The position numbers and the translations under genes are program-made. From an uncultured Eubacteriales bacterium (GTDB lineage Bacteria > Bacillota > Clostridia > Lachnospirales > Lachnospiraceae): 64,000 bases of DNA. A model generated the notes under the pieces. That model saw only the letters and a program-made list of their open reading frames with translations. It had not been told where the DNA came from and did not search any database. Of the stretch, positions 1 to 64,000 are shown piece after piece (positions within the stretch are counted from its first letter, which is position 1; each line of letters begins with the position of its first letter). The stretch is taken from positions 1 through 64,000 of the forward strand of contig OMVU01000011.1 in assembly GCA_900314565.1 (NCBI GenBank), written 5' to 3'.

Positions 1-22
1 AAGCTTCCTTTTTTGCGTATAA

Positions 23-93
23 AGGGGAATCTTCTAATGGTAGGAAAGCGGTCTCCAAAACCGTCAATGCGGGTTCGACTCCTGCTTCCCCTG
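23..93 (+). tRNA. tRNA-Trp (anticodon CCA)
   Basis: A full cloverleaf can be folded. The acceptor arm is AGGGGAA (23-29) with TTCCCCT (86-92) and discriminator G93. The D stem is TTCT/AGGA, the anticodon stem GCGGT/ACCGT with loop CTCCAAA, and the T stem GCGGG/CCTGC with loop TTCGACT. The anticodon is CCA at 55-57, so it reads UGG. The 3' CCA end is not encoded. This is the tRNA that the T-box leader at 26 kb would sense. Confidence 0.96.
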
Positions 94-97
94 TGTG

Positions 98-130
98 AAA
101 GGAAGGCTTAGCGCCTTCCTTTTATTTTTT
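98..130 (+). terminator. Rho-independent terminator after tRNA-Trp
   Basis: A 10-bp stem, AAAGGAAGGC (98-107) with GCCTTCCTTT (113-122), closes a 5-nt loop and runs into a T-rich tract. It ends the tRNA transcript. Confidence 0.85.
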
Positions 131-246
131 ACAGAGGTTCATCAGGCAATTGCGAAAGTCTGTGCTTCATGGAAATTGTATGAACATTCGTTCAAACAAT
201 TCCATTTCGCACAGAGTTTCGCAAGTGCCTATTTACAGAGGTTCAT
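128..246. repeat. Long palindromic repeat (family A, copy 1) with 15-bp flanking direct repeats
   Basis: An imperfect palindrome of about 87 bp (144-230) has outer arms AGGCAATTGCGAAAGTCTG and its near-complement, and inner arms around GTTCAAACAATTCC. It is flanked by two exact copies of TTTACAGAGGTTCAT at 128-142 and 232-246. The right copy supplies the spacer before the ATG of the next gene. Palindrome plus flanking duplication resembles a MITE-type insertion; that origin is inferred. Related sequence occurs at 47.1 kb, and fragments at 60.4 and 62.3 kb. Confidence 0.8.
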
Positions 247-247
247 T

Positions 248-1045
248 ATGGAAAGGGAATTTAAGAATTATATCTTCGATTTGTATGCGACACTGATCAG
301 GATCCACACGAACCAGGAAATGCCGAAGCTCTGGCAGCGGACTGCCGATCTTATGGCATTTTATGGTCCTGTTTATAAGCCTATGGAAATGAAAAAGAAA
401 TATCGGGAACTCATCCGAAGACAGGAGGAATCGATTACTTTATCTGCAGGGACAAAATGGCCTGAAGCGGATGTGGGCGAGGTTTTCAGGGAGATGCTTC
501 TCGATCCGCCCCGCATGTATCCTTATGCAGGGGCCGGGGATCCGAAAAGCTGGGATGAAGAGCGCATGAAAGAGTGGATGCGTGTCTTTTCCTATACGTT
601 CAGGGTCAATTCAAGAATTGTTTTTTCTCTTTATTCTGATACGATCGATACTTTGAAAGCTCTGAGGAGCAGGGGAAAGAGAGTGTTCCTTCTGTCAAAC
701 GCGCAGGAGTTTTTTACGGTTCCGGAGATGCAGGTCCTGGGACTCTATGATCTTTTTGATGATATCTTTATCTCCTCCATACACAGAATAAGAAAACCGG
801 AACTTCTGTTCATGGATCGTCTTCTGCAAAAGCATGATCTGCTCCGCGAGGAGTCCGTGATGATCGGAAATGATATGGAGTCGGATATCATGATGGCAGC
901 AAAGTGCGGGGTTTCCGGAATCCATGTGAATACCGATCATTATTCGGAGAAAGACCTGCGCTCAGGACTGAGTAAAGCACGTGAGCATGCGGCCGGGACC
1001 GGAGCTGTATTCTCATCGGTGGAGCATCTGCATGAGATCCTTTAA
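248..1045 (+). CDS. HAD family hydrolase
   Basis: A 265-residue haloacid dehalogenase superfamily protein. Motif I is IFDLYATL, with the nucleophile Asp11; the usual second Asp is replaced by Tyr13, a pattern seen in haloacid-dehalogenase-like members rather than classic DxDGT phosphatases. Motif II is LLSNA, followed by the KPELLF lysine and motif IV GNDMESD. A helical cap lies between about residues 25 and 130. I chose ATG 248 because the upstream in-frame extension runs through the palindromic repeat and the tRNA terminator. No strong ribosome binding site is visible; AGAGG lies 8 nt upstream inside the direct repeat. The substrate cannot be told from sequence. Confidence 0.85.
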   Translation: MEREFKNYIFDLYATLIRIHTNQEMPKLWQRTADLMAFYGPVYKPMEMKKKYRELIRRQEESITLSAGTKWPEADVGEVFREMLLDPPRMYPYAGAGDPKSWDEERMKEWMRVFSYTFRVNSRIVFSLYSDTIDTLKALRSRGKRVFLLSNAQEFFTVPEMQVLGLYDLFDDIFISSIHRIRKPELLFMDRLLQKHDLLREESVMIGNDMESDIMMAAKCGVSGIHVNTDHYSEKDLRSGLSKAREHAAGTGAVFSSVEHLHEIL

Positions 1046-1089
1046 TTTCTGACGCAGAATGCAGGTGATTTCAATCATGAGATGAATGT
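1045..1089. repeat. Intergenic repeat family C, copy 1
   Basis: ATTTCTGACGCAGAATGC (1045-1062), then TGATTT and GATGAATGT (1081-1089). The same blocks in the same order occur at 45857-45899. Both copies begin at or just after the stop codon of the preceding gene. Confidence 0.7.
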
Positions 1090-1149
1090 ACAAAGTAAAC
1101 TTTCACTGGTACAGAATTCTCGTGCACAGTCTGCGTGTGATAACTTTTT

Positions 1150-1473
1150 TCAGCTGCCTTCAAGAATAAGGACGCGGCCAAAGCCGGGAACGGAGTCGAA
1201 CTGCACAGGAACATCTGCGACCAGAAGGTCTGAGACCACTAATGCAGAGGCCCTGCCGCTCTTCATTTTCTTCCCTTTCACCTTGATCACGGTCTTACCG
1301 TCCTCCGTGTTGTAGGACTCTGTGAGTACTTTTCCGACGGGCGCTGCGGACAGCATTTTTCTGAAGTCGTTAAGGATCGCGGGGAGCAGGACAGAGGATG
1401 CACGTGCTGCTTCTGCAGGTGCATAATACTTAGTGAGAAGAAGTGTGAACTGCTTTTGCCAGCTGAGAATCAT
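1150..1473 (-). CDS. Hypothetical protein, 107 residues
   Basis: I do not recognise this protein. The start is set by a good ribosome binding site (CAGGAGACAATT) before ATG at 1473; a longer TTG-initiated frame to 1500 has no better site. The product has a helical, hydrophobic N-terminal half (residues 1-50) and a basic central patch rich in Lys/Gly (KVKGKKMKSGR) near residue 70, followed by a Val-rich C-terminus suggesting beta strands. No signal peptide or clear membrane span is seen. It stands alone on the minus strand, divergent from the L,D-transpeptidase gene. Confidence 0.6.
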   Translation of the reverse strand: MILSWQKQFTLLLTKYYAPAEAARASSVLLPAILNDFRKMLSAAPVGKVLTESYNTEDGKTVIKVKGKKMKSGRASALVVSDLLVADVPVQFDSVPGFGRVLILEGS

Positions 1474-1500
1474 AATTGTCTCCTGAATGCTATGAGTCAA

Positions 1501-1737
1501 TCACTGCACAGGATGAACAGTGAACGTAAATTTGGATTCGCATCTATTATAAATCTTCCCGAATTGACAGGAAAGCAGGACTTCAAAATTACCGGAGACA
1601 CGTTTAGGGACTGAAAAGGATACAGAATTCATTTCTGAGATATTTATGGATTTTTCGATGTTTTCATTGATGGATATATCATGCTAAGATAACAATAGAT
1701 GTGTCAGTATATCTTTATAGCTCATGGGGAGGGCATT
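1501..1737. promoter_or_regulatory. Divergent intergenic region with extended -10 for the L,D-transpeptidase gene
   Basis: An AT-rich 237-bp spacer. An extended -10, TGCTAAGAT (1682-1690), points rightward toward the ATG at 1738, about 48 nt away. No convincing -35 is present. I see nothing else of note here. Confidence 0.45.
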
Positions 1738-3657
1738 ATGGATATAACAAAGAAAGAAGGGGAATTCGAAGTAATTCTGTCTGAGGAGGGATTTTTTGAT
1801 CCCGTGACAGATGAATCAGACGGAGCAGAAGAGAACTCTGAAGCCGCAGATGGAAACTCAGCAGAGAACTCAGAAGCGGCAGCAGAGAACTCAGAAGCGG
1901 CAGCAGAGAACGCAGAAGCGGCAGCAGAGAACGCAGAAGCTGCAGATGAGAACGCAGAAGTGGAAGCAGAGATTGCAGAAGCTGCAGATGAGAACTCAGA
2001 GGCGGCAGACGGGAACTCGGAAGCGGCAGATGGAAACTCAGAAGCGGCAGATGAGAATTCAGAAGTGACAGATGGGATTGCCGCAGAAGAAAACTCTGAG
2101 TCACCCGGAATTTCCTTTACGGAAAGTGAAGAAGCATCTGGCGAAGAGATGAGAGGAAGCACCGGGCAGGCCGAAAGCGACCGGACTGGGGATGCGCTGA
2201 CAAATACGGGTGCCGTTGAGTCGGATGCACAGGAGCAGCCAGGGAAAAAGAAAAGCAGAAAAGGGCTGATCGCTGCGCTGGTCTTCCTGGGGATTCTGGC
2301 CGGAGGCATTGCTGCCTACCTGGGCTACGGGTATTATCACTATGAGAACCGCTTTATCGAAGGAACGATCATCAATGGGATCGACGCCGGAGAAATGACA
2401 CCCGAAGAAGTAGAAGCCATTCTAAAGGATAAGGTCGAGGATTATGAGATCAAAATCTCTTTCAGAGACGGATCCTCTCAGACTGTGAAGGCTGATCAGA
2501 TTGACTTTCTCTATGTATCAGATCAGACGACGAAGAAGATCATCGAGGACCAGGAATGGGTCAGATGGGGTGCCGGCAGGCTGCTGGGTGAGACCTGGGA
2601 ATACACAGCCGGCGAGGCGTTCAAGGTGGATGAGGAGAAAATAAAGAATACAGTCCTGGCTTTTCCTGAATTCAGGGAGGAAAGTCAGACTGCACCGACC
2701 AATGCGTATCTGCAGCTGGCGGAAGATAATACGATCCGGATCGTGCCGGAGACCCAGGGGAATCTGCTCATCGCCGATCCTGTGACGGAGGCAGTCAAGG
2801 CTGCTGTCCTCAGGGAGGAGGACAGTGTGAATATCGCTGACGTGGCGGGTGCCTACGCTGTGCCGCAGGTCTACTCCACGGATCAGGGACTCCTGGACCA
2901 GCAGAGCATGCTGAACAGTTTCCTCGGGACGACGGTGACTTACAATATGCCGGACGGCACGCAGAAGGTCCTGGACCGGGGAATGCTTAAGGATTGGATC
3001 ACGATCGAGGAGAATGGATTTATTACGCTTGATGAGGAGCGCGTCAAAGAGAACTGTGACAATTACGCAGCGCAGACCGCGTCCGAGACGGATATGCTCA
3101 GATCGACTCGTATTTTTAATTCGACGAACAGAGGTCAGCTCGAATTATCCTGTGATACCTGGGGACGCAGGCTGGATCAGGAAGCGGAGTCGGCGCAGCT
3201 CCTCTCGGATCTTCTGACCGGTACGTCGGAGACCCGTGAGCCGATCTATTCCATGAACATTACTGTCGACGATACATTCGGCGGAAGCTATATCGAGGTG
3301 GATCTTGCCAATCAGCATGTATACTGTTATATGGACGGATCACTCTTTTTTGATGCGCCGTGTGTATCCGGAACAAACTCCGTTCCGTCAAGAAGGACTG
3401 TGACAGGAGTCTTCGAGATCTACATGAAGGAGCGCAACAGGATTCTCCGGGGCGCAAATCAGGAATACGCGTCGTTCGTCGATTTCTGGATGCCTTTCTA
3501 CGAGGGGTATGGTCTGCACAACGCTCCGTGGAGAGGTGAGTTCGGCGGGGATATCTATGAGTACAGCGGATCTCACGGCTGCGTGAACCTTAGCTACGGG
3601 GCAGCGGAGACAATCTGGGATAATTATGCGGTCGGTACTCCGGTCATTGTGTTTTGA
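1738..3657 (+). CDS. L,D-transpeptidase (YkuD domain) with acidic repeat N-terminus
   Basis: A 639-residue type II membrane protein that likely cross-links peptidoglycan stem peptides outside the cell. Order: an acidic cytoplasmic region (about residues 25-165), built mostly of 7-residue repeats such as ENSEAAD and ENAEAAA; a lysine-rich stop and one membrane span (about 180-200); a peptidoglycan-binding-type domain (about 210-480); and a C-terminal YkuD domain with the catalytic motif SHGCVN, Cys615. An upstream conserved His lies in YGLHNAPW. The start is ATG 1738 behind GGGGAGGG; an earlier in-frame TG start at 1699 has no such site. The acidic repeat is on the cytoplasmic side by the positive-inside rule, which is unusual for a wall enzyme. 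Family assignment is secure; the repeat's role is unknown. Confidence 0.92.
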   Translation: MDITKKEGEFEVILSEEGFFDPVTDESDGAEENSEAADGNSAENSEAAAENSEAAAENAEAAAENAEAADENAEVEAEIAEAADENSEAADGNSEAADGNSEAADENSEVTDGIAAEENSESPGISFTESEEASGEEMRGSTGQAESDRTGDALTNTGAVESDAQEQPGKKKSRKGLIAALVFLGILAGGIAAYLGYGYYHYENRFIEGTIINGIDAGEMTPEEVEAILKDKVEDYEIKISFRDGSSQTVKADQIDFLYVSDQTTKKIIEDQEWVRWGAGRLLGETWEYTAGEAFKVDEEKIKNTVLAFPEFREESQTAPTNAYLQLAEDNTIRIVPETQGNLLIADPVTEAVKAAVLREEDSVNIADVAGAYAVPQVYSTDQGLLDQQSMLNSFLGTTVTYNMPDGTQKVLDRGMLKDWITIEENGFITLDEERVKENCDNYAAQTASETDMLRSTRIFNSTNRGQLELSCDTWGRRLDQEAESAQLLSDLLTGTSETREPIYSMNITVDDTFGGSYIEVDLANQHVYCYMDGSLFFDAPCVSGTNSVPSRRTVTGVFEIYMKERNRILRGANQEYASFVDFWMPFYEGYGLHNAPWRGEFGGDIYEYSGSHGCVNLSYGAAETIWDNYAVGTPVIVF

Positions 3658-3770
3658 GACGGATTGGGAATCAGCCTGCATGCAGACGGATACGTATAAA
3701 AATGTGACAGCATGCATATTCCCGGCCGCCACCTTGCAAATGCATGTGGGAAGTTTGAGTTGATAAAAAG

Positions 3771-3831
3771 AAAGCATGCTCTTGCCGCAGACCTGATACA
3801 GTGTCAGGATCACTGGTGAAAGCATGCTTTT
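3771..3831. terminator. Possible bidirectional terminator between convergent genes
   Basis: AAAGCATGC at 3771 and GCATGCTTT near 3822 can pair across about 45 nt. Each copy is also self-complementary. It lies between two convergent genes, 3657 and 3861, and ends in a short T run on the plus strand. Confidence 0.45.
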
Positions 3832-3860
3832 ATGTGTACAGAAGAATTTTGCGAAAGAAA

Positions 3861-4499
3861 TCAGAGGGTTCCCTTGTCGCAGAGTGCGATCATGTCTGTA
3901 ATATCCGAGATATACGCGGCTGCCGGGTGCCCTGTAATATCGCCGAAGCCATATTCACAGAAAATGAAAGGCACGCCCGCCGCTTCCGATGCCCGAAGGT
4001 CTCCCAGGGTATCTCCGACGTAGACGGGGGATTTCAGATGATTTTTTTCGACGATCGCACGGATGTTGCTGTCCTTTTCATTTCCGGTATCCCCGAAGGA
4101 GAGGATATCAGTGACATAGTCCCCGAGACCGGTTATTTTGAGAAAAGCCTCTATGTAGCCCGCCTGACTGTTGCTCACGATGAACAGAGGGAGCTTCTTG
4201 GAGATGGTTTTGAATGTTTCGGCGACACCGGGATATGCTTCCGGGCTGTCCATGAGAAGATAGTCTATTTCGTAGGTACAGCTCTCGTTTGAAATGTCCA
4301 GAGCGATTTCTTCCGGAAGATCCGGGAAAAGCGAGCGGGAAATGGCGACCATTGTCTTCCCGAATTCCTGCTTTAAGCGCGCAGCGGTAATGTGATCCGA
4401 GGGAACGTTGTGGCGTTCCACGACTTTCTGCCAGGCGATGGCGACTTTTTCTGTTGAGTCCCAAAGGGTTCCGTCTACATCAAAAATGATTGAATCCAT
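3861..4499 (-). CDS. HAD family phosphatase (phosphoglycolate phosphatase-like)
   Basis: A 212-residue HAD hydrolase with a classic motif I, IIFDVDGTLWDS (nucleophile Asp8, acid/base Asp10), motif II FIVSNSQ, and motif IV VYVGDTLGD. A small alpha-helical cap follows motif I, as in PGP/beta-phosphoglucomutase subfamilies. It probably removes phosphate from a small metabolite; the substrate is not readable. The start is fixed by ATGGAGGTCTTT directly before ATG 4499; the longer frame to 4541 would begin inside that leader. It stands alone, divergent from mutY. Confidence 0.88.
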   Translation of the reverse strand: MDSIIFDVDGTLWDSTEKVAIAWQKVVERHNVPSDHITAARLKQEFGKTMVAISRSLFPDLPEEIALDISNESCTYEIDYLLMDSPEAYPGVAETFKTISKKLPLFIVSNSQAGYIEAFLKITGLGDYVTDILSFGDTGNEKDSNIRAIVEKNHLKSPVYVGDTLGDLRASEAAGVPFIFCEYGFGDITGHPAAAYISDITDMIALCDKGTL

Positions 4500-4549
4500 A
4501 AAGACCTCCATATCATGAGAACCGCTTTGCGGTCTTCGCAATCGAATTA

Positions 4550-4567
4550 CGGCCGGTCGACCGGCCG
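4550..4567. promoter_or_regulatory. 18-bp perfect palindrome in the HAD/mutY intergenic region
   Basis: CGGCCGGTCGACCGGCCG is a perfect inverted repeat in the divergent spacer. It is followed by a pyrimidine-rich stretch with repeats of TTTCGTTAC up to the mutY ribosome binding site. It may be an operator or a very stable hairpin; which is not clear. Confidence 0.4.
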
Positions 4568-4661
4568 GGGTACCGTCAGTTCCTTCAGTACTTTTCGATA
4601 CGTTATTATTATTCTGTTTTTCGTTTCTTTTCGTTACTTTCGTTACTTTTGGAGTATAACA

Positions 4662-5726
4662 ATGCCTTCTGCTTTTGTAAAGCCGCTTATTCTGTGGTAT
4701 AATAGCGAATGCCGTCTACTGCCGTGGCGGGAGACAAAGGATCCGTACAGGATATGGGTCTCTGAGATCATGCTGCAGCAGACGCGTATAGAGGCAGTCT
4801 GCGGATATTACGAGCGCTTTCTTGCCGCGCTCCCCGATATCGAAAGTCTTGCGGCCTGTCCGGAGGATCAGCTTCTCAAGCTTTGGGAAGGGCTTGGCTA
4901 CTACAGCCGTGCCCGCAATCTTCAGAAAGCTGCACGTCTGATCATGGAGAAGTACGGCGGAAAGCTTCCCGAGGATGCCGGAGAGCTCAGAAAACTTCCG
5001 GGAATCGGAGAGTATACGGCCGGAGCGATCGCTTCGATCGCGTTCGGAAAGGCGGAGCCTGCCGTCGACGGCAATGTGATCCGCGTCACTTCCCGGCTGC
5101 GCGCCTGTACGGGGGATGTCAGGACTTCAGGCTTTAAAAAGGAGCTTGTAACGTGGCTCAGGCAGGCGCATGACGGAGCAGACGGCACATGGGGGATCCT
5201 GAATCAGGCATTTATGGATCTGGGATCCATGGTCTGTACGGCAAATAAGAGTCCTCTGTGTATGGAGTGTCCGGTCAGTTCATTTTGCGAAGCCAAAAAG
5301 GCAGGGATACAGGATTCGATTCCGGCCAGAGCGGAGAAGAAAGGGCGAAGGATCGAGGAACGTACCGTGGTCCTGTACACCGACGGGGAGCGGTTCGCGA
5401 TTCGCAGAAGGCCTGATAAGGGGCTGCTGTCCGGCCTGTATGAGTTTCCGAATTATGAGGGAAAGCTTGCGAGGGAGGAGATCCTTCTGGCTGCCCGGGA
5501 GGACGGCATGTATGCAGTCCGCATTCGGGAACTGCCGGAGGCTAAGCATATTTTTACACACGTTGAATGGCACATGACCGGGTATGAGATCATGATCTCC
5601 CGGAATGACAGTAAAGAAGGCAGTTTTATATTCGCCGAGAAAGACATAATTAATGAGCAATATCCGATCCCTTCTGCGTTCGCGGCTTACGCAGATGCAG
5701 CCGGAATAAAGGTCGGAAAAAAATGA
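4662..5726 (+). CDS. mutY: A/G-specific adenine DNA glycosylase MutY
   Basis: A 354-residue base-excision repair glycosylase that removes adenine opposite 8-oxoguanine. The N-terminal helix-hairpin-helix domain has the catalytic Glu35 in VSEIMLQQT, the hairpin LPGIGEYTAGA and the catalytic Asp in AVDGNVIRV. The [4Fe-4S] cysteines are in the pattern C-x6-C-x2-C-x5-C around residue 195. A C-terminal Nudix-like recognition domain (about 235-345) follows. ATG 4662 follows GGAGTATAAC and gives the normal start; the longer frame from 4515 crosses the palindrome. Its stop overlaps an ATGA just before the glycosyltransferase, which suggests co-transcription. Confidence 0.95.
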   Translation: MPSAFVKPLILWYNSECRLLPWRETKDPYRIWVSEIMLQQTRIEAVCGYYERFLAALPDIESLAACPEDQLLKLWEGLGYYSRARNLQKAARLIMEKYGGKLPEDAGELRKLPGIGEYTAGAIASIAFGKAEPAVDGNVIRVTSRLRACTGDVRTSGFKKELVTWLRQAHDGADGTWGILNQAFMDLGSMVCTANKSPLCMECPVSSFCEAKKAGIQDSIPARAEKKGRRIEERTVVLYTDGERFAIRRRPDKGLLSGLYEFPNYEGKLAREEILLAAREDGMYAVRIRELPEAKHIFTHVEWHMTGYEIMISRNDSKEGSFIFAEKDIINEQYPIPSAFAAYADAAGIKVGKK

Positions 5727-5737
5727 GAGGTGGACTT

Positions 5738-6757
5738 ATGAAAATCCTTACAGTGGTGATTCCGTGTTATAATTCCGAAGCCTATATGTGCAAGGCAATC
5801 GACCATGCACTGATCGGCGGACCGGATGTCGAGGTGCTTATCGTTGATGACGGATCAAAGGATAACACGCTGAAGATCGCCCTGGATTATGAGAAGAGGT
5901 ATCCGGATATCGTCCGCGCGATCCATCAGGAAAACAAGGGGCACGGAGGCGCGCTCAATACGGGTCTTGCGAATGCGACCGGACTTTATTTTAAAGTCTG
6001 TGACAGCGATGATTATCTTGATTATGATGCATATATCCGGGTGCTCAATGTTCTCAGAAGAGCAGCAAAAAGCCCGAAGACGATCGATGTCATGATCAAC
6101 AATTATATGTATGACAAGCAGGGAGCCCGCCATAAGAAGGTCATGCGCTATAAGGGCTTTTTCCCGGAACACAAGGTCTTTACCTGGAAGGATATCAGGC
6201 ACAGGCTGCCGAACAGCAAGTATGTGCTCATGCACAGCCTGATCTACCGGACAGCACTTCTGCGCGAGAGCGGGATCTGTCTTCCGGAGCATACGTTCTA
6301 CGTCGACAATCTGATGGCATTTCAGCCGATGATCTACGCGAAGAACCTGTATTATCTCGATGTCACGCTTTACCGCTACTTCATCGGGAGAAATGACCAG
6401 AGCGTCAATGAGGAGGTCATGCTGACCCGCCTCGATCAGCAGCTTCGGGTCAACAGAATGATGATCGACGAGTACAGACCGCATCTCGTGGAGGAGAGGC
6501 AGCACTTAACGTATCTTGTCCACTATATGTCCATCATGATGTCGATCTCATCGATCCTGCTGATGCGGAAGGGGGATAAAGAGTCGCTTGCCGCCAAGAA
6601 GGAGCTCTGGGATTATCTGAAGGCGAAGGATAAGCTGCTCTATGCAAGACTGCGGGCAGGCTTCCTCGGGATGGCACTCAATATGCCCACTGCGGCCGGC
6701 AGAAGGATCGCGATCGATGTCTATCATCTGGTCCAGAAGATATATGGATTTAACTGA
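5738..6757 (+). CDS. Glycosyltransferase family 2
   Basis: A 339-residue GT-A-fold transferase. The nucleotide-binding start VVIPCYNSE, the VDDGSKDNT motif at about residues 37-45, and the metal-binding DSDD (residues 89-92) are all visible. No membrane spans follow, so it is probably peripheral and acts on an envelope or secondary polysaccharide substrate. The start is ATG 5738 with AGAGGTGG seven bases upstream; an ATG at 5723 overlaps the mutY stop and lacks this spacing. It sits 11 bp after mutY and ends in a strong shared terminator. Donor and acceptor are unknown. Confidence 0.88.
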   Translation: MKILTVVIPCYNSEAYMCKAIDHALIGGPDVEVLIVDDGSKDNTLKIALDYEKRYPDIVRAIHQENKGHGGALNTGLANATGLYFKVCDSDDYLDYDAYIRVLNVLRRAAKSPKTIDVMINNYMYDKQGARHKKVMRYKGFFPEHKVFTWKDIRHRLPNSKYVLMHSLIYRTALLRESGICLPEHTFYVDNLMAFQPMIYAKNLYYLDVTLYRYFIGRNDQSVNEEVMLTRLDQQLRVNRMMIDEYRPHLVEERQHLTYLVHYMSIMMSISSILLMRKGDKESLAAKKELWDYLKAKDKLLYARLRAGFLGMALNMPTAAGRRIAIDVYHLVQKIYGFN

Positions 6758-6758
6758 T

Positions 6759-6800
6759 AAAAAAGGTGAAGTCTTTCGCAGAGAAGGACTTCACCTTTTT
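6759..6800. terminator. Bidirectional Rho-independent terminator
   Basis: A near-perfect stem, AAAAAGGTGAAGTC (6760-6773) with GACTTCACCTTTTT (6787-6800), has an A tract on one side and a T tract on the other. It serves the convergent glycosyltransferase and lipid kinase genes. Confidence 0.93.
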
Positions 6801-6805
6801 CATTC

Positions 6806-7720
6806 TTATCCCACGATGACCCTCAGCTGGTCACTGAGGACTGTCGCGCTGAGCGTCTTATGCATCCCGCCCGATTCGCCGTCCAGATGGACGGCACGCT
6901 TTCTGTCGCAGGTGATCTTAACACTCTGCGCGCGCAGGAAATGAACACCTTTAAGACGCTGATGCTTTCCCGCAAATCCGAGCGGAAGAACAGCGGCGAT
7001 CTTGGCATTCGGTATGTCTGAGACGACAAAGATATCGAGGATACCGTCGCCGGGACGGGCTTCGGGGCACATCTTAACGCCGCCGCCCTCGTACTTCTGG
7101 TTCATGACTGCCGCGAAGAACGCTTTTTTGAAGAACATTTTCCGCCCGCCGTCCATTTCGATCGTCATCGGGCCCGGATCATAGAGCAGGATCTGTTTCA
7201 GAGCGATCACACCGTATGTGAGCTGTCCGAGGTGCATTTTATTCAGGGTGTCCTTGATCGGGGAAGAGAGTGCTTCGTGGCATACAGCCGCGTCGAACCC
7301 GATGCCGCAGCTCACCCCGAAGCGCTGATCTTTCTTGTCTGTGATCGTTCCGATGTCGATCTTCATATGCTGCTGAGGATCGAGGATCTGGGCGATCGCC
7401 CTGTCTGTATCTGAAGTGATGTGCATTCCGCGGGCGAAATCATTGCCTGATCCGCTCGGGATGAGGCCGAACGTAATGGTCGAGATGTTGGTGAGTCCGC
7501 AGAAAATATCATGGACGGTACCGTCGCCGCCGATCGCCACGATCGTAGCGTACGGGTCGGCAGTGGAGATCTTTCTTGCAAGATCTGTCCCGTGTCCGGG
7601 ATAAGTCGTCGCATAGACTTTGTAGGAAATATTCTTTTCCTTCAGGATCGTCGCCAGCCTGTTCCAGATGCTCCTGCTTCCGGATGATTGTGAGCTTGGG
7701 TTAAGAATAAAATAATACAT
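6806..7720 (-). CDS. Diacylglycerol/lipid kinase family protein (DagK/YegS)
   Basis: A 304-residue kinase of the DAGK catalytic family. The nucleotide-binding motif GGDGT is at residues 64-68, preceded by VAIG, and PSGSGNDFAR follows at about 96-105. These two motifs define the family, which phosphorylates diacylglycerol or related lipids at the membrane and supports phospholipid recycling. ATG 7720 follows CGGAGGATATCATTC. It lies 84 bp downstream of the CorC-type gene on the same strand, probably in one transcript. Confidence 0.93.
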   Translation of the reverse strand: MYYFILNPSSQSSGSRSIWNRLATILKEKNISYKVYATTYPGHGTDLARKISTADPYATIVAIGGDGTVHDIFCGLTNISTITFGLIPSGSGNDFARGMHITSDTDRAIAQILDPQQHMKIDIGTITDKKDQRFGVSCGIGFDAAVCHEALSSPIKDTLNKMHLGQLTYGVIALKQILLYDPGPMTIEMDGGRKMFFKKAFFAAVMNQKYEGGGVKMCPEARPGDGILDIFVVSDIPNAKIAAVLPLGFAGKHQRLKGVHFLRAQSVKITCDRKRAVHLDGESGGMHKTLSATVLSDQLRVIVG

Positions 7721-7804
7721 GAATGATATCCTCCGATAACATTTGCTGAGACGGTTTTACTGCCAACATGGGAATTCGGCTGAATTTTGTAAGAATGCCC
7801 CGGT

Positions 7805-9070
7805 TCATTGATCGTCACCCGACGCGATATATACATGGACTCTTAAGATGCGGTGCTGACGGATCGCCTCCACGATGAGCTTGGATCCGTCTTCCGTCGT
7901 CACATAGTCTCCGATCGCGGGAAGTGCATCCCCCGAACGCTCGATAATATATCCGCCGACTGAATCATACTCCTCTGAATGGATCGACAGCCCTGTTTCC
8001 TCGTTGAAGTCATCGATATCCATAGATCCTCTGCAGGTGTATTCTCTTCCGGGAATGATCTCTGTGATCTCCTCGAGATCGCGGCTCCTGTAATCATCCC
8101 GGATATCTCCGACGATCTCTTCAAGGACGTCCTCCATTGTGAGCATGCCGGAAGCAGAACCGTATTCGTCAAGAACGATCGCGACGGAGGATGCCTTCTC
8201 CCTCATTTCGTCCAGAAGGTCGGAAATATTCTTCTTCTCGTAGGTATAGTACGGCTCTTTGATATGATCGGTCAGTTTGAAATTCTCCTGATCCACAAGG
8301 AGCATGGATTTGACGTCGATGATCCCTATGATATTGTCATTTCTGTCTTTGTAGACCGGGAGACGCGTATAGCGGTGTTCCCGGAAATAATCGATGAGAC
8401 CGTCGTATGAAATGTCATACGGAACTTCGTGCATATCAATGCGCGGAATCATGATCTCCTCAGCCCGCGTGCCTACGAGATCGACCACATTGCTGATCAT
8501 GTGGCTCTCGTCACTCTCGATGACTCCGTCCTCCTCGGAAACGTTGACCAGTGTTCGGAGCTCGGTCTCAGTCATAACGGGACGGGCATCAGGGTCGACT
8601 CCGCGGAGCAGGAGCAGCATGCGGGAAATGTTATCCACGACGAAAATTACAGGGGTCAGGACCGTCATGAGCACAAGGATCACGCCGGCATCCCGGAGAG
8701 CGATCCTCTCCGCGTTTGCGGAGGCCATGTTCTTCGGGGTGATCTCTCCGAAAATGAGGACCAGAAGCGTCAGCACACCGGAGACGATTCCGACCGAAGA
8801 GCTCCCGAACAGGCTGATTGCCAGAACTGTCGTCAGGGAGGTCGCCGCGATATTGACAATGTTATTCCCGATCAGGATCGTGGACAGCATTTTTGCGCGG
8901 CGGTCTGTGATGTAGAGGATCGTCTTCGCTCTGCGGTTCCCTTCGTCCGCAAGTCCTCTGATGCGGATCAGATTGACGGTCGTGAGCGCAGTCTCAGCGC
9001 CGGAAAAGAATCCTGAGAGATAGAGGAGGATCATAAGAGAGGCAAGCTGCAGAAGCTGCGGGGTCGTCAT
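7805..9070 (-). CDS. CNNM/CorC-HlyC family transporter with CBS domains
   Basis: A 421-residue membrane protein. Domain order: DUF21/CNNM transmembrane region (residues about 1-180, beginning with an SGFFSGAETALT motif), a CBS pair (about 195-320), and a C-terminal CorC_HlyC domain (about 335-415). Such proteins are linked to Mg2+ efflux or homeostasis; older annotations call them hemolysins. The start ATG 9070 has AAAGGA eight bases upstream. It is divergent from the surface-protein gene at 9242. Confidence 0.93.
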   Translation of the reverse strand: MTTPQLLQLASLMILLYLSGFFSGAETALTTVNLIRIRGLADEGNRRAKTILYITDRRAKMLSTILIGNNIVNIAATSLTTVLAISLFGSSSVGIVSGVLTLLVLIFGEITPKNMASANAERIALRDAGVILVLMTVLTPVIFVVDNISRMLLLLRGVDPDARPVMTETELRTLVNVSEEDGVIESDESHMISNVVDLVGTRAEEIMIPRIDMHEVPYDISYDGLIDYFREHRYTRLPVYKDRNDNIIGIIDVKSMLLVDQENFKLTDHIKEPYYTYEKKNISDLLDEMREKASSVAIVLDEYGSASGMLTMEDVLEEIVGDIRDDYRSRDLEEITEIIPGREYTCRGSMDIDDFNEETGLSIHSEEYDSVGGYIIERSGDALPAIGDYVTTEDGSKLIVEAIRQHRILRVHVYIASGDDQ

Positions 9071-9241
9071 AGTTTAATCCTTTGAAATAATTCTGTGATC
9101 TGATTGACGGGCTGACCATTATTGAGTGTACATGATACAGGGGGGTTTTTCAAGAAGAAGAGGGTTTTCATTTTCGAACATGTATGCTATCATTAAGCAG
9201 AGTATATTTAAGCAAAGGGGCTTTTGCCACAGGTGAATTAT
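9071..9241. promoter_or_regulatory. Divergent promoter region
   Basis: A 171-bp spacer between divergently read genes. A candidate extended -10, TGCTATCAT (9184-9192), points rightward about 50 nt before ATG 9242. No operator-like repeat was seen. Confidence 0.35.
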
Positions 9242-10873
9242 ATGAGAAAAAGAAATCTCTGGAAAGCGGCCGGTATCATGGCAGCAGGAGTGCTGACTGT
9301 CAGTATGGCCGGTGGGGAGACCGCCAGGGTGTATGCGAGCGAGACAAAGATCGCCGCGTCTGCGGACAGAGAAACAGGGAAGGAAAAGGATGAGAAGTCA
9401 AAAACAGTCACTCCGGTTCTTCTTCTGGATAAGGATGGGAAGCCGGTCATCGGACCGGACGGGAAACCCGTCTATGTGACACCGACACCCGCAAAAGAGG
9501 CGGACGCAAAGCCTGTTCCGGATGCATCCGGAGCAGAGTCCAAAGAGGATGTTTCCGGGGTTTTGGCTGATGAAGGGCAGCCGGGATCCGGACAGGAAGC
9601 TTCCGGTATGAGCGAAGGTACTGCAGCTCTTCCGGTCGGGGAGGTCGTTGCCGTGCCGGTCCCGGTCCCGGAAGAGACGGAGAGCGCGGGCGCTCTTGCG
9701 GAAATGGAAGCCGGGGCTTCTTCAGAAGAGGTTCCTTCCTTACAGGAAGAGTCATCTCCTGAAGATTCGGAAGATTCCGTCATGGAAGAAACCGATAATA
9801 ACGGTGCAGCGGCAGAGAACAATATGGAAGAACATGCAGATTCTTCCCCGGCAGAGAGCGCTCCGGAAGAGAATACGGAGACTCAGGCTGACGCGGGTTC
9901 GGCAGATCGTAAGTCTTCCGACGTGGCAGAGATCCCCGGAGCTCCTGCGGTTTTGAATGCAGAGAATCCGTCCGGACACGCTCTTCAGGAAACGATTTCT
10001 CCGGAAGATGCAAAAAATACAGGCGACAGCCTGAAAGAGGATCCTTCTGAGGCCCTTTCCGGCGAAGTTGATACAGATATTCCGAAATCAGCTGATAAAG
10101 CAGAAGGGACAGATGCCGGTGTGCCGGCAGCGGCAGCCTCGAATACAGAGACTGCTCCGGATGTTTCCGACGGAAAACTGCCGGCAGAAACCGGTTCGAC
10201 AGAGAACACAGGGACTGTGACGGTCACCTCCGTCCGGGACCTTTTCACGACTGCTGTGATTCCCGCAGCGACTGCCTGTACCGTGGAGGAAGAGGAGGAG
10301 TCTCCCTCATTTTTCGCTGCTCTGATCGGCATGTCCGAAGACGGGGCTGCTCAGGATGCGGAAAAGGAATCCGCCGGTGAAAAAGAAAAGGGCGCTGAGA
10401 GTGCTCCCACGGCTTCAGGAGATAAGAATTCCTCAGAGAGTGCCTCTGCTGCTTCGGGGGATACAGGTGCTGCAGGGAAAGATTCTTCCGGGAACAAAGA
10501 AGAGGCGGTCGTCTATGAGATCGATGCGGTGACGGAGGAGCTTGCCGGACCGGGAACGAACCAGCTGGTCGGCAATACGGATTCCGTGGGGACAAAGACG
10601 GTCACGGCAAATTCGACATCCGCATCAACGGGCGGATATTCGGGATCGTCTTCTTATTCATCGTCTTCATCGGGCTCGGGAAGCTCGGGAAGTGCTTCGG
10701 GCACATCGTATCAGAATTCTTCACCGGGCGCGTCGGCCATAAGGACGGCAAATCCGAAGACAGGGGATACAAGTAAGGCTCGCGTTTACTTCGGAACTGC
10801 CTTTGCATCGCTTGCCGCGATCTTCAAAGTGATGCTTGAAACGGAGCGTGCGAAGAAAAAAATTAGAAGATAA
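9242..10873 (+). CDS. Secreted, probably sortase-anchored, low-complexity surface protein
   Basis: A 543-residue secreted protein. Residues 1-34 form a signal peptide (basic MRKRN, then a hydrophobic core). Then comes LLLDKDGKPVIGPDGKPVY, followed by a long Glu/Ala/Ser/Pro-rich disordered stretch, a Ser/Gly linker (about 460-495), and a C-terminal sorting-like signal: NPKTGD, a hydrophobic segment and a basic tail (RAKKKIRR). NPKTG resembles LPxTG/NPxTG sortase motifs, so wall anchoring is likely. ATG 9242 follows AGGTGA; the 9224 TTG frame has no site. No enzymatic domain is recognisable and no sortase gene is in the window. Confidence 0.8.
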   Translation: MRKRNLWKAAGIMAAGVLTVSMAGGETARVYASETKIAASADRETGKEKDEKSKTVTPVLLLDKDGKPVIGPDGKPVYVTPTPAKEADAKPVPDASGAESKEDVSGVLADEGQPGSGQEASGMSEGTAALPVGEVVAVPVPVPEETESAGALAEMEAGASSEEVPSLQEESSPEDSEDSVMEETDNNGAAAENNMEEHADSSPAESAPEENTETQADAGSADRKSSDVAEIPGAPAVLNAENPSGHALQETISPEDAKNTGDSLKEDPSEALSGEVDTDIPKSADKAEGTDAGVPAAAASNTETAPDVSDGKLPAETGSTENTGTVTVTSVRDLFTTAVIPAATACTVEEEEESPSFFAALIGMSEDGAAQDAEKESAGEKEKGAESAPTASGDKNSSESASAASGDTGAAGKDSSGNKEEAVVYEIDAVTEELAGPGTNQLVGNTDSVGTKTVTANSTSASTGGYSGSSSYSSSSSGSGSSGSASGTSYQNSSPGASAIRTANPKTGDTSKARVYFGTAFASLAAIFKVMLETERAKKKIRR

Positions 10874-10879
10874 CCCATC

Positions 10880-10908
10880 TTGTGTGATGGAAACCGCTGT
10901 GTTATACT
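10880..10908 (+). promoter_or_regulatory. Promoter of scfA (SCIFF peptide)
   Basis: TTGTGT (10880-10885), a 17-bp spacer, then TATACT (10903-10908). The predicted transcript starts about 22 nt before the strong GGAAGGAGG of the SCIFF peptide gene. Confidence 0.55.
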
Positions 10909-10937
10909 GTTCACAAATCAGGAAGGAGGACCTTGTG

Positions 10938-11078
10938 ATGAAACATGTTAAGAGCCTGAATACAAAGAATCTTCAGAAGACTTTGAAGAAAGGCGGCTGC
11001 GGAGAGTGCCAGACATCCTGCCAGTCTGCATGCAAGACAAGCTGCACGGTCGGCAATCAGAGCTGCGAGCATAAGTGA
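10938..11078 (+). CDS. scfA: SCIFF peptide, six-cysteine RiPP precursor
   Basis: A 46-residue peptide with six cysteines at 21, 24, 28, 32, 36 and 43. The N-terminal leader (MKHVKSLNTKNLQ...) and the Cys-rich C-terminal half match the SCIFF family (six cysteines in forty-five residues), which is near-universal in Clostridia. Its cysteines are substrates for thioether cross-linking by the radical SAM maturase encoded next. GGAAGGAGG precedes ATG 10938 by 8 nt. A Gly-Gly pair (residues 19-20) sits directly before the first Cys, which could serve as a leader cleavage site. The mature role is unknown in the family. Confidence 0.95.
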   Translation: MKHVKSLNTKNLQKTLKKGGCGECQTSCQSACKTSCTVGNQSCEHK

Positions 11079-11115
11079 TTCGGCAGGTCCGAATACATTT
11101 TTACAGTGATTTTTC

Positions 11116-11140
11116 AGGGGTCTGTGAAAAGCAGACCCCT
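11116..11140 (+). terminator. Hairpin between scfA and scfB (partial terminator)
   Basis: AGGGGTCTG (11116-11124) pairs perfectly with CAGACCCCT (11132-11140). Only a short T run follows, so some transcripts may read through. This would give more peptide mRNA than maturase mRNA, a usual arrangement for RiPP precursor/enzyme pairs (inference). Confidence 0.65.
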
Positions 11141-11181
11141 TTAGCATGTCAGAAATAAAGGTTATGACTCAGGAGTAAAAT

Positions 11182-12588
11182 ATGCAGGTTCACCAGTATA
11201 AAAGTAACGGTCTCAATATTGTTCTCGATGTGCCGTCGAGCTCGGTACACATTGCCGACGACCTTTTCTACGATGCCGTAGAGCTCATGGGGCAAGGAAA
11301 GAGCGGCGATGAGATCCGGGAGATCCTTAAAGAACGGTTCAGGGGGAGAGCGGAATATTCTCCCGGTGACATCGACGAAGTCCTTGCAGAAGCGGAGGAA
11401 CTTAAAAGCCAGGGTACGCTTTTCTCGCCGGAGCCCTACAGACCGGCCATAGAGGAGTTTGCGAAGCGGCCGACGGTCGTCAAAGCGCTCTGTCTGCATA
11501 TCGCCCACGACTGTAATCTCGCCTGCCGATACTGCTTTGCGGAGGAAGGAGAATACCACGGGCGAAGGGCGCTCATGTCTCTGGAGACGGGGAAGAAGGC
11601 GCTTGATTTCCTTGTGAAGAATTCCGGTCTGAGACGGAACCTTGAGGTCGACTTTTTCGGCGGGGAGCCGCTCATGAACTGGGAAGTCGTGAAGGAGCTG
11701 GTCGCTTACGGGCATTCCCTCGAGGAGAAGACGAAGGAGACCGCCGCACCGAAACATTTTCGCTTCACGCTGACGACGAACGGCGTGCTCCTCAATGACG
11801 AGATCATGGAATTCTGCAACCGGGAAATGCACAATGTCGTGCTCTCGATCGACGGAAGAAAAGAAGTCCATGACCGCATGAGGCCTTTCAGGAAAGGGGC
11901 GGGAAGCTATGACCTGATCCTTCCGAAGATCCTCAGGTTTGCAAAAATGCGCGAAGAGCTCGGACTTTCCTATTATGTGAGAGGGACCTACACGCACTGG
12001 AATCTCGATTTTTCAAAGGATGTGCTGCACCTTGCGGATCTCGGCTTTACGCAGATCTCCGTCGAGCCGGTCGTTGCGCCTCCCGAGGAGGATTACGCGA
12101 TCCGGCCGGAGGACGTCCCTTATCTCTGCGAACAGTATGATATTCTCGCCCGCGAGATGATTCGTCGTAAAAAGGAAGGTAGGGGTTTTAATTTTTTCCA
12201 TTTTATGATAGATTTAACGGGTGGCCCATGCGTCTATAAGCGTCTGTCCGGCTGCGGGTCGGGCACAGAGTACCTCGCGGTGACGCCATGGGGCGATTTT
12301 TATCCGTGTCACCAGTTTGTCGGGAACGAAGCTTTTCTGATCGGGGATACGGAACGCGGCATTACGAGAAATGATATCGTCACGGAATTCAAAAAGGTAA
12401 ATGTCTATTCGAAGGAAGAATGTAAGGACTGCTTTGCCCGGTTCTACTGCAGCGGCGGCTGTGCGGCGAATTCCTTTAATTTTACCGGCGGGATCAACGA
12501 TGTCTATGAGATCGGATGCCGTCTGCAGCGTAAGCGCGTTGAGTGCAGTATTATGCTGAAAGCTGCGGAAGCAGAAATGGAACAATGA
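11182..12588 (+). CDS. scfB: SCIFF maturase, radical SAM thioether-forming enzyme
   Basis: A 468-residue radical SAM/SPASM enzyme that forms Cys S-to-alpha-carbon thioether bonds in SCIFF. An N-terminal region (about 1-90) matches the place of a RiPP recognition element. The radical SAM cluster motif CNLACRYC gives Cys111, Cys115 and Cys118. The FGGEP motif is near residue 160. The C-terminal SPASM region (about 345-455) holds auxiliary Fe-S cysteines, including CKDCFARFYCSGGC. CAGGAG precedes ATG 11182. It follows scfA and is 16 bp ahead of secDF, so all three are likely one operon. Confidence 0.95.
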   Translation: MQVHQYKSNGLNIVLDVPSSSVHIADDLFYDAVELMGQGKSGDEIREILKERFRGRAEYSPGDIDEVLAEAEELKSQGTLFSPEPYRPAIEEFAKRPTVVKALCLHIAHDCNLACRYCFAEEGEYHGRRALMSLETGKKALDFLVKNSGLRRNLEVDFFGGEPLMNWEVVKELVAYGHSLEEKTKETAAPKHFRFTLTTNGVLLNDEIMEFCNREMHNVVLSIDGRKEVHDRMRPFRKGAGSYDLILPKILRFAKMREELGLSYYVRGTYTHWNLDFSKDVLHLADLGFTQISVEPVVAPPEEDYAIRPEDVPYLCEQYDILAREMIRRKKEGRGFNFFHFMIDLTGGPCVYKRLSGCGSGTEYLAVTPWGDFYPCHQFVGNEAFLIGDTERGITRNDIVTEFKKVNVYSKEECKDCFARFYCSGGCAANSFNFTGGINDVYEIGCRLQRKRVECSIMLKAAEAEMEQ

Positions 12589-12604
12589 GGAGAGAGGCTT
12601 TGTC

Positions 12605-14986
12605 ATGAAGAAAAGAACAGGTACTATTGTAATTATCCTGTCAATTATCCTGACCGTCCTGCTTGGCTATACGGCCATCGTCGGATGGGGGGAGACAGGG
12701 ACCGGGTCAATGAGGAATATTAAGACCGGACTTGACCTTTCAGGCGGTGTATCGATCACATATGAGGCGGATGAGGCAAATCCATCCTCCGAGGATATGG
12801 GAGATACGATCTATAAGCTCCAGAAGCGTGTCGATGAGTATTCGACGGAAGCAAATGTATACCAGGAAGGCGATAACCGGATCAACGTCGAGATTCCGGG
12901 TGTTACCAATGCAGATGAGATCCTTGCAGAGCTCGGAACTCCGGGATCGCTCTATTTTATCGCCCAGACAGATGCCGACGGGAATCAGAATTACACGCTT
13001 GATCAGGCGGCCGGGAAGTATACTCTGACCAAGACGATCGAAGACCTGGAGAAAGAAGGATCCGTCGTATGCAGCGGCTCTGACGTCGTGTCCGCAGAGG
13101 GCGGCGTCCGCACGAGCGATACGAATACCAGCGAGTACGTGGTCTCTCTTACCTTCAGTGACGAGGGCGCTGCCAAGTTCAAGGAAGCCACCGAGAAGGC
13201 TTTTGCGAACGGAGAGAGCATCGGTATCTACTATGACGGGGAATTTGTATCTGTTCCGCGTGTCAATGCAGTGATCTCGGACGGCAAAGCCGAGATTACC
13301 GGTATGGAGTCTGTGGAGAAGGCCAAAGAGCTCGCTTCCTATATCCGTATCGGCGGACTGAAGCTCACTCTGAATGAGATCAGATCCAACGTCGTTGGCG
13401 CTCAGCTCGGTCAGACTGCGATCCGCACATCCATCATGGGCGGTGCGATCGGTCTCGCCATCGTCTGCGTCATTATGATCGTCATCTACCTTGTGCCGGG
13501 TGCCATCGCTGCGTTCGTACTTGTTCTGTATGCAGCGCTCATGCTGGTGCTGTTGAACGCATTCGATCTCACGCTCACCCTTCCGGGTATCGCCGGTATT
13601 ATCCTTTCGATCGGTATGGCGGTCGATGCGAATGTCATTATCTATGCACGTATCCGCGAGGAGATCAATGCCGGGACATCCGTCCTCGGAGCGATCAAGT
13701 CGGGATTCCATAAGGCCATGTCCGCAATTCTGGACGGCAATATTACAACGCTTATCGCAGCTGCAGTCCTGGGCTATCTCGGAAGCGGTACGATCAAGGG
13801 CTTTGCTATGACCCTTGCACTCGGTGTTGCGCTTTCCATGCTCACAGCCTGTGTCATTTCCAGATTTATCGTGTATGCTGTCTATGCGGTCGGCGCAAGG
13901 GATCCGAAGCTCTGGGCGAGAAAGAAGAAGGAGTCGAATATCGACTTTATCGCTAAGCAGAAGCTGTTCGCAGGGATCGCAGCTCTCGTGATCCTGATCG
14001 GGATCGGAGCTATGGGAGTCAATGCCGCAAGAGGGAACAGGGCGCTGAATTTCTCCCTTGAATTCCTCGGCGGTACTTCTACTACGGTCGAATTCAAGGA
14101 AGATTACTCTCTTGAGCAGCTCGACGCGGAAGTAAAGCCTGTCGTAATGAATATTACAGGGGATGCCAACGTATCCCTTCAGAAGGTCGTGGGCAACAAT
14201 CAGGTCATCATCAAGACCCGCACACTGAACGTTGACGAGAGACTTGCACTTACGGAAGCCATGGGTGAGAACTTCAACGTGGACTCTGCCTCCATCACGA
14301 CGGACAATATCTCGGCGACGGTCGGAAGCGAGATGAGAAAAGCGGCCATTATCGCAGTTCTCGTAGCGGTCGTTCTCATGCTTCTGTACATATTTATCCG
14401 CTTTAAGGATATTCGTTTTGCGTCTGCTGCGGTCATTGCGCTCTTTCATGACGTTCTGATCACGCTGACGGCATATGCGATCATCCGTGTATCGGTAGGC
14501 AATTCCTTTATCGCGGTCATGCTTACGATCCTCGGCTACTCCATCAACTCTACGATCGTCATTTTCGACCGTATCCGTGAGAAGATGGGTGCAATGCAGT
14601 CCGAGACGGAGCTCCGGGATATCGTGAACACATCGATCAACCAGACGCTCACCAGAAGTATCTATACGAACCTGACAACGCTCGCCTCGATCCTTGTGCT
14701 CTATATCGTCGGCGTCGCGTCCATCAAGGAGTTCACGCTTCCGATGATGGTCGGTATCGTTGCAGGTGCGTACTCGTCTGTCTTTATCACAGGCGCGCTC
14801 TGGTTCACTATGCGCACAAAGCTCGGCAAGACGGGAGCTGCGTACAGTGAAGCAATGGCGAAAGCTCAGAAAAAGACTGAGAAAAAATCTGCGGATATTA
14901 AAGTTCCCGAGACCGGATCCGGAAAGGGTTCTGCTTCCAACCCGGATGTTATCCGCAAAAAGAAAAAGAGAAAGAGAAGGCAGTAA
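12605..14986 (+). CDS. secDF: Fused protein translocase subunit SecDF
   Basis: A 793-residue fusion of SecD and SecF, the proton-driven accessory subunits of the Sec translocon. The SecD half has an N-terminal span, the LDLSGGV motif (about residue 45), a periplasmic-type P1 region, and five C-terminal spans with GMAVDANVII. The SecF half starts near residue 450 and has FLGGT, a smaller outer domain and ILGYSINSTIVIFDR. A Lys/Arg-rich cytoplasmic tail ends the protein. GAGGAGAGAGG precedes the start. It lies between scfB and recJ, an order compatible with clostridial genomes. Confidence 0.95.
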   Translation: MKKRTGTIVIILSIILTVLLGYTAIVGWGETGTGSMRNIKTGLDLSGGVSITYEADEANPSSEDMGDTIYKLQKRVDEYSTEANVYQEGDNRINVEIPGVTNADEILAELGTPGSLYFIAQTDADGNQNYTLDQAAGKYTLTKTIEDLEKEGSVVCSGSDVVSAEGGVRTSDTNTSEYVVSLTFSDEGAAKFKEATEKAFANGESIGIYYDGEFVSVPRVNAVISDGKAEITGMESVEKAKELASYIRIGGLKLTLNEIRSNVVGAQLGQTAIRTSIMGGAIGLAIVCVIMIVIYLVPGAIAAFVLVLYAALMLVLLNAFDLTLTLPGIAGIILSIGMAVDANVIIYARIREEINAGTSVLGAIKSGFHKAMSAILDGNITTLIAAAVLGYLGSGTIKGFAMTLALGVALSMLTACVISRFIVYAVYAVGARDPKLWARKKKESNIDFIAKQKLFAGIAALVILIGIGAMGVNAARGNRALNFSLEFLGGTSTTVEFKEDYSLEQLDAEVKPVVMNITGDANVSLQKVVGNNQVIIKTRTLNVDERLALTEAMGENFNVDSASITTDNISATVGSEMRKAAIIAVLVAVVLMLLYIFIRFKDIRFASAAVIALFHDVLITLTAYAIIRVSVGNSFIAVMLTILGYSINSTIVIFDRIREKMGAMQSETELRDIVNTSINQTLTRSIYTNLTTLASILVLYIVGVASIKEFTLPMMVGIVAGAYSSVFITGALWFTMRTKLGKTGAAYSEAMAKAQKKTEKKSADIKVPETGSGKGSASNPDVIRKKKKRKRRQ

Positions 14987-15002
14987 TTTCTGCTGAAATC
15001 AG

Positions 15003-15057
15003 AAGACAGCCGCAGTATGTGCCCGGTCTTATGCCGGTATATATCGCGGCTGTCTTT
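15003..15057 (+). terminator. Hairpin terminator between secDF and recJ
   Basis: AAGACAGCCGC (15003-15013) pairs with GCGGCTGTCTT (15046-15056), enclosing a smaller CCGG/CCGG stem. The T run is weak, so termination may be partial. Confidence 0.6.
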
Positions 15058-15097
15058 GCTTACAGGGGACGGCTGCGGCCCGGGAACTGAGAGGGTT

Positions 15098-16783
15098 ATG
15101 GAAAAATGGTATATGTCGGCCAAGCGTGCTGACTTTCAGGCAATCAGTAAGAAATTCGGCATCGATCCGGTCATCGCCAGGGTCATGCGGAATCGGGGAA
15201 TTGTGGGTGATGAAGCAATTCGCATGTATCTTTACGGGGATCTCTCGGACCTGAATGATCCGTTCCTTTTCAAAGATATGGACAAAGCGGTGAAGATCAT
15301 CAGGGAAAAGATCAGGGAGAGGCAGTATATCCGCGTTATAGGAGATTATGACATTGACGGGATCATGTCCTCCTATATTCTGCGCCGCGGTCTTACTGAA
15401 CTTGGCGGGTACGTGGATATCAAGATCCCCGACCGTGTGACGGACGGATACGGCATCAACGAAAAGCTGATCCGCGAAGCGAAGGCGGACGGTGTGGATA
15501 CGATCATCACCTGTGATAACGGGATTTCAGCCGGGCGCCAGATTGCTTTAGGGAAAGAGCTCGGCATGACGATGATCGTGACAGACCATCATGAAGTCCT
15601 TGAGCTTCCGGAGGCTTGTGACTGTGTCATCGACGCAAAACAGAAGGACTGCCCGTATCCCTACAAGGAGCTGTGCGGTGCAGGGGTCGCATGGAAGCTG
15701 ATCCTCGCATTGGGCGGTGATCCCGAATATAAGATGCTGCCCTATGCAGCCTTTGCGACCGTGGGTGATATCGTGGATCTCACCGGAGAGAACCGGATCC
15801 TTGTAAAGGAAGGACTTGCCCGCATGAAGGACGCGGACAGTCTGGGATTCAGGAAGCTGGCGGCAGAATGCGGTGTGGATCTTCGCACGATGGATGCCTA
15901 TCACATCGGATTTGTCATGGGCCCGTGCCTTAACGCAAGCGGAAGGCTCGATACCGCGATGAGGGCCGCAAGGCTCCTTGAGACGTCTGATGTCCTCGAG
16001 GCGGAGCGGCTGGCACATGAGCTGAAGGAACTCAACGACAGCAGGAAAAGTCTTACCGAGATCGGCGTGGAGCAGGCGGTCGCTTTCGTGGAAGAGAGCG
16101 GGATGGCGAAAGATAAGATTTTTGTCATTTACCAGCCGGAGCTCCATGAGTCCCTCGCAGGGATCGTCGCCGGCAGGATCCGTGAGCGGTATGCACATCC
16201 TGTCTTTGTCCTCACCAGAGGAGAGGAGGGGATCAAGGGATCCGGAAGGTCTGTGGAAGCGTATCACATGTTCGAAGGACTCTGCGGCGTGAAGGATCTG
16301 CTCACGAAGTTCGGCGGGCATCCCATGGCCGCCGGGCTTACCCTCCCGGAGGAAAATATCGAGGCTTTCCGAAATAGGCTGAATGAACAGTGTACACTCT
16401 CTGACGAAGAATTCTGCGAGAAGATCGTGGTCGATGTGCCGATGCCCGTGGGGTATGTGACGGAGGAGCTCGTTTCAGAGCTTTCTCTGCTGGCCCCCTT
16501 CGGCAAGGCGAACGAGAAGCCTGTCTTTGCCGAGAAAAATGCAGTCATTACGTCCCCGAGGATCGTTGGTAGGAACCGTAATGTGCTGAAAGCCCGGGTG
16601 ACGTCGTCCCCGGAATCGGGATACGGCGTGCAGGGCCCGGTCGAGATGGTCTCATTTCACGATACGGAGGCACTTATGGAGAGGATCAGCCGGGATCCCC
16701 GCATGACGATCGCATATTATCCCCGGATCAATGAATATCTGGGCAGGAAGACACTTCAGATTGTCGTATCTCATTGGAACTGA
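15098..16783 (+). CDS. recJ: Single-stranded-DNA-specific exonuclease RecJ (DHH family)
   Basis: A 561-residue DHH/DHHA1 phosphoesterase. Motif I GDYDIDGIMSS, the DHH triad TDHHEV, and GPCLNASGRLDTA are visible, followed by the DHHA1 domain with GSGRS and KFGGHPMAAG, and a C-terminal OB-like part. It would act as a 5'-3' ssDNA exonuclease in repair and recombination. The N-terminal extension of the frame back to 15017 lies inside the terminator hairpin, so I chose ATG 15098 behind GAGAGGG. RecJ beside apt and relA is a common Firmicute order. Confidence 0.93.
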   Translation: MEKWYMSAKRADFQAISKKFGIDPVIARVMRNRGIVGDEAIRMYLYGDLSDLNDPFLFKDMDKAVKIIREKIRERQYIRVIGDYDIDGIMSSYILRRGLTELGGYVDIKIPDRVTDGYGINEKLIREAKADGVDTIITCDNGISAGRQIALGKELGMTMIVTDHHEVLELPEACDCVIDAKQKDCPYPYKELCGAGVAWKLILALGGDPEYKMLPYAAFATVGDIVDLTGENRILVKEGLARMKDADSLGFRKLAAECGVDLRTMDAYHIGFVMGPCLNASGRLDTAMRAARLLETSDVLEAERLAHELKELNDSRKSLTEIGVEQAVAFVEESGMAKDKIFVIYQPELHESLAGIVAGRIRERYAHPVFVLTRGEEGIKGSGRSVEAYHMFEGLCGVKDLLTKFGGHPMAAGLTLPEENIEAFRNRLNEQCTLSDEEFCEKIVVDVPMPVGYVTEELVSELSLLAPFGKANEKPVFAEKNAVITSPRIVGRNRNVLKARVTSSPESGYGVQGPVEMVSFHDTEALMERISRDPRMTIAYYPRINEYLGRKTLQIVVSHWN

Positions 16784-16796
16784 CCGGATATTTTTG

Positions 16797-16825
16797 GTTT
16801 CAAAAACTGGATTTTGTGCTATAAT
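16797..16825 (+). promoter_or_regulatory. Promoter for apt
   Basis: An extended -10, TGCTATAAT (16817-16825), lies about 42 bp ahead of the apt ATG. The -35 (GTTTCA at 17-bp spacing) is weak, as expected for an extended -10 promoter. Confidence 0.65.
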
Positions 16826-16867
16826 GACCTTTATTATAGGATACTGTTTCCATGGAGGAAGAGGCTC

Positions 16868-17398
16868 ATGATCAGAGAAAAAGTTGAAGATTACGTAAGG
16901 ACTATCCCGGATTTTCCGAAGGAAGGCATCATGTTCCGTGATATTACAACAGTTCTTTCAGACGCGGATGGACTGAAGCTTGCCATCGATAAGATGGAGG
17001 AGCTTCTGGCAGACTGCGATTTTGACATCATTGCGGGAGCAGAATCACGCGGCTTTATTTTCGGCGCGGCGCTTGCCTATAACATGCATAAGCCGTTCGT
17101 GCTGATCCGCAAGAAAGGAAAGCTGCCGGGTAAAACAGTTGAGAAGACCTATGATCTTGAGTACGGCACGGCTACCATCGAGATCCACGAGGATGCGATC
17201 GAGCCCGGTCAGAAGGTCGTGATCGTTGACGACCTGATCGCTACGGGCGGGACCGTGGAGGCAGCTGCGGAACTGATCGAGGATCTCGGCGGGATCGTTT
17301 CAAAAATGGTATTTCTTATGGAGCTTCGGGGACTGAACGGTCGCGAGAGGCTTTCAAAGTATGACGTCGCAAGCGTTATTTCCTACGAGGGAAAGTAA
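16868..17398 (+). CDS. apt: Adenine phosphoribosyltransferase
   Basis: A 176-residue enzyme making AMP from adenine and PRPP in purine salvage. The PRPP-binding signature VVIVDDLIATGGT lies near residue 118, and the family markers IPDFPKEGIMFRDI (about 15-28) and ESRGFIFG (about 58) are present. Length is normal. The start ATG 16868 follows GGAGGAAGAGGC. It has its own promoter and a terminator after it, so it may be a separate unit inside the recJ-relA run. Confidence 0.97.
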   Translation: MIREKVEDYVRTIPDFPKEGIMFRDITTVLSDADGLKLAIDKMEELLADCDFDIIAGAESRGFIFGAALAYNMHKPFVLIRKKGKLPGKTVEKTYDLEYGTATIEIHEDAIEPGQKVVIVDDLIATGGTVEAAAELIEDLGGIVSKMVFLMELRGLNGRERLSKYDVASVISYEGK

Positions 17399-17422
17399 TT
17401 AATCTGTACTGTATTTAACTGA

Positions 17423-17459
17423 AATTCAGCCGTCCGGTCCTGTGATGGCTGAATTGTTT
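17423..17459 (+). terminator. Terminator after apt
   Basis: AATTCAGCC (17423-17431) pairs with GGCTGAATT (17447-17455), followed by GTTTGTT. Confidence 0.7.
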
Positions 17460-17520
17460 GTTACTGAAGAATAACCCGCTGACCCAAAGCCTCCCCAGGG
17501 TTTTTATCGGAGGAACACTT

Positions 17521-19839
17521 ATGTCGGAAGAGAACATTACGAAAGAGATTCAGACTGGGACAATTCCATATCGGCCGATCAAAGTAGAATCCGGAATCCC
17601 GAATCCCGGAGATTTTACCCCTGCGGATGTCCTCTATGACACTCTGGTAAAGGACGTCCTTCGGTATCATCCTTCTGACGATCTGAGCATGATCGAGAAG
17701 GCTTATAAAGTTGCGTCCGAAGCACACAGGAACCAGCACAGAAAATCAGGCGAACCCTATATCATCCATCCGCTCTGTGTCGCCATTATCCTTGCGGATC
17801 TGGAACTGGACAAGGAGACGATCGCTGCAGGCCTTCTGCATGATGTCGTCGAGGACACCGAGCTGACCAACGAGGATATCCGCCGGGAATTCGGCGAGGA
17901 GGTGGAGCTCCTTGTGGACGGCGTGACGAAACTGGGACAGATCGGCTACAACGTCGATAAGGTCGAGGTGCAGGCGGAAAATCTGCGCAAGATGTTCCTC
18001 GCGATGGCCAAGGATATCCGCGTTATTCTGATCAAGCTGGCTGACCGCCTCCACAATCTGCGGACACTGCAGTTCATGCGGCCGGAGAAACAGAGGGAGA
18101 AGGCACGTGAGACGATGGATATCTACTCGCCGATCGCGGGCAGGCTCGGTATTTCCAAAATAAAGACCGAGATGGACGACCTCTCCCTTCGATATCTGGA
18201 ACCGACGATCTACTTTACTCTGGTCCAGCAGGTGGATGCCAGAAAGACCCAAAGGCAGGATTTCGTCGACGGGATCGTGCAGGACGTCAAAGAGCACATG
18301 GCGGACGCGAAGATCCACTGTGAGGTGAGAGGCCGGGTCAAGCACTTTTTCTCGATCTATAAGAAGATGGTCAATCAGGATAAGACCATCGACCAGATTT
18401 ATGACCTCTTTGCTGTCCGCATCATCGTCGATACGGTCCCGGAATGTTATGCGGCTTTGGGAATCATTCATGAGATGTACAAGCCCGTTCCGGGACGCTT
18501 CAAAGATTATATCGCCATGCCGAAGCAGAACATGTACCAGTCACTGCATTCGACCCTGATCGGTCCGGGAGGGACCCCGTTCGAGATCCAGATCAGGACA
18601 TTCGAAATGCACAAGACCGCTGAATTCGGTATCGCGGCCCACTGGAAGTACAAGGAAGTTTCCGGAGGGCATCCCGTCAGCGGGAATCAGGAGGAAGAGA
18701 AGCTCGCCTGGCTCCGCCAGATCCTCGAGTGGCAGCAGGATATGTCGGATAACCGCGAATTCATGTCCCTTCTGAAATCCGATCTCGATCTTTTTGCGGA
18801 AAATGTTTACTGTTTCTCTCCGGCAGGCGATGTCAAGCAGCTGCCGGCCGGGTCCTGCACAGTCGACTTTGCGTACAGCGTGCACTCCGCAGTGGGAAAC
18901 CGCATGGTCGGCGCGCGTGTCAACGGAAAACTTGTCCCGATCGAACATGTTCTGAACAACGGAGACCGGGTCGAGATCATTACATCCCAGAACGCGAAAG
19001 GTCCGAGCCGCGACTGGCTGAAGATCGTCAAGAGTACGCAGGCGAAGAACAAGATCAACCAGTGGTTCCGCCATGAGCTCAAATCCGAGAATATTGACCG
19101 CGGGAAGGACCTGATCGCCCAGAGCGCGAAGCAGAAGGGCTATGCCCTTTCGGATCTCATGAAAAATGAATACATGGACGGCGTCATGCGAAAGTACGGA
19201 TTCCGTGACTGGGATTCGGTCCTTGCAGCAGTCGGCCATGGCGGTCTGAAAGAAGGGCAGGTCGTCAACAAGATGATCGACCTCTTCGAGAATGACAACA
19301 AGAAGAAGGTCACTGACGAGGAAGTCATGCAGGCTGCATCCCAGAATATGCAGAAGCTGCCGCTGGTCCGCCGCGAAAAGGGCGGGATCATCGTGAAGGG
19401 CCTTCAAGATCTGGCAGTTCATTTTGCCAAATGCTGCAGTCCGATCCCGGGAGATGAGATCGTAGGATTTGTCACGCGCGGGCGCGGCGTTACGATCCAC
19501 CGGACAGACTGCGTCAATATCATGAATATGTCGGATGAGGACAGGAGCCGGCTGATCGAGGCTGAATGGATGATCACCGAGAATGGCGGTGAAGGCGAGA
19601 CTTACGCGGCGGAAATCTCGGTCTACGCTCAGAACAGGGCGGGACTTCTGGTCGACATTTCGAGGACATTCAATGACCGAAAGATCGATATTGAACAGAT
19701 GAATGTGCGTACGAGCAAACAGGGAATCGCCACGCTGGATATGAGTTTTTCTGTGCACTCCAAGGATGAACTCAGTGCCGTGATCCGTGAGATCAGGAAG
19801 ATTTCCGGCATCATGGACGTGGTCAGAAAGACAAGCTGA
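17521..19839 (+). CDS. relA: Bifunctional (p)ppGpp synthetase/hydrolase RelA/SpoT
   Basis: A 772-residue long RSH enzyme that makes and degrades (p)ppGpp for the stringent response. Order: an HD hydrolase domain (about 50-200, with GLLHDVVEDT), a synthetase domain (about 260-370, with KPVPGRFKDYIAMPK and YQSLHST), a TGS domain (about 415-475, VYCFSPAGDVKQLP), a helical/zinc-finger region with CCSPIPGD (about 640), and a C-terminal ACT domain (about 695-770). Intact HD residues argue that hydrolysis is retained. ATG 17521 follows CGGAGGAAC. It is followed by the MBL gene and hemZ. Confidence 0.96.
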   Translation: MSEENITKEIQTGTIPYRPIKVESGIPNPGDFTPADVLYDTLVKDVLRYHPSDDLSMIEKAYKVASEAHRNQHRKSGEPYIIHPLCVAIILADLELDKETIAAGLLHDVVEDTELTNEDIRREFGEEVELLVDGVTKLGQIGYNVDKVEVQAENLRKMFLAMAKDIRVILIKLADRLHNLRTLQFMRPEKQREKARETMDIYSPIAGRLGISKIKTEMDDLSLRYLEPTIYFTLVQQVDARKTQRQDFVDGIVQDVKEHMADAKIHCEVRGRVKHFFSIYKKMVNQDKTIDQIYDLFAVRIIVDTVPECYAALGIIHEMYKPVPGRFKDYIAMPKQNMYQSLHSTLIGPGGTPFEIQIRTFEMHKTAEFGIAAHWKYKEVSGGHPVSGNQEEEKLAWLRQILEWQQDMSDNREFMSLLKSDLDLFAENVYCFSPAGDVKQLPAGSCTVDFAYSVHSAVGNRMVGARVNGKLVPIEHVLNNGDRVEIITSQNAKGPSRDWLKIVKSTQAKNKINQWFRHELKSENIDRGKDLIAQSAKQKGYALSDLMKNEYMDGVMRKYGFRDWDSVLAAVGHGGLKEGQVVNKMIDLFENDNKKKVTDEEVMQAASQNMQKLPLVRREKGGIIVKGLQDLAVHFAKCCSPIPGDEIVGFVTRGRGVTIHRTDCVNIMNMSDEDRSRLIEAEWMITENGGEGETYAAEISVYAQNRAGLLVDISRTFNDRKIDIEQMNVRTSKQGIATLDMSFSVHSKDELSAVIREIRKISGIMDVVRKTS

Positions 19840-19940
19840 TCAGGAAGCGGGATTCAGTATAACGCTGCGGACCACCATGGATTTCAGTGCCGGGACCGGC
19901 GAATTCAGTAAGAGAATCTGCGTACATAAAGGGGAAAAGT

Positions 19941-20570
19941 ATGGGGAAATTAACGGGATCCTGCATTATGGTCGGAGAGATCGAGACGAACTGCTACCTG
20001 CTGCATGCAGAAGGGGCAAAGGAGGCGCTCATCGTGGATCCGGGAGATGAGGCCCGCCGGATCAGAACAAAGATCGAGACAGAGAGGCTTGTGCCCGTTG
20101 CGATCCTTCTGACTCACGGGCATTTTGACCACACGCTGGCGGTCGGAACGCTGCGGAAAATGTATCCGGGGATTCCGGTCTATGCATGTCTGGATGAGAA
20201 GGCTGTCCTTACCGATCCTTATATGAATGCTTCTTTCATGGGGAAATTTGAACCTGTCGATGCGGATATCTGGGTAAAGGAAGGCGATGAGCTCGATCTG
20301 GCAGGGCTTCACTGCAAAGTGCTGCACACGCCCGGACATACGATCGGCAGCATCTGTTACTATTTTGAGGAGGATAAGGTCCTTGTTGCCGGGGACACGC
20401 TCTTTTTCACGGGATTCGGCAGGACGGACCTTCCCACCGGATCAGCCGCACAGCTTAAAAAAAGTCTCGAGCGTCTTCTGCTGACACTCCCCGAGGACGT
20501 GATCGTCCTGCCGGGGCATGGCCGGACGACGACGATCGGTTTTGAGAAGTCGGTGGAGGGATTTGCATGA
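19941..20570 (+). CDS. Metallo-beta-lactamase fold hydrolase (glyoxalase II-like)
   Basis: A 209-residue hydrolase with the binuclear metal motif THGHFDH (near residue 55), HTPGHTIGS (near 133), AGDTLFF and a final LPGHG histidine. This set matches small glyoxalase II-like MBL proteins found beside relA in many Firmicutes. The actual thioester or other substrate is not known. AAAGGGGAAAAGT precedes ATG 19941; an earlier in-frame ATG at 19887 lacks such a site. The operon continues into hemZ 39 bp later. Confidence 0.9.
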   Translation: MGKLTGSCIMVGEIETNCYLLHAEGAKEALIVDPGDEARRIRTKIETERLVPVAILLTHGHFDHTLAVGTLRKMYPGIPVYACLDEKAVLTDPYMNASFMGKFEPVDADIWVKEGDELDLAGLHCKVLHTPGHTIGSICYYFEEDKVLVAGDTLFFTGFGRTDLPTGSAAQLKKSLERLLLTLPEDVIVLPGHGRTTTIGFEKSVEGFA

Positions 20571-20609
20571 TCCGCTCTCCCGGCATCATGATTCTGCAGG
20601 GATAAGCAC

Positions 20610-22055
20610 ATGAATATAGGGATTTGTCTTGATAAAAGTGATTTTTTATATGATATCCACTCTCTGGTGAAAAGTTTTTTTCCGGATGATGATGTGAACA
20701 TTTACACGGACGGTGACGCCGAAAAGTGCAGCACCGCCCGCGATCTTTTGTTGCGCGTAAATATTCCGGAGTATACTGACCGGAAGAACGCGAAGGATGC
20801 ACTGAAGCGAGAACTTTACGAGAGTCTGTCCGATCTGACCGGACGGACGCTTCCCTGGGGGACGCTCTCGGGGATCCGCCCCACGAAGATCCCGATGAAG
20901 ATGCTCGAGGAGGGGATGTCCCGTGAAGAGATCCGCAGAAATATCCGTGAGACATATCTGACTTCGGACGCCAAGATCGATCTTGCAGTCGATGTCGCGT
21001 CAAATGAAAGGCGGATCCTCTCCGGGGTTCCGACGGGTCAGGATACGTACAGCCTGTATCTGCATGTCCCGTTCTGTCCGTCGATCTGTCTCTACTGTAC
21101 GTTCAGCGCATCTCCGGTCTCGGCCTGGCAGAGATCCATGGACGATTACGTGGATGCGGTCATTCTGGAGATGGAGCGGAATGAGATGCTCGGCCTCCCG
21201 CTCGAACCGGGGAAGGAACCTGTCCGCTGCAGCGCCGGGGGAAGAAAGCCGGTGACCTTTTATATGGGAGGGGGGACTCCGACGTCCCTTTCTCCGGAGC
21301 AGCTCGACCGGCTCCTTACAGCAGCGGAGACGTATTATGATCTTGACGGATGTCTCGAGCGCACTGTCGAGGCAGGGAGACCCGATTCCATTACCTTGGA
21401 GAAGCTCGAAGTCCTGAAAAAGCATCGGATCACCAGAATATCCGTGAATCCGCAGACGATGAATCAAAAGACGCTCGACCTGATCGGGAGAAGGCATACC
21501 GTGGAGGATACGGTCCGTGCGTTCGAGATGGCAAGAAAAGCCGGCTTCGACAATATCAATATGGATATTATCCTGGGCCTGCCCGGCGAGGAGCTTGGCG
21601 ATGTGGAAAATACGCTGAAGCAGATCGTTTCCCTCGGTCCGGACTCCCTCACAGTCCATTCACTTGCCGTGAAGCGTGCCTCAAGGCTCACCAAAACGCT
21701 GCGGGAAGAGCATATGGCCGGGAAAATCGAGGATTACAGCAGGTACGAGGGACTTTCATTTTACAATTCGGAAGCAATTATTGGCGCTGCTTATGACGCC
21801 GCATATCGGATGGGGATGCAGCCGTACTATCTTTATCGTCAGAAAAATATGAAGGGCGGACTCGAGAACACCGGATTTGCGAGAAAAGGGTGCGAGTGCC
21901 TCTACAATATCCTGATCATGGAGGAGCTGCAGGAAATCCACGCATTCGGGGCGGGTGCCTCCACAAAGGTACTCTCTGCCGGAGGACGGATCGACCGGCT
22001 GGTCAATCCCAAGGATGTGAAGACCTATCTGGAGAGGGTCGCGGTAAGGATGTGA
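20610..22055 (+). CDS. hemZ: Oxygen-independent coproporphyrinogen III oxidase-like HemZ
   Basis: A 481-residue radical SAM protein of the HemN/HemZ group. The N-terminal about 145 residues form the extension typical of HemZ. The cluster motif is HVPFCPSICLYCTF, with Cys156, Cys160 and Cys163. MGGGTPTSL and IILGLPGE follow. In heme-making cells such enzymes decarboxylate coproporphyrinogen III; this lineage may not make heme, so the real reaction is open. The ribosome binding site is weak. Located between an MBL hydrolase and an HD-GYP protein. Confidence 0.9.
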   Translation: MNIGICLDKSDFLYDIHSLVKSFFPDDDVNIYTDGDAEKCSTARDLLLRVNIPEYTDRKNAKDALKRELYESLSDLTGRTLPWGTLSGIRPTKIPMKMLEEGMSREEIRRNIRETYLTSDAKIDLAVDVASNERRILSGVPTGQDTYSLYLHVPFCPSICLYCTFSASPVSAWQRSMDDYVDAVILEMERNEMLGLPLEPGKEPVRCSAGGRKPVTFYMGGGTPTSLSPEQLDRLLTAAETYYDLDGCLERTVEAGRPDSITLEKLEVLKKHRITRISVNPQTMNQKTLDLIGRRHTVEDTVRAFEMARKAGFDNINMDIILGLPGEELGDVENTLKQIVSLGPDSLTVHSLAVKRASRLTKTLREEHMAGKIEDYSRYEGLSFYNSEAIIGAAYDAAYRMGMQPYYLYRQKNMKGGLENTGFARKGCECLYNILIMEELQEIHAFGAGASTKVLSAGGRIDRLVNPKDVKTYLERVAVRM

Positions 22056-22150
22056 AGATCTGTCTGAAGCGGATCGCATCTCGCGCGGCGTGACAGGAAC
22101 GCCGAGGCATTCCTGATGTTCGCCTTCAAAGAGAAGACAGCTGCAGGGCA

Positions 22151-22179
22151 TTGAAATAGAGCGCATCTTTTGATAAGAT
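22151..22179 (+). promoter_or_regulatory. Promoter before the HD-GYP gene
   Basis: TTGAAA (22151-22156), a 17-bp spacer, then TAAGAT (22174-22179), 35 bp upstream of the start. An imperfect hairpin, AGGAACGCC/GGCATTCCT (about 22096-22116), precedes it. Confidence 0.6.
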
Positions 22180-22213
22180 ATTCGATTGAGGCGCATAAGG
22201 AGCATAAGTATTC

Positions 22214-22864
22214 ATGGGAAGAATTGTCGACTACAACCTGACTGAGGAGCTGGCACACGGAACGTACGTGAGCTGTCTTGCCCGGGACGTCGCGAAAGAG
22301 CTTGACCTCGAAGGCGATGCAGTGCAGAACATCGCACTCGCGGGACTGCTTCACGATATCGGGAAGCTGACGCTTGCGAATTATCTCTACGGCGAGGAGA
22401 AGCTTGAGAGTCCTCTGGTGATCGAGGAGATGAAATACGTCCGGATGCATTCGATGAAATCCTATGAGATCCTGCAGAGACTTGGTTACAGCGATTCGAT
22501 CTGTGATACTGTCCGCTATCATCATGAGAACTACGACGGCAGCGGGTATCCTGATAATCTGGCCGGGGAGGCGATCCCGCTTTCCTCAAGGATCATCCGT
22601 GTATGCGATGTCTTTGCCGCGCTGACATCAGACCGCCCGTATCGGAAGAAGTTTTCCGAGGAGGAGGCGATCGCGCTGATGATCGAGGAGATCAATCATT
22701 TTGACATGAGGGTCTTCCTTGCGTTTCTTCGTGTTGTCCACAATGTGGGCACGAGCTATCGGGTCTCCTTTCCCGATGTCGATCAGGTGCTCCTTAACGA
22801 AGCGGGGATAGAGGATGATGCGTATTCTGAAGAGGAGCCGGAAATGACAGAGGAAATTCCCTGA
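22214..22864 (+). CDS. HD-GYP domain protein, putative cyclic-di-GMP phosphodiesterase
   Basis: A 216-residue protein that is almost only an HD-GYP domain. The metal-binding LLHDIGK gives His47-Asp48; the second part, YHHENYDGSGYP, gives His103-His104-Glu105 and the GYP signature at 111-113. Such domains hydrolyse cyclic di-GMP or related cyclic dinucleotides. There is no receiver or sensor domain, so its input is unclear. The C-terminus is acidic. It has its own promoter and lies between hemZ and hisS. Confidence 0.85.
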   Translation: MGRIVDYNLTEELAHGTYVSCLARDVAKELDLEGDAVQNIALAGLLHDIGKLTLANYLYGEEKLESPLVIEEMKYVRMHSMKSYEILQRLGYSDSICDTVRYHHENYDGSGYPDNLAGEAIPLSSRIIRVCDVFAALTSDRPYRKKFSEEEAIALMIEEINHFDMRVFLAFLRVVHNVGTSYRVSFPDVDQVLLNEAGIEDDAYSEEEPEMTEEIP

Positions 22865-22933
22865 GGACGATCCTTTCTGCATCGTTCAGGTGCGTTACAG
22901 GTACAAAAAATATTACCAGGAGAGAGGCAAAAA

Positions 22934-24139
22934 ATGGCAATGATCAAAAAGCCGGTCAACGGCATGAAGGATATTCTGCCCGCCGAGATGGCTGTCAGAA
23001 TGTATGTTACAGAGCTGATTCGGAAAACGTACGCCGAGTTCGGATTCTCATCGATCGAGACGCCGGCCGTCGAGCATATAGAGAACCTGCTCTCAAAGCA
23101 GGGCGGTGAAAATGAAAAACTGATCTTCAAGATCCTGAAGAGAGGTCAGAAGCTGGATCTCACGCATCCGACCACGGAGGAGGCCGTCACCGACAGCGGC
23201 CTGCGCTATGACCTCACCGTGCCGCTTTCCCGGTATTATGCGAACCACGCCAATGAGCTGCCGTCACCCTTCAAAGCCCTGCAGATCGGGAGCGTGTGGA
23301 GAGCGGACCGCCCGCAGAGAGGACGCTACCGCCAGTTCACGCAGTGCGACATCGACATTCTCGGAGATGCGAGCTATATCGCGGAGATCGAGCTGATCCT
23401 TGCAACGACGACGGTTCTCGGAAGACTGGATTTCCACAATTTCACGATCAGGATCAACGACAGAAAGATCCTGAAGGATATGGCAAAGAAGGCCGGTTTT
23501 GCCGAGTCGGATTATGAGAAGGTCTTCATCATCCTCGACAAGATGGACAAGATCGGTCTCGACGGTGTGCGGGAGGAGCTCCTTGCTTCTTACCCGGCGG
23601 AGACGGTCGACGCATATCTTGCCCAGTTCGACGACACGCAGGATCCTGCCGCTCTCATGGAGGGTTCCCCGCTGCCTGAGATCATCCGGACAGTCGAGGC
23701 AGTCAAAACTGCGGATTTCCGTATTCAGTTCGATCCGACGCTTGTCCGCGGCATGAGCTATTACACAGGTCCGATCTTCGAGATCGCGATGGACGAGTAC
23801 GGCGGATCCGTCGGAGGAGGCGGGCGCTACGATGAGATGATCGGAAAGTTCACGGGTCAGCAGACTCCGGCGGTCGGATTTTCCATCGGCTTTGAGCGCA
23901 TCATCATGCTGCTCCTCGAGCGCGGGTTCACTGTCCCGGACGCGGAGCGGAAGGTCGCGTTCCTGATCGAGAAGAAAATGCCCGCAGAAAAGCTTGTCGA
24001 AGTCTTTTCGGAGGCGCGGAAAGAAAGAGAGAACGGGAGCGCTGTCGCGATCTCGGTCATGAAGAAAAATAAGAAATTCCAGAAGGATCAGCTGGCTGCG
24101 GAAGGCTACACGGAAATCAGGGAGTTCTTTGCGCGCTGA
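22934..24139 (+). CDS. hisS: Histidine-tRNA ligase
   Basis: A 401-residue class II aminoacyl-tRNA synthetase that charges tRNA-His. Visible markers are the start KPVNGMKDILP, motif 2 RADRPQRGRYRQFTQCDIDI, the His-specific RGMSYYTGPIFE (histidine A box) and GGGGRYDEM, and motif 3 AVGFSIGFERI. The C-terminal anticodon-binding domain (about 320-401) is slightly short for the family. GGAGAGAGGC precedes the ATG. It is 15 bp ahead of aspS, so the two form an operon. Confidence 0.95.
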   Translation: MAMIKKPVNGMKDILPAEMAVRMYVTELIRKTYAEFGFSSIETPAVEHIENLLSKQGGENEKLIFKILKRGQKLDLTHPTTEEAVTDSGLRYDLTVPLSRYYANHANELPSPFKALQIGSVWRADRPQRGRYRQFTQCDIDILGDASYIAEIELILATTTVLGRLDFHNFTIRINDRKILKDMAKKAGFAESDYEKVFIILDKMDKIGLDGVREELLASYPAETVDAYLAQFDDTQDPAALMEGSPLPEIIRTVEAVKTADFRIQFDPTLVRGMSYYTGPIFEIAMDEYGGSVGGGGRYDEMIGKFTGQQTPAVGFSIGFERIIMLLLERGFTVPDAERKVAFLIEKKMPAEKLVEVFSEARKERENGSAVAISVMKKNKKFQKDQLAAEGYTEIREFFAR

Positions 24140-24154
24140 AGGTGAGGAGGAGAA

Positions 24155-26002
24155 ATGGCAGAATCAATTAAGGGTTTAAAGAGATCCATGAGATGCGCTG
24201 AGGTCACGGAGGAGATGATCGGATCGCAGGTCACTCTCATGGGCTGGGTCGCAAAGTGCCGCAATAAGGGCGGGATCGTGTTCGTGGATATGAGAGACCG
24301 GACAGGGATCATGCAGGTCATTTTCGAGGGCGGAGAACTCGGTGAACTTGCAGGGACGCTCCGGAGCGAATTCTGTATCGCCGTGACAGGGACCGTCCAG
24401 AAGAGAGCGGGTGCTGTCAATGAGAATCTTAAGACAGGGACCATGGAGGTATACGCCTCCGATCTCAGGATCCTGAGCAAGTCCGAGACACCCCCCTTCC
24501 ATGTTCTTGACGGGATCGAGACACGCGAGGAGCTGAGGCTCCGCTACAGATATCTGGACCTCAGAAGACCGGAGCTTCAGAAAAAGATCATGTTCAGGAG
24601 CCGTCTTGTCTCTCTTGTCAGGGAGTTCATGGATGCGGAAGGGTTCCTCGATATCGAGACGCCGGACCTCATCGGCTCGACGCCGGAAGGCGCAAGAGAC
24701 TATCTGGTCCCGAGCCGTGTTCACCCGGGCTCTTTCTATGCGCTTCCGCAGAGCCCGCAGCTCTTTAAGCAGCTGCTCATGTGCTCCGGTTTTGACCGCT
24801 ATTATCAGATCGCACGCTGCTTCCGCGATGAGGACCTGCGCGCTGACAGGCAGCCGGAATTTACACAGATCGACATGGAACTCTCCTTCGTGGAGCAGGA
24901 TGATGTCATGGACGTCAACACGAGACTGCTCGGATTTCTTCTGAAGAGACTGCCGGATGTGTATAAAAAGCTCGGGTTTGCACCGGAGCTTGCAGAAGCT
25001 GCAGAGCGCGCCACCGAAAAGATCGAGGCGGAAGGCATCGAGAAAATGACCTGGAAGACCGCAATGGACCTCTACGGGTCGGATAAACCGGATCTTCGTT
25101 TTGATATGAAAATCACTGACGTCACGGATGTCGTCCGGGGATGCGGATTTGCTGTATTTACCGGCGCGATCGAAAACGGTGGCATGGTCCGCGGACTCAA
25201 TGTGAAGGGGCAGGGCGGAATGCCGAGAAAGAAGATCGACAAGCTGGTCGAGACGGCAAAGACGTACGGTGCGAAGGGCCTCGCGTATATTCAGCTCAAA
25301 GAGGACGGGAGCATGAAGTCTTCCTTCCAGAAGTTCATGACCGAGGAGGAAATGAAAGCCCTGATCGCCGCCATGAACGGCGAGCCGGGAGACCTGCTGC
25401 TCTTTGCGGCAGACAGGTTCAAAGTCGTCTGCGCGTCCCTCGGCGCGATCCGTCTTGAGATGGGAGAACAGCTCGGACTCTACGATAAAAATGAACTCTG
25501 CTTTGTCTGGATCACAGAATTCCCGCTCCTTGAGTGGTCGGATGAGGAGAACCGCTTCATGGCGATGCATCATCCGTTCACGATGCCGGTCCTTTCGGAT
25601 TTCGAGCATGTGGATGAGGATCCGGGAAGCGTCCGCGCCGAAGCCTATGATATCGTGCTGAACGGCACGGAGCTCGGCGGAGGTTCCGTGAGGATCCACA
25701 TGGACGATGTACAGGAGAAGATGCTCTCCGTGCTGGGCTTCTCGAAAGAGAGGGCGGAGGAGCAGTTCGGCTTCCTTCTGAGAGCATTCCGCTATGGTGT
25801 TCCGCCTCACGCCGGACTTGCATACGGTCTGGACCGCATGGCGATGATCTTTACGGGATCTGATTCGATCCGCGACGTTATCGCCTTCCCGAAGGTGAAG
25901 GACGCTTCCGATCTCATGATCGATGCGCCGGCTCCGGTCGATGAGAAGCAGCTCCGCGAGCTCTCGATCAGTGTGGATGCAGAGGAAGAAGAAAAAGAAT
26001 AA
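24155..26002 (+). CDS. aspS: Aspartate-tRNA ligase
   Basis: A 615-residue class II synthetase of the bacterial type. Order: an N-terminal OB-fold anticodon-binding domain (about 10-110), the catalytic domain with motif 2 CFRDEDLRADRQPEFTQ, a GAD insertion (about 290-415), and motif 3 GLAYGLDRMAMIF near the end. It charges tRNA-Asp, possibly also tRNA-Asn if no AsnRS is present. GGTGAGGAGGAG precedes the ATG. The trp promoter and T-box start right at its stop codon. Confidence 0.95.
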   Translation: MAESIKGLKRSMRCAEVTEEMIGSQVTLMGWVAKCRNKGGIVFVDMRDRTGIMQVIFEGGELGELAGTLRSEFCIAVTGTVQKRAGAVNENLKTGTMEVYASDLRILSKSETPPFHVLDGIETREELRLRYRYLDLRRPELQKKIMFRSRLVSLVREFMDAEGFLDIETPDLIGSTPEGARDYLVPSRVHPGSFYALPQSPQLFKQLLMCSGFDRYYQIARCFRDEDLRADRQPEFTQIDMELSFVEQDDVMDVNTRLLGFLLKRLPDVYKKLGFAPELAEAAERATEKIEAEGIEKMTWKTAMDLYGSDKPDLRFDMKITDVTDVVRGCGFAVFTGAIENGGMVRGLNVKGQGGMPRKKIDKLVETAKTYGAKGLAYIQLKEDGSMKSSFQKFMTEEEMKALIAAMNGEPGDLLLFAADRFKVVCASLGAIRLEMGEQLGLYDKNELCFVWITEFPLLEWSDEENRFMAMHHPFTMPVLSDFEHVDEDPGSVRAEAYDIVLNGTELGGGSVRIHMDDVQEKMLSVLGFSKERAEEQFGFLLRAFRYGVPPHAGLAYGLDRMAMIFTGSDSIRDVIAFPKVKDASDLMIDAPAPVDEKQLRELSISVDAEEEEKE

Positions 26003-26008
26003 AAAAAC

Positions 26009-26037
26009 TTGTATAATTTGAAAAACAGGTTTATAAT
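26009..26037 (+). promoter_or_regulatory. Promoter of the trp operon leader
   Basis: TTGTAT (26009-26014), 17 bp, then TATAAT (26032-26037), just after the aspS stop codon. Transcription would start about 26044, in front of the T-box. Confidence 0.65.
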
Positions 26038-26054
26038 AGCTTCAATCTTGATAC

Positions 26055-26308
26055 AGCCTTAAACCGATGAAGCGGAGAAAAAGCAGATGGCGGCCGAAGA
26101 GAGAGTCCGGACGGTGGGAGCGGACGGGTGCGCGCTGTGTAATATGGCCCGCTGAGGGCGCTTTAATAGAGCGACGAAGGAAGAGCGTTAATCTTCAGGA
26201 ACATGACAGTGTTCCGTAAGTGTGCGGCAAAGTCCGCAAATCAGGGTGGCACCGCGGTTAATTTTCGTCCCTGGCAGAACTGTAGTTTTCTGCCGGGGAC
26301 GTTTTTTA
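26055..26308 (+). promoter_or_regulatory. T-box leader (tRNA-Trp sensing) with terminator
   Basis: The diagnostic T-box sequence AGGGTGGCACCGCGG is at 26243-26257. Upstream lie the stem I features, including AGAGAGTCCGG and GGTGGGAG (26099-26120). A UGG codon at 26145-26147 is well placed as the specifier, which fits tRNA-Trp CCA and the trp genes downstream. The terminator is CGTCCCTGGCAGA (26266-26278) with TCTGCCGGGGACG (26289-26301) and six T. Uncharged tRNA-Trp should favour the antiterminator and read-through. The specifier choice is by position and context. Confidence 0.92.
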
Positions 26309-26310
26309 TT

Positions 26311-26353
26311 CTTCATCGCGCAATACTCGTGAGTACAAACTCGCGATGAAGAA
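26311..26353. repeat. Palindromic repeat family B, copy 1
   Basis: CTTCATCGCG at one end and CGCGATGAAG at the other enclose CAATACTCGTGAGTACAAACT. Other copies or half-copies with CGCGATGAA are at 51.2, 54.2 and 59.2 kb, all in intergenic positions. A further small hairpin, AGTTCC/GGAACT, lies at about 26367-26382, and a normal AAGGAGG leads into trpD. Confidence 0.7.
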
Positions 26354-26456
26354 CAGATCTTATCGGAAGTTCCGCAAGGAACTGACGATAAAAGGGCGAT
26401 GAAATCGTCATCCGGCAGTGGGAGGCTGAAAATCAGGGATACTGAAGGAGGTTATT

Positions 26457-27467
26457 ATGATCAGAGAGGCAATCATCAAACTGGCGAACAAGGAGGATAT
26501 CGGATTTGAGATGGCGGAGGCTGTCATGAATGAGATCATGTCAGGCGAGGCTTCGGAGGTGCAGAAGTCTGCCTATCTCACTGCTCTCTCCATGAAGGGA
26601 GAGACGATCGACGAGATCACGGCGTCGGCAAAGGAAATGCGCAGGCACTGTGTCCGCTTCCTGAATGATCAGGACGTTCTTGAGATCGTCGGAACAGGCG
26701 GAGACCGTTCGAATTCATTTAACATCTCCACGACATCTTCCATCATTATTGCCGCGGCCGGAATTCCCGTCGCAAAACACGGAAACCGTGCCGCGTCAAG
26801 CAGATCCGGAGCTGCCGACTGTTTTGAGGCACTCGGCGTGAACATTCAGGTCGATCCGGAAAAGGGCGCAGAGATCCTCCGGAAGATCGGGATCATCTTC
26901 CTTTTTGCACAGAATTACCACATTTCCATGAAGTATGTGGGGCCGGTCAGAAAGGAGCTCGGTATCCGCACGGTCTTTAATATCCTGGGACCGCTCGCAA
27001 ATCCGGCCGGCGCGAACATGGAGCTCATGGGCGTCTATGATGAATCCCTGTGCGTGCCGCTTGCACAGGTGCTCTTCAATCTCGGCGTAAATAAGGCTCT
27101 CGTAGTCTACGGCCAGGACGGCCTCGATGAGATTTCCATGAGCTCGCCGACCACGATCTGCGAGGTCAGGAACGGATGGGTAAGAAATTATGAGATCAAA
27201 CCGGAGGATTTCGGCTTTACGCGATGCTCAAAGGAAGAGCTCGTCGGCGGATCCGCTGAGGAGAACGCAAAGATCACAATGGACATCCTGACCGGGAAAG
27301 AGCAGGGACCGAAGAGAAATGTCGTTCTCATGAATGCGGGAGCAGCCATTTATCTGGCCGGCAAGGCGGAGTCGATCGCGGACGGTGTGAAGGTGGCTGC
27401 GGAGATCCTGGATTCCGGTAAAGCGCTCGAAAAGTTGCAGGAATACATTGAGCTCAGCAATGCGTGA
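26457..27467 (+). CDS. trpD: Anthranilate phosphoribosyltransferase
   Basis: A 336-residue enzyme joining anthranilate to PRPP, the second committed step of tryptophan synthesis. Markers: the glycine-rich [15 protein letters not shown] (about 79-93), [21 protein letters not shown] (split here as [12 protein letters not shown] and ADCFEALG), and [20 protein letters not shown] precedes ATG 26457. It is the first gene of the operon; no trpE or trpG is present before it, so anthranilate must be made elsewhere in the genome or be supplied. The 3' end of the gene is the first unit of a 37-bp tandem repeat. Confidence 0.96.
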
Positions 27468-27582
27468 GAATCTGAAGAACAGCGCAGAGCGCGGGAATGA
27501 ATGAGAGACTGCAGGAATACATTAAGATCGGCAAAGCATGATAAACTGCAGAAATATACAGGGCTCAGTAAAGCATGATAAG
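27435..27582 (+). repeat. 37-bp tandem repeat including the trpD 3' end
   Basis: Four consecutive 37-bp units start at 27435, 27472, 27509 and 27546. Unit 1 encodes the trpD C-terminus [10 protein letters not shown] and its stop. Units 3 and 4 would encode LQEYIKIGKA and LQKYTGLSKA, each with its own TGA; unit 2 is the most diverged (LKNSAERGNE then TGA). The period is not a multiple of three, so each unit is in a new frame. The array fills the trpD-trpC gap. Confidence 0.85.
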
Positions 27583-27607
27583 CTGCACGCAAAGACGGAG
27601 GAAAAAA

Positions 27608-29011
27608 ATGTCTGTATTGGATATCATCGCGGAAAAGACCCGGGAGAGAGTCATTGCTGCAAAGGCAGCAGATCCCGACCTCCCGGATCGGGTCTTAAGG
27701 AGCGTCCCTCATGGGGCGGAGGAGGATGAGATCCTTCCCTTTGAGGCTGCGCTCAGGAAAAGCACGCTCTCCTGCATCTGTGAGGTGAAGCGGGCAAGCC
27801 CTTCCAAAGGCCTCATCGCGCCGGTCTTTCCCTATACGGAGATTGCCGTGGAATATGAGAGAGCAGGGGCAGACGCGATCTCATGCCTTACGGAGCCGTA
27901 TTGGTTCAGGGGAAGCCTTGGCATTCTTCGGGAGATCAGGCAGGCGGTGAGCCTGCCGATCCTGCGGAAGGATTTCACGGTCGATCCGTATATGATCTAT
28001 GTGGCGAAGGAGGCCGGCGCGGACGCGGTCCTGCTCATCTGCTCGATCCTTACGGAGAAGGAGATCCGGGAATGGCTTGCCCTCTGCAGAAGACTCAGGC
28101 TTTCGGCGGTCGTCGAAGCGCATGACGAGGAGGAGATCCGCATGGCGGTCCGCTGCGGGGCGCGCATCATCGGGGTCAACAACAGGAATCTCGGTGACTT
28201 CACAGTGGATATGGGAAATGCCGGAAGGCTCAGGGCCTGTGTTCCGGAGGACAGGGTGTTCATTTCCGAGAGCGGAGTGAAGAGCAGGCGGGATATGGAG
28301 ATGGCAGAGCGTATGGACGCGGATGCGGTCCTCATCGGGGAGACCATGATGAGGGCGGGAGACAAATGTCAGAAGCTCCGGGAGCTCAGGGGACTGCCGT
28401 TCCGCGAAATACCCATCGTCAAGATCTGCGGTCTGCGCACGGAGGAGGAGATCGATTTTGCGAACCGTCTTCGACCGGATCTTGTCGGTTTTGTGTTCGC
28501 GAAGTCAAGACGGCAGGTGGATCCGGAAAAGGCAAAAATGCTGAGAGCCTGCCTCAATCCGGGAATTTCTGCGGTCGGCGTGTTCGTCGACGAGGATCCG
28601 GAAAAGATCATCAGCCTGCTCCTTGACGGGACGATCGACATCGCACAGCTTCACGGGCATGAGACGGATGAGATGATCACGGAGATCCGGGAGAGGACAA
28701 TGAGGCCGGTCATACGGGCACTCATTCCGACCGGAGAGGACGATGATTCGTGGAAAAAGTATCCCCATGCCGATCTGCTTCTTCTCGATGCGGGGAGCGG
28801 TAGCGGGCAGAAGCTCGACTGGACGATCTTAAAAAATGTGGATGCACCGTTCATCCTCGCCGGCGGTCTCACGCCGGACAACGTGCAGGAGGCGGTCAGG
28901 ACCGTCAGACCGTTCGGGGTCGACGTCTCTTCCGGTGTCGAGTATCCGGAGGGCGGAAAGAGCTTTGAGAAAATGAAGAGCTTCGTGGAATCCGCACGGA
29001 ATGCGGAATAA
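27608..29011 (+). CDS. trpCF: Fused indole-3-glycerol phosphate synthase / phosphoribosylanthranilate isomerase
   Basis: A 467-residue bifunctional enzyme for two successive tryptophan steps. The N-terminal TrpC barrel (about 1-255) has [11 protein letters not shown], the catalytic lysine segment LRKDF, and GVNNRNL and SGV motifs. The C-terminal TrpF barrel (about 260-467) starts [12 protein letters not shown], with [13 protein letters not shown] and LAGGL. The join is direct, with no linker or frameshift. GACGGAGG precedes ATG 27608; the frame back to 27575 lies in the tandem repeat. Enterobacteria also have this fusion; in Gram-positives it is less usual. Confidence 0.95.
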
Positions 29012-29091
29012 AAGCCGGTTTGCGATGCGTGTTTACATTTTTTGCCGCTGCAAAAATACTGCAGCAGCCTTACTGTACGAGGAAAACATCG

Positions 29092-30279
29092 ATGAATAAA
29101 AAAGGAAGATTTGGAATTTACGGAGGACAGTATATCACGGAGACGCTCATGAATACTCTCGGTGAGCTCGAGACCGCCTACGGGGAGGCAATGAGGGATC
29201 CGGAGTTCACCGGTGAGCTCGAACGCCTTTTTGCGGAGTACGCGAACCGTCCTTCCCTTCTCTATTTTGCCGAAAAGATGACAAGAGATCTGGGCGGTGC
29301 AAAAGTCTACCTCAAGAGAGAAGATCTTAACCATACGGGAGCCCACAAGATCAACAATGTGCTCGGACAGGCGCTCCTTGCTAAGCGTATGGGCAAGACA
29401 AGGCTGATCGCCGAGACGGGGGCAGGCCAGCACGGGGTGGCCACCGCAACAGCAGCCGCACTGCTGGGACTTGAATGTGATGTTTATATGGGAAGGCTCG
29501 ATACCGAGCGGCAGGCGCTCAATGTCTACCGGATGGAGCTTTTGGGAGCCCGCGTTCATCCGGTGGACAGCGGCACGGGAACTTTGAAGGATGCTGTCAA
29601 TGAGGCGATGCGTGAGTGGTCTAATCGCTGCAGTGATACGCACTACTGCTTAGGCAGTGTCATGGGGCCGCATCCGTTCCCGACGATCGTCCGGGATTTT
29701 CAGGCGGTCATCTCGAAGGAGGCGAGAGAGCAGATCCTTCGTGCGGAAGGAAAACTTCCGAAGAAAGTGCTTGCCTGTGTCGGGGGCGGATCCAACGCGA
29801 TCGGAATGTTCTATCATTTTATTCCGGATGAGGAGGTGGAGCTCATCGGCTGCGAGGCTGCGGGATATGGTGTGGATACTGAACGCACGGCGGCGACGAT
29901 GGCAACGGGGAGCCTGGGAATTTTCCACGGGATGAAATCCATTTTCTGCCAGAATGAGGAGGGACAGATCGCACCGGTCTATTCGATTTCAGCAGGGCTC
30001 GACTATCCGGGGATCGGGCCGGAGCATGCTTATCTCGCTTCAACGGGGCGCGCGAGCTATGTGCCGGTGACAGATGAGGAAGCCGTATCAGCTTTTGAGT
30101 ATCTGGCGAGGACTGAGGGAATAATCTGCGCGATCGAGAGTGCGCACGCTCTTGCCCACGCGCTCTCGATCGTTCCGGGAATGAACAGAGACGACAGTGT
30201 GATCATCTGCCTGTCAGGGCGGGGTGATAAGGATGTCGCGGCGATTGCGAGGTACCGCGGCAGAGATATTCACGAGTGA
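29092..30279 (+). CDS. trpB: Tryptophan synthase beta chain
   Basis: A 395-residue PLP enzyme that joins indole and serine. The PLP lysine is in [10 protein letters not shown] (near residue 85), with AETGAGQHG, the phosphate-binding [10 protein letters not shown], and SAGLDYPG(I)GPEH following; these give the standard TrpB1 type. GAGGAAAACATC precedes ATG 29092, and the frame from 29020 is untranslated leader. It is 12 bp ahead of trpA, with which it forms the alpha2beta2 complex. Confidence 0.97.
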
Positions 30280-30291
30280 GAGGAGCAGGTC

Positions 30292-31116
30292 ATGTCCAAA
30301 GTGAAAAATGCTTTTGAAAATAAAAAGGCTTTTATCCCGTTTATTACCGCAGGCGATCCGGACGCTGAGAGCACGGTACGCTTTGTCCTGGCGGCAGCCA
30401 GGGCGGGAGCGGACCTCATTGAGATCGGCATTCCGTTTTCGGATCCTACCGCAGAAGGACCCGTCATACAGGAGGCGGATTCCAGGGCGCTCGCTGCGGG
30501 AATGACTTTGCGCGGAGCTTTTGATGTCGTCCGGAAAGTACGTGCGGAGGACCCGGAGATACCGCTCGCCTTTATGACATACCTGAATCCTGTCTTCAAG
30601 TACAGGGGCGATACGGACGGGAGTGTTCCGTATGAACCGTTCCTTGCGGAGTGCAGTGAGCTCGGCATCGATGCGCTCATCATTCCGGACCTTCCGTTCG
30701 AGGAGCAGGAGGAGATCCTGCCCTATACGGAAAAATACGGCGTCGACCTCATATCCATGATCTCTCCGACTTCGGACGAAAGGATCAGAAGCATCGCGGA
30801 GAGTGCGAAGGGGTTCATCTATGTTGTCTCATCGATGGGTGTCACCGGAGTCCGGAGCAGTTTTCAGTATGACGCGATCTCGCGCATGACGTCCATTATT
30901 CGGGAGACGAATCCTGAGATTCCCTGTGCGGTCGGGTTTGGCATCAGTACCCCGGAGCAGGCGGAGAGGATGGCTGCCATTTCGGACGGGGCGATCGTCG
31001 GTTCTGCCATCATCCGGCTGATCCACGGGCATGGGGATGACGCAGAGCAGGCAATTTTTGAGTATGTGTCAGAGATGAAGGCTGCGGTCATGAGAGCCGG
31101 AAGTTCCTGCGAGTGA
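30292..31116 (+). CDS. trpA: Tryptophan synthase alpha chain
   Basis: A 274-residue TIM barrel that cleaves indole-3-glycerol phosphate and passes indole to TrpB. The catalytic Glu is in LIEIGIPFSDP. In the second catalytic segment, PTAEGPVIQ, Glu stands where the E. coli enzyme has Asp60 (LADGP); this is a conservative change and the gene otherwise looks intact. GVTGVRSSF and the phosphate-binding VGFGIS and GSAI follow. AGGAGCAGGTC precedes the start. It is the last gene of the trp operon. Confidence 0.95.
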   Translation: MSKVKNAFENKKAFIPFITAGDPDAESTVRFVLAAARAGADLIEIGIPFSDPTAEGPVIQEADSRALAAGMTLRGAFDVVRKVRAEDPEIPLAFMTYLNPVFKYRGDTDGSVPYEPFLAECSELGIDALIIPDLPFEEQEEILPYTEKYGVDLISMISPTSDERIRSIAESAKGFIYVVSSMGVTGVRSSFQYDAISRMTSIIRETNPEIPCAVGFGISTPEQAERMAAISDGAIVGSAIIRLIHGHGDDAEQAIFEYVSEMKAAVMRAGSSCE

Positions 31117-31134
31117 ATGCAGGGGTGCACAAAG

Positions 31135-31162
31135 TTGCATTAGAAAAGATTTGTGTTATAAT
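31135..31162 (+). promoter_or_regulatory. Promoter after the trp operon
   Basis: TTGCAT (31135-31140), 16 bp, TATAAT (31157-31162). The leader of about 155 nt that follows holds a GC-rich hairpin (CCGTCCGGCTT with AAGCCGGGACGG, about 31276-31300) shortly before the ribosome binding site. Confidence 0.65.
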
Positions 31163-31321
31163 CTCTGTATTATGGGTTTCTCACTGCGGAAACTGTAATC
31201 ATGGTCCGGCCTGCCCTGCAGGTAATGCTTATTGAAAGCCGCTGTGAGACTGCCGATAAGATCCGTTTTCTTTCCCGTCCGGCTTAAAGCCGGGACGGAC
31301 AGCAGCTAAAAGAGGAAATGA

Positions 31322-32668
31322 ATGCGAACTGATTCGGAACGGGTCCCGGTCGGTGCCAGCGACGGAGATGTCTATTTTGACTATCACGACGCTCTTGTAC
31401 AGATCCACATGCTGTTCGAGAGCACGATACTGACCTACGGATTCAAGGAATATACAATTGAAAATTTTGTCGACAAACGCTATTTCTCCGACTGGAAAGG
31501 CAACGAGAACTGCCGCGACACCGACGAGATGCGTCATGGGATCAACATCGACGGCATTCTCGGAAATGCGGATCCCACGAAAAATGAGGTCCTCATTTTT
31601 CTGCAGTATACCGTAAACATCGCGGAACTCTTTCGGAGAAGATACAATGAGGAGAAAACGCCGGGCTTCCAGTTCAATCTCCGGACTTACACACTTCTCA
31701 TGTCTAAGGTCCGCGATCTGCTGATCAGGCTCGGATATGAACTGAAATATATTCCCTCGAAGGAAGTCCTGTATCTCATCCGGACGGACGCGGCGACCGA
31801 CGCTGCCATAGAATCGTCCGAAGAGCAGGTCCGGGATATGATCATCGAGTACAGCTCTTATGCGGTCTCCTGCGATCTCTCCAGAAAGAAGATCATTCTC
31901 GATTCCCTCGGAAAGATCGTGGAGGAATACGACGATAATCAGCAGGGCGACAATATAGAGCTCTTCGGGAGCATCGAGTTCATGCTCAGGAACTTCAGTA
32001 TCCGGAGGGATAATACGGAGGGCGCGAACCGGAACGATTTTGTCGCGGGTCTTACGGAGACGGAACTTCTGGACTGGTATGACGAGATTTACCAGCTCCT
32101 GCTCCTCCGGATTCTGAAGCATAACAATATAGCCAGGATGGAAAAAATTGACGCGGTCAGAGGCCTGATCGCCACGCAGAATGCCGCGGCGGAACTTCTG
32201 CAGTCAGAGGAAGCTGCCGAAGCAGCCGGTAAAAACGAAGAGCCGCGAACGGCCGGGACCGGACAGGCGGAACCGGAAGGAGAGAATTCCGACAGTACGG
32301 ACCCCGCATCTGTTCCGGAGGTGGAAGTAAAGACCCGGCAGCCGGATACTTTCGTGGAAATGGGTGAGATCAATGAGATCAGGAGCGCGGATCCGGATGA
32401 AAGAGACCGGGAAGCGGTTTCGGAGGAGAGAAGAAAACTGGGCAGGCGGATCCTGATCGGACTCATTATCGCGGCCAGTCTGGCGGCGGCCTTTTTCGGA
32501 GCTCTCTCCGGACTGACGGATTCCGGGAACAGGGAGACTGACAGGGCGCGTACTGAGGTCACCTCCGAAGCGGAGACAAAATCAGATGACTCGGAAAAGG
32601 CTTCGCTGAACAAGAGCGGAACGGCCGTGTCCGCGGACACCCGCGCGGAGGGAAAGACCGGATCCTGA
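31322..32668 (+). CDS. Membrane-anchored protein of unknown function, 448 residues
   Basis: I do not recognise this protein. Residues about 1-290 look like a compact, mostly helical soluble domain rich in aromatic and charged residues. Residues about 300-375 are acidic and disordered. One membrane span, ILIGLIIAASLAAAFFGAL, at about 380-400 follows a basic RRKLGRR; the remaining 45 residues are Ser/Thr/Glu-rich and extracellular by the positive-inside rule. It is thus a tail-anchored-like cytoplasmic domain protein. AAAGAGGAAATGA precedes the start. It has its own promoter; a YfhO-type gene follows. The 3' end is part of a 42-bp tandem repeat. Confidence 0.7.
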   Translation: MRTDSERVPVGASDGDVYFDYHDALVQIHMLFESTILTYGFKEYTIENFVDKRYFSDWKGNENCRDTDEMRHGINIDGILGNADPTKNEVLIFLQYTVNIAELFRRRYNEEKTPGFQFNLRTYTLLMSKVRDLLIRLGYELKYIPSKEVLYLIRTDAATDAAIESSEEQVRDMIIEYSSYAVSCDLSRKKIILDSLGKIVEEYDDNQQGDNIELFGSIEFMLRNFSIRRDNTEGANRNDFVAGLTETELLDWYDEIYQLLLLRILKHNNIARMEKIDAVRGLIATQNAAAELLQSEEAAEAAGKNEEPRTAGTGQAEPEGENSDSTDPASVPEVEVKTRQPDTFVEMGEINEIRSADPDERDREAVSEERRKLGRRILIGLIIAASLAAAFFGALSGLTDSGNRETDRARTEVTSEAETKSDDSEKASLNKSGTAVSADTRAEGKTGS

Positions 32669-32742
32669 GAGAACGGGAATACTGTGTCAGAGAGGAAAGT
32701 CGGATCCTGACAGAACGGGAATACTGTATCAGAGATGAAAAA
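32659..32742 (+). repeat. 42-bp tandem repeat spanning the gene's stop codon
   Basis: Two adjoining 42-bp units (32659-32700 and 32701-32742) begin CGGATCCTGA and differ at five positions. The first contains the last codons and the TGA of the upstream gene. A third, much-diverged unit may follow at 32743. Confidence 0.85.
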
Positions 32743-32806
32743 CGGGTCTGTGTGACGGTTCTGCCAGTGAAATGTCAGATAGTCAGGAAGCAGGAAAGAG
32801 ACAGAA

Positions 32807-35293
32807 ATGAAGGACAGACATAAAAAACCGAATATCAATCTATATCTGACTGCTTTTCTGATCAACCTTGCGGCGGGAGTCATGTCCTTCACCTGGACGA
32901 TCATCCAGCAGGGCGGTCTCTTTTCCCTTGCGGGTGATTTCAATTCACAGATCGTCCCGTTTTCCATGATGGTCAATGACGCCATCAGGGCGGGGAACAC
33001 GGGCTGGGCCTGGTCGATCGACCTGGGGTCGAGTTTTCTGGGGGGCATGCACTATTACAATCTCGGCAGTCCGAGCTTCTGGATATCCATGCTGTTCCCG
33101 TCAGGCGCTTTCATGTATGTCGTCGGATGGCTGTATGTTCTCAAGTATGCGGTCGCGGGGCTCACTTCTTTCGCATATATCCGAAGGTATGTAAAAGACC
33201 CGTATGCGTCGCTCACGGGCTCCGTCCTGTATGCCTTTTCCGGATTCATGGCGACGAATCTGCTCTTCTACATTTTCCACGATGTGGTCGCGCTTTTCCC
33301 GCTCATGCTGTTCACGCTGGACGGACTAGTGCTCGAGAAGAGAAGAGGGCCTTTCATTTTCGCAGTCTTTATTAACGCGCTGCTGAACTACTTTTTCATA
33401 ATCGGCGAGATCATGTTCCTCGCGGCGTATTATGTGCTTCGGTTTCTCGTGCCGTATTTTAAGAAGAGGATCGGCATGCTTCCCAATGTTCTGCTTGAAG
33501 GCGCGCTCGGCTGTCTGCTGGGCTGCTTTCTGCTGTTTCCGTCCTTCCTCTTTACGATCGCCAATCCGCGTGTGAGCTTTGACTATACGGGCTCCAATTC
33601 CCTGGTCTTTTCGGGAGAGCGGTATCTTTATATTTTGAAAGGCCTGATTTTCCCGGGAGAAGTCATGTCACATCAGAGTGCGGTCATCGAGAATAATTTC
33701 TCCTCCTGCAACGCCTATCTTCCGATGGTGGGACTGATCCTCGTCATCGCTTTTGTTTCGATTCGAAAACGGTTCTGGCTCACCAGGATGCTGAAGTTCT
33801 GTCTCGTCTGTGCGGTCGTTCCGTTCTTCAATGCCGCGTATTCCCTCTTCGCAGGGCTCTACTGCCGCTGGTATTATATGGGGATCCTTATGATGGCTCT
33901 GGCGTCGGCCATGGTCATAGAGAGGTGGAATCTTGAAAATGAAGTTCTGAAGGAGGACCACCGCCGCATCCGCCGTCGGGAGGCGGTATATCGGGTCGCT
34001 CTGAAAAATTATCAGGAGGATGAGACCGGGTCCCTTCCCGATCCGACGCTCAGCCAGGCGGAGAAGGAACGGATCAGACTGGAGGATCTGCGGACGAAGA
34101 GGAGCCATACAAAGACGCACAGGGCGATCGGGAGATCCGTTATCATATGGGGAACGATCCAGATTCTCTTTATCCTCTTTCTGATTTTCGTGAAGTGGAG
34201 CGATTCGGACCCGAGCAAGATTTACCGGAAGGAGCTTTTCTTCGTCTGGGCGGCCTTTACAGTTCTGGGGACGGTTCTCACCTGGCTCTGTTTCTGCCGG
34301 ATGGAGAAGGGAGCGGAGAAAGTCGTACTTGTTTCTGTTCTCGTTTTTTCCGTTGCGACAACGGCCACGGCGATCTTCCTCTATCAGCTGGCCCATGGGG
34401 AGGACGCGCGCCATCTGAGAGACCGGATCGAGAGTTCGGAGGAGATCATCTGTCATGCGCCGGAGTTCCGGTTCACGAACAAGGAAAATATTGAGATGAT
34501 CACACATGCCTATCCGGCGACATCCAATTTTTCCACGACGGTTTCCGGTTCGATCTTCAGAGTCTACGAAGCCCTTGACCAGGAGCGGGACGTGAAGAGC
34601 CCCGAACCGCTCGAAGGTTTTTACGATCTGGTCTCGGCCCGTTATACCGTAGAGTTCGAGGCGCGTGAGGACGAAGAGCCTGTTCAGATCGTCGAGGGAA
34701 AGTACTACACATACTATGTATACGATAATCAGGGGGTCCCGCCGATCGGTTTTACCTATGATACATACATGACGCGATCCGAGTTCGACGAGACCGTATC
34801 GTCTTTCAAGGCGATCCTGATGCTGAAAACGCTGGTGATCCCGGATGAGGAGGAGGCGATCGTCTCAGACACGCTTCGCCATTATGATGAGGTGAGGGAC
34901 GGGATCGCGACAACGGAACACAGACACGCGATCAGTGCAGCCCACCTCAATGAATGTTCGCAGGACACGGTACAGACGACGGACAGCTATGCTTCGACGA
35001 TCTATGCGGATGCTGATAAATACGCTTTCTACTCGATCCCGAATGATGACGGGTGGAAGGCTTCTGTCAACGGTGAGCCTGTGGAGATCACAGACATCAA
35101 CGGATTTATGGCGGTTCCGATCAAAGAAGGGGAGAACAGGATAGAGTTTTCTTATCATACGCCCGGACTCAGAGAGGGCTGCATCATGTCCGCGGGAGCT
35201 CTGTTCGTGATCTGTGTATATCTTATCTGGGCAAAAAAGAAGAAAGCGAACGGATCTCTTACGCAGAAGCAATGTGACGTCAGTATGGAATGA
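32807..35293 (+). CDS. YfhO family polytopic membrane protein
   Basis: An 828-residue membrane protein of the YfhO type. There are about ten spans in the first 480 residues, broken by a long charged cytoplasmic loop (about 370-430), then further spans near 440-510, a large C-terminal extracellular beta-rich domain (about 520-790), and a last span near 795 followed by KKKK. The opening NINLYLTAFLINLAAG and the GDFNSQIVPF segment after the first span match family members, which are thought to be GT-C-like glycosyltransferases for wall polymers such as teichoic acids. Only the family membership is secure. It is likely co-expressed with the upstream unknown. Confidence 0.85.
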   Translation: MKDRHKKPNINLYLTAFLINLAAGVMSFTWTIIQQGGLFSLAGDFNSQIVPFSMMVNDAIRAGNTGWAWSIDLGSSFLGGMHYYNLGSPSFWISMLFPSGAFMYVVGWLYVLKYAVAGLTSFAYIRRYVKDPYASLTGSVLYAFSGFMATNLLFYIFHDVVALFPLMLFTLDGLVLEKRRGPFIFAVFINALLNYFFIIGEIMFLAAYYVLRFLVPYFKKRIGMLPNVLLEGALGCLLGCFLLFPSFLFTIANPRVSFDYTGSNSLVFSGERYLYILKGLIFPGEVMSHQSAVIENNFSSCNAYLPMVGLILVIAFVSIRKRFWLTRMLKFCLVCAVVPFFNAAYSLFAGLYCRWYYMGILMMALASAMVIERWNLENEVLKEDHRRIRRREAVYRVALKNYQEDETGSLPDPTLSQAEKERIRLEDLRTKRSHTKTHRAIGRSVIIWGTIQILFILFLIFVKWSDSDPSKIYRKELFFVWAAFTVLGTVLTWLCFCRMEKGAEKVVLVSVLVFSVATTATAIFLYQLAHGEDARHLRDRIESSEEIICHAPEFRFTNKENIEMITHAYPATSNFSTTVSGSIFRVYEALDQERDVKSPEPLEGFYDLVSARYTVEFEAREDEEPVQIVEGKYYTYYVYDNQGVPPIGFTYDTYMTRSEFDETVSSFKAILMLKTLVIPDEEEAIVSDTLRHYDEVRDGIATTEHRHAISAAHLNECSQDTVQTTDSYASTIYADADKYAFYSIPNDDGWKASVNGEPVEITDINGFMAVPIKEGENRIEFSYHTPGLREGCIMSAGALFVICVYLIWAKKKKANGSLTQKQCDVSME

Positions 35294-35322
35294 TTTCTCA
35301 AAGGAGAAGCTGTAAAAACAGA

Positions 35323-35364
35323 ATACCTGCCGCAGAAGACCGTGAGGTCTTTTACGGCAGGTAT
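35323..35364. terminator. Nested-hairpin bidirectional terminator
   Basis: ATACCTGCCG (35323-35332) pairs with CGGCAGGTAT (35355-35364) and encloses a second stem, AAGACC/GGTCTT. It lies between convergent genes. Confidence 0.7.
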
Positions 35365-35377
35365 GGAACATCACGCA

Positions 35378-35809
35378 TTAATCGGTATCGGAAAGAGAAA
35401 AACTTCCGCTGTCGAGGATCCGCTCTGCGTCATTGTTTTCATCGACAGCGTTTCCGTACTGCTTTTCCTGGAGATTGAGGTCGGTATACGTATCGAACCC
35501 GGAAAGCTCTACGGCAGCCTCCAGATCCTCTGCAGCCGGGATCACTTCCACAGGGAGATCAAGGGACGATGAATTTTCTGATTTGCCGTGGGAGCTGTCG
35601 GTGTCTGTGTCATCGAAGAGCGGCCTTCCAAAGGAACTCCGTTCAAACGGATCGGCATCATCAAATCTGTGTAAGAATTCGGAATATTCCCGGGTCATAC
35701 GGGAGGGCAGCGGATCGGACGGTTCAATTCCGGAACGAATGTTTTCTGCACCGATCGGATCGGCTTCAACATCCGGCAGCGGTATAAATTCCTTTTTTAC
35801 TTCTTCCAT
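35378..35809 (-). CDS. Acidic hypothetical protein, 143 residues
   Basis: I do not recognise it. The protein is very acidic, with many Asp, Glu and Ser residues and few hydrophobic blocks, so it is probably largely disordered. There is no signal peptide or membrane span. The start is set by GAGAGGAGTGACT before ATG 35809; the frame extends upstream to 35878 but through a leader hairpin. It stands alone on the minus strand, opposite to its neighbours. Confidence 0.6.
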   Translation of the reverse strand: MEEVKKEFIPLPDVEADPIGAENIRSGIEPSDPLPSRMTREYSEFLHRFDDADPFERSSFGRPLFDDTDTDSSHGKSENSSSLDLPVEVIPAAEDLEAAVELSGFDTYTDLNLQEKQYGNAVDENNDAERILDSGSFSLSDTD

Positions 35810-35849
35810 AGTCACTCCTCTCGTGGTGAGTCTTTTTAAAATTTTATTT

Positions 35850-35899
35850 AAGATCAAGGCATTCTTGATCTCGTTCATGCGGCATAGACCTTCATGAAC
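35850..35899 (-). promoter_or_regulatory. Paired hairpins in the leader of the acidic protein gene
   Basis: On the minus strand AGATCAAG-AATGC-CTTGATCT (35851-35872 region) is followed by TAAATAAAATTTT, which looks like a weak terminator before the coding region; a second palindrome, CGTTCATG/CATGAACG, lies at about 35873-35901. They could attenuate expression. The divergent dehydrogenase promoter must also lie near here. Confidence 0.4.
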
Positions 35900-35997
35900 G
35901 TTTTCTATAATTTTAGCTGATTTTTATCTGTGCCGCAATAGTTTACCTGAAGGCTGGAACAGGGATCGGCATCCGACATTTTTCAGGAGGGAAATTC

Positions 35998-37062
35998 ATG
36001 AAAGCACTTGTACTTAACGATATAGCGGATATAAAACTTTGCGAAGTTCCGATTCCGGAGCCGGGGAGGGGAGAAGTGCTCCTGAAGGTCGAAGCGTGCG
36101 GAATCTGCAGCAGCGATTACAACAGGATCTATGTAGACGGTGCGCATCAGATGCCGCTGATCCCCGGACATGAATTTGTCGGGACTGTGACAGAGCTGGG
36201 ACCGGGCGTGCGTGAAGAACTTCTGGGCAAGCGCGCGGCAGTCTATCCGCTGCTCCCGTGCCGCCAGTGCGATTCATGCATGCGCGAGGAATATGAACTT
36301 TGCGGGCACTATGATTACTTCGGAACAAGACGGGACGGGGGCTTTGCGGAGTATGTTACCGTTCCGGTCTTTAACCTCGTGCTCATTCCCGAGGAAATGA
36401 ACAGCCTCGATGCCGTCATCTGTGAGCCGGCAGCGGTCTGCAGTCATGCCGTGCGGCTTTCCGGCCTTCAGCACGGTGATATTGCTGTCGTGATCGGAAC
36501 GGGGACGATGGCGTATCTGACGGCTCTGATTGCCAAGATCCGGGGCGCGGGCAAAGTGATCGTGATCGGACACAGTACGGAGAAGGTGAAGAGGATCTCA
36601 AAAGCGTGCGATCATGTCGTCAACGCGAAAATATGGGATCCGGAGGAGGCTGTCCATACTCTTACGGTCGGACATATGGCAGACGTCGTCTATGAGTGTG
36701 TCGGCAGTTCCGAATCTCTTGCCTATGCGATTGCGGTGGCCGGCGAGCAGACGAAAATTGTCGGGGTCGGGGAGCCGGACGGTGATATTACGATCGGGCA
36801 GAATCTGTACTGGAAGCTTCTGAGAAAAGAGATCCAGTTCCGGGGCCTGTGGAATTCAGGGTATAACTCCGGGAAGAATGACTGGACGAGGATCATCTCC
36901 TATATCAAAGAGGGTCTGATCGATCCGGGCGAAATTGTCTCGAATACATTTCCGCTGGAAAAGTATGAGGAGGCCATCGGCATGCTGCGGGGCGAGCAGG
37001 ATCATATGAAGATCGTTTTTGTACCTACAGGAAATGAGGAGCCGGAAGCCCCTGAAAAATGA
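35998..37062 (+). CDS. Zinc-dependent alcohol dehydrogenase (sorbitol/galactitol-1-P dehydrogenase-like)
   Basis: A 354-residue medium-chain dehydrogenase. Catalytic zinc ligands are Cys37 in GICSSD and the HE pair in PGHEF; the structural zinc lobe has four cysteines in CRQCDSCMREEYELC. The nucleotide-binding region has VIGTGTMAY, in which the last glycine of GxGxxG is replaced, and an acidic residue is not obvious after beta-2, so NAD versus NADP cannot be assigned. It most resembles polyol-phosphate dehydrogenases. CAGGAGG precedes the start. It is a single-gene unit. Confidence 0.88.
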   Translation: MKALVLNDIADIKLCEVPIPEPGRGEVLLKVEACGICSSDYNRIYVDGAHQMPLIPGHEFVGTVTELGPGVREELLGKRAAVYPLLPCRQCDSCMREEYELCGHYDYFGTRRDGGFAEYVTVPVFNLVLIPEEMNSLDAVICEPAAVCSHAVRLSGLQHGDIAVVIGTGTMAYLTALIAKIRGAGKVIVIGHSTEKVKRISKACDHVVNAKIWDPEEAVHTLTVGHMADVVYECVGSSESLAYAIAVAGEQTKIVGVGEPDGDITIGQNLYWKLLRKEIQFRGLWNSGYNSGKNDWTRIISYIKEGLIDPGEIVSNTFPLEKYEEAIGMLRGEQDHMKIVFVPTGNEEPEAPEK

Positions 37063-37071
37063 TCGTGTTCG

Positions 37072-37108
37072 AAAAAGAAAAGACAGCAGGAATCAGTTCC
37101 TGCTGTCC
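37072..37108 (-). terminator. Terminator of the 35-residue peptide gene
   Basis: Read on the minus strand, GACAGCAGGAA-CTGA-TTCCTGCTGTC is a perfect 11-bp stem with a 4-nt loop, followed by TTTTCTTTTTC. The loop contains the stop codon of the gene. Confidence 0.9.
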
Positions 37109-37200
37109 GCGATTGTTGACAGAAGTGCGAGTATGAGCATAAATACAAGGATTGCAATGCCAAGGATGGCATCCGTGGACTGCTGCTTTTTTTTGAACAT
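37093..37200 (-). CDS. 35-residue single-span membrane peptide
   Basis: A short gene encoding one hydrophobic span, ILGIAILVFMLILALL, at residues 13-28, preceded by a basic start (MFKKKQQ) and ending STIADSRN. This gives N-inside, C-outside. AAAGGAG is 9 nt upstream of ATG 37200, and a perfect intrinsic terminator overlaps its stop; together they argue that it is expressed. The function is unknown. It could be a regulatory membrane peptide or a small assembly factor; no toxin-antitoxin partner is seen. Confidence 0.7.
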   Translation of the reverse strand: MFKKKQQSTDAILGIAILVFMLILALLSTIADSRN

Positions 37201-37347
37201 GTGTATGCGCTCCTTTGTGTAAAATACGGCGAAGAAACTGCTGTAACAGCGTATCGCGCTGTCCCCGCACGAATGCACGCGGGGGCTTTGGTGACTGAAT
37301 TTATTATACTCAAAATCAGAGGAGGCGACAAGTAAAGGAGTTTAATA

Positions 37348-37893
37348 TTGAGGATAATTCGTAAATATTTCTGGTATCTTCCGGCGGTGGTCTGGATGTT
37401 CGTGATCTTTTCGTTTTCCGGACAGACAGCTTCGGTTTCCTCTGGGATATCGCTCAAGGTTACGTGGAAGATCGTTGACATCATCAGGATCCTCCGCGGC
37501 GGAGAAGGGATCGATACAGACTATCTTGTGGAAATCATGCATCCGTATGTGAGGAAATGCGCGCATATGGGAGAGTTCGGGGTCCTCTTCGTTCTTTTAT
37601 TTCTTTCATTTCTTGCTTCCACTGTGGCGACCCGGGCGATGGCAGCTGCAATCTTTGTGTCTTTTATCTATGCGTGCCTCGATGAATTCCACCAGACGAA
37701 GGTGGGGGGCCGGGCAGGCATGTTCACGGATGTCTGCGTAGATATGACCGGAGTCCTTGCCGCTGTCATGTTCGTGCTCATCGTCTATTCGTTCTGGCAG
37801 GTCAGTCATGAGCGGAAGATGGAGAGGAGGATCGCGGCGGAGCGAAGAAGGAACCGGATCGATCAGGGGCCGGCCGGGCGGAGACGGGCGTGA
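37348..37893 (+). CDS. VanZ family membrane protein
   Basis: A 181-residue VanZ-like protein with four predicted spans (about 8-25, 70-90, 97-115 and 130-150). The family signature is visible: FSFSGQTA early, RKCAHMGEFGVL near residue 72, and LDEFHQTKVGGRAGMFTDVCVDMTG split by a short loop. VanZ members relate to glycopeptide (teicoplanin) resistance in some enterococci, but most have no known role. It starts with TTG at 37348, seven bases after AAAGGAG. The tail is very basic (RRIAAERRRNR). Confidence 0.87.
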   Translation: MRIIRKYFWYLPAVVWMFVIFSFSGQTASVSSGISLKVTWKIVDIIRILRGGEGIDTDYLVEIMHPYVRKCAHMGEFGVLFVLLFLSFLASTVATRAMAAAIFVSFIYACLDEFHQTKVGGRAGMFTDVCVDMTGVLAAVMFVLIVYSFWQVSHERKMERRIAAERRRNRIDQGPAGRRRA

Positions 37894-38046
37894 GAGAAAA
37901 CCATGAACGTTTTCTTTGACAGGCAGGCAGCTTTATTATAAGATGACACAGGAGTGAAGGATTTTGCAGGATCCGGCTCATCGCTGAAGGGATAAGCAGG
38001 ATCTGCAGAGCTTTTGTCAGATTGCAGGGAAATACAGGAGAGAGCA

Positions 38047-39687
38047 ATGATTGCTGCTAACAATGTAACATATCGTGTTGGAAAGAAGGCGCTTTTCGAG
38101 GATGTCAATATCAAGTTCACGGAAGGCAACTGCTACGGTCTCATCGGTGCGAACGGCGCCGGAAAATCGACATTTCTGAAAATTCTTGACGGACAGCTCG
38201 AGACGACGAACGGGACCATTACGGTGACCCCGGGCGACCGGATCTCATTTCTCGAGCAGGACCATTTTAAATATGACGAGTATGATGTCCTCGATACGGT
38301 CATCATGGGCAACAGACGTCTTTATGATATCATGAAAGAAAAAGATGCCCTCTACATGAAGGAGGACTTCTCCGACGAGGACGGCATCCATGCGTCTGAG
38401 CTCGAGGCGGAGTTTGCGGATATGAACGGCTGGGAAGCGGAATCCGACGCGGAGAGCCTTCTGAACGGACTCGGGATCGAGACAGAGATGCATCATGAGA
38501 TCATGGGGACCCTCGACGGTCCGGTCAAGGTCAAGGTCCTCCTTGCGCAGGCACTTTTCGGGAACCCGGATATCCTGCTCCTCGACGAGCCGACTAACCA
38601 CCTGGACATGAGCGCCATCGAGTGGCTCGAGGAATTCCTGATCAACTTCAGCAATACGGTCATCGTGGTCTCGCATGACCGCTATTTCCTGAACAAGGTC
38701 TGCACGCACACAGCGGATATCGATTTCGGAAAGATCCGTCTCTACGCCGGAAATTATGATTTCTGGTTCGAGTCGTCCCAGCTGCTCATCAAGCAGATGA
38801 AGGAAGAGAACCGCAAGAAAGAGGAGAAGATCAAGGAGCTCCAGGAATTTATCTCCAGATTCTCCGCGAACGCCTCGAAGTCCAAACAGGCGACGTCCAG
38901 GAAGAGAGCACTTGAAAAAATCCAACTCGACGCCATGGTCCCGTCCAGCAGAAAGTATCCGTATATTGATTTCCGTCCGAACCGTGAGATCGGAAATGAC
39001 GTGCTCTTCGTCGAGCATCTCTCAAAGACGATCGACGGGGAAGTCATTTTCAAGGATCTGAACTTCATCATCAACCGCACCGATAAGGTGGCTTTTGTCG
39101 GCGGAAATGAGAAGGCGAAGACGACGCTCTTTGAAATCCTTATGGGAAACATGGAGCCTGACGAGGGATACTATAAGTGGGGGATCACGACGAGCAGGGC
39201 TTATTTCCCGCATGACTATAACGCTGAATTTGACAGCGACCTGACGATTGCCGACTGGCTGACCCAGTATTCGGAAAACAAAGACACGACCTATGTCCGG
39301 GGCTTCCTCGGCCGCATGCTGTTCGCCGGAGAGGACGGGATCAAGCGGGTCAGGGTACTGTCCGGTGGCGAGAAGGTCAGATGCCTGCTCTCGAAGATGA
39401 TGATCTCCGGGGCGAATGTTCTTATTTTTGACGAGCCTACGAACCATCTTGACATGGAGGCCATCACAGCCCTCAACAACGGGATGATCAAGTTCCCGGG
39501 CGTTCTTCTCTTCACATCCCACGATCATCAGATCGTGGAGACGACTGCGAACCGCATCATGGAGTTCCTGCCTGACGGAACTCTGATCGATAAGGTCGGA
39601 ACCTATGACGAATATCTCGCTTCGGATGTCATGGCGAAGAAGCGTCAGATCTATATTGCAAGTGAAGATCAGGAGGCTGATGACTGA
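38047..39687 (+). CDS. ykpA: ABC-F family ATPase, YkpA type
   Basis: A 546-residue soluble protein with two ABC domains and a linker, like Bacillus YkpA. Domain 1 (about 1-250) has a normal Walker A, GANGAGKST, but a degenerate signature (LDGPVKVK). Domain 2 (about 320-530) has an altered Walker A, GGNEKAKTT, but a normal LSGGE signature. Both Walker B motifs read FDEPTNHLD or LDEPTNHLD. The linker (about 255-310) is Lys/Glu-rich and binds the ribosome in other ABC-F proteins. It would act on translating ribosomes rather than as a transporter. CAGGAGAG precedes ATG 38047. Confidence 0.92.
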   Translation: MIAANNVTYRVGKKALFEDVNIKFTEGNCYGLIGANGAGKSTFLKILDGQLETTNGTITVTPGDRISFLEQDHFKYDEYDVLDTVIMGNRRLYDIMKEKDALYMKEDFSDEDGIHASELEAEFADMNGWEAESDAESLLNGLGIETEMHHEIMGTLDGPVKVKVLLAQALFGNPDILLLDEPTNHLDMSAIEWLEEFLINFSNTVIVVSHDRYFLNKVCTHTADIDFGKIRLYAGNYDFWFESSQLLIKQMKEENRKKEEKIKELQEFISRFSANASKSKQATSRKRALEKIQLDAMVPSSRKYPYIDFRPNREIGNDVLFVEHLSKTIDGEVIFKDLNFIINRTDKVAFVGGNEKAKTTLFEILMGNMEPDEGYYKWGITTSRAYFPHDYNAEFDSDLTIADWLTQYSENKDTTYVRGFLGRMLFAGEDGIKRVRVLSGGEKVRCLLSKMMISGANVLIFDEPTNHLDMEAITALNNGMIKFPGVLLFTSHDHQIVETTANRIMEFLPDGTLIDKVGTYDEYLASDVMAKKRQIYIASEDQEADD

Positions 39688-39786
39688 TCGGTCTTACGTG
39701 ATCTGCAGCGTGGAAAGAAATGTGGGAAATTCCCGGATCCGCCGCCTGCAGAAGCGTGGGTCTTTCCACATTGATGTAAAATATAC

Positions 39787-39840
39787 GGACCCGTTCCTGC
39801 GTGAGAATTCCTTATTCTCCCGCGGGGACGGGTCCTTTTT
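39787..39840 (+). terminator. Terminator after the ABC-F gene
   Basis: GGACCCGT (39787-39794) pairs with ACGGGTCC (39828-39835); an inner GAGAAT/ATTCTC stem extends it, and five T follow. Confidence 0.88.
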
Positions 39841-39973
39841 GGCAGGTATGAAGGCTCTTTTTCCGGAAGTACATTTAAAGAAAAGGCTCAGATAGAAAAG
39901 GAAATTGAGTTAGCTATTGCGAATTCGTATTCATTTTTATACAAGATTTTGTGCATTATTGACAGAACATACA

Positions 39974-40002
39974 TAGACATTCAATTTTGCGGGTGATATA
40001 AT
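39974..40002 (+). promoter_or_regulatory. Strong promoter of nifJ
   Basis: TAGACA (39974-39979), 17 bp, TATAAT (39997-40002) with a TG motif for an extended -10 (TGATATAAT). This is close to consensus and fits the codon bias of the gene, which looks highly expressed. Confidence 0.8.
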
Positions 40003-40040
40003 TTTGTCAGGCTTTTAAAAGAAAGCATGCGGTTTTTTGA

Positions 40041-40078
40041 GAGTAATGGGAGCCGTAATGCTTAATTTTGCATTACTC
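40041..40078 (+). promoter_or_regulatory. Competing hairpins before the nifJ ribosome binding site
   Basis: One 3' arm, GCATTACTC (40070-40078), can pair with either GAGTAATG (40041-40048) or GTAATGC (40055-40061). Both pairings end two bases before AAGGAGG. They are mutually exclusive and may set translation or mRNA stability. Confidence 0.5.
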
Positions 40079-40091
40079 AAGGAGGTAATAT

Positions 40092-43000
40092 ATGGATAAC
40101 AGAAAATGGCTGACCATGGATGGTAACGAGGCCGCTGCGCATGCGTCCTATGCGTTCACCGAAGTCGCTACCATCTTTCCGATCACACCGTCATCTGTCA
40201 TGCCCGAGCATGTCGATGAGTGGGCTACGGCAGGAAGAAAGAACATCTTCGGGACAGAAGTACAGGTCACCGAGATGCAGTCCGAGGCAGGCGCTGCAGG
40301 TGCTTTCCACGGCTCTCTTGCTGCAGGCGCTATGACAACTACCTACACTGCTTCCCAGGGACTTCTTCTTATGATCCCGGATATCTACAAGGTAGCCGGC
40401 GAGCAGCTCCCGGGCGTCCTTCATGTTTCTGCACGTGCGCTCGCATCCCACGCACTCTCGATCTTCGGTGATCACTCTGACGTCTATGCATGTCGTCAGA
40501 CAGGTGCCTGCATGCTCTGCGAATCTTCCGTACAGGAAGTTATGGACCTTGCACCGGTAGCACATATGGCAGCTGTAGAAGGCAGCCTTCCTTTCATTAA
40601 CTTCTTCGATGGTTTCCGTACATCACACGAGATCCAGAAGATCCGTACATGGGATTATGCTGATCTGAACGAGATGGTCGATCATGAAGCGATCCAGAAA
40701 TTCCGCGATCATGCTCTGAATCCGAATCATCCGTGCCAGAGAGGCTCCGCTCAGAACCCGGATATCTTCTTCCAGGCTCGTGAAGCATGCAACTCTGCAT
40801 ATGATAAGATGCCGGCAATCGTTGAGAAGTACATGAACAAGATCAACGAGAAGATCGGTACGAACTACAGCCTCTTCAACTATTATGGCGATCCGGAAGC
40901 GGAATCCGTCATCATCGCTATGGGCTCCGTCTGCGAGACGATCGATGAGACCATCGATTATATGCGCGAGAAGGAAGGGGCCAAGGTCGGTGTCATCAAA
41001 GTCAGACTGTATCGTCCGTTCTGCAACGATGCACTTCTTGCAGCGATCCCGAAGACCGCAAAGGTCATCAACGTCCTCGACAGGACAAAGGAACCGGGCG
41101 CTGCCGGCGAGCCGCTTTACCTCGACGTTGTCTCCGCACTCTTTGATTCCGAGTTCAAGAACGTCAAAGTCAATTCCGGACGCTATGGTCTCGGCTCCAA
41201 GGATACGGATCCGGCACAGATCAAGGCTGTCTTTGAAAATGTTGACAAGAAGCGCTTCACGCTCGGTATCGAAGATGATGTCACGAACCTGTCCCTGAAG
41301 ACCGGTCCGAAGTTCGTCGCGACACCGGAAGGCACAGTGAACTGCAAGTTCTGGGGACTTGGTGCTGACGGTACTGTCGGTGCGAACAAGAACTCCATCA
41401 AGATCATCGGCGACAACACTGACATGTACGCGCAGGCTTACTTTGATTATGACTCCAAGAAGTCCGGCGGTGTCACGATGTCCCACCTCCGCTTCGGCAA
41501 GAAGCCGATCAAGTCCACATATCTCATCCGCAAGGCTGACTTCGTGGCATGCCACAATCCGGCATACGTCCGCAAGTTCAACATGGCGCAGGAGATCGTA
41601 GACGGCGGAACATTCCTTCTCAATTGCGCATGGTCAGATGAGGAGATCGGCCAGCATCTTCCGGGCCAGATGAAGAAATTCATGGCTGAGCACGATATCA
41701 AGTTCTATGTCATCGACGGTGTCAAGATCGGTATCGCTGTAGGCATGGGCCCGACACGTATCAACACGATCCTTCAGTCCGCATTCTTCAAACTGGCGAA
41801 CATCATTCCGGAAGAGGACGCTATCCGTCTTATGAAGGAAGCTGCACAGAAGACCTACGGCCGCAAGGGACAGGATATTGTCGAGAAGAACTGGGCTGCG
41901 ATCGAAGAAGGCGCTAAGCAGGTCCGCAAGTTCGAAGTACCGGCTGAGTGGGCAAACTGCGAAGATGAAGGCCTTGATTACAAGGAAGTCACAGAAGGCA
42001 GAGAAGACGTCGTCAAGTTCGTCAACACAGTACAGAACGCTGTCTCCGCACAGGAAGGCAACAACCTGCCGGTTTCCGCATTCCTTGATTATGTAGACGG
42101 CTCCACACCGTCCGGCTCCTCCGCATACGAGAAGCGCGGTATCGCTGTCAATATCCCGAAGTGGGATCCGAACAACTGCATCCAGTGCGGCAGATGCTCC
42201 TATGTCTGCCCGCATGCTGTAATCCGTACATTTGCTCTTACCGATGAGGAAGTTGCGAACGCTCCGGAAGGCCTTCAGACACTTCCGCTCATGGGTATCA
42301 AAGAGCCTGCATACAAGTTTACGATCGGTATCTCCGGACTTGACTGCACGGGCTGCGGCTCCTGCGCAAATGTCTGCCCGGGCAAGAAGGGCGCAAAGGC
42401 TCTCGAGATGGTCAACATGGAAGCGAACGTCGACGCTGTACAGCCGTACTTCGATTACCTTGTAAAGACTCCGGTCAAGAACGATGTCGTTGCGAAGTTC
42501 AAAGAAGCTACAGTCAAGGGCAGCCAGTTCAAGCAGCCGCTGCTTGAGTTCTCCGGCGCATGCGCAGGCTGCGGCGAGACTCCGTACGCTAAGCTGATCA
42601 CACAGCTCTTCGGCGACAGAATGTACATCGCGAACGCGACAGGCTGCTCCTCCATCTGGGGCAACAGCTCACCGTCCACACCGTACACTGTTACACCGGA
42701 AGGCAAGGGCCCGGCATGGGATAACTCCCTGTTCGAGGACAACGCTGAGTTCGGTTACGGTATGTTCCTTGCTCAGAAGGCAGTCCGTGAAGGCCTCAAG
42801 GCTCACGTTGAGAACATTGTCGCAGAAGGCGGCAAGGGCGCAGCGGAAGGCCAGGCTTGGCTCGATACATACAAGAAGGGTGCTGAGAACGGAACAGCAA
42901 CAGATGCACTGGTTGCAGCTCTTGCTGACGTCGATTCCGCGGATGCAAAGGAAATCATCGCAAAGAAGGACTTCCTGGCTAAGAAGAGCCAGTGGATCTT

Positions 43001-43643
43001 CGGTGGTGACGGCTGGGCATATGATATCGGATACGGCGGTGTAGACCATGTTCTCGCTTCCGGCCGTGATGTCAACATCATGGTATTCGATACAGAAGTT
43101 TACTCCAACACAGGCGGACAGGCTTCCAAGGCTACGAGAACAGGTGCTGTCGCTCAGTTCGCAGCAGCCGGCAAGGAGACCAAGAAGAAAGACCTCGCAG
43201 GCATGGCCATCACATACGGATACGTATATGTTGCTCATATCTCGATCGGTGCTGACTTCAACCAGGCTGTCAAGGCAATCGCTGAGGCAGAAGCTTATGA
43301 CGGACCGTCCCTGATCATCGCTTACGCTCCGTGTATCAACCACGGTATCCGCAAGGGTATGGGCAAGTCCATCACAGAGGAAGAGCTCGCTGTGAAGGCC
43401 GGCTACTGGTTCAACTTCCGCTTCAACCCGGATCTCGCAAAGGAAGGAAAGGCTGCATTCAGTCTTGATTCCAAGGCTCCGACAGAGTCCTATCAGGACT
43501 TCCTGGCAGGCGAAGTTCGTTACACATCTCTTATGCGCGCAAATCCGGAACGCGCGAAGGAACTCTTCGCAAGATCCGAGCAGGAGTGCAAGGAGCGTTT
43601 CGAATACCTGCAGAAGCTGGTCGAGGTCTACAAGGCTCAGTAA
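40092..43643 (+). CDS. nifJ: Pyruvate:ferredoxin (flavodoxin) oxidoreductase
   Basis: A 1183-residue single-chain enzyme that oxidises pyruvate to acetyl-CoA and CO2 and reduces ferredoxin, central to anaerobic sugar metabolism. Order: pyrimidine-binding domain I (about 1-250), domain II with the CoA-binding region, domain III (gamma, about 420-630), two [4Fe-4S] motifs, CIQCGRCSYVCPHA and CTGCGSCANVCPG (about 697-760), and the TPP domain with GDGWAYDIGYGG and YSNTGGQASKAT. Further cluster ligands are in CAGCGE. AAGGAGGTAATAT precedes the ATG. Codon use is more biased than in its neighbours, in keeping with high expression. Confidence 0.97.
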   Translation: MDNRKWLTMDGNEAAAHASYAFTEVATIFPITPSSVMPEHVDEWATAGRKNIFGTEVQVTEMQSEAGAAGAFHGSLAAGAMTTTYTASQGLLLMIPDIYKVAGEQLPGVLHVSARALASHALSIFGDHSDVYACRQTGACMLCESSVQEVMDLAPVAHMAAVEGSLPFINFFDGFRTSHEIQKIRTWDYADLNEMVDHEAIQKFRDHALNPNHPCQRGSAQNPDIFFQAREACNSAYDKMPAIVEKYMNKINEKIGTNYSLFNYYGDPEAESVIIAMGSVCETIDETIDYMREKEGAKVGVIKVRLYRPFCNDALLAAIPKTAKVINVLDRTKEPGAAGEPLYLDVVSALFDSEFKNVKVNSGRYGLGSKDTDPAQIKAVFENVDKKRFTLGIEDDVTNLSLKTGPKFVATPEGTVNCKFWGLGADGTVGANKNSIKIIGDNTDMYAQAYFDYDSKKSGGVTMSHLRFGKKPIKSTYLIRKADFVACHNPAYVRKFNMAQEIVDGGTFLLNCAWSDEEIGQHLPGQMKKFMAEHDIKFYVIDGVKIGIAVGMGPTRINTILQSAFFKLANIIPEEDAIRLMKEAAQKTYGRKGQDIVEKNWAAIEEGAKQVRKFEVPAEWANCEDEGLDYKEVTEGREDVVKFVNTVQNAVSAQEGNNLPVSAFLDYVDGSTPSGSSAYEKRGIAVNIPKWDPNNCIQCGRCSYVCPHAVIRTFALTDEEVANAPEGLQTLPLMGIKEPAYKFTIGISGLDCTGCGSCANVCPGKKGAKALEMVNMEANVDAVQPYFDYLVKTPVKNDVVAKFKEATVKGSQFKQPLLEFSGACAGCGETPYAKLITQLFGDRMYIANATGCSSIWGNSSPSTPYTVTPEGKGPAWDNSLFEDNAEFGYGMFLAQKAVREGLKAHVENIVAEGGKGAAEGQAWLDTYKKGAENGTATDALVAALADVDSADAKEIIAKKDFLAKKSQWIFGGDGWAYDIGYGGVDHVLASGRDVNIMVFDTEVYSNTGGQASKATRTGAVAQFAAAGKETKKKDLAGMAITYGYVYVAHISIGADFNQAVKAIAEAEAYDGPSLIIAYAPCINHGIRKGMGKSITEEELAVKAGYWFNFRFNPDLAKEGKAAFSLDSKAPTESYQDFLAGEVRYTSLMRANPERAKELFARSEQECKERFEYLQKLVEVYKAQ

Positions 43644-43716
43644 GCAGCAAAAGAGCTGCAGACTGGTTGACAGGACCTGTTACATATAGGTTCTGTCAGG
43701 GTAACTGAAAGGTTCC

Positions 43717-43759
43717 AAAAGGGATTTCCCTGTGGCGTAAGCCGGGGAAATCCCTTTTT
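43717..43759 (+). terminator. Terminator after nifJ
   Basis: AAAGGGATTTCCC pairs with GGGAAATCCCTTT around a loop that itself holds GGC/GCC, followed by a T run. Confidence 0.92.
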
Positions 43760-43900
43760 CTCATGCTTGAAGTACCATCCGATATGAGGGATAATAGAAG
43801 TATGGTTATGAGATAAAGCAGACAGAGTGTCACTGGATGAACCGCTCAGTATGCGGTGGAAGGCAGCAGGGATTTCTATCCGGCTGCTGAATGGAGTTTA

Positions 43901-44359
43901 ATGGATAGAGAAAAGCAGGTGCCGGAGTCGATCCGACAGGCGGAATTGGATTTTCATTTTGTACCGGAGATGACGAAAGAGGAGGCGCTCATGTATGCGC
44001 CGCTCACTCTGGCCTTTCTGGGAGATGCCGTGTATGAGCTCGCAATCAGGACGGACCTTGTACAGGAAGCAGACCGCAGTCCGAATATGCTGAACAGGCT
44101 GTCAAGCGCTCTTGCAAAAGCCGGTGCACAGTCAATAGCGATGGAGGCGATCGAGCCGATCCTTAATGAGGATGAGTTATCGGTGTACCGGCGGGGGAGA
44201 AATGCGAAATCCCACACAATGGCCAAAAATGCAACGGTCATCGACTACAGGCGGGCGACGGGGTTTGAAGCCCTGATCGGCTACCTGTATCTGACGGGAC
44301 AGAAAGAACGATATTTAGAGCTTATCAGGATCGGAGTGGAAAAGAATGAGCAGGGATAA
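43901..44359 (+). CDS. mrnC: Mini-ribonuclease III
   Basis: A 152-residue RNase III-type domain with no dsRNA-binding domain. The signature segment, LAFLGDAVYELAIR, carries the acidic catalytic pair; a second acidic/Glu segment is in TGFEALIGYLYL. Mini-III matures 23S rRNA in Firmicutes. ATG 43901 follows TGGAGTTTA. Its end overlaps rlmB by 14 bp, and sigH follows, as in Bacillus (where yacP is also inserted; that gene is missing here). Confidence 0.92.
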   Translation: MDREKQVPESIRQAELDFHFVPEMTKEEALMYAPLTLAFLGDAVYELAIRTDLVQEADRSPNMLNRLSSALAKAGAQSIAMEAIEPILNEDELSVYRRGRNAKSHTMAKNATVIDYRRATGFEALIGYLYLTGQKERYLELIRIGVEKNEQG

Positions 44360-45206
44360 TAACAGAAAAACAGCGGGAGACCGCAGAAAAGACGGAACGT
44401 TTGGTCATTCCGAGAGAAAGACAGCACAGTCTGCGGATAAATATACGCGGAAGTCCGAGGTGCTTTCCGAGGAGGAGCTTTCCGGCAGGATCGAAGGGCG
44501 GAATGCGGTGATCGAAGCCTACCGGTCAGGCCGAACGATCGATAAGCTTTTTGTTTTGGAAGATAATCACGACGGGCCGGTCAGCACTATTCTCCGGGAG
44601 GCGAAAAAGGCCGGGACCTATGTGAATTTTGTCTCGAAGGAGAGGCTCAATGAGATGTCTCTTACAGGACATCATCAGGGAGTCATTGCCCAGGCAGCGG
44701 CATTTGCCTATGCGGAGACGGAAGACATCTTAAAGAAGGCGGAGGAGCTTCAGGAGCCTCCCTTCATTGTGCTTCTTGACGGAATTGAGGATCCTCATAA
44801 TCTCGGCGCGATCATTCGTACCGCCTGTCAGGCAGGTGCCCACGGTGTGATCATCCCGAAACACAGGGCTTCGGGTCTCACGCCTGTCGCTGTGAGAGCG
44901 TCTGCGGGAGCCGTCAATCACATCCCTGTAGCGAGGGTCGCTAATATCGGAAGGGAAATCGAAAAGCTGAAGGAGAAAGGTCTCTGGTTCGTCTGTGCGG
45001 ATATGGACGGAAAGCGGATGTATGACCTTCCGCTCACCGGTCCGATCGGTCTTGTCGTCGGGAACGAGGGGAGCGGGATATCCCGTCTTGTGAAGGAAAA
45101 GTGTGATTATGTCGCGGCAATTCCGATGACGGGGAAGATCGACTCTCTGAATGCCTCTGTTGCGGCGGGGGTTCTCATGTATGAGATCGTCCGGCAGAGG
45201 GGCTGA
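44346..45206 (+). CDS. rlmB: 23S rRNA (guanosine-2'-O-)-methyltransferase RlmB, TrmH family
   Basis: A 286-residue SpoU/TrmH methyltransferase. A basic disordered N-terminus (about 1-45) precedes a substrate-binding domain (IEGRNAVIEAYRS) and the SPOUT knot with motifs NLGAIIRTA, LVVGNEGSGI and SLNASVAAGVLMYEI. It would methylate the 23S rRNA G2251 position (E. coli numbering) in the peptidyl-transferase loop. Its start lies within mrnC, and sigH is 27 bp downstream. Confidence 0.92.
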   Translation: MSRDNNRKTAGDRRKDGTFGHSERKTAQSADKYTRKSEVLSEEELSGRIEGRNAVIEAYRSGRTIDKLFVLEDNHDGPVSTILREAKKAGTYVNFVSKERLNEMSLTGHHQGVIAQAAAFAYAETEDILKKAEELQEPPFIVLLDGIEDPHNLGAIIRTACQAGAHGVIIPKHRASGLTPVAVRASAGAVNHIPVARVANIGREIEKLKEKGLWFVCADMDGKRMYDLPLTGPIGLVVGNEGSGISRLVKEKCDYVAAIPMTGKIDSLNASVAAGVLMYEIVRQRG

Positions 45207-45233
45207 ACGTAGAATAACTGTCAGAGGTGGCAT

Positions 45234-45857
45234 TTGGAAAAATCACTTAAGCTTAGCGATTACAGCGATGAATATCTGATCGCGCAGAGCCGTAGAGGAG
45301 ATCTGTCCGTGACAGATTTTCTTCTGGAGAAATACAAACCGCTCGTAAGGAGCCGTGCAGCGTCCCGATATCTGCGGGGCGGTGATCTGGATGATCTGAT
45401 CCAGGAGGGAATGATCGGGCTCTATAAAGCCATCAGGGACTATGATCCGGAAAATGAAAACCGTGCGTCCTTCTACACCTTCGCATCCATCTGCATAGAC
45501 CGGCAGCTGCTGAAGGCGATTGAAGCTTCGGGCCGGCAGAAGAGAAAGACACTGGACGAGGCGGTCAGTCTTACGGACGATGAGTGGGAGTCCTATCCGG
45601 ACAGTGAGACGATTCCCGAGAACATTGTTCTTGAGAAGGAATTCGCCGACGAGCTTCTCCAGAAGATCTATAAGTCTCTGAGCAGGATGGAGAAGGTCGT
45701 TCTGGATCTCCGGATAAGAGGCTATGATTACCGTGAGATCGCGTCGATCCTGAATCGCTCGCCGAAGCAGATAGACAATGCAATTCAGCGAATTCGAAAG
45801 AAAATCGGCAGGCTGATGGAAGACGCGCCTCGTGAGGAGTCCGGTACAAAAAGTTGA
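45234..45857 (+). CDS. sigH: RNA polymerase sigma-H factor (SigH-like)
   Basis: A 207-residue sigma-70 family factor with region 2 (about 15-95, DDLIQEGMIGLYKAIRDYD and FYTFASICIDRQ) and region 4 (about 135-200, MEKVVLDLRIRGYDYREIA with HTH NRSPKQIDNAIQRI). The pattern is that of the sporulation/transition sigma-30 factor SigH. It starts with TTG at 45234 behind AGAGGTGG. The mrnC-rlmB-sigH order supports the assignment. Whether the organism sporulates cannot be told here. Confidence 0.9.
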   Translation: MEKSLKLSDYSDEYLIAQSRRGDLSVTDFLLEKYKPLVRSRAASRYLRGGDLDDLIQEGMIGLYKAIRDYDPENENRASFYTFASICIDRQLLKAIEASGRQKRKTLDEAVSLTDDEWESYPDSETIPENIVLEKEFADELLQKIYKSLSRMEKVVLDLRIRGYDYREIASILNRSPKQIDNAIQRIRKKIGRLMEDAPREESGTKS

Positions 45858-45899
45858 TTTCTGACGCAGAATGCTTATGATTTATCGTCAGATGAATGT
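45857..45899. repeat. Intergenic repeat family C, copy 2
   Basis: ATTTCTGACGCAGAATGC then TGATTT and GATGAATGT, as at 1045-1089. In this copy TCTGACG and CGTCAGA can form a hairpin, so it may act as a terminator after sigH. Confidence 0.7.
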
Positions 45900-46031
45900 G
45901 AAAAATACAGTATGACCGTGCGCTCTGAACTGATCATTGGGAGAGGGGATCAAAATCCCTGTCGCAAGACTGTCCGTGTTCGGAGAGGAGCCGCCTGGGC
46001 GATAAAAAATATTTATGAGGAGGATTCTCAC

Positions 46032-46919
46032 ATGGCAGAGTACACATTGAAGAACGAAGAGCTTACTGTCACATTCCGGACGCAGAGCGCTGAGATCCGA
46101 TCGATCCGCGATAACAAGACGGGTCAGGAATATATGTGGCAGGCGGATCCGGCTTTCTGGGGATGGACTTCTCCGATACTCTTTCCTCTTGTCGGACCGG
46201 TCGCGAAGAACGAGTTCAGATATGGGGGAAAGACATATAAGATGAAGCAGCACGGCTTCGCGAGACAGAGTGAATTTGATCTCTGCGAGATGGACGGCGC
46301 GGATATCGGGTTTGTTCTGACGGACAATGAGGAGAGGTTAGCCCTCTATCCGTTCCGCTTCAGACTGGAGGTCGGATACAGGCTTTCCGGCAGGACGCTG
46401 ACTGTCCTCTGGAAGGTCACGAATCCGTCTGAGGATGAGGTGCTTCATTTCCAGATCGGAGCACATCCGGCTTTCAATACACCTCCTGCTGAGGGCATGA
46501 AGAAAAACGAATGTTATATCGGCTTCGATACGGAAGGCCCGCTCACAGTGTCCCTTCTCAATCTGGGCGGCGATCCGGGACTTACCGATGAGACCATGAA
46601 ACAGGAGCTTCAGTCGGACGGGACCCTGAAGATCACGGATGAGCTTTTCGATATCGATACACTGATCGTGGAGCACGACCAGGCACATAAGCTCACTCTG
46701 CTCACACCGGATAAGAAGCCCTATGTCACTGTCGTATTTGACGCGCCGCTCTTTGGCGTATGGTCTCCGAAAAAGGATGCTCCGTTTGTCTGCCTGGAGC
46801 CCTGGTATGGAAGAGCAGACCGGATCAGCTTTGAAGGGGAGATCGGTGAGCGCGAATGGGGCAATACACTTGAACCGAAGGGCGTGTTCGAGGCCTCATA
46901 CGATATTATTCTCGGCTGA
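46032..46919 (+). CDS. Aldose 1-epimerase family protein
   Basis: A 295-residue galactose mutarotase-like beta-sandwich protein of the LacX/YphB-type subfamily. Sequence markers are WQADPAFWGWTSPILFP, MKQHGFARQSEF (with a conserved His), IGAHPAFNTP (second His), and CLEPWYGRAD (catalytic Glu). It probably interconverts alpha and beta anomers of a sugar or sugar phosphate. GAGGAGG precedes ATG 46032; the frame from 45912 is leader. It is a single-gene unit with a strong terminator after it. Confidence 0.9.
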   Translation: MAEYTLKNEELTVTFRTQSAEIRSIRDNKTGQEYMWQADPAFWGWTSPILFPLVGPVAKNEFRYGGKTYKMKQHGFARQSEFDLCEMDGADIGFVLTDNEERLALYPFRFRLEVGYRLSGRTLTVLWKVTNPSEDEVLHFQIGAHPAFNTPPAEGMKKNECYIGFDTEGPLTVSLLNLGGDPGLTDETMKQELQSDGTLKITDELFDIDTLIVEHDQAHKLTLLTPDKKPYVTVVFDAPLFGVWSPKKDAPFVCLEPWYGRADRISFEGEIGEREWGNTLEPKGVFEASYDIILG

Positions 46920-47035
46920 AAGAGCAGACAGGCTGTTGAATTTTGATAAATCGTTGAATTGTCATAAATAATCCAAAAATAATTAAAATAATCTGAAAAA
47001 ATCCGTTTACAAATTAGATTAAATAGGATAGACTG

Positions 47036-47069
47036 GAAAATGCGGCGAGGAGCCGCATTTTCTTTTTTT
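47036..47069 (+). terminator. Rho-independent terminator
   Basis: GAAAATGCGGC (47036-47046) pairs perfectly with GCCGCATTTTC (47052-47062), followed by seven T. Confidence 0.95.
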
Positions 47070-47095
47070 CAGGGATCCCGCCGGGAAGATGAATC

Positions 47096-47232
47096 AGGTA
47101 ATTGCGGAATACTGTCCTTTATACAACTTCCATGAAGCACGGTCTTCCGCAATTGCCCGAAAGGAAAAAGGCGCTTGCGAAACCCTGTGCGGAATGAAAT
47201 TGTGTGAACAATTCAAACAATCTGCACAAGCC
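47096..47232. repeat. Palindromic repeat family A, copy 2 (two adjoining units)
   Basis: Unit one: GGTAATTGCGGAATACTG (47097) against CGGTCTTCCGCAATTGCC (47140-47157). Unit two (47169-47232) begins AGGCGCTTGCGAAACCCTG, which matches the complement of copy 1 at the left edge (AGGCACTTGCGAAACTCTG), and continues with the shared AATTGT and TGAAC blocks. The copy is rearranged compared with copy 1. Confidence 0.75.
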
Positions 47233-47348
47233 TTAGAACTTCTTCATGAACGAAAGATGTGGAATGAGCAAAAACCGTTCTGTCTGAGCGAAGCGAGCAC
47301 AGATTTTCGTAATCGCCTGGACAGGAAAAATCGAAAGGAGCGGGATTC

Positions 47349-47603
47349 ATGATGCACAGAAGAAAAGTGGTCCAGTACACCAGAGACATGCAGGAGATCA
47401 GAAGGTACGACAGTATCAAGGAAGCCCAGGCTGAGTATAATATCACGCATATTTCGGGTGTATGCAGAAGACATCGGAAAACAGACGGAGGATATGTCTG
47501 GAGATATGAGGACGATCTCTATCCGATGAATGATGAGATCGTCTACAGCAAGCGCAGCAATGCAAGACGAAGGCCGTATTCTGAAAAAGCCGGACGCCTG
47601 TGA
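47349..47603 (+). CDS. Small protein with a NUMOD1-like DNA-binding motif
   Basis: An 84-residue basic protein. Residues about 6-50 (VVQYTRDMQEIRRYDSIKEA, then a helix-turn-helix-like segment ending GGYVWRYED) resemble NUMOD1, a DNA-binding module found beside homing endonucleases and intron-encoded nucleases. No nuclease domain is attached. The tail is Arg-rich (SKRSNARRRPYSEKAGRL). AAAGGAGCGG precedes the paired ATGs at 47349 and 47352. The stop codon sits in the loop of a hairpin, CGCCTG-TGA-CAGGCG. It lies directly after family A repeats. A regulatory or mobile-element-derived role is possible; neither is shown. Confidence 0.7.
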   Translation: MMHRRKVVQYTRDMQEIRRYDSIKEAQAEYNITHISGVCRRHRKTDGGYVWRYEDDLYPMNDEIVYSKRSNARRRPYSEKAGRL

Positions 47604-47629
47604 CAGGCGGCCGTCGCATATGTTGACCA

Positions 47630-47658
47630 TTGAAGAGCCATACTCTTTTTGCTAAAAT
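47630..47658 (+). promoter_or_regulatory. Promoter before the O-acetylhomoserine sulfhydrylase leader
   Basis: TTGAAG (47630-47635), 17 bp, TAAAAT (47653-47658). The transcript would carry a leader of about 140 nt. Confidence 0.6.
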
Positions 47659-47691
47659 ACAGATAGCTGTTTGACCGGGAGGAGGATCTTT

Positions 47692-47793
47692 CTGCTGTGC
47701 AGATCATGTTCCGCAAAGTGCCTGAGGCACCGGATTACGGAGCATCCCGGATCGGACAGCAGTGAATTTTCATGAAAAGTCGGCAGTATGCCG
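47692..47793 (+). promoter_or_regulatory. Highly structured 5' leader, candidate riboswitch or regulatory RNA
   Basis: Outer stem CTGCTGT (47692-47698) with ACAGCAG (47756-47762); then GATC/GATC, ATG/CAT and TTCCG/CGGAG pairs in the same register; an inner perfect hairpin GTGCC-TGA-GGCAC (47718-47730). A separate hairpin CGGCA-GTA-TGCCG (47781-47793) ends just before the ribosome binding site. It does not contain the conserved core of SAM-I or a T-box as I know them. It precedes a sulfur amino-acid gene, so a metabolite-sensing role is an inference. Confidence 0.55.
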
Positions 47794-47807
47794 GAGAGGA
47801 GACGAGT

Positions 47808-49097
47808 ATGGCAAGCTGGAATATTGAAACGAAGTGTGTACAGGGAGGATATAGACCGGGAAACGGAGAGCCTCGTGAGGTCCCGATCATACAGAGCACG
47901 ACCTTCAAGTATGACACGAGCAGCGACATGGCAAAGCTTTTTGATCTGGAGGCGAGCGGCTATTTTTATACGCGGCTTCAGAATCCCACCAATGATTATG
48001 TTGCTGCAAAGATCGCGGAGATGGAAGGCGGAACGGCAGGTATGCTCACATCTTCCGGCCAGGCTGCGAACTTTTATTCCGTTTTCAATATTGCGAATGC
48101 GGGAGATCATGTGATTTCGAGCGCGTCCATTTACGGCGGAACATTTAATCTTTTTAACGTGACCATGCGCAAGATGGGAATTGACTTTACTTTTGTCTCT
48201 CCGGACTGCACGGAAGGGGAGCTTGATGCCGCTTTCCGTCCGAATACGAAGGCGGTCTTCGGCGAATCGATCGCAAATCCTGCGCTTACGGTCCTGGATT
48301 TTGAGAAGTTCGCGAAAGCGGCGCATGCCCATGGTGTTCCCCTTATCGTGGACAATACGTTCCCGACACCGGTCAACTGCAGACCGATCGAGTTCGGGGC
48401 GGATATTGTCACCCACTCCACGACGAAATATATGGACGGCCACGGCGCGGCAGTCGGAGGAGCAATCGTAGACGCCGGTAAATTCGACTGGATGGCGCAT
48501 GCTGATAAGTTCCCGGGACTTACAACTCCGGACGACAGCTATCACGGCATAACGTATGCAGAGAAGTTCGGCCTTGGGGGCGCTTTTATCACGAAAGCGA
48601 CTTCCCAGCTTATGCGTGACTTCGGTTCGATCCAGTCACCGCAGAATGCATTTCTGCTGAATTTGGGGCTGGAGAGCCTTCATGTTCGCATGAAGCAGCA
48701 CTGTGAGAACGGGCTTGCACTCGCAAAATTACTCTCAGGCCATCCGATGGTGGAGAAAGTCAGCTATCCCGGACTTCCCGGAGACGCGTATTATGAGATC
48801 GCACAGAAATACATGCCGAACGGTACCTGCGGAGTTGTCTCCTTTGAGGTGAAGGGAGGACGTGCCGCGGCAGAAAAGTTCATGCAGAACCTCAAAATCT
48901 TTGCGATCGAGACACATGTCGCCGATGCGCGCAGCTGCTGCCTGCATCCGGCGAGCTCCACACACCGTCAGATGACGGATGAAGAGCTTCTTGCAGCCGG
49001 AGTTCCCGCAAGTCTCGTGAGAATGTCCTGCGGACTTGAGAATACGAAGGATCTGATCGACGATGTGGCAAGCGCGCTTGAAGCGGTCATGAAGTGA
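47808..49097 (+). CDS. O-acetylhomoserine aminocarboxypropyltransferase (sulfhydrylase)
   Basis: A 429-residue Cys/Met-metabolism PLP enzyme that makes homocysteine from O-acetylhomoserine and sulfide. Markers: IIQSTTFKYDTSSD, YTRLQNPTND, SSGQAANF, the aspartate in VDNTFPTP, and the PLP lysine in HSTTKYMDGHG (near residue 208). Length and the long C-terminal domain with CCLHPASSTHRQM fit O-acetylhomoserine rather than cystathionine enzymes. GGAGAGGAGACGAG precedes ATG 47808. It stands alone behind a structured leader. Confidence 0.92.
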   Translation: MASWNIETKCVQGGYRPGNGEPREVPIIQSTTFKYDTSSDMAKLFDLEASGYFYTRLQNPTNDYVAAKIAEMEGGTAGMLTSSGQAANFYSVFNIANAGDHVISSASIYGGTFNLFNVTMRKMGIDFTFVSPDCTEGELDAAFRPNTKAVFGESIANPALTVLDFEKFAKAAHAHGVPLIVDNTFPTPVNCRPIEFGADIVTHSTTKYMDGHGAAVGGAIVDAGKFDWMAHADKFPGLTTPDDSYHGITYAEKFGLGGAFITKATSQLMRDFGSIQSPQNAFLLNLGLESLHVRMKQHCENGLALAKLLSGHPMVEKVSYPGLPGDAYYEIAQKYMPNGTCGVVSFEVKGGRAAAEKFMQNLKIFAIETHVADARSCCLHPASSTHRQMTDEELLAAGVPASLVRMSCGLENTKDLIDDVASALEAVMK

Positions 49098-49182
49098 GCC
49101 ATCTGATTTTTTTGACATCAAGACATCTGACTGCGGATGTCTGTATGACCTGATATATGCGGCTGGAAGGCAAAAGAATAAT

Positions 49183-49207
49183 GGGTGACACCGGAACGGT
49201 GTCGCCC
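49183..49207 (+). terminator. Stable hairpin before the ABC exporter gene
   Basis: GGGTGACACC (49183-49192) pairs with GGTGTCGCCC (49198-49207), with a 5-nt loop. T-run support is poor, so termination is uncertain. A weaker stem, GACATC/GGATGTC, lies near 49122-49142. Confidence 0.5.
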
Positions 49208-49301
49208 AAATTCATTCCCTGATGAGGAATCCTCTTGATTTCGAATAGGCGATCATGCGCAAAGAGGAGATAATGACCCGCGTTTTCTATAGGAGGTACT
49301 T

Positions 49302-51140
49302 ATGCCGGGACCCGGAGGCGGAGGCCCGAGAGGGCAGCATTACATGACGGAGGAGGAGAAGGCACAGCGGCCAAAAGTGACGAAAGCGCTTCTGATAAGG
49401 ATTTTTTCGTATCTTAAGCCTTACTGGAAACAGTTCCTTCTTGTTCTCGTCTGTATTTTTGTCTCTTCCGTATTCAGCCTGTATCCTTCAATTCTGACAG
49501 GCCGGATCATCGATGAGGGACTGATCGGAAGAGATCTGAATAAGCTTATCATGCTGATCGGACTGTCTCTCGCCGTCACGCTGGGAGCCAACCTGATCGG
49601 CGTTCTGGAGAGCTATCTGAATACATGGATCGCTCAGCATATCATTTATGATATGCGGAATGCGATGTATCTGCATCTGCAGAAGATGTCGCAGAGCTTT
49701 TTTACATCCAATAATCAGGGTGATATTATTACACGTATGACAAGTGACATTGACGGCGTGCGGTCGATCATCGCCAACACGCTGACAAGTATCCTGTCTA
49801 ATTCTGTGACGCTCATCGTAGCCATGGTCGCGATGTTCCAGAAGAACTGGATCCTCGCGCTGCTCGGAATCGTGATCGTGCCGCTTTTTACGATTCCGAC
49901 CAGAAATGCCGGAAAGACCCGCTGGTCTCTGACCAGGGAAGCCCAGGAGTGCAGCGATGAGATCAACGGGATCCTGAACGAGACACTTTCTGTGAGCGGG
50001 CAGTTACTTGTCAAACTGTTCGGACGGGAAGACGCAGAGTATGAGCGCTATGAGACGGTCAACAGGAAGATGATTGGGCTCAATATCAGAGAGAGCATGG
50101 CAGGCCGGTGGTTCCGCGTTGTAATTTCGACGGTTTCCAGCATCGGGCCGATGCTCCTCTACCTTGTCGGCGGAATCCTGATGATGAAGTATGACTCGGA
50201 TCTTACGGTCGGTGATATCACGGTTCTCGTAGCCCTTCTCGGAAGAATGTATATGCCGGTCAATCAGCTCCTCAACATTCAGGTGGACTGGATCCGCTCC
50301 ATGGCGAACTTTACGAGAATTTTTGAATATTATGACATGCCGGTGGAGATCAGCGATCGGGAGAATGCCCTGGTCCCTGTGCGCGCAGACGGCGATATTG
50401 AATTCAAGCATGTCGATTTCTGGTATGAGGAAGGAAAACAGATCCTCAAAAATATAAATTTCAGACTGGAAAGCGGACACAGTATTGCGATCGTCGGCCC
50501 GTCAGGGTCGGGTAAGAGTACGATCGTCAACCTGATCCCGCGTCTGTATGACGTGCGGGAGGGATCTGTAACATTTGACGGAAATGACGTGCGGGATCTG
50601 AAGCTCAGCTTCCTGAGAAGTCACGTCGGTGTCGTGAGCCAGGAAACGTATCTCTTCAACGGAACGATCCGTGACAACCTTCTCTACGCGAAGCCGGATG
50701 CAACGGAGGCGGAGCTTCTCAGTGCATGCGCCAGGGCAAATATTCTGGAATTCATAGAAAAGCAGGAGAAGGGGTTTGATACACTGGTCGGGAACCGCGG
50801 GCTTAAACTTTCCGGAGGAGAGAAGCAGAGGATCTCGATCGCCCGTGTTCTGCTGAAGGATCCGACGGTCCTCATATTTGATGAAGCGACGAGCGCGCTG
50901 GACTCCATTTCTGAGAAGAAGATCCAGGAGGCGATCGATCCGCTGGTCGAGGAGCGCACGAGTATCCTGATCGCGCATCGTCTTTCCACGATCCTCGCGG
51001 CGGACGAGATCCTGGTCGTGAAGGACGGAGAGATCGTGGAGAGAGGAACGCACGAGGAACTTGTAGGTGCGGGAGGCGTGTATACGGAACTCTATGAAAC
51101 ACAGTTCAAGAAGGGACTGTCAAAGAACGCCGAAAAGTGA
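49302..51140 (+). CDS. ABC exporter, fused membrane and ATPase domains
   Basis: A 612-residue half-transporter that should work as a homodimer. Six spans in residues about 40-320 are followed by an ATPase domain (about 365-600) with Walker A GPSGSGKST, signature LSGGEKQR, Walker B LIFDEATSALD and switch His in AHRLS. The N-terminus (MPGPGGGGPRG) is Gly/Pro-rich. This is the multidrug/lipid exporter class; the substrate is unknown. AGGAGGTACTT precedes the start. The single gene is bracketed by hairpins and a family B repeat. Confidence 0.9.
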   Translation: MPGPGGGGPRGQHYMTEEEKAQRPKVTKALLIRIFSYLKPYWKQFLLVLVCIFVSSVFSLYPSILTGRIIDEGLIGRDLNKLIMLIGLSLAVTLGANLIGVLESYLNTWIAQHIIYDMRNAMYLHLQKMSQSFFTSNNQGDIITRMTSDIDGVRSIIANTLTSILSNSVTLIVAMVAMFQKNWILALLGIVIVPLFTIPTRNAGKTRWSLTREAQECSDEINGILNETLSVSGQLLVKLFGREDAEYERYETVNRKMIGLNIRESMAGRWFRVVISTVSSIGPMLLYLVGGILMMKYDSDLTVGDITVLVALLGRMYMPVNQLLNIQVDWIRSMANFTRIFEYYDMPVEISDRENALVPVRADGDIEFKHVDFWYEEGKQILKNINFRLESGHSIAIVGPSGSGKSTIVNLIPRLYDVREGSVTFDGNDVRDLKLSFLRSHVGVVSQETYLFNGTIRDNLLYAKPDATEAELLSACARANILEFIEKQEKGFDTLVGNRGLKLSGGEKQRISIARVLLKDPTVLIFDEATSALDSISEKKIQEAIDPLVEERTSILIAHRLSTILAADEILVVKDGEIVERGTHEELVGAGGVYTELYETQFKKGLSKNAEK

Positions 51141-51142
51141 GA

Positions 51143-51232
51143 AAGATGAAGATTCAAGAACGCCTCAGCGTTCTTGCCGCGCCGCGCAGGGTGTGAAGCA
51201 CCTTCTTCTTTCCGCGATGAAGAATAAAAATT
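51143..51232. repeat. Palindromic repeat family B, copy 2, with internal hairpin
   Basis: GATGAAGAT at the left and CCGCGATGAAGAATAA (51212-51227) at the right. Between them is a perfect stem, CAAGAACGC-CTCA-GCGTTCTTG (51154-51175), likely also the exporter's terminator. Confidence 0.6.
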
Positions 51233-51252
51233 TGTAAAATGCTCAAAAATCA

Positions 51253-51281
51253 GTGACGATTATGAGAAAGTACTGTATAAT
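51253..51281 (+). promoter_or_regulatory. Promoter of ptsH
   Basis: A GTGACG -35-like hexamer (51253-51258), 17 bp, and TATAAT (51276-51281), about 54 bp ahead of the HPr start. Confidence 0.55.
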
Positions 51282-51334
51282 AATGCTATATTAATTGCCG
51301 ATTCAAGGCAACACAATTTAGGAGGACAAAATCA

Positions 51335-51592
51335 ATGAAATCATTTAAGTATGTCGTTACTGATCCGGTTGGTATCCATGCTCGTCCGGCTGGAAACCTT
51401 GTAAAAGAGATCAAGAAGTATGATTCTGACGTCAAAGTCCTTGCAAACGGCAAACAGGCTGACGGCAAGAAGCTTATGTCTCTTATGCAGCTCGGCGTAA
51501 AGCAGGGCAATGAGATCGAAGTTCAGGTCAGTGGCGGCGACGAGGCTGCTAATGCGGATGCTCTTCTTGCATTCCTTCAGGCGAACCTTTGA
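51335..51592 (+). CDS. ptsH: Phosphocarrier protein HPr
   Basis: An 85-residue PTS phosphocarrier with the active-site His15 in GIHARPAG. It would take phosphate from enzyme I and hand it to sugar EIIA domains. In most Firmicutes Ser46 is phosphorylated by HPr kinase for carbon catabolite control; here residue 46 is Lys (ADGKKLMSLMQLG), and the nearest Ser is 49. Unless numbering is shifted, this copy lacks the regulatory site. AGGAGGAC precedes the ATG. No ptsI is adjacent. The single gene has its own promoter and terminator. Confidence 0.93.
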   Translation: MKSFKYVVTDPVGIHARPAGNLVKEIKKYDSDVKVLANGKQADGKKLMSLMQLGVKQGNEIEVQVSGGDEAANADALLAFLQANL

Positions 51593-51644
51593 TATCTGCG
51601 AGCGGTGCGAACAGCACCGTGAAGTAAAATGAGATTTTTACTCC

Positions 51645-51691
51645 AAAAAAGCTGTAAAGCGTGCGTCAAATCACGCTTCACAGCTTTTTTT
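51645..51691 (+). terminator. Terminator after ptsH
   Basis: AAAAAAGCTGT with ACAGCTTTTTT, extended by AGCGTG/CACGCT across a small mismatch. Strong bidirectional stem. A smaller stem, GGTGC/GCACC, lies at about 51604-51618. Confidence 0.92.
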
Positions 51692-51734
51692 CATGTGCTT
51701 CTCCATACAGCTGCTCGCGAAAAAACAGCTGTTC

Positions 51735-52697
51735 TCAGGATATTGCCTTCGCCAGGATCCCTGTAAAGCGCACTGCCGAATCCTCGAAAAGATGTCCGTC
51801 GTTGTCACAGAAATCCTGCAGATCCCGCGGCATTTCGGCCAGCTCAGAATGGAGACAGTCTAAAAAGAGAACATCCTGTGATTTGAGGTAGGCCGTGAAG
51901 AAATCCTGTGCAGACGCATACGAGTCCGTATATGTCTCATAGGAAATATCGGGAACCGGCATCATGACCGTGATGAGCTCGATACTGTTTTCCCTGCAGA
52001 AGGAGACAAGCTCCTCGAAATATTTCTGCTCGTCGGGATTATAGGTCTTTTCATTCCAGAGGGACGGCTCGGTCTCGTAGTCGGTTCCGGATTCCGTCCG
52101 ATGTCTTGCGATAAAACCGTCTTCCCGGTAGGTCTGGATCTCGTCTGAGAAAGGAGCGAGACTGAAGTTCTTATACTCCTCTGAGGACTTTTCCGCGATC
52201 CTGTCCTTTATGTGGAAGACTTCCTTTCTGTACAGATACCACTCGAAGAGGCTTGTCCGAAGGTCGGCCACAAGCATTTTATCGAGAGCGTAAGGAACTT
52301 TCCGGACAGACTGAGGATATTCATGATAGAGCGCTACGTATTCCTGAGACTGGTTCGGTTTATCGACCCAGTAGGCAGGATCGATCTCATAAATTACGGT
52401 CTTAAGATCTGTGCGGGAAGCAGCCTCCTTCACAAGATAGAGGATATCAAGAGAGTGTTCTCCTCCCTGTGCCGAGTTCAGATATTTTTTCCCGGTCATT
52501 GTATAGAGCACCTCGGGATCGATGCCGCATTTTGCATGGGATCCTCCTACGATCAGGCCTTCATAGGCACCCTCCTTCATCACATGGAAGTTCGCTCTTG
52601 TGTAGGTGTACGGGTAGAGCAGCCAGCTGAGCCCGATATTGCATGCAAAAAAGAGCAGCAGGATCACGGCAGCGAGGAGACGTTTAAAATTGCGCAT
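51735..52697 (-). CDS. SGNH-like membrane-anchored O-acyltransferase partner (DltD/AlgX-like)
   Basis: A 320-residue protein with one N-terminal span (about 5-27) and an extracellular SGNH-like domain. The nucleophile region is LIVGGSHAKCGID (near residue 50), and a late Asp-x-x-His-like segment, CDNDGHLF, provides the remaining catalytic residues. It overlaps the MBOAT gene by 14 bp on the same strand, so the two form a unit that transfers an acyl group to a secreted polymer. The polymer and the acyl group are not known. Confidence 0.78.
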   Translation of the reverse strand: MRNFKRLLAAVILLLFFACNIGLSWLLYPYTYTRANFHVMKEGAYEGLIVGGSHAKCGIDPEVLYTMTGKKYLNSAQGGEHSLDILYLVKEAASRTDLKTVIYEIDPAYWVDKPNQSQEYVALYHEYPQSVRKVPYALDKMLVADLRTSLFEWYLYRKEVFHIKDRIAEKSSEEYKNFSLAPFSDEIQTYREDGFIARHRTESGTDYETEPSLWNEKTYNPDEQKYFEELVSFCRENSIELITVMMPVPDISYETYTDSYASAQDFFTAYLKSQDVLFLDCLHSELAEMPRDLQDFCDNDGHLFEDSAVRFTGILAKAIS

Positions 52698-54192
52698 AGA
52701 TGAATCCTCCTGTCTGGACCGGGGGCTGACCGAGTGCGGGCAGCATGATGAACAGTAAGAGATAGACGAAGATCCTTACGATGAACGGTTTCTGCAGAAG
52801 ATAAGCGGGTATGTTCACGCCCTTTTCGATCAAGAAGCTTACGATAAAGAGCAGAATGCATCCGAAGGCCAGGATGATCAGAGCATATTTTGTAAGCCCG
52901 GTGCCTCCTCCGGGCCCTACCGGCACCGAAAGAAGGAGAGACGGGGTAAAATGCGTCACTGCATTTCTCATCATAGCAAAGGCCTGGGGAACGGTTGCCG
53001 CGTTATCAAAGAACCAGCTGATATTGACCAGGAGGAAGGTGCGCAGGATCATAAAGACCTTCCACCCCTGAGACTTATCGTTAATGTGCAGCTTTGTCTT
53101 TGCGTTTTTATAATGCACGGCCAGCAGCTCTGAGATGCCGATGATCAGTCCGTTGTACAGACCGTAGACGATGTATTTCCACGCAGCCCCGTGCCAGATA
53201 CCGACGACGAGGAATACGAGAATATTCGCGACCGCGACCGGAAGTGCGCGGGCGGTCTGTTTTGGAAGGTGCTTCCTGCACCACTTGCGGAATCTTCCCA
53301 TCCATCCGGAGAGGGAGATGGGATAGAAGACGTAGTCCTTCATCCAGGTCCCGAGTGTAATATGCCATCTGTGCCAGAAATCCGCGATGGAGGTCGCGAA
53401 GAAAGGCTGGCGGAAGTTCGGATCGAGCTCCACGCCGAAGAGAAGGGCGATCCCTGTCACGACATCGATGCCTCCCGAAAAATCCCCGTAGAGCTGGATG
53501 GAGTAGAAGAGCACGGCGAAAACAGCGAGCCCCGGATAGCGCTCGTAGTCGTTGAAAGCGGCATTCACAAAGTAGAGGGCGTTGTCCGCAAGGACCATTT
53601 TCTTGAAAAATCCCCACAGAATTTTAAGGATCGCGGTCTCCGTGCGTTCGCGGTCAAAGGAATGCGGAGCAAAGAGTGTCTTTCTGAGCTTCCCGTATCT
53701 GCCGATCGGACCCTGCATGATCTGCGGAAAGAAGGAGACGAAGAGGGCAAATCTGAAGAAAGATTTTTCCGCTTCTATACGTTTCCAGCATACATCCAGA
53801 AGATATCCCATGGACTGGAATGTGTAAAATGAAATGCCGAGCGGCAGCATCCACTCGAAGGTCCGGAGCTTTCCGGGAAGGAAGGCTTCGAGATTCAGGA
53901 TGATAAAGTTCGTGTATTTGAGCACGAAGAGAATCCCGAAATTGAAGATGAGCGTGAGCGCGATGATGACACGGCGCTTTTTGTCTTCATTTTCCCTGCT
54001 CAGGGCGAGACCGGCCAGGTAGGTGGTGACAGCTGTCGTCAGAATAAAGAAGAAAGCACCAAAGCCGTTCGAAATATAATAGATGATACTTAAGATCAGC
54101 AGCAGGAAGGGCTGAAACCGTTTCGGGATCAGGTAATAAATGATCACCGACACGGTCACGAATAGCAGCATGATAAGCGAATTAAGGTTCAT
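52684..54192 (-). CDS. MBOAT family membrane-bound O-acyltransferase (DltB/AlgI-like)
   Basis: A 502-residue polytopic enzyme with about ten spans. The family histidine lies in VVGIWHGAAWKY (near residue 325), and QIMQGPIGRY is at about 165. It would bring an acyl group across the membrane for its SGNH partner downstream. The start is uncertain: MNLNSLIMLLF at 54192 gives the usual family N-terminus, while in-frame ATGs at 54219 and 54228 lie in a family B repeat. No strong ribosome binding site fits any of them. Confidence 0.85.
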   Translation of the reverse strand: MNLNSLIMLLFVTVSVIIYYLIPKRFQPFLLLILSIIYYISNGFGAFFFILTTAVTTYLAGLALSRENEDKKRRVIIALTLIFNFGILFVLKYTNFIILNLEAFLPGKLRTFEWMLPLGISFYTFQSMGYLLDVCWKRIEAEKSFFRFALFVSFFPQIMQGPIGRYGKLRKTLFAPHSFDRERTETAILKILWGFFKKMVLADNALYFVNAAFNDYERYPGLAVFAVLFYSIQLYGDFSGGIDVVTGIALLFGVELDPNFRQPFFATSIADFWHRWHITLGTWMKDYVFYPISLSGWMGRFRKWCRKHLPKQTARALPVAVANILVFLVVGIWHGAAWKYIVYGLYNGLIIGISELLAVHYKNAKTKLHINDKSQGWKVFMILRTFLLVNISWFFDNAATVPQAFAMMRNAVTHFTPSLLLSVPVGPGGGTGLTKYALIILAFGCILLFIVSFLIEKGVNIPAYLLQKPFIVRIFVYLLLFIMLPALGQPPVQTGGFIYAQF

Positions 54193-54220
54193 AAGGGTTC
54201 GCGGATATCCTTTTTTCATA

Positions 54221-54271
54221 TTTTTCATCGCGCAGTACCCGTGACTTCAGGTCGTGAGACTGCGCGCATTT
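54221..54271. repeat. Palindromic repeat family B, copy 3
   Basis: TTTTTCATCGCGCAGTACCCGT (split: TTCATCGCG, CAGTACCCGTGA) matches copy 1 (TTCATCGCG, CAATACTCGTGA). The other end is diverged (GAGACTGCGCGCA). Confidence 0.6.
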
Positions 54272-54544
54272 CGGCAGGAACTCCGGGACGCTCCTGAATC
54301 TGAGCGCCGGGATAAGAGCTGCCTCTACCAGTATACAATGAATCAATCAGCTTAAACAGAGTCAATTTGTCGTGCTTTACTTGGAAAGAATTTTATAACA
54401 TGATAGAATACATTTTATCGGGTCTGCATAAGGGATGCTGTCTGGGAGGCGATCCATCCGACGGAACTGCTTCTCATTATGCTGCATGCATATTCCCGAA
54501 GGAAGTCTGATCGTACAAAAACGGTTTTAGGACGGGAGAAACTT
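54272..54544. other. Divergent region before the NHLM locus
   Basis: Two candidate promoters. Leftward: a minus-strand TATACT at 54330-54335 for the MBOAT gene. Rightward: TTGGAA (54381-54386), 17 bp, TGATAGAAT extended -10 (54401-54409) for the NHLM genes. A 36-codon open frame at 54400-54510 encodes a Cys- and Gly-rich stretch (GCCLGGDPSDG), but its ATG lies inside the promoter. No convincing precursor peptide gene is seen. Confidence 0.5.
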
Positions 54545-54784
54545 ATGAACAATTCAGTTTTCAGAAAGAAAAGTCTGGAGAGGATCTCATCCCCCGAACA
54601 GATCAACGATTATATCAGAGTGATCACGCCCGGCATGTGGATTCTTCTCATCGTAATTATCCTGCTTGTCATTGCCGGGATCACATGGGGGCTCTGTGTG
54701 ACTTTGACAGTCACGGATGTCAATTCAGCGGGTGAGGTCGTAAAGAGCACTGTCTCTCCGATCTCTTATGTGATCGGCAGGTGA
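54545..54784 (+). CDS. Short NHLM-system HlyD-like secretion protein (79 residues)
   Basis: The sequence FRKKSLERISSPEQINDYIR, then a membrane span (about 30-55), matches the N-terminus of NHLM bacteriocin-system secretion proteins, which are normally more than 200 residues. Here the frame stops after GEVVKSTVSPISYVIGR, so the periplasmic-type coiled coil and barrel are missing. There is no continuation in other frames, because the transporter gene starts at the stop codon. GACGGGAG precedes ATG 54545. Either a relic or a deliberately short adaptor; the good ribosome binding site and tight coupling favour a working short form. Confidence 0.75.
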   Translation: MNNSVFRKKSLERISSPEQINDYIRVITPGMWILLIVIILLVIAGITWGLCVTLTVTDVNSAGEVVKSTVSPISYVIGR

Positions 54785-54792
54785 GATCGGAT

Positions 54793-56973
54793 ATGGGTAA
54801 TAGTAAAGTGAAGCAACCGGTCAGGAACGGTCATGCCAAAGTGCCGGTCGTCATGCAGATGGAGGCGCTCGAATGCGGTGCGGCCTCGCTGTGCATGATC
54901 CTGGCTTATTATAATAAGTGGATCCCCCTCGAGCAGGTCCGCTATGACTGCGGAGTGTCCAGAGACGGATCAAATGCCCGGAACATGCTTCAGGCAGCCA
55001 GAAATTACGGCCTCGAGGCGAAGGGCTTTCGTTTTGAACCCCAGTTCCTGAAGGAGAACGGTTTTTTTCCGTGCATAATACACTGGGATTTCAATCACTT
55101 TGTCGTACTGTGCGGCTTCAAAAAGAACAAAGCGGTCATCAATGATCCCGCCAGAGGTACCGTCGAAGTCTCAATGGAGGAGTTCGACCGCTCGTTCACG
55201 GGCGTCACGCTGCTTTTGGAACCGGGAGAGAGTTTTGAGCCCGGAGGGAAGAGGAAAAGCATACGGGAATTTACGAAAAGGAAGCTTCTGGGGACGAAGT
55301 CGGCTTTCATTTTCACAATTCTCATCTTTGCCGCGACGAACCTTATGTCCATGGTCAGTCCGGCCTTCCAGCGCGTGCTCTATGACCGCCTGCTCACAGG
55401 GAAAAGTCCGGAATGGGTGAGACCGTTCCTCATCATTCTCGCAATGGTGACAGGTCTTCAGATCGTAATTCAGGCGCTCAAGATCATCTTCTCGCTGAGA
55501 CTGGAGGGAAAGCTGGCGATCGTCGCGAACTCCGAATATATGTGGCATATCCTGCGTCTGCCGATGGAGTTCTTCTCGCAGCGAATGGCAGGCGATATTG
55601 CCCAGCGGAAGCGGACAAATGAAAAAATCGCCTCAACGCTCATCGGGACACTTGCCCCGCTCGCGGTCGATGTATTTATGATGCTCTTTTACCTCGTTTT
55701 CCTTATCAAAACGAGTGCGGTCCTCGCGATGATCGGCGTGCTGGGTGTTCTGATCAATACGGTCGTCCGCAGATACATTTCCGAAAAGAGGATCAATATA
55801 GCCCGTGTCATGATGCGTGACAGCGGAAAACTCGAGTCAACGACACTGTCGGGAATTTCCATGATCGAGACGATCAAGGCCAGCGGAGCGGAGAACGGTT
55901 TTTTCAGGAAGTGGTCTGGATTTCAGGCGTCTGTTAACCGGCAGCAGGTGGAGACGGAGCGCATCAATTATTATCTGGGAATCATCCCCTCGCTGATCTC
56001 CGATATTGTCACGATGATCATCCTCTGGATGGGAGTCATGCTCATCGTGAACGGCGATTTCACGATCGGTATCCTCACGCAGTTCACGGCATGGCTGGGC
56101 TCTTTTGTGGCGCCCGCCGATCAGCTGCTCGATATGCAGAACACGATCCGTGAGATGCGGACAAATATGGAACGCATCGAGGACGTTATGGATTATCCCG
56201 TGGATGTGACAGAGGAGAAAATGGAGTTCAATGAGAGTCTCAGCTACAAGAAGCTGGGCGGCAAAATTGAGATGAAGAACGTCACATTCGGTTATTCGCG
56301 CCTCGCCAGCCCGCTGATCGAGAATTTCAACATGACCGTGCTTCCGGGGCAGAAAATTGCTTTCTGCGGGCCTTCCGGCTGCGGCAAGTCTACGATCGCA
56401 AAGCTTTTGACGGGGCTTTACAAACCCTGGAGCGGGGAGATCCTGTACGACGGAATTCCGATTGATGAGATCGACCGGAATCAGTTCACAGGCTCGGTCG
56501 CGATGGTCGATCAGGACATCACACTCTTTGAGGATACGATCTCGGACAACATCAGGATGTGGGATACGACGATCGAAGATTTCGAAGTGATCTTGGCAGC
56601 TCGGGATACGATGATGCATGAGACGATCATTCAGCGTGACGGAGGATACCAGTATAAAATGCTCGAAGGCGGCGCCGACTTTTCCGGCGGTGAGCGGCAG
56701 AGACTGGAGATCGCGAGAGTTCTTGCGCAGGATCCTTCGATCATTATTATGGACGAAGCCACAAGTGCTCTGGACGCGCGTACAGAGGCGCAGGTCGTGA
56801 ATTCCGTGAGAGATCGCGGAATCAGCTGTGTTGTCGTTGCGCACAGACTTTCCACGATCCGTGACAGTGACGAGATCATCGTGATGAATCAGGGGCAGAT
56901 CGTTGAACGCGGGAAGCATGAGGATCTGCTTAATGAGCACGGATTTTATGAACAGCTGATTATGTGCGAGTAG
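54793..56973 (+). CDS. NHLM-type ABC transporter with C39 peptidase domain
   Basis: A 726-residue peptide exporter. The N-terminal C39 domain (about 15-140) has catalytic Cys28 in MEALECGAASLCM, His in IIHWDFNHFVVL and Asp in INDPARG; it cuts leader peptides after Gly-Gly/Gly-Ala. Six spans (about 165-430) and an ATPase (about 490-720) follow, with Walker A GPSGCGKST, signature FSGGERQR and Walker B IIMDEATSALD. AGGTGAGATC precedes ATG 54793; a GTG at 54781 overlaps the previous stop. It heads a pair with the next gene, the standard NHLM arrangement. Confidence 0.93.
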   Translation: MGNSKVKQPVRNGHAKVPVVMQMEALECGAASLCMILAYYNKWIPLEQVRYDCGVSRDGSNARNMLQAARNYGLEAKGFRFEPQFLKENGFFPCIIHWDFNHFVVLCGFKKNKAVINDPARGTVEVSMEEFDRSFTGVTLLLEPGESFEPGGKRKSIREFTKRKLLGTKSAFIFTILIFAATNLMSMVSPAFQRVLYDRLLTGKSPEWVRPFLIILAMVTGLQIVIQALKIIFSLRLEGKLAIVANSEYMWHILRLPMEFFSQRMAGDIAQRKRTNEKIASTLIGTLAPLAVDVFMMLFYLVFLIKTSAVLAMIGVLGVLINTVVRRYISEKRINIARVMMRDSGKLESTTLSGISMIETIKASGAENGFFRKWSGFQASVNRQQVETERINYYLGIIPSLISDIVTMIILWMGVMLIVNGDFTIGILTQFTAWLGSFVAPADQLLDMQNTIREMRTNMERIEDVMDYPVDVTEEKMEFNESLSYKKLGGKIEMKNVTFGYSRLASPLIENFNMTVLPGQKIAFCGPSGCGKSTIAKLLTGLYKPWSGEILYDGIPIDEIDRNQFTGSVAMVDQDITLFEDTISDNIRMWDTTIEDFEVILAARDTMMHETIIQRDGGYQYKMLEGGADFSGGERQRLEIARVLAQDPSIIIMDEATSALDARTEAQVVNSVRDRGISCVVVAHRLSTIRDSDEIIVMNQGQIVERGKHEDLLNEHGFYEQLIMCE

Positions 56974-56983
56974 GAGGAAGCAG

Positions 56984-59164
56984 ATGGGATGGTTTGAGGA
57001 ACAGATCCGGGACAGGGTCCAGAATGATGATGACCTTTTCGCGGATTCCTTTGCCCGGATGGCGAATATGCTGGGAGGACAGGAGTTTCTGTCCGTACAG
57101 TTCCATTCGGACAGAGAGATTGCCGAGGAGGCGATCTCGGACATTCTGAAGTTCTACCACGTGCATGCCCAGGATGTTCCGCGAAATATTCAGGATTTGA
57201 ATGAAGTGCTGGACTTTCTGCTCCGGCCTTCAGGAATTATGTACAGACCTGTCAAACTGGAGGGTGAATGGTATAAGCATGCATCGGGAGCCATGCTCGG
57301 TACGCTGAAAGGCGATAAATCCGTTGCACTTATTCCGGGAAAGTTTTCAGGGTATAATTACAAGGATCCCGACTCCGGAAAACTTATCCATATTACGAAG
57401 AAGAACGCCAAAGAAATCGATGAGGGAGCGATCTGCTTCTATACGCAGTTTCCGCTCCGGTCGATCGGGAGGCAGGATCTTATGTCTTATATGTTCGCGC
57501 TGCTTACCGGCAGGGATTACGCGAAGATGGTCGGTGCGGCGCTTGCCGTCACTCTGGTCGGAATGGTCACACCGCTCGTCTATAATTATATCTATACGTC
57601 GAAATACCTCACGGAAGCAAATTTGAGCGGACTTGTCTTTGCGCTGGTCACACTGACTTCGGCGTCTATTGCGCACACACTGCTCACAAGTGTCCGCAGT
57701 GTCGTGGATACCGGAGTGGAGCTTCGTCTCGATGTCGCCGTAGAGAGTGCAACAATGATGCGTCTTCTCTCACTTCCGCCGGCCTTCTTTAAGAAGTTCA
57801 GCGCCGGTGAGCTGGCAAGCCGTGTGAACGGTGTTCAGAGTCTCTGTAAGATGATGTTCGACATGGTCTTCACGGCGCTCACGTCTGCGCTGTTCCTTCT
57901 GCTGTATGTCGCGCAGATCTACAGTTATGCGCCAAGCCTTTGTACGCCGGCTGTTCTGATCACGCTTTCGACGATCGTGGTCTCAGTCGTTGCGGCAATC
58001 GTCCAGACACGGATCTCGAAGTTTGAGATGGAAGAGCTCAGCAAAGAGAACGGACTTGTCTTTGCCCTGATCAACGGCATTGCAAAAATAAAAAACACCG
58101 GTTCGGAGAAAAGAGCTTTTGCAAAATGGGCAAAGCAGTACACAAAAGCGGCTTCCTACCACTATAATCCCCCGGTGTTCCTGAAAATGAATTCTGTGAT
58201 CACTTCCGCGATCTCTCTTGCAGGTACCATTATCCTCTATACGATCGCGATCGATGAAAAGATTCCGGCAAATGACTTTATGTCCTTCTCGACGGCCTTC
58301 GGGTTCGTGAGCGGCGCGATCTCGGCATTTGCGTCGCTTGCCGTGGCAAATGCTCAGATCAAGCCGATCCTCGATATGGTGGAACCGGTGCTGAAAGAAG
58401 TCCCGGAGATGGACGAGAATAAGAAAATCGTTACGGCGTTAAGCGGTGGGATAGAGCTCAGCCATATCTCGTTCCGCTATAAGGAATCGCTGCCGCTCGT
58501 CCTCGATGATATTTCCATGAAGATCCGTCCGGGACAGTACGTGGCGATCGTAGGGAAGACCGGATGCGGAAAATCGACGCTGATGAGGATCCTTCTTGGA
58601 TTTGAGAAGCCGGAAAAGGGCGCGGTCTATTATGACGGAAGGAACCTTGACGCACTGGATGTGAAATCTCTGAGGCACAAGATCGGCGTTGTCATGCAGA
58701 ACGGAAAACTGTTCCAGGGCGATATCTACTCAAATATTACGATCTCTGCCCCGCAGCTCACGCTCAAGGAGGCCTGGGAGGCAGCGGAGATGGCCGGAAT
58801 GAAGGAAGATATCGAGAACATGCCGATGGGGATGCACACGGTGATCTCCGAGGGCAGCGGCGGCATCTCCGGAGGGCAGCGGCAGAGACTCATGATCGCG
58901 CGGGCGATCGCGCCGAAGCCGAAGGTCCTTATGTTCGATGAGGCGACCAGTGCGCTGGATAATATTACGCAGAAGATCGTGTCCGACTCTCTGGAAAAAC
59001 TGAAATGCACGAGAATCGTCATCGCGCACAGGCTTTCGACGATCCGGAACTGTGACAGGATCATTGTTCTGGACGGCGGGAAGATCATAGAGGACGGCAC
59101 GTATGATGAGCTGATCGAGAAGAACGGCTTTTTTGCGGAGCTGGTCGAACGGCAGAGACTGTAA
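56984..59164 (+). CDS. NHLM-type ABC transporter, second ATP-binding subunit
   Basis: A 726-residue partner of the C39 exporter, without a peptidase. Residues about 1-165 form a soluble N-terminal region typical of the second NHLM subunit, which may be a degenerate nucleotide-binding-like fold. Six spans (about 175-440) follow, then an ATPase (about 480-710) with Walker A GKTGCGKST, signature ISGGQRQR and Walker B LMFDEATSALD. GAGGAAGC precedes ATG 56984, 11 bp after the previous stop. Both nucleotide sites look intact, so a heterodimer is likely. Confidence 0.92.
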   Translation: MGWFEEQIRDRVQNDDDLFADSFARMANMLGGQEFLSVQFHSDREIAEEAISDILKFYHVHAQDVPRNIQDLNEVLDFLLRPSGIMYRPVKLEGEWYKHASGAMLGTLKGDKSVALIPGKFSGYNYKDPDSGKLIHITKKNAKEIDEGAICFYTQFPLRSIGRQDLMSYMFALLTGRDYAKMVGAALAVTLVGMVTPLVYNYIYTSKYLTEANLSGLVFALVTLTSASIAHTLLTSVRSVVDTGVELRLDVAVESATMMRLLSLPPAFFKKFSAGELASRVNGVQSLCKMMFDMVFTALTSALFLLLYVAQIYSYAPSLCTPAVLITLSTIVVSVVAAIVQTRISKFEMEELSKENGLVFALINGIAKIKNTGSEKRAFAKWAKQYTKAASYHYNPPVFLKMNSVITSAISLAGTIILYTIAIDEKIPANDFMSFSTAFGFVSGAISAFASLAVANAQIKPILDMVEPVLKEVPEMDENKKIVTALSGGIELSHISFRYKESLPLVLDDISMKIRPGQYVAIVGKTGCGKSTLMRILLGFEKPEKGAVYYDGRNLDALDVKSLRHKIGVVMQNGKLFQGDIYSNITISAPQLTLKEAWEAAEMAGMKEDIENMPMGMHTVISEGSGGISGGQRQRLMIARAIAPKPKVLMFDEATSALDNITQKIVSDSLEKLKCTRIVIAHRLSTIRNCDRIIVLDGGKIIEDGTYDELIEKNGFFAELVERQRL

Positions 59165-59200
59165 AGAAAAGGCAGCGCCTGCAGTAAAGTCAGAAGAATT

Positions 59201-59275
59201 GTGCGATGAAGCCAGATTTCGCTTTGCGCGCGTATCTCATGATATAAAATCACGAGTATTACGCGATGAAGAATA
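59201..59275. repeat. Palindromic repeat family B, copy 4
   Basis: TGCGATGAAGCC (59202) on the left and TCACGAGTATTACGCGATGAA (59250-59270; shown as two parts, TCACGAGTATT and ACGCGATGAA) on the right, the complement of copy 1's TTCATCGCG-CAATACTCGTGA with one change. GCGCGC lies between. Confidence 0.7.
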
Positions 59276-59276
59276 G

Positions 59277-59318
59277 AAAAGAGGAATCCATGGGGAAGTA
59301 CCCTGGATTCCTCTTTTT
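59277..59318. terminator. Bidirectional terminator between the NHLM locus and the lipoprotein gene
   Basis: AAAAGAGGAATCCA (59277-59290) pairs with TGGATTCCTCTTTT (59304-59317), with a T tract on each strand. Confidence 0.93.
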
Positions 59319-59352
59319 GCGAATAGGTGTATGGCTGATCTGCATCCTGCCT

Positions 59353-60306
59353 TTATCCGAGGTCGTTTCCGTCCTCGACGATTTCATTGGATTCGGATGA
59401 CTGTCCTTCAGAAGCAGCATCTTCTGTGGCGGAGCTGCCCTCATTGACGGTGTTTCCGCCCTGTTCAACGACTGTTCCGCCCTGCTCAACGACCGTTCCG
59501 CCGCCCTGCTCAACGACTTTGCCGCCGCCTGTTACGGCGTTCGCTCCCGGAGCATTGTTGCTTCCGCCCTCAACGATAAAACGGTCCGCGACGATGTTTG
59601 CGATGGCGTTCTCGGCAGTTGACTGATCATAGCCGACATCGATCGCATAGGCGATCCAGCTGCCGTATTCCGGGGAGACCGGTTGTCTGAGAGACTCAAG
59701 GTATTCACCGTACCGAAGTTCGAGGTGCCAGCTCCGCTCCATGGTCTTAGAGGGAACGAAGAGGAAATAGGTGAAAGGACCGGAACCGTCATCTGCAGAT
59801 TTGTATTCGTAAAATCCCATGTCATCGGTCCCGATGAATTCGTACTTATGGGAAAAGAGTGTATTGCCTTCTGCGTCCGTGCCGCTTATGGTATGATCTT
59901 CGATCGTGAGTTTGTCAAGACCGCAGATAAAGTATCCGTTCGTCTCGATCGGGCCGCCGTTATTGACGGTGGATGTCTCCGCTTCGCCGGCAGGCCGGGA
60001 TGTAAGGATCGTCTGGAGCTGATCCGCGAGGGAAGGGGCATCCGTTTCACCGACGAAAGTGGCGATCTGTCCTACCCATACGTCATAGTATTCGGGCGTG
60101 CAGACAATGTCAAAAAGACCTGTATAGGTGCCCGGAACAGACTCTATATAAAGATCTCCGGCCGGCCGTTCCTGTTTGACGGATTCTGTCTGGGGGACAG
60201 AGGAGACGGAGCCTTGGGGCTCAGTTTTTTTATTATTACCGCAGGCTGCAAGAGAGAGCGCAGCTAAAGCCGCAGTAAAGAGGATTAAGGGCAGACTTCG
60301 TTTCAT
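59353..60306 (-). CDS. Lipoprotein with a repeat tail
   Basis: A 317-residue lipoprotein. The signal peptide ends with lipobox LAAC (Cys22). A folded domain (about 50-235) has beta-rich segments such as GTYTGLFDIV and FLFVPS...WHLELRYG; I see a faint resemblance to lipocalin-like ZinT folds, but metal ligands are not clear. The tail (about 250-317) is disordered and repeats VVEQGG four times. GAGGAGGTTTCC precedes ATG 60306, and a minus-strand TATAAT (60358-60363) lies upstream. It faces the NHLM locus across a shared terminator. Confidence 0.75.
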   Translation of the reverse strand: MKRSLPLILFTAALAALSLAACGNNKKTEPQGSVSSVPQTESVKQERPAGDLYIESVPGTYTGLFDIVCTPEYYDVWVGQIATFVGETDAPSLADQLQTILTSRPAGEAETSTVNNGGPIETNGYFICGLDKLTIEDHTISGTDAEGNTLFSHKYEFIGTDDMGFYEYKSADDGSGPFTYFLFVPSKTMERSWHLELRYGEYLESLRQPVSPEYGSWIAYAIDVGYDQSTAENAIANIVADRFIVEGGSNNAPGANAVTGGGKVVEQGGGTVVEQGGTVVEQGGNTVNEGSSATEDAASEGQSSESNEIVEDGNDLG

Positions 60307-60600
60307 GGAAACCTCCTCTTGTAGAAAAATGTATGAACGGACACATTATTTGTTATTATTATACACGCAAACTGTCACAATTTAAACAGATAGAAAACCC
60401 TTTTATTACAGGAACTGATCAGGATCCTACAGATTTTCGCAATTGCCTTCACGAACATATCCCGCAGAATATGCAGAATTGCAAACAGCTGTTTTCTCCA
60501 TTATAATAGACGGGAGATGCGCGCTCCGCAAAAGAAGCGGCAGGCTTCACTTTATACATGCATCATTGATCTGAACATCTGAACGGGCGCCCGGAAGCAG
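60307..60600. other. Divergent intergenic region with two promoters
   Basis: Leftward: TTTAAA-N17-TATAAT on the minus strand (60358-60386) for the lipoprotein. Rightward: TTGCAA-N17-TATAAT (60479-60507) for the peptidase operon. A fragment of family A (TTTCGCAATTGCC, 60435-60447) lies between them. Confidence 0.6.
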
Positions 60601-61521
60601 ATGTTGATTATGATAGGCGGGCTGCCTGTTATACACAGGCTGCAGTCTGACGGAGATTTGAAATACGATCCTATGAAAAAGAAGAAATCGGCGGAAGAGG
60701 ATAAAAAGCGGAACGGCCGGCATAAGTCCGCTTCATCATCTGCTCTGAGAGGTGCAGCGAAAAACGTTAAAGCGTATGCCGTGTCGTTCGTGCCTCAGCG
60801 CGTCAGCGGACGGACGGCGCTCGGTTTTATGGAATTCCTTCGGGCAGTTCAGCCGAGACGTGCCGCATTGGCTGAGGGAAACCTGTATGGAAATTTATAT
60901 GCCTACGCGAAGCACCGGGAAAGAGTTACCCGGCAGGACGGCTATATTGAGGATCAGGAAAACTATAGCGATCTCCGTTATGGGAGCGTCACCGTTTCGT
61001 ATGCCGGCTGCGAAGTCATTGCCGTGGCGAATGTTCTGAACGCTCTCCGGCGGGCCGGGCTCATCGGGGATGAGATGGATCGGGAACTGCCGCATCTTCT
61101 CTATTCTTTTGAAATGAACGGAAAACTCCTGGAAGGCAGATTCGGCACTTCTCCCGGAGCGCTTCGGGACTATATGAAATACTGCGGATTTGAGACCTGG
61201 CTGTGTACGGACCCGAAGATTTTCCCGATTGTTGCGGGAATGTCAGATGTTCTTATCCTTACCTGTTATAATGACGAGAAGAATCTCCTGAAGGAGGTCC
61301 ATACATTCTGTATTTCAAAGGAAGACGGATACCGGACGCACAATGCCTATAACCGGGGAAAGGCGGGGTACCGTTATGAGAGATTTGAGGATCTTCTGCG
61401 CAGTCTGAACGGCGGACTTGCAAAGCCGATCTGCCTTGTCGGTGTGCGGGCAGCCGGAAAAAGCGCTGCAGCACCTGAGTCGGATGCAGGTTCCCTGAAT
61501 AGGAAAGAAAAGGATATGTGA
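60601..61521 (+). CDS. Putative C39-like cysteine peptidase
   Basis: A 306-residue protein with a Lys-rich N-terminus and no clear signal peptide. The central domain looks like a papain/C39-like fold: Cys137 in SYAGCEVIAVANVL, His234 in EVHTFCISK and an Asn/His pair (His247, Asn248) in YRTHNAYN. The family is not certain, and the Gln before the Cys is not obvious. The start is uncertain; ATGs at 60601, 60610 and 60673 are all in frame, and none has a strong ribosome binding site. It is read with the next gene, whose ATG overlaps its stop codon. Confidence 0.65.
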   Translation: MLIMIGGLPVIHRLQSDGDLKYDPMKKKKSAEEDKKRNGRHKSASSSALRGAAKNVKAYAVSFVPQRVSGRTALGFMEFLRAVQPRRAALAEGNLYGNLYAYAKHRERVTRQDGYIEDQENYSDLRYGSVTVSYAGCEVIAVANVLNALRRAGLIGDEMDRELPHLLYSFEMNGKLLEGRFGTSPGALRDYMKYCGFETWLCTDPKIFPIVAGMSDVLILTCYNDEKNLLKEVHTFCISKEDGYRTHNAYNRGKAGYRYERFEDLLRSLNGGLAKPICLVGVRAAGKSAAAPESDAGSLNRKEKDM

Positions 61522-62240
61522 TGTATCTGCTGAGACTTCCCAGGCATCCGGATGTGTTTTTTTATTCGGTAAGGAACGCCGGATCGAGTGCGAACTTTTT
61601 ATGTATACTGGACGAGACGGCATCGATCTATGACCGATATATGGGAGAGATGAGAGGCCGTCCTCTGACGGTCAGACTGGTCCGTCCAAATGAGATTCCG
61701 GAATGTATCCGTGAACTCTCCGAGATCCGTCTTGCCGCATCCTACCGCTATCCGTCTCAGGCGGTCTATCAGTTCGCCCACGAACTCTGCCATTTCAGGA
61801 TAGAAAATCCGGTCTGCGAGAGTCTGAGATGGCTGGAAGAATCCTTCTGTGAGGCAGGTTCGCATTTTGTATTGAGACGGCTCACACCCTCCGTGTTCCT
61901 GCAGGGTGGTCATGAAGCGCTTGCGGAGTACGCCCCGAAGTTCTCTAAGTATTCCGAAGAGATCCTTTCGACAGCGAAGGAAGTGGATCTTGCTGATCCG
62001 GACCAGATCAGAAGATTTACGATGAACTGCTATCTCAGAGAAGAAAATCTCTGTGCGGCAGAGCAGCTTCTGCATGTTTTATCCCGGAGAGCGGATCTCT
62101 GGAAGGCGGTCTGTTATCTGGGACACGTGCCGGAAGGGTTTTCATTTTACGATTCCCTGACGATCTGGAGGCAGCACTGCCCGGCGGAGCTGCAATCCGC
62201 AGTCGACATGGTGTGCGGGATATTCAGACAAAGGCATTAA
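61521..62240 (+). CDS. Putative HExxH metallopeptidase-like protein
   Basis: A 239-residue protein I cannot place in a named family. FAHELCHF (His87, Glu88, His91) is a zinc-metallopeptidase-type HExxH motif, and Glu106 or Glu107 in WLEESFCEAGSHF is at a suitable distance to be a third ligand, as in gluzincins. There is no signal peptide, so it acts in the cytoplasm. The start ATG overlaps the preceding stop (TGATG), showing translational coupling. Activity is not certain, since HExxH can occur in inactive domains. Confidence 0.65.
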   Translation: MYLLRLPRHPDVFFYSVRNAGSSANFLCILDETASIYDRYMGEMRGRPLTVRLVRPNEIPECIRELSEIRLAASYRYPSQAVYQFAHELCHFRIENPVCESLRWLEESFCEAGSHFVLRRLTPSVFLQGGHEALAEYAPKFSKYSEEILSTAKEVDLADPDQIRRFTMNCYLREENLCAAEQLLHVLSRRADLWKAVCYLGHVPEGFSFYDSLTIWRQHCPAELQSAVDMVCGIFRQRH

Positions 62241-62314
62241 GCCCCGTCGGAAAAAAGACCGTGTGTGCGATACGGTGTCTGCGATGGTCAGGCAGGTTTT
62301 TCAGATATAGACAG

Positions 62315-62348
62315 CTGCGAAGCTCATTGAAAGCGCACAGTTTCGCAG
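62315..62348. repeat. Palindromic repeat, family A-like fragment
   Basis: CTGCGAA (62315-62321) pairs with TTCGCAG (62342-62348), and AGCGCACAGTTTCGCAGGCG resembles the right arm of copy 1 (TTTCGCACAGAGTTTCGCAAG) with a two-base gap. It lies in the leader of nudC. Confidence 0.5.
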
Positions 62349-62380
62349 GCGTCTTGTATTCGTTCAGGAAAGGAGCATCC

Positions 62381-63220
62381 ATGATACAGGATATTTTCCC
62401 CAAAAAGCTGTATAATCACTACGATCCGAAGGCGGAGCCGAACGAGGAGAGCCTGATCATCGTCGAACGTCCGGACGGGATCCTCGCAAAAATAAAAAGT
62501 GATGGGGATACCTGTGAGATCGTATTTCCGCACCTTTCGGAGATCGGGGACACGGGAAAGCTCACATATCTTTTCTCGATCGACGACGAGCAGTATTTCT
62601 TTGCGGAGAACGTGGATCCGTCTGTTCCTGCGGACTTCGAATTTCTGAAAATGAATACGATCCGCGACAGACGGCCGACTCCCATGTATCGGGTCTATGC
62701 TGCTTTTACGGCACATCATCTGATCACCTGGTACCGGCAGAATCGATTCTGCGGCTGCTGCGGAAAGCCTACGGAACAGGATAATACTGAGCGTGCGCTC
62801 CGCTGCACATCCTGCGGGAATATGATTTTCCCGAAGATCATGCCGGCCGTTATCGTCGGCGTTCGCAACGGAGACCGGATGCTCTGCACCAAGTATCGGA
62901 CAGGCTTTGCGCCTTATGCCCTCATAGCCGGCTTTACGGAGATCGGCGAGACGCTCGAGGAGACCTGCGAGCGGGAAGTCATGGAGGAGGCAGGGCTCAG
63001 GATCAGGAATATTACCTACTTCGGATCTCAGCCGTGGGGCACGGCGCAGGATATCCTGGCAGGTTTTTACTGTGATGTGGACGGAAGTCCGGAGATCCAC
63101 ATTGACAGGCAGGAGCTTAAGCTTGCGGAGTGGAAGAGCCGTGACGAGATCGAGCTGCAGCCCTATGAATACTCGCTGACGAATGAGATCATGAAGCAGT
63201 TCAAGCTTGGAAATATTTGA
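62381..63220 (+). CDS. nudC: NADH pyrophosphatase (Nudix hydrolase, NudC-like)
   Basis: A 279-residue Nudix hydrolase. A zinc ribbon is formed by FCGCCG and CTSCG (about 124-145). The Nudix box is GFTEIGETLEETCEREVMEE plus AGL (about 187-209), and the NADH-specific SQPW motif is in FGSQPWGTAQD. It hydrolyses NADH to NMNH and AMP, and may remove NAD caps from RNA in other species. GGAAAGGAGC precedes ATG 62381; the earlier frame from 62213 overlaps the previous gene and a repeat. Single gene between repeats. Confidence 0.9.
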   Translation: MIQDIFPKKLYNHYDPKAEPNEESLIIVERPDGILAKIKSDGDTCEIVFPHLSEIGDTGKLTYLFSIDDEQYFFAENVDPSVPADFEFLKMNTIRDRRPTPMYRVYAAFTAHHLITWYRQNRFCGCCGKPTEQDNTERALRCTSCGNMIFPKIMPAVIVGVRNGDRMLCTKYRTGFAPYALIAGFTEIGETLEETCEREVMEEAGLRIRNITYFGSQPWGTAQDILAGFYCDVDGSPEIHIDRQELKLAEWKSRDEIELQPYEYSLTNEIMKQFKLGNI

Positions 63221-63288
63221 TCTCCGCTGCAGAAACTTTGATATGATAAGTTTTGCAAAAATACATGAATTCAGAGGTAAACGAAAAT

Positions 63289-64000
63289 ATGAATATCAAC
63301 AAGATCATCGAAAGAGGACAGTATGAACTCATTCTTCATCAGGACCTGGAGGATATCCACGCGGAAGGATGGCTCCTCCGCCATAAGAAGAGCGGAGCCC
63401 GGGTCATGCTGATCCCGGCAGAAGACGACAACAAAGTGTTCAACATTGCATTCAGGACACCGCCCTATGATTCGACGGGCGTCGCCCACATCGTGGAGCA
63501 CACGGTCCTGTGCGGATCCCGTGAGTTCCCCGTGAAGGATCCCTTCGTTGAGCTCGTCAAGGGTTCCTTCAATACATTCCTGAACGCGATGACCTATCCG
63601 GACAAGACAATGTACCCGGTAGCAAGCACGAACGATGCGGATTTCAGGAACCTCATGCATGTCTATCTGGATGCGGTGTTCTATCCGAACATCTATCGGG
63701 AGGAGAAGATCTTCCGTCAGGAGGGCTGGCACTATGAGCTTGAGGGGAAGGATGAGCCGCTTCACTATAACGGTGTCGTTTACAATGAAATGAAGGGCGC
63801 GTTCAGCTCGGCGGATGATTATCTCGAGCGCATGACCTTCAATGCCCTTTTCCCGGACACGGAGTACGGCGTCGAGTCGGGAGGAGACCCGAGGAATATA
63901 CCGGATCTCACCTACGAGCAGTATCTTGATTTTCATTCGAAATATTATCATCCGTCCAACAGCTATATTTACCTGTACGGTGATATGGATATGGACGAGA
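63289..64000 (+). CDS. M16C family metallopeptidase (presequence-protease-like), 3' end beyond window
   Basis: The first 237 residues of an insulinase-family (M16) peptidase, cut by the window edge. The inverted zinc motif HIVEH is in GVAHIVEHTVLCGS (near residue 70), and the downstream Glu appears in VVYNEMKGAFSS. The opening YELILHQDLEDIHAEGWLLRHKKSG matches the PreP/M16C group, whose members are about 970 residues and clear peptides. AGAGGTAAACG precedes ATG 63289. Confidence 0.9.
   Translation, partial: MNINKIIERGQYELILHQDLEDIHAEGWLLRHKKSGARVMLIPAEDDNKVFNIAFRTPPYDSTGVAHIVEHTVLCGSREFPVKDPFVELVKGSFNTFLNAMTYPDKTMYPVASTNDADFRNLMHVYLDAVFYPNIYREEKIFRQEGWHYELEGKDEPLHYNGVVYNEMKGAFSSADDYLERMTFNALFPDTEYGVESGGDPRNIPDLTYEQYLDFHSKYYHPSNSYIYLYGDMDMDE

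What the first reader, a model, noticed from the sequence alone, without database searches (positions are those of the whole stretch)
54545..59164. NHLM export locus with a 79-residue HlyD-like subunit and no adjacent precursor
The sequence shows an intact C39-peptidase ABC exporter and its second ABC subunit, tightly spaced. The first gene keeps only the SPEQ segment and membrane span of the normally long HlyD-like adaptor, with a good ribosome binding site and a stop at the next gene's start. Known NHLM loci carry precursor peptides (nitrile hydratase-like or Nif11-like leaders) and modifying enzymes nearby; none is seen within 5 kb. Either the substrate is encoded elsewhere or this is a differently used exporter with a minimal adaptor.
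Basis: partly seen in the sequence, partly recalled or inferred. Interest (0 to 1): 0.72.

Follow-up and report, generated by a model that had tools for sequence, protein, structure and literature searches.

The report
Peptide exporter with a miniature adaptor
A bacterium related to gut Lachnospiraceae carries an intact peptide-export pump whose usual long adaptor protein is replaced by a conserved 79-residue version, and its likely cargo, small SH3 proteins with export leaders, is encoded elsewhere in the genome rather than next to the pump.

Summary
At 54545-59164 lie a 79-aa HlyD-like gene and intact C39-peptidase and partner ABC genes of the NHLP/NHLM type. The small protein is not a decayed remnant: two sister species keep exactly 79 aa under purifying selection (dN/dS 0.05-0.09), and 33 of 80 related public loci encode 73-85 aa forms. 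Lengths grade from 55 to 653 aa; on an ABC1 tree micro forms need five changes, two of them forced by well supported branches. I found no Gly-Gly-leader precursor in the 78.8-kb contig, but elsewhere the genome has three intact copies, and one apparently split, of a leader-SH3 protein, and only two C39 domains: this exporter and a second NHLM locus with a 160-aa HlyD. The leaders fit the published rule for LahT, whose C39 domain is 74% identical. In the genus, leader-bearing SH3 precursors track the exporter (15 of 20 against 3 of 22 genomes). Best reading: a functional exporter with a minimal adaptor and trans-encoded cargo. Which of the two exporters carries the SH3 proteins is open.

The parts
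54534..54538 (+). Shine-Dalgarno-like GGGAG before the 79-aa gene
   Evidence: read; GGGAG and AGGAG in the two sister species
54545..54784 (+). micro-HlyD gene, 79 aa, stop included
   Evidence: TIGR03794 positions 1-55; 79 aa in both sisters, dN/dS 0.087 and 0.050; 28-row alignment
54593..54697 (+). predicted long helix 17-51 holding the membrane span
   Evidence: AlphaFold2 model, mean pLDDT 80.6
54704..54754 (+). predicted beta hairpin, residues 54-70, in place of the missing domain
   Evidence: alignment with 138-160 aa relatives
54755..54775 (+). C-terminal motif SPISYVI; Pro 72 invariant in 28 aligned micro proteins, absent in the two shortest forms (L063, L097)
   Evidence: a like motif ends longer relatives
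54793..56973 (+). ABC1: C39 peptidase, permease and ATPase (open frame from GTG 54781)
   Evidence: TIGR03796 909.5 bits over cut-off 853.3; start from comparison of sisters
54838..55230 (+). Peptidase_C39 domain of ABC1
   Evidence: PF03412 E 8.3e-36; 103 of 140 aligned residues identical to LahT147, 6mpz
56984..59164 (+). ABC2: permease and ATPase without peptidase, 726 aa
   Evidence: TIGR03797 720.3 bits over cut-off 709.4

Best explanation
This is a working NHLP/NHLM-type double-ABC peptide exporter whose HlyD-like subunit is a minimal adaptor. The small protein has an N-terminal cytoplasmic segment (FRKKSLERISSPEQINDYIRV), one membrane span, a short outer hairpin and a C-terminal PISYV motif. 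Inferred: it packs against the ABC1-ABC2 pair with its helices and caps the outer side with the hairpin and C-terminal motif, steadying or gating the exit. A single-membrane cell (assumed from the Lachnospiraceae relatives) needs no conduit to an outer membrane, so the long middle could be lost. Cargo is recognised by its Gly-Gly leader at the C39 domain and is supplied in trans. The best candidates are the dispersed 90-aa leader-SH3 proteins of this genome, cut after GG and released as about 70-aa SH3 proteins. Shown: gene anatomy, conservation, leader motif, co-occurrence. Inferred: the contact with the ABC pair, the export itself, and the assignment of cargo to this exporter rather than to the second one.
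For: Length 79 aa kept in two sisters with dN/dS 0.087 and 0.050. Of the best 80 of 257 public loci found with the micro profile, 33 have 73-85 aa forms, 31 of them with a C39 ABC gene next to them (the search favours close and short relatives, and starts were set by a script rule). N- and C-terminal motifs kept, middle absent. Only two C39 domains in the genome. Three intact copies and one apparently split copy of a leader-SH3 gene, plus four other GG-leader peptides, elsewhere in the genome. SH3_3 over Pfam's cut-off in 4 of 4 genus-type proteins tested. Of 20 distinct leaders, all have I/L/M at -12 and V/I at -4, and 19 have Leu at -7, positions that the LahT150 study found to matter (PMC6363468, passages). 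Co-occurrence in the genus: 15 of 20 ABC2-positive against 3 of 22 ABC2-negative genomes, Fisher p 1.1e-4. In cis: L215 has an 85-aa micro-HlyD, both ABC genes and a GG-leader protein that Foldseek matches to SH3 folds; L048 has a leader-SH3 gene about 115 bases after ABC2 beside a 139-aa HlyD.
Against: No experiment. A second exporter with a 160-aa HlyD could carry all the SH3 cargo. 5 of 20 ABC2-positive genomes lack a leader-bearing SH3 precursor: G004 and G016 (a micro exporter) have no match, G013 and G022 only a weak one (E about 0.05), G041 (a sister with the window's exporter, 81% complete) only a 33-residue piece. Genomes are related, so the Fisher value overstates independence. The L215 cargo has no Pfam match and its model is of modest confidence, pLDDT 63. 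Foldseek found no meaningful match for the micro model, and the profile found no HlyD of known structure.
Confidence: 0.62

Rival explanations
1. The 79-aa protein is functional and the exporter works, but the SH3 proteins are cargo of the second NHLM locus (C145, 160-aa HlyD). The window's exporter carries other GG peptides, such as the two 75-aa peptides ending RPRLILL, or substrates not yet seen.
For: Both C39 domains resemble LahT. The two loci sit in different clades of the ABC1 tree. Other GG peptides exist. G016 has a micro exporter and no SH3 match.
Against: G022 (94% complete) has only the C145-type exporter and no leader-bearing SH3 precursor; G011 (76% complete) has only the micro type and three. 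L215 has an SH3-like cargo in cis with a micro type. These are few cases and one is an incomplete genome.
Confidence: 0.3
2. The small protein is not an adaptor but a membrane regulator or assembly factor of the ABC pair with no role at the exit.
For: The model shows no outer domain large enough to form a ring or conduit. PCAT transporters are recalled as working without any adaptor.
Against: Homology to the HlyD N-terminus and retention of its C-terminal motif suggest a reduced adaptor role; this does not exclude assembly.
Confidence: 0.25
3. Truncated, decaying HlyD gene left over from a full-length one.
For: HlyD-like frames matched in other families of the phylum are 118-471 aa, mostly longer than 280, and a broken HlyD remnant does exist elsewhere in this genome.
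Against: Purifying selection and fixed length; a set of six exporters, all micro; 33 of 80 public loci at 73-85 aa; Pro 72 invariant in 28 aligned.
Confidence: 0.02
4. A full-length HlyD encoded elsewhere in the genome completes this exporter.
For: Partial TIGR03794 matches in longer frames, which may be generic HlyD-like proteins, are common in other genomes of the genus.
Against: This genome, whose completeness is given as 100, has only two TIGR03794 matches, both the short genes beside the exporters, neither over cut-off. More general HlyD models were not searched in it.
Confidence: 0.06

Closest known systems
NHLP/NHLM export cassette (TIGR03794, TIGR03796, TIGR03797; Haft et al. 2010, PMC2887384)
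   Same: HlyD-like gene, C39 ABC gene and second ABC gene together; both ABC genes pass the curated cut-offs.
   Different: HlyD-like protein of 79 aa against a profile of 421 positions; no nitrile-hydratase-like or Nif11 precursor found beside it; cargo apparently in trans.
LahT (AMS/PCAT transporter of Lachnospiraceae bacterium C6A11; PMC6363468, PDB 6mpz)
   Same: C39 domain identical at 103 of 140 aligned positions; leaders fit the positions -12, -7, -4, -2, -1.
   Different: LahT's cluster encodes nine Nif11-type precursors (passages); here the candidate precursors are dispersed, short-leader SH3 proteins. Whether LahT has a micro-HlyD beside it was not looked at.
PCAT1 and ComA peptidase-containing ABC transporters
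   Same: Peptidase, permease and ATPase order of ABC1.
   Different: Two different ABC subunits plus a HlyD-like gene; homodimers without adaptor in the known cases (recalled).
HlyB-HlyD type I secretion
   Same: HlyD-like N-terminus beside a C39-type ABC exporter; HlyB is a detectable homologue of ABC1 (7sgr).
   Different: No periplasmic domains and no coiled coil in the small protein; host taken to have a single membrane.

Membership tests
NHLP/NHLM export cassette | ABC1 over TIGR03796 cut-off | tested here: met
   909.5 against 853.3 bits
NHLP/NHLM export cassette | ABC2 over TIGR03797 cut-off | tested here: met
   720.3 against 709.4 bits
NHLP/NHLM export cassette | HlyD-like subunit over TIGR03794 cut-off | tested here: not met
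   31.4 against 156.2 bits, positions 1-55 only; a homologous part, not an equivalog by the model
NHLP/NHLM export cassette | NHLP or Nif11 leader precursor adjacent or in the genome | tested here: not met
   No credible GG ORF in the contig by my patterns; TIGR03798 (Nif11) has no match over cut-off in the genome. TIGR03793 (NHLP) was not searched
AMS/PCAT transporter | N-terminal C39 domain with leader specificity at -12, -7, -4 and GG | tested here: inconclusive
   Domain present and 74% identical to LahT147; candidate leaders fit. Cleavage itself cannot be tested here
Full HlyD-type membrane fusion protein | Coiled coil and lipoyl/beta-barrel domains | tested here: not met
   79 aa; model has helices, a span, two strands and a short last helix
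RiPP biosynthetic cluster | Modifying enzymes beside precursor or exporter | tested here: inconclusive
   Nearest neighbours tested: an MBOAT protein, one protein without a match, and one with only a below-cut-off lipoprotein match; flanks of the SH3 genes were read only by eye
Bacterial SH3 domain (cargo) | PF08239 over gathering score | tested here: met
   42.5, 33.2, 29.4 and 34.2 bits against 27 in 4 of 4 genus-type proteins; the L215 protein had no Pfam match but SH3 fold matches

The most novel reading that the evidence does not exclude
Micro-HlyD proteins are a separate class of minimal adaptors that arose repeatedly when NHLP exporters lived in single-membrane Clostridia: a docking segment, one span, a hairpin and a PI motif that alone suffice to gate a two-subunit peptidase exporter. 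In this genus the exporter serves a dispersed, multi-copy family of secreted SH3 mini-proteins, a cell-wall-directed effector or antagonism system with one export hub and many scattered cargo genes.
Probability: 0.4. Interest if true: 0.75.

Novelty: new variant of a known kind. Interest (0 to 1): 0.6.

Why it matters
Adaptors of ABC peptide exporters are usually thought of as conduits. A 79-aa adaptor kept by selection, with only the parts likely to touch the transporter, makes the minimal role of the adaptor testable. The trans-encoded SH3 family would tell genome miners that orphan exporters of this kind should be matched to cargo by leader motif and co-occurrence rather than by neighbourhood, and it points to an uncharacterised set of secreted small proteins in Lachnospiraceae.

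Tried and rejected
Pseudogene or frameshift of a longer HlyD: rejected. Nif11-type precursors in this genome: TIGR03798 gave only weak matches (best E 0.07). Broad DNA pattern for [DE]LxxVxGG-like peptides in this genome: 45 matches against 17 for the reversed control; I picked nine by eye as leader-like. One of these, on C131, overlaps another gene and is not counted as a precursor; of the rest of the 45 I read only one closely, that in the window. Stricter ELDxVxGG pattern in the genus: 34 of 42 genomes match, many with an ELDRVLGG form that I take to be RadA (recalled, not tested). Profile of short HlyDs against PDB and Foldseek of the micro model: nothing meaningful. Family-level search for the SH3 precursor: 37 of 396 genomes match at E <= 1e-6; leader-bearing small frames occur only in G000, G114 and G381 (one leader each of the last two read), all with an ABC2 match. 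The other 34 lie in frames of 327 aa or more and do not start at the leader; I did not read them. The SH3 association is therefore mostly a matter of this genus; exporters elsewhere carry other cargo. Literature: (NHLM, bacteriocin, HlyD) found no paper; judged by titles and starts of abstracts, the listings (in part capped) hold nothing about leader-SH3 proteins or micro-HlyD; the library is incomplete.

Rows dropped: 5 of 78 loci (L053, L096, L105, L111, L121) were left out of the tree; 7 of 78 have no HlyD gene found next to ABC1, five of them with ABC1 missing or at a contig end. L105's 788-aa frame is doubtful. The 28-row micro alignment holds 27 of the 33 public micro proteins and the window's.

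Full report
Observation. The 79-aa frame at 54545-54784 matches only positions 1-55 of the 421-position model TIGR03794; ABC1 and ABC2 pass the cut-offs of TIGR03796 and TIGR03797. The genome (G000, window = contig C105) has no TIGR03794 match over cut-off, but it has a second NHLM locus on C145 with a 160-aa HlyD-like protein.

Length and selection. Among 42 genomes of the genus, 20 have an ABC2 match at E <= 1e-140, but only 1 of 42 has a TIGR03794 match over cut-off. In a family sample 38 of 396 have such an ABC2. At 78 processed loci (77 fetched and the window), 71 have a HlyD-like gene next to ABC1: 14 of 55-103 aa, 46 of 129-223 aa, 6 of 267-305 aa, 4 of 524-653 aa and one doubtful. In two sister species (G034, G041) the gene is again 79 aa, with 72 and 75 of 79 residues identical and dN/dS 0.087 and 0.050, in conserved surroundings.

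What is kept. Alignment with 138-160 aa relatives shows the N-terminal segment and span at one end and a PISFLxN-like motif at the other, with the middle absent. In 28 aligned micro proteins F6, R7, K9, S10, P17, D22, Y23, W32, W48 and P72 are invariant, besides M1. In a second set of 14, the two shortest (L063, 67 aa; L097, 55 aa) lack the proline. Full-length forms have a like motif near their end, e.g. PPITMLIP. The AlphaFold2 model has helices 4-14 and 17-51, strands 54-59 and 65-70 and a last helix 72-77; mean pLDDT 80.6, about 60 in the first 20 residues, pTM 0.49.

Evolution. On a quick ABC1 tree of 73 rows the micro label needs 5 changes, of which 2 are forced by well supported branches (shuffled mean 13.0); the window lies in a supported set of six rows, all micro. 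The tree is unrooted, so the direction (shortening) is inferred, though frames matched in other families of the phylum are longer (24 of 398 genomes match; frames outside this family 118-471 aa). The four full-length loci and two of the mid-length ones go with an ABC2 of 845-867 aa, the other four mid-length ones (301-305 aa) with 712-741, micro forms with 707-746; L101 (172 aa, ABC2 859) is an exception. In public genomes 33 of the best 80 loci (of 257 relatives) carry 73-85 aa forms, chiefly in records labelled Lachnospiraceae, two of them Butyrivibrio, and one in a MAG labelled Spirochaetales; 31 of the 33 have the C39 ABC gene beside them. That search used a micro-derived pattern, so it favours short forms, and some of its records seem to be the same genomes as in the earlier searches (the sisters among them).

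Cargo. The contig of the window (64 kb plus 14.8 kb) has no credible GG-leader ORF by my patterns. The genome does elsewhere: a 90-aa protein MTDMMNMAINDMELDNVTGG followed by an SH3_3 domain, intact on C62, C68 and C88, and a fourth copy seemingly split between the ends of C184 and C191, whose pieces share 59 identical bases; two 75-aa peptides with the same kind of leader and an RPRLILL end (C88, C56) and a 51-aa one on C56; and a 49-aa one about 7 kb before the second exporter. The SH3 copies compared share 85-110 bases upstream. Only two C39 domains exist in the genome by PF03412, one in each NHLM locus, so both are candidates to process these leaders.

Leader fit. The C39 domain of ABC1 is identical to LahT147 at 103 of 140 positions. 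The LahT study (passages read) found that Leu -12, Leu -7 and a residue such as Val at -4 matter, besides GG. Of 20 distinct leaders collected here, all have I, L or M at -12, 19 have Leu at -7 and one Phe, and all have V or I at -4 (L188's leader was missed by that script).

Co-occurrence. In the genus 29 of 42 genomes match the SH3 precursor profile at E <= 0.1, many of them only by an SH3 domain within a larger frame. Leader-bearing precursors occur in 18 genomes (the best one of each read): 15 of 20 ABC2-positive and 3 of 22 ABC2-negative (Fisher p 1.1e-4). Counting also genomes with a TIGR03794 N-terminal match, a rule made after seeing the data, it is 18 of 24 against 0 of 18 (p 5e-7). 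Of the three ABC2-negative carriers two were looked at and hold an NHLM-type HlyD gene (L021, L033); G019's fragment was not read. Genomes are related and many are incomplete. In the wider family sample leader-bearing SH3 genes are in 3 of 396 genomes, all ABC2-positive. In cis links: L048, where the leader-SH3 gene follows ABC2 by about 115 bases next to a 139-aa HlyD, and L215, with an 85-aa micro-HlyD and an SH3-like GG protein after ABC2. 12 of the 33 public micro loci have some GG-leader-like ORF in the DNA fetched, with varied cargo; flanks were at most 6 kb and some contigs end sooner.

Reading. The simplest account is a selected, minimal adaptor in a single-membrane host and a Gly-Gly-leader cargo set partly or wholly in trans. 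That a HlyD N-terminus packs against its ABC partner is recalled from the HlyB-HlyD work and is not shown here; that Lachnospiraceae have one membrane is recalled too. What the secreted SH3 proteins do is unknown; binding to cell wall is a guess from what SH3 domains of bacterial enzymes do (recalled).

Known or new. The cassette was defined by Haft et al. (passages read), who described the HlyD-like part as resembling a membrane fusion protein, suggesting transport across the outer membrane. I found no paper on a micro form or on leader-SH3 cargo in the searches, judged from listings; the main text of the Hungate1000 bacteriocin paper has no occurrence of SH3, HlyD or NHLP (term search).

Noticed in passing
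L332:3215-3526 (G000:C90:131714-132025): A third NHLM HlyD start of the C145 type whose likeness breaks off after about 40 residues, near a contig end: a decayed or disrupted copy, in contrast to the intact 79-aa gene.
   Followed up: partly
L209:1414-1668 (G013): A Gly-Gly leader in front of a cold-shock domain (PF00313 over cut-off): an unusual exported cargo if real.
   Followed up: no
L066, about 4.6-7.8 kb after the start of ABC1 (G427): Eight related GG-leader proteins in an array near a 156-aa HlyD NHLM locus.
   Followed up: no
L127, L128, L129, L130: about 85-110 bases before the SH3 genes: Conserved upstream stretch with a TATAAG or TATAAA and a GGCC-GAAAGA-GGCC-like hairpin, a possible shared promoter and control site.
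   Followed up: no
G009:C20, G012:C139, G035:C42, G034:C244: Some SH3 precursor copies have one in-frame TGA or an internal deletion, as if copies decay.
   Followed up: no
window 26311, 26342, 51213, 54223, 59262: CGCGATGAA(A/G) occurs five times in the window (shuffled mean 0.25), some with a similar flank; two of the sites bracket the exporter locus. Perhaps a small dispersed repeat.
   Followed up: partly
L240 and L270: Spirochaete-labelled records with a 76-aa and a 160-aa HlyD-like gene beside a C39 exporter; transfer or, for the MAG, misbinning.
   Followed up: no
window 60601-62240: Two adjoining + strand frames with no Pfam or NCBIfam match lie after the locus; the first looks like a cysteine-peptidase-type protein by eye.
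   Followed up: no
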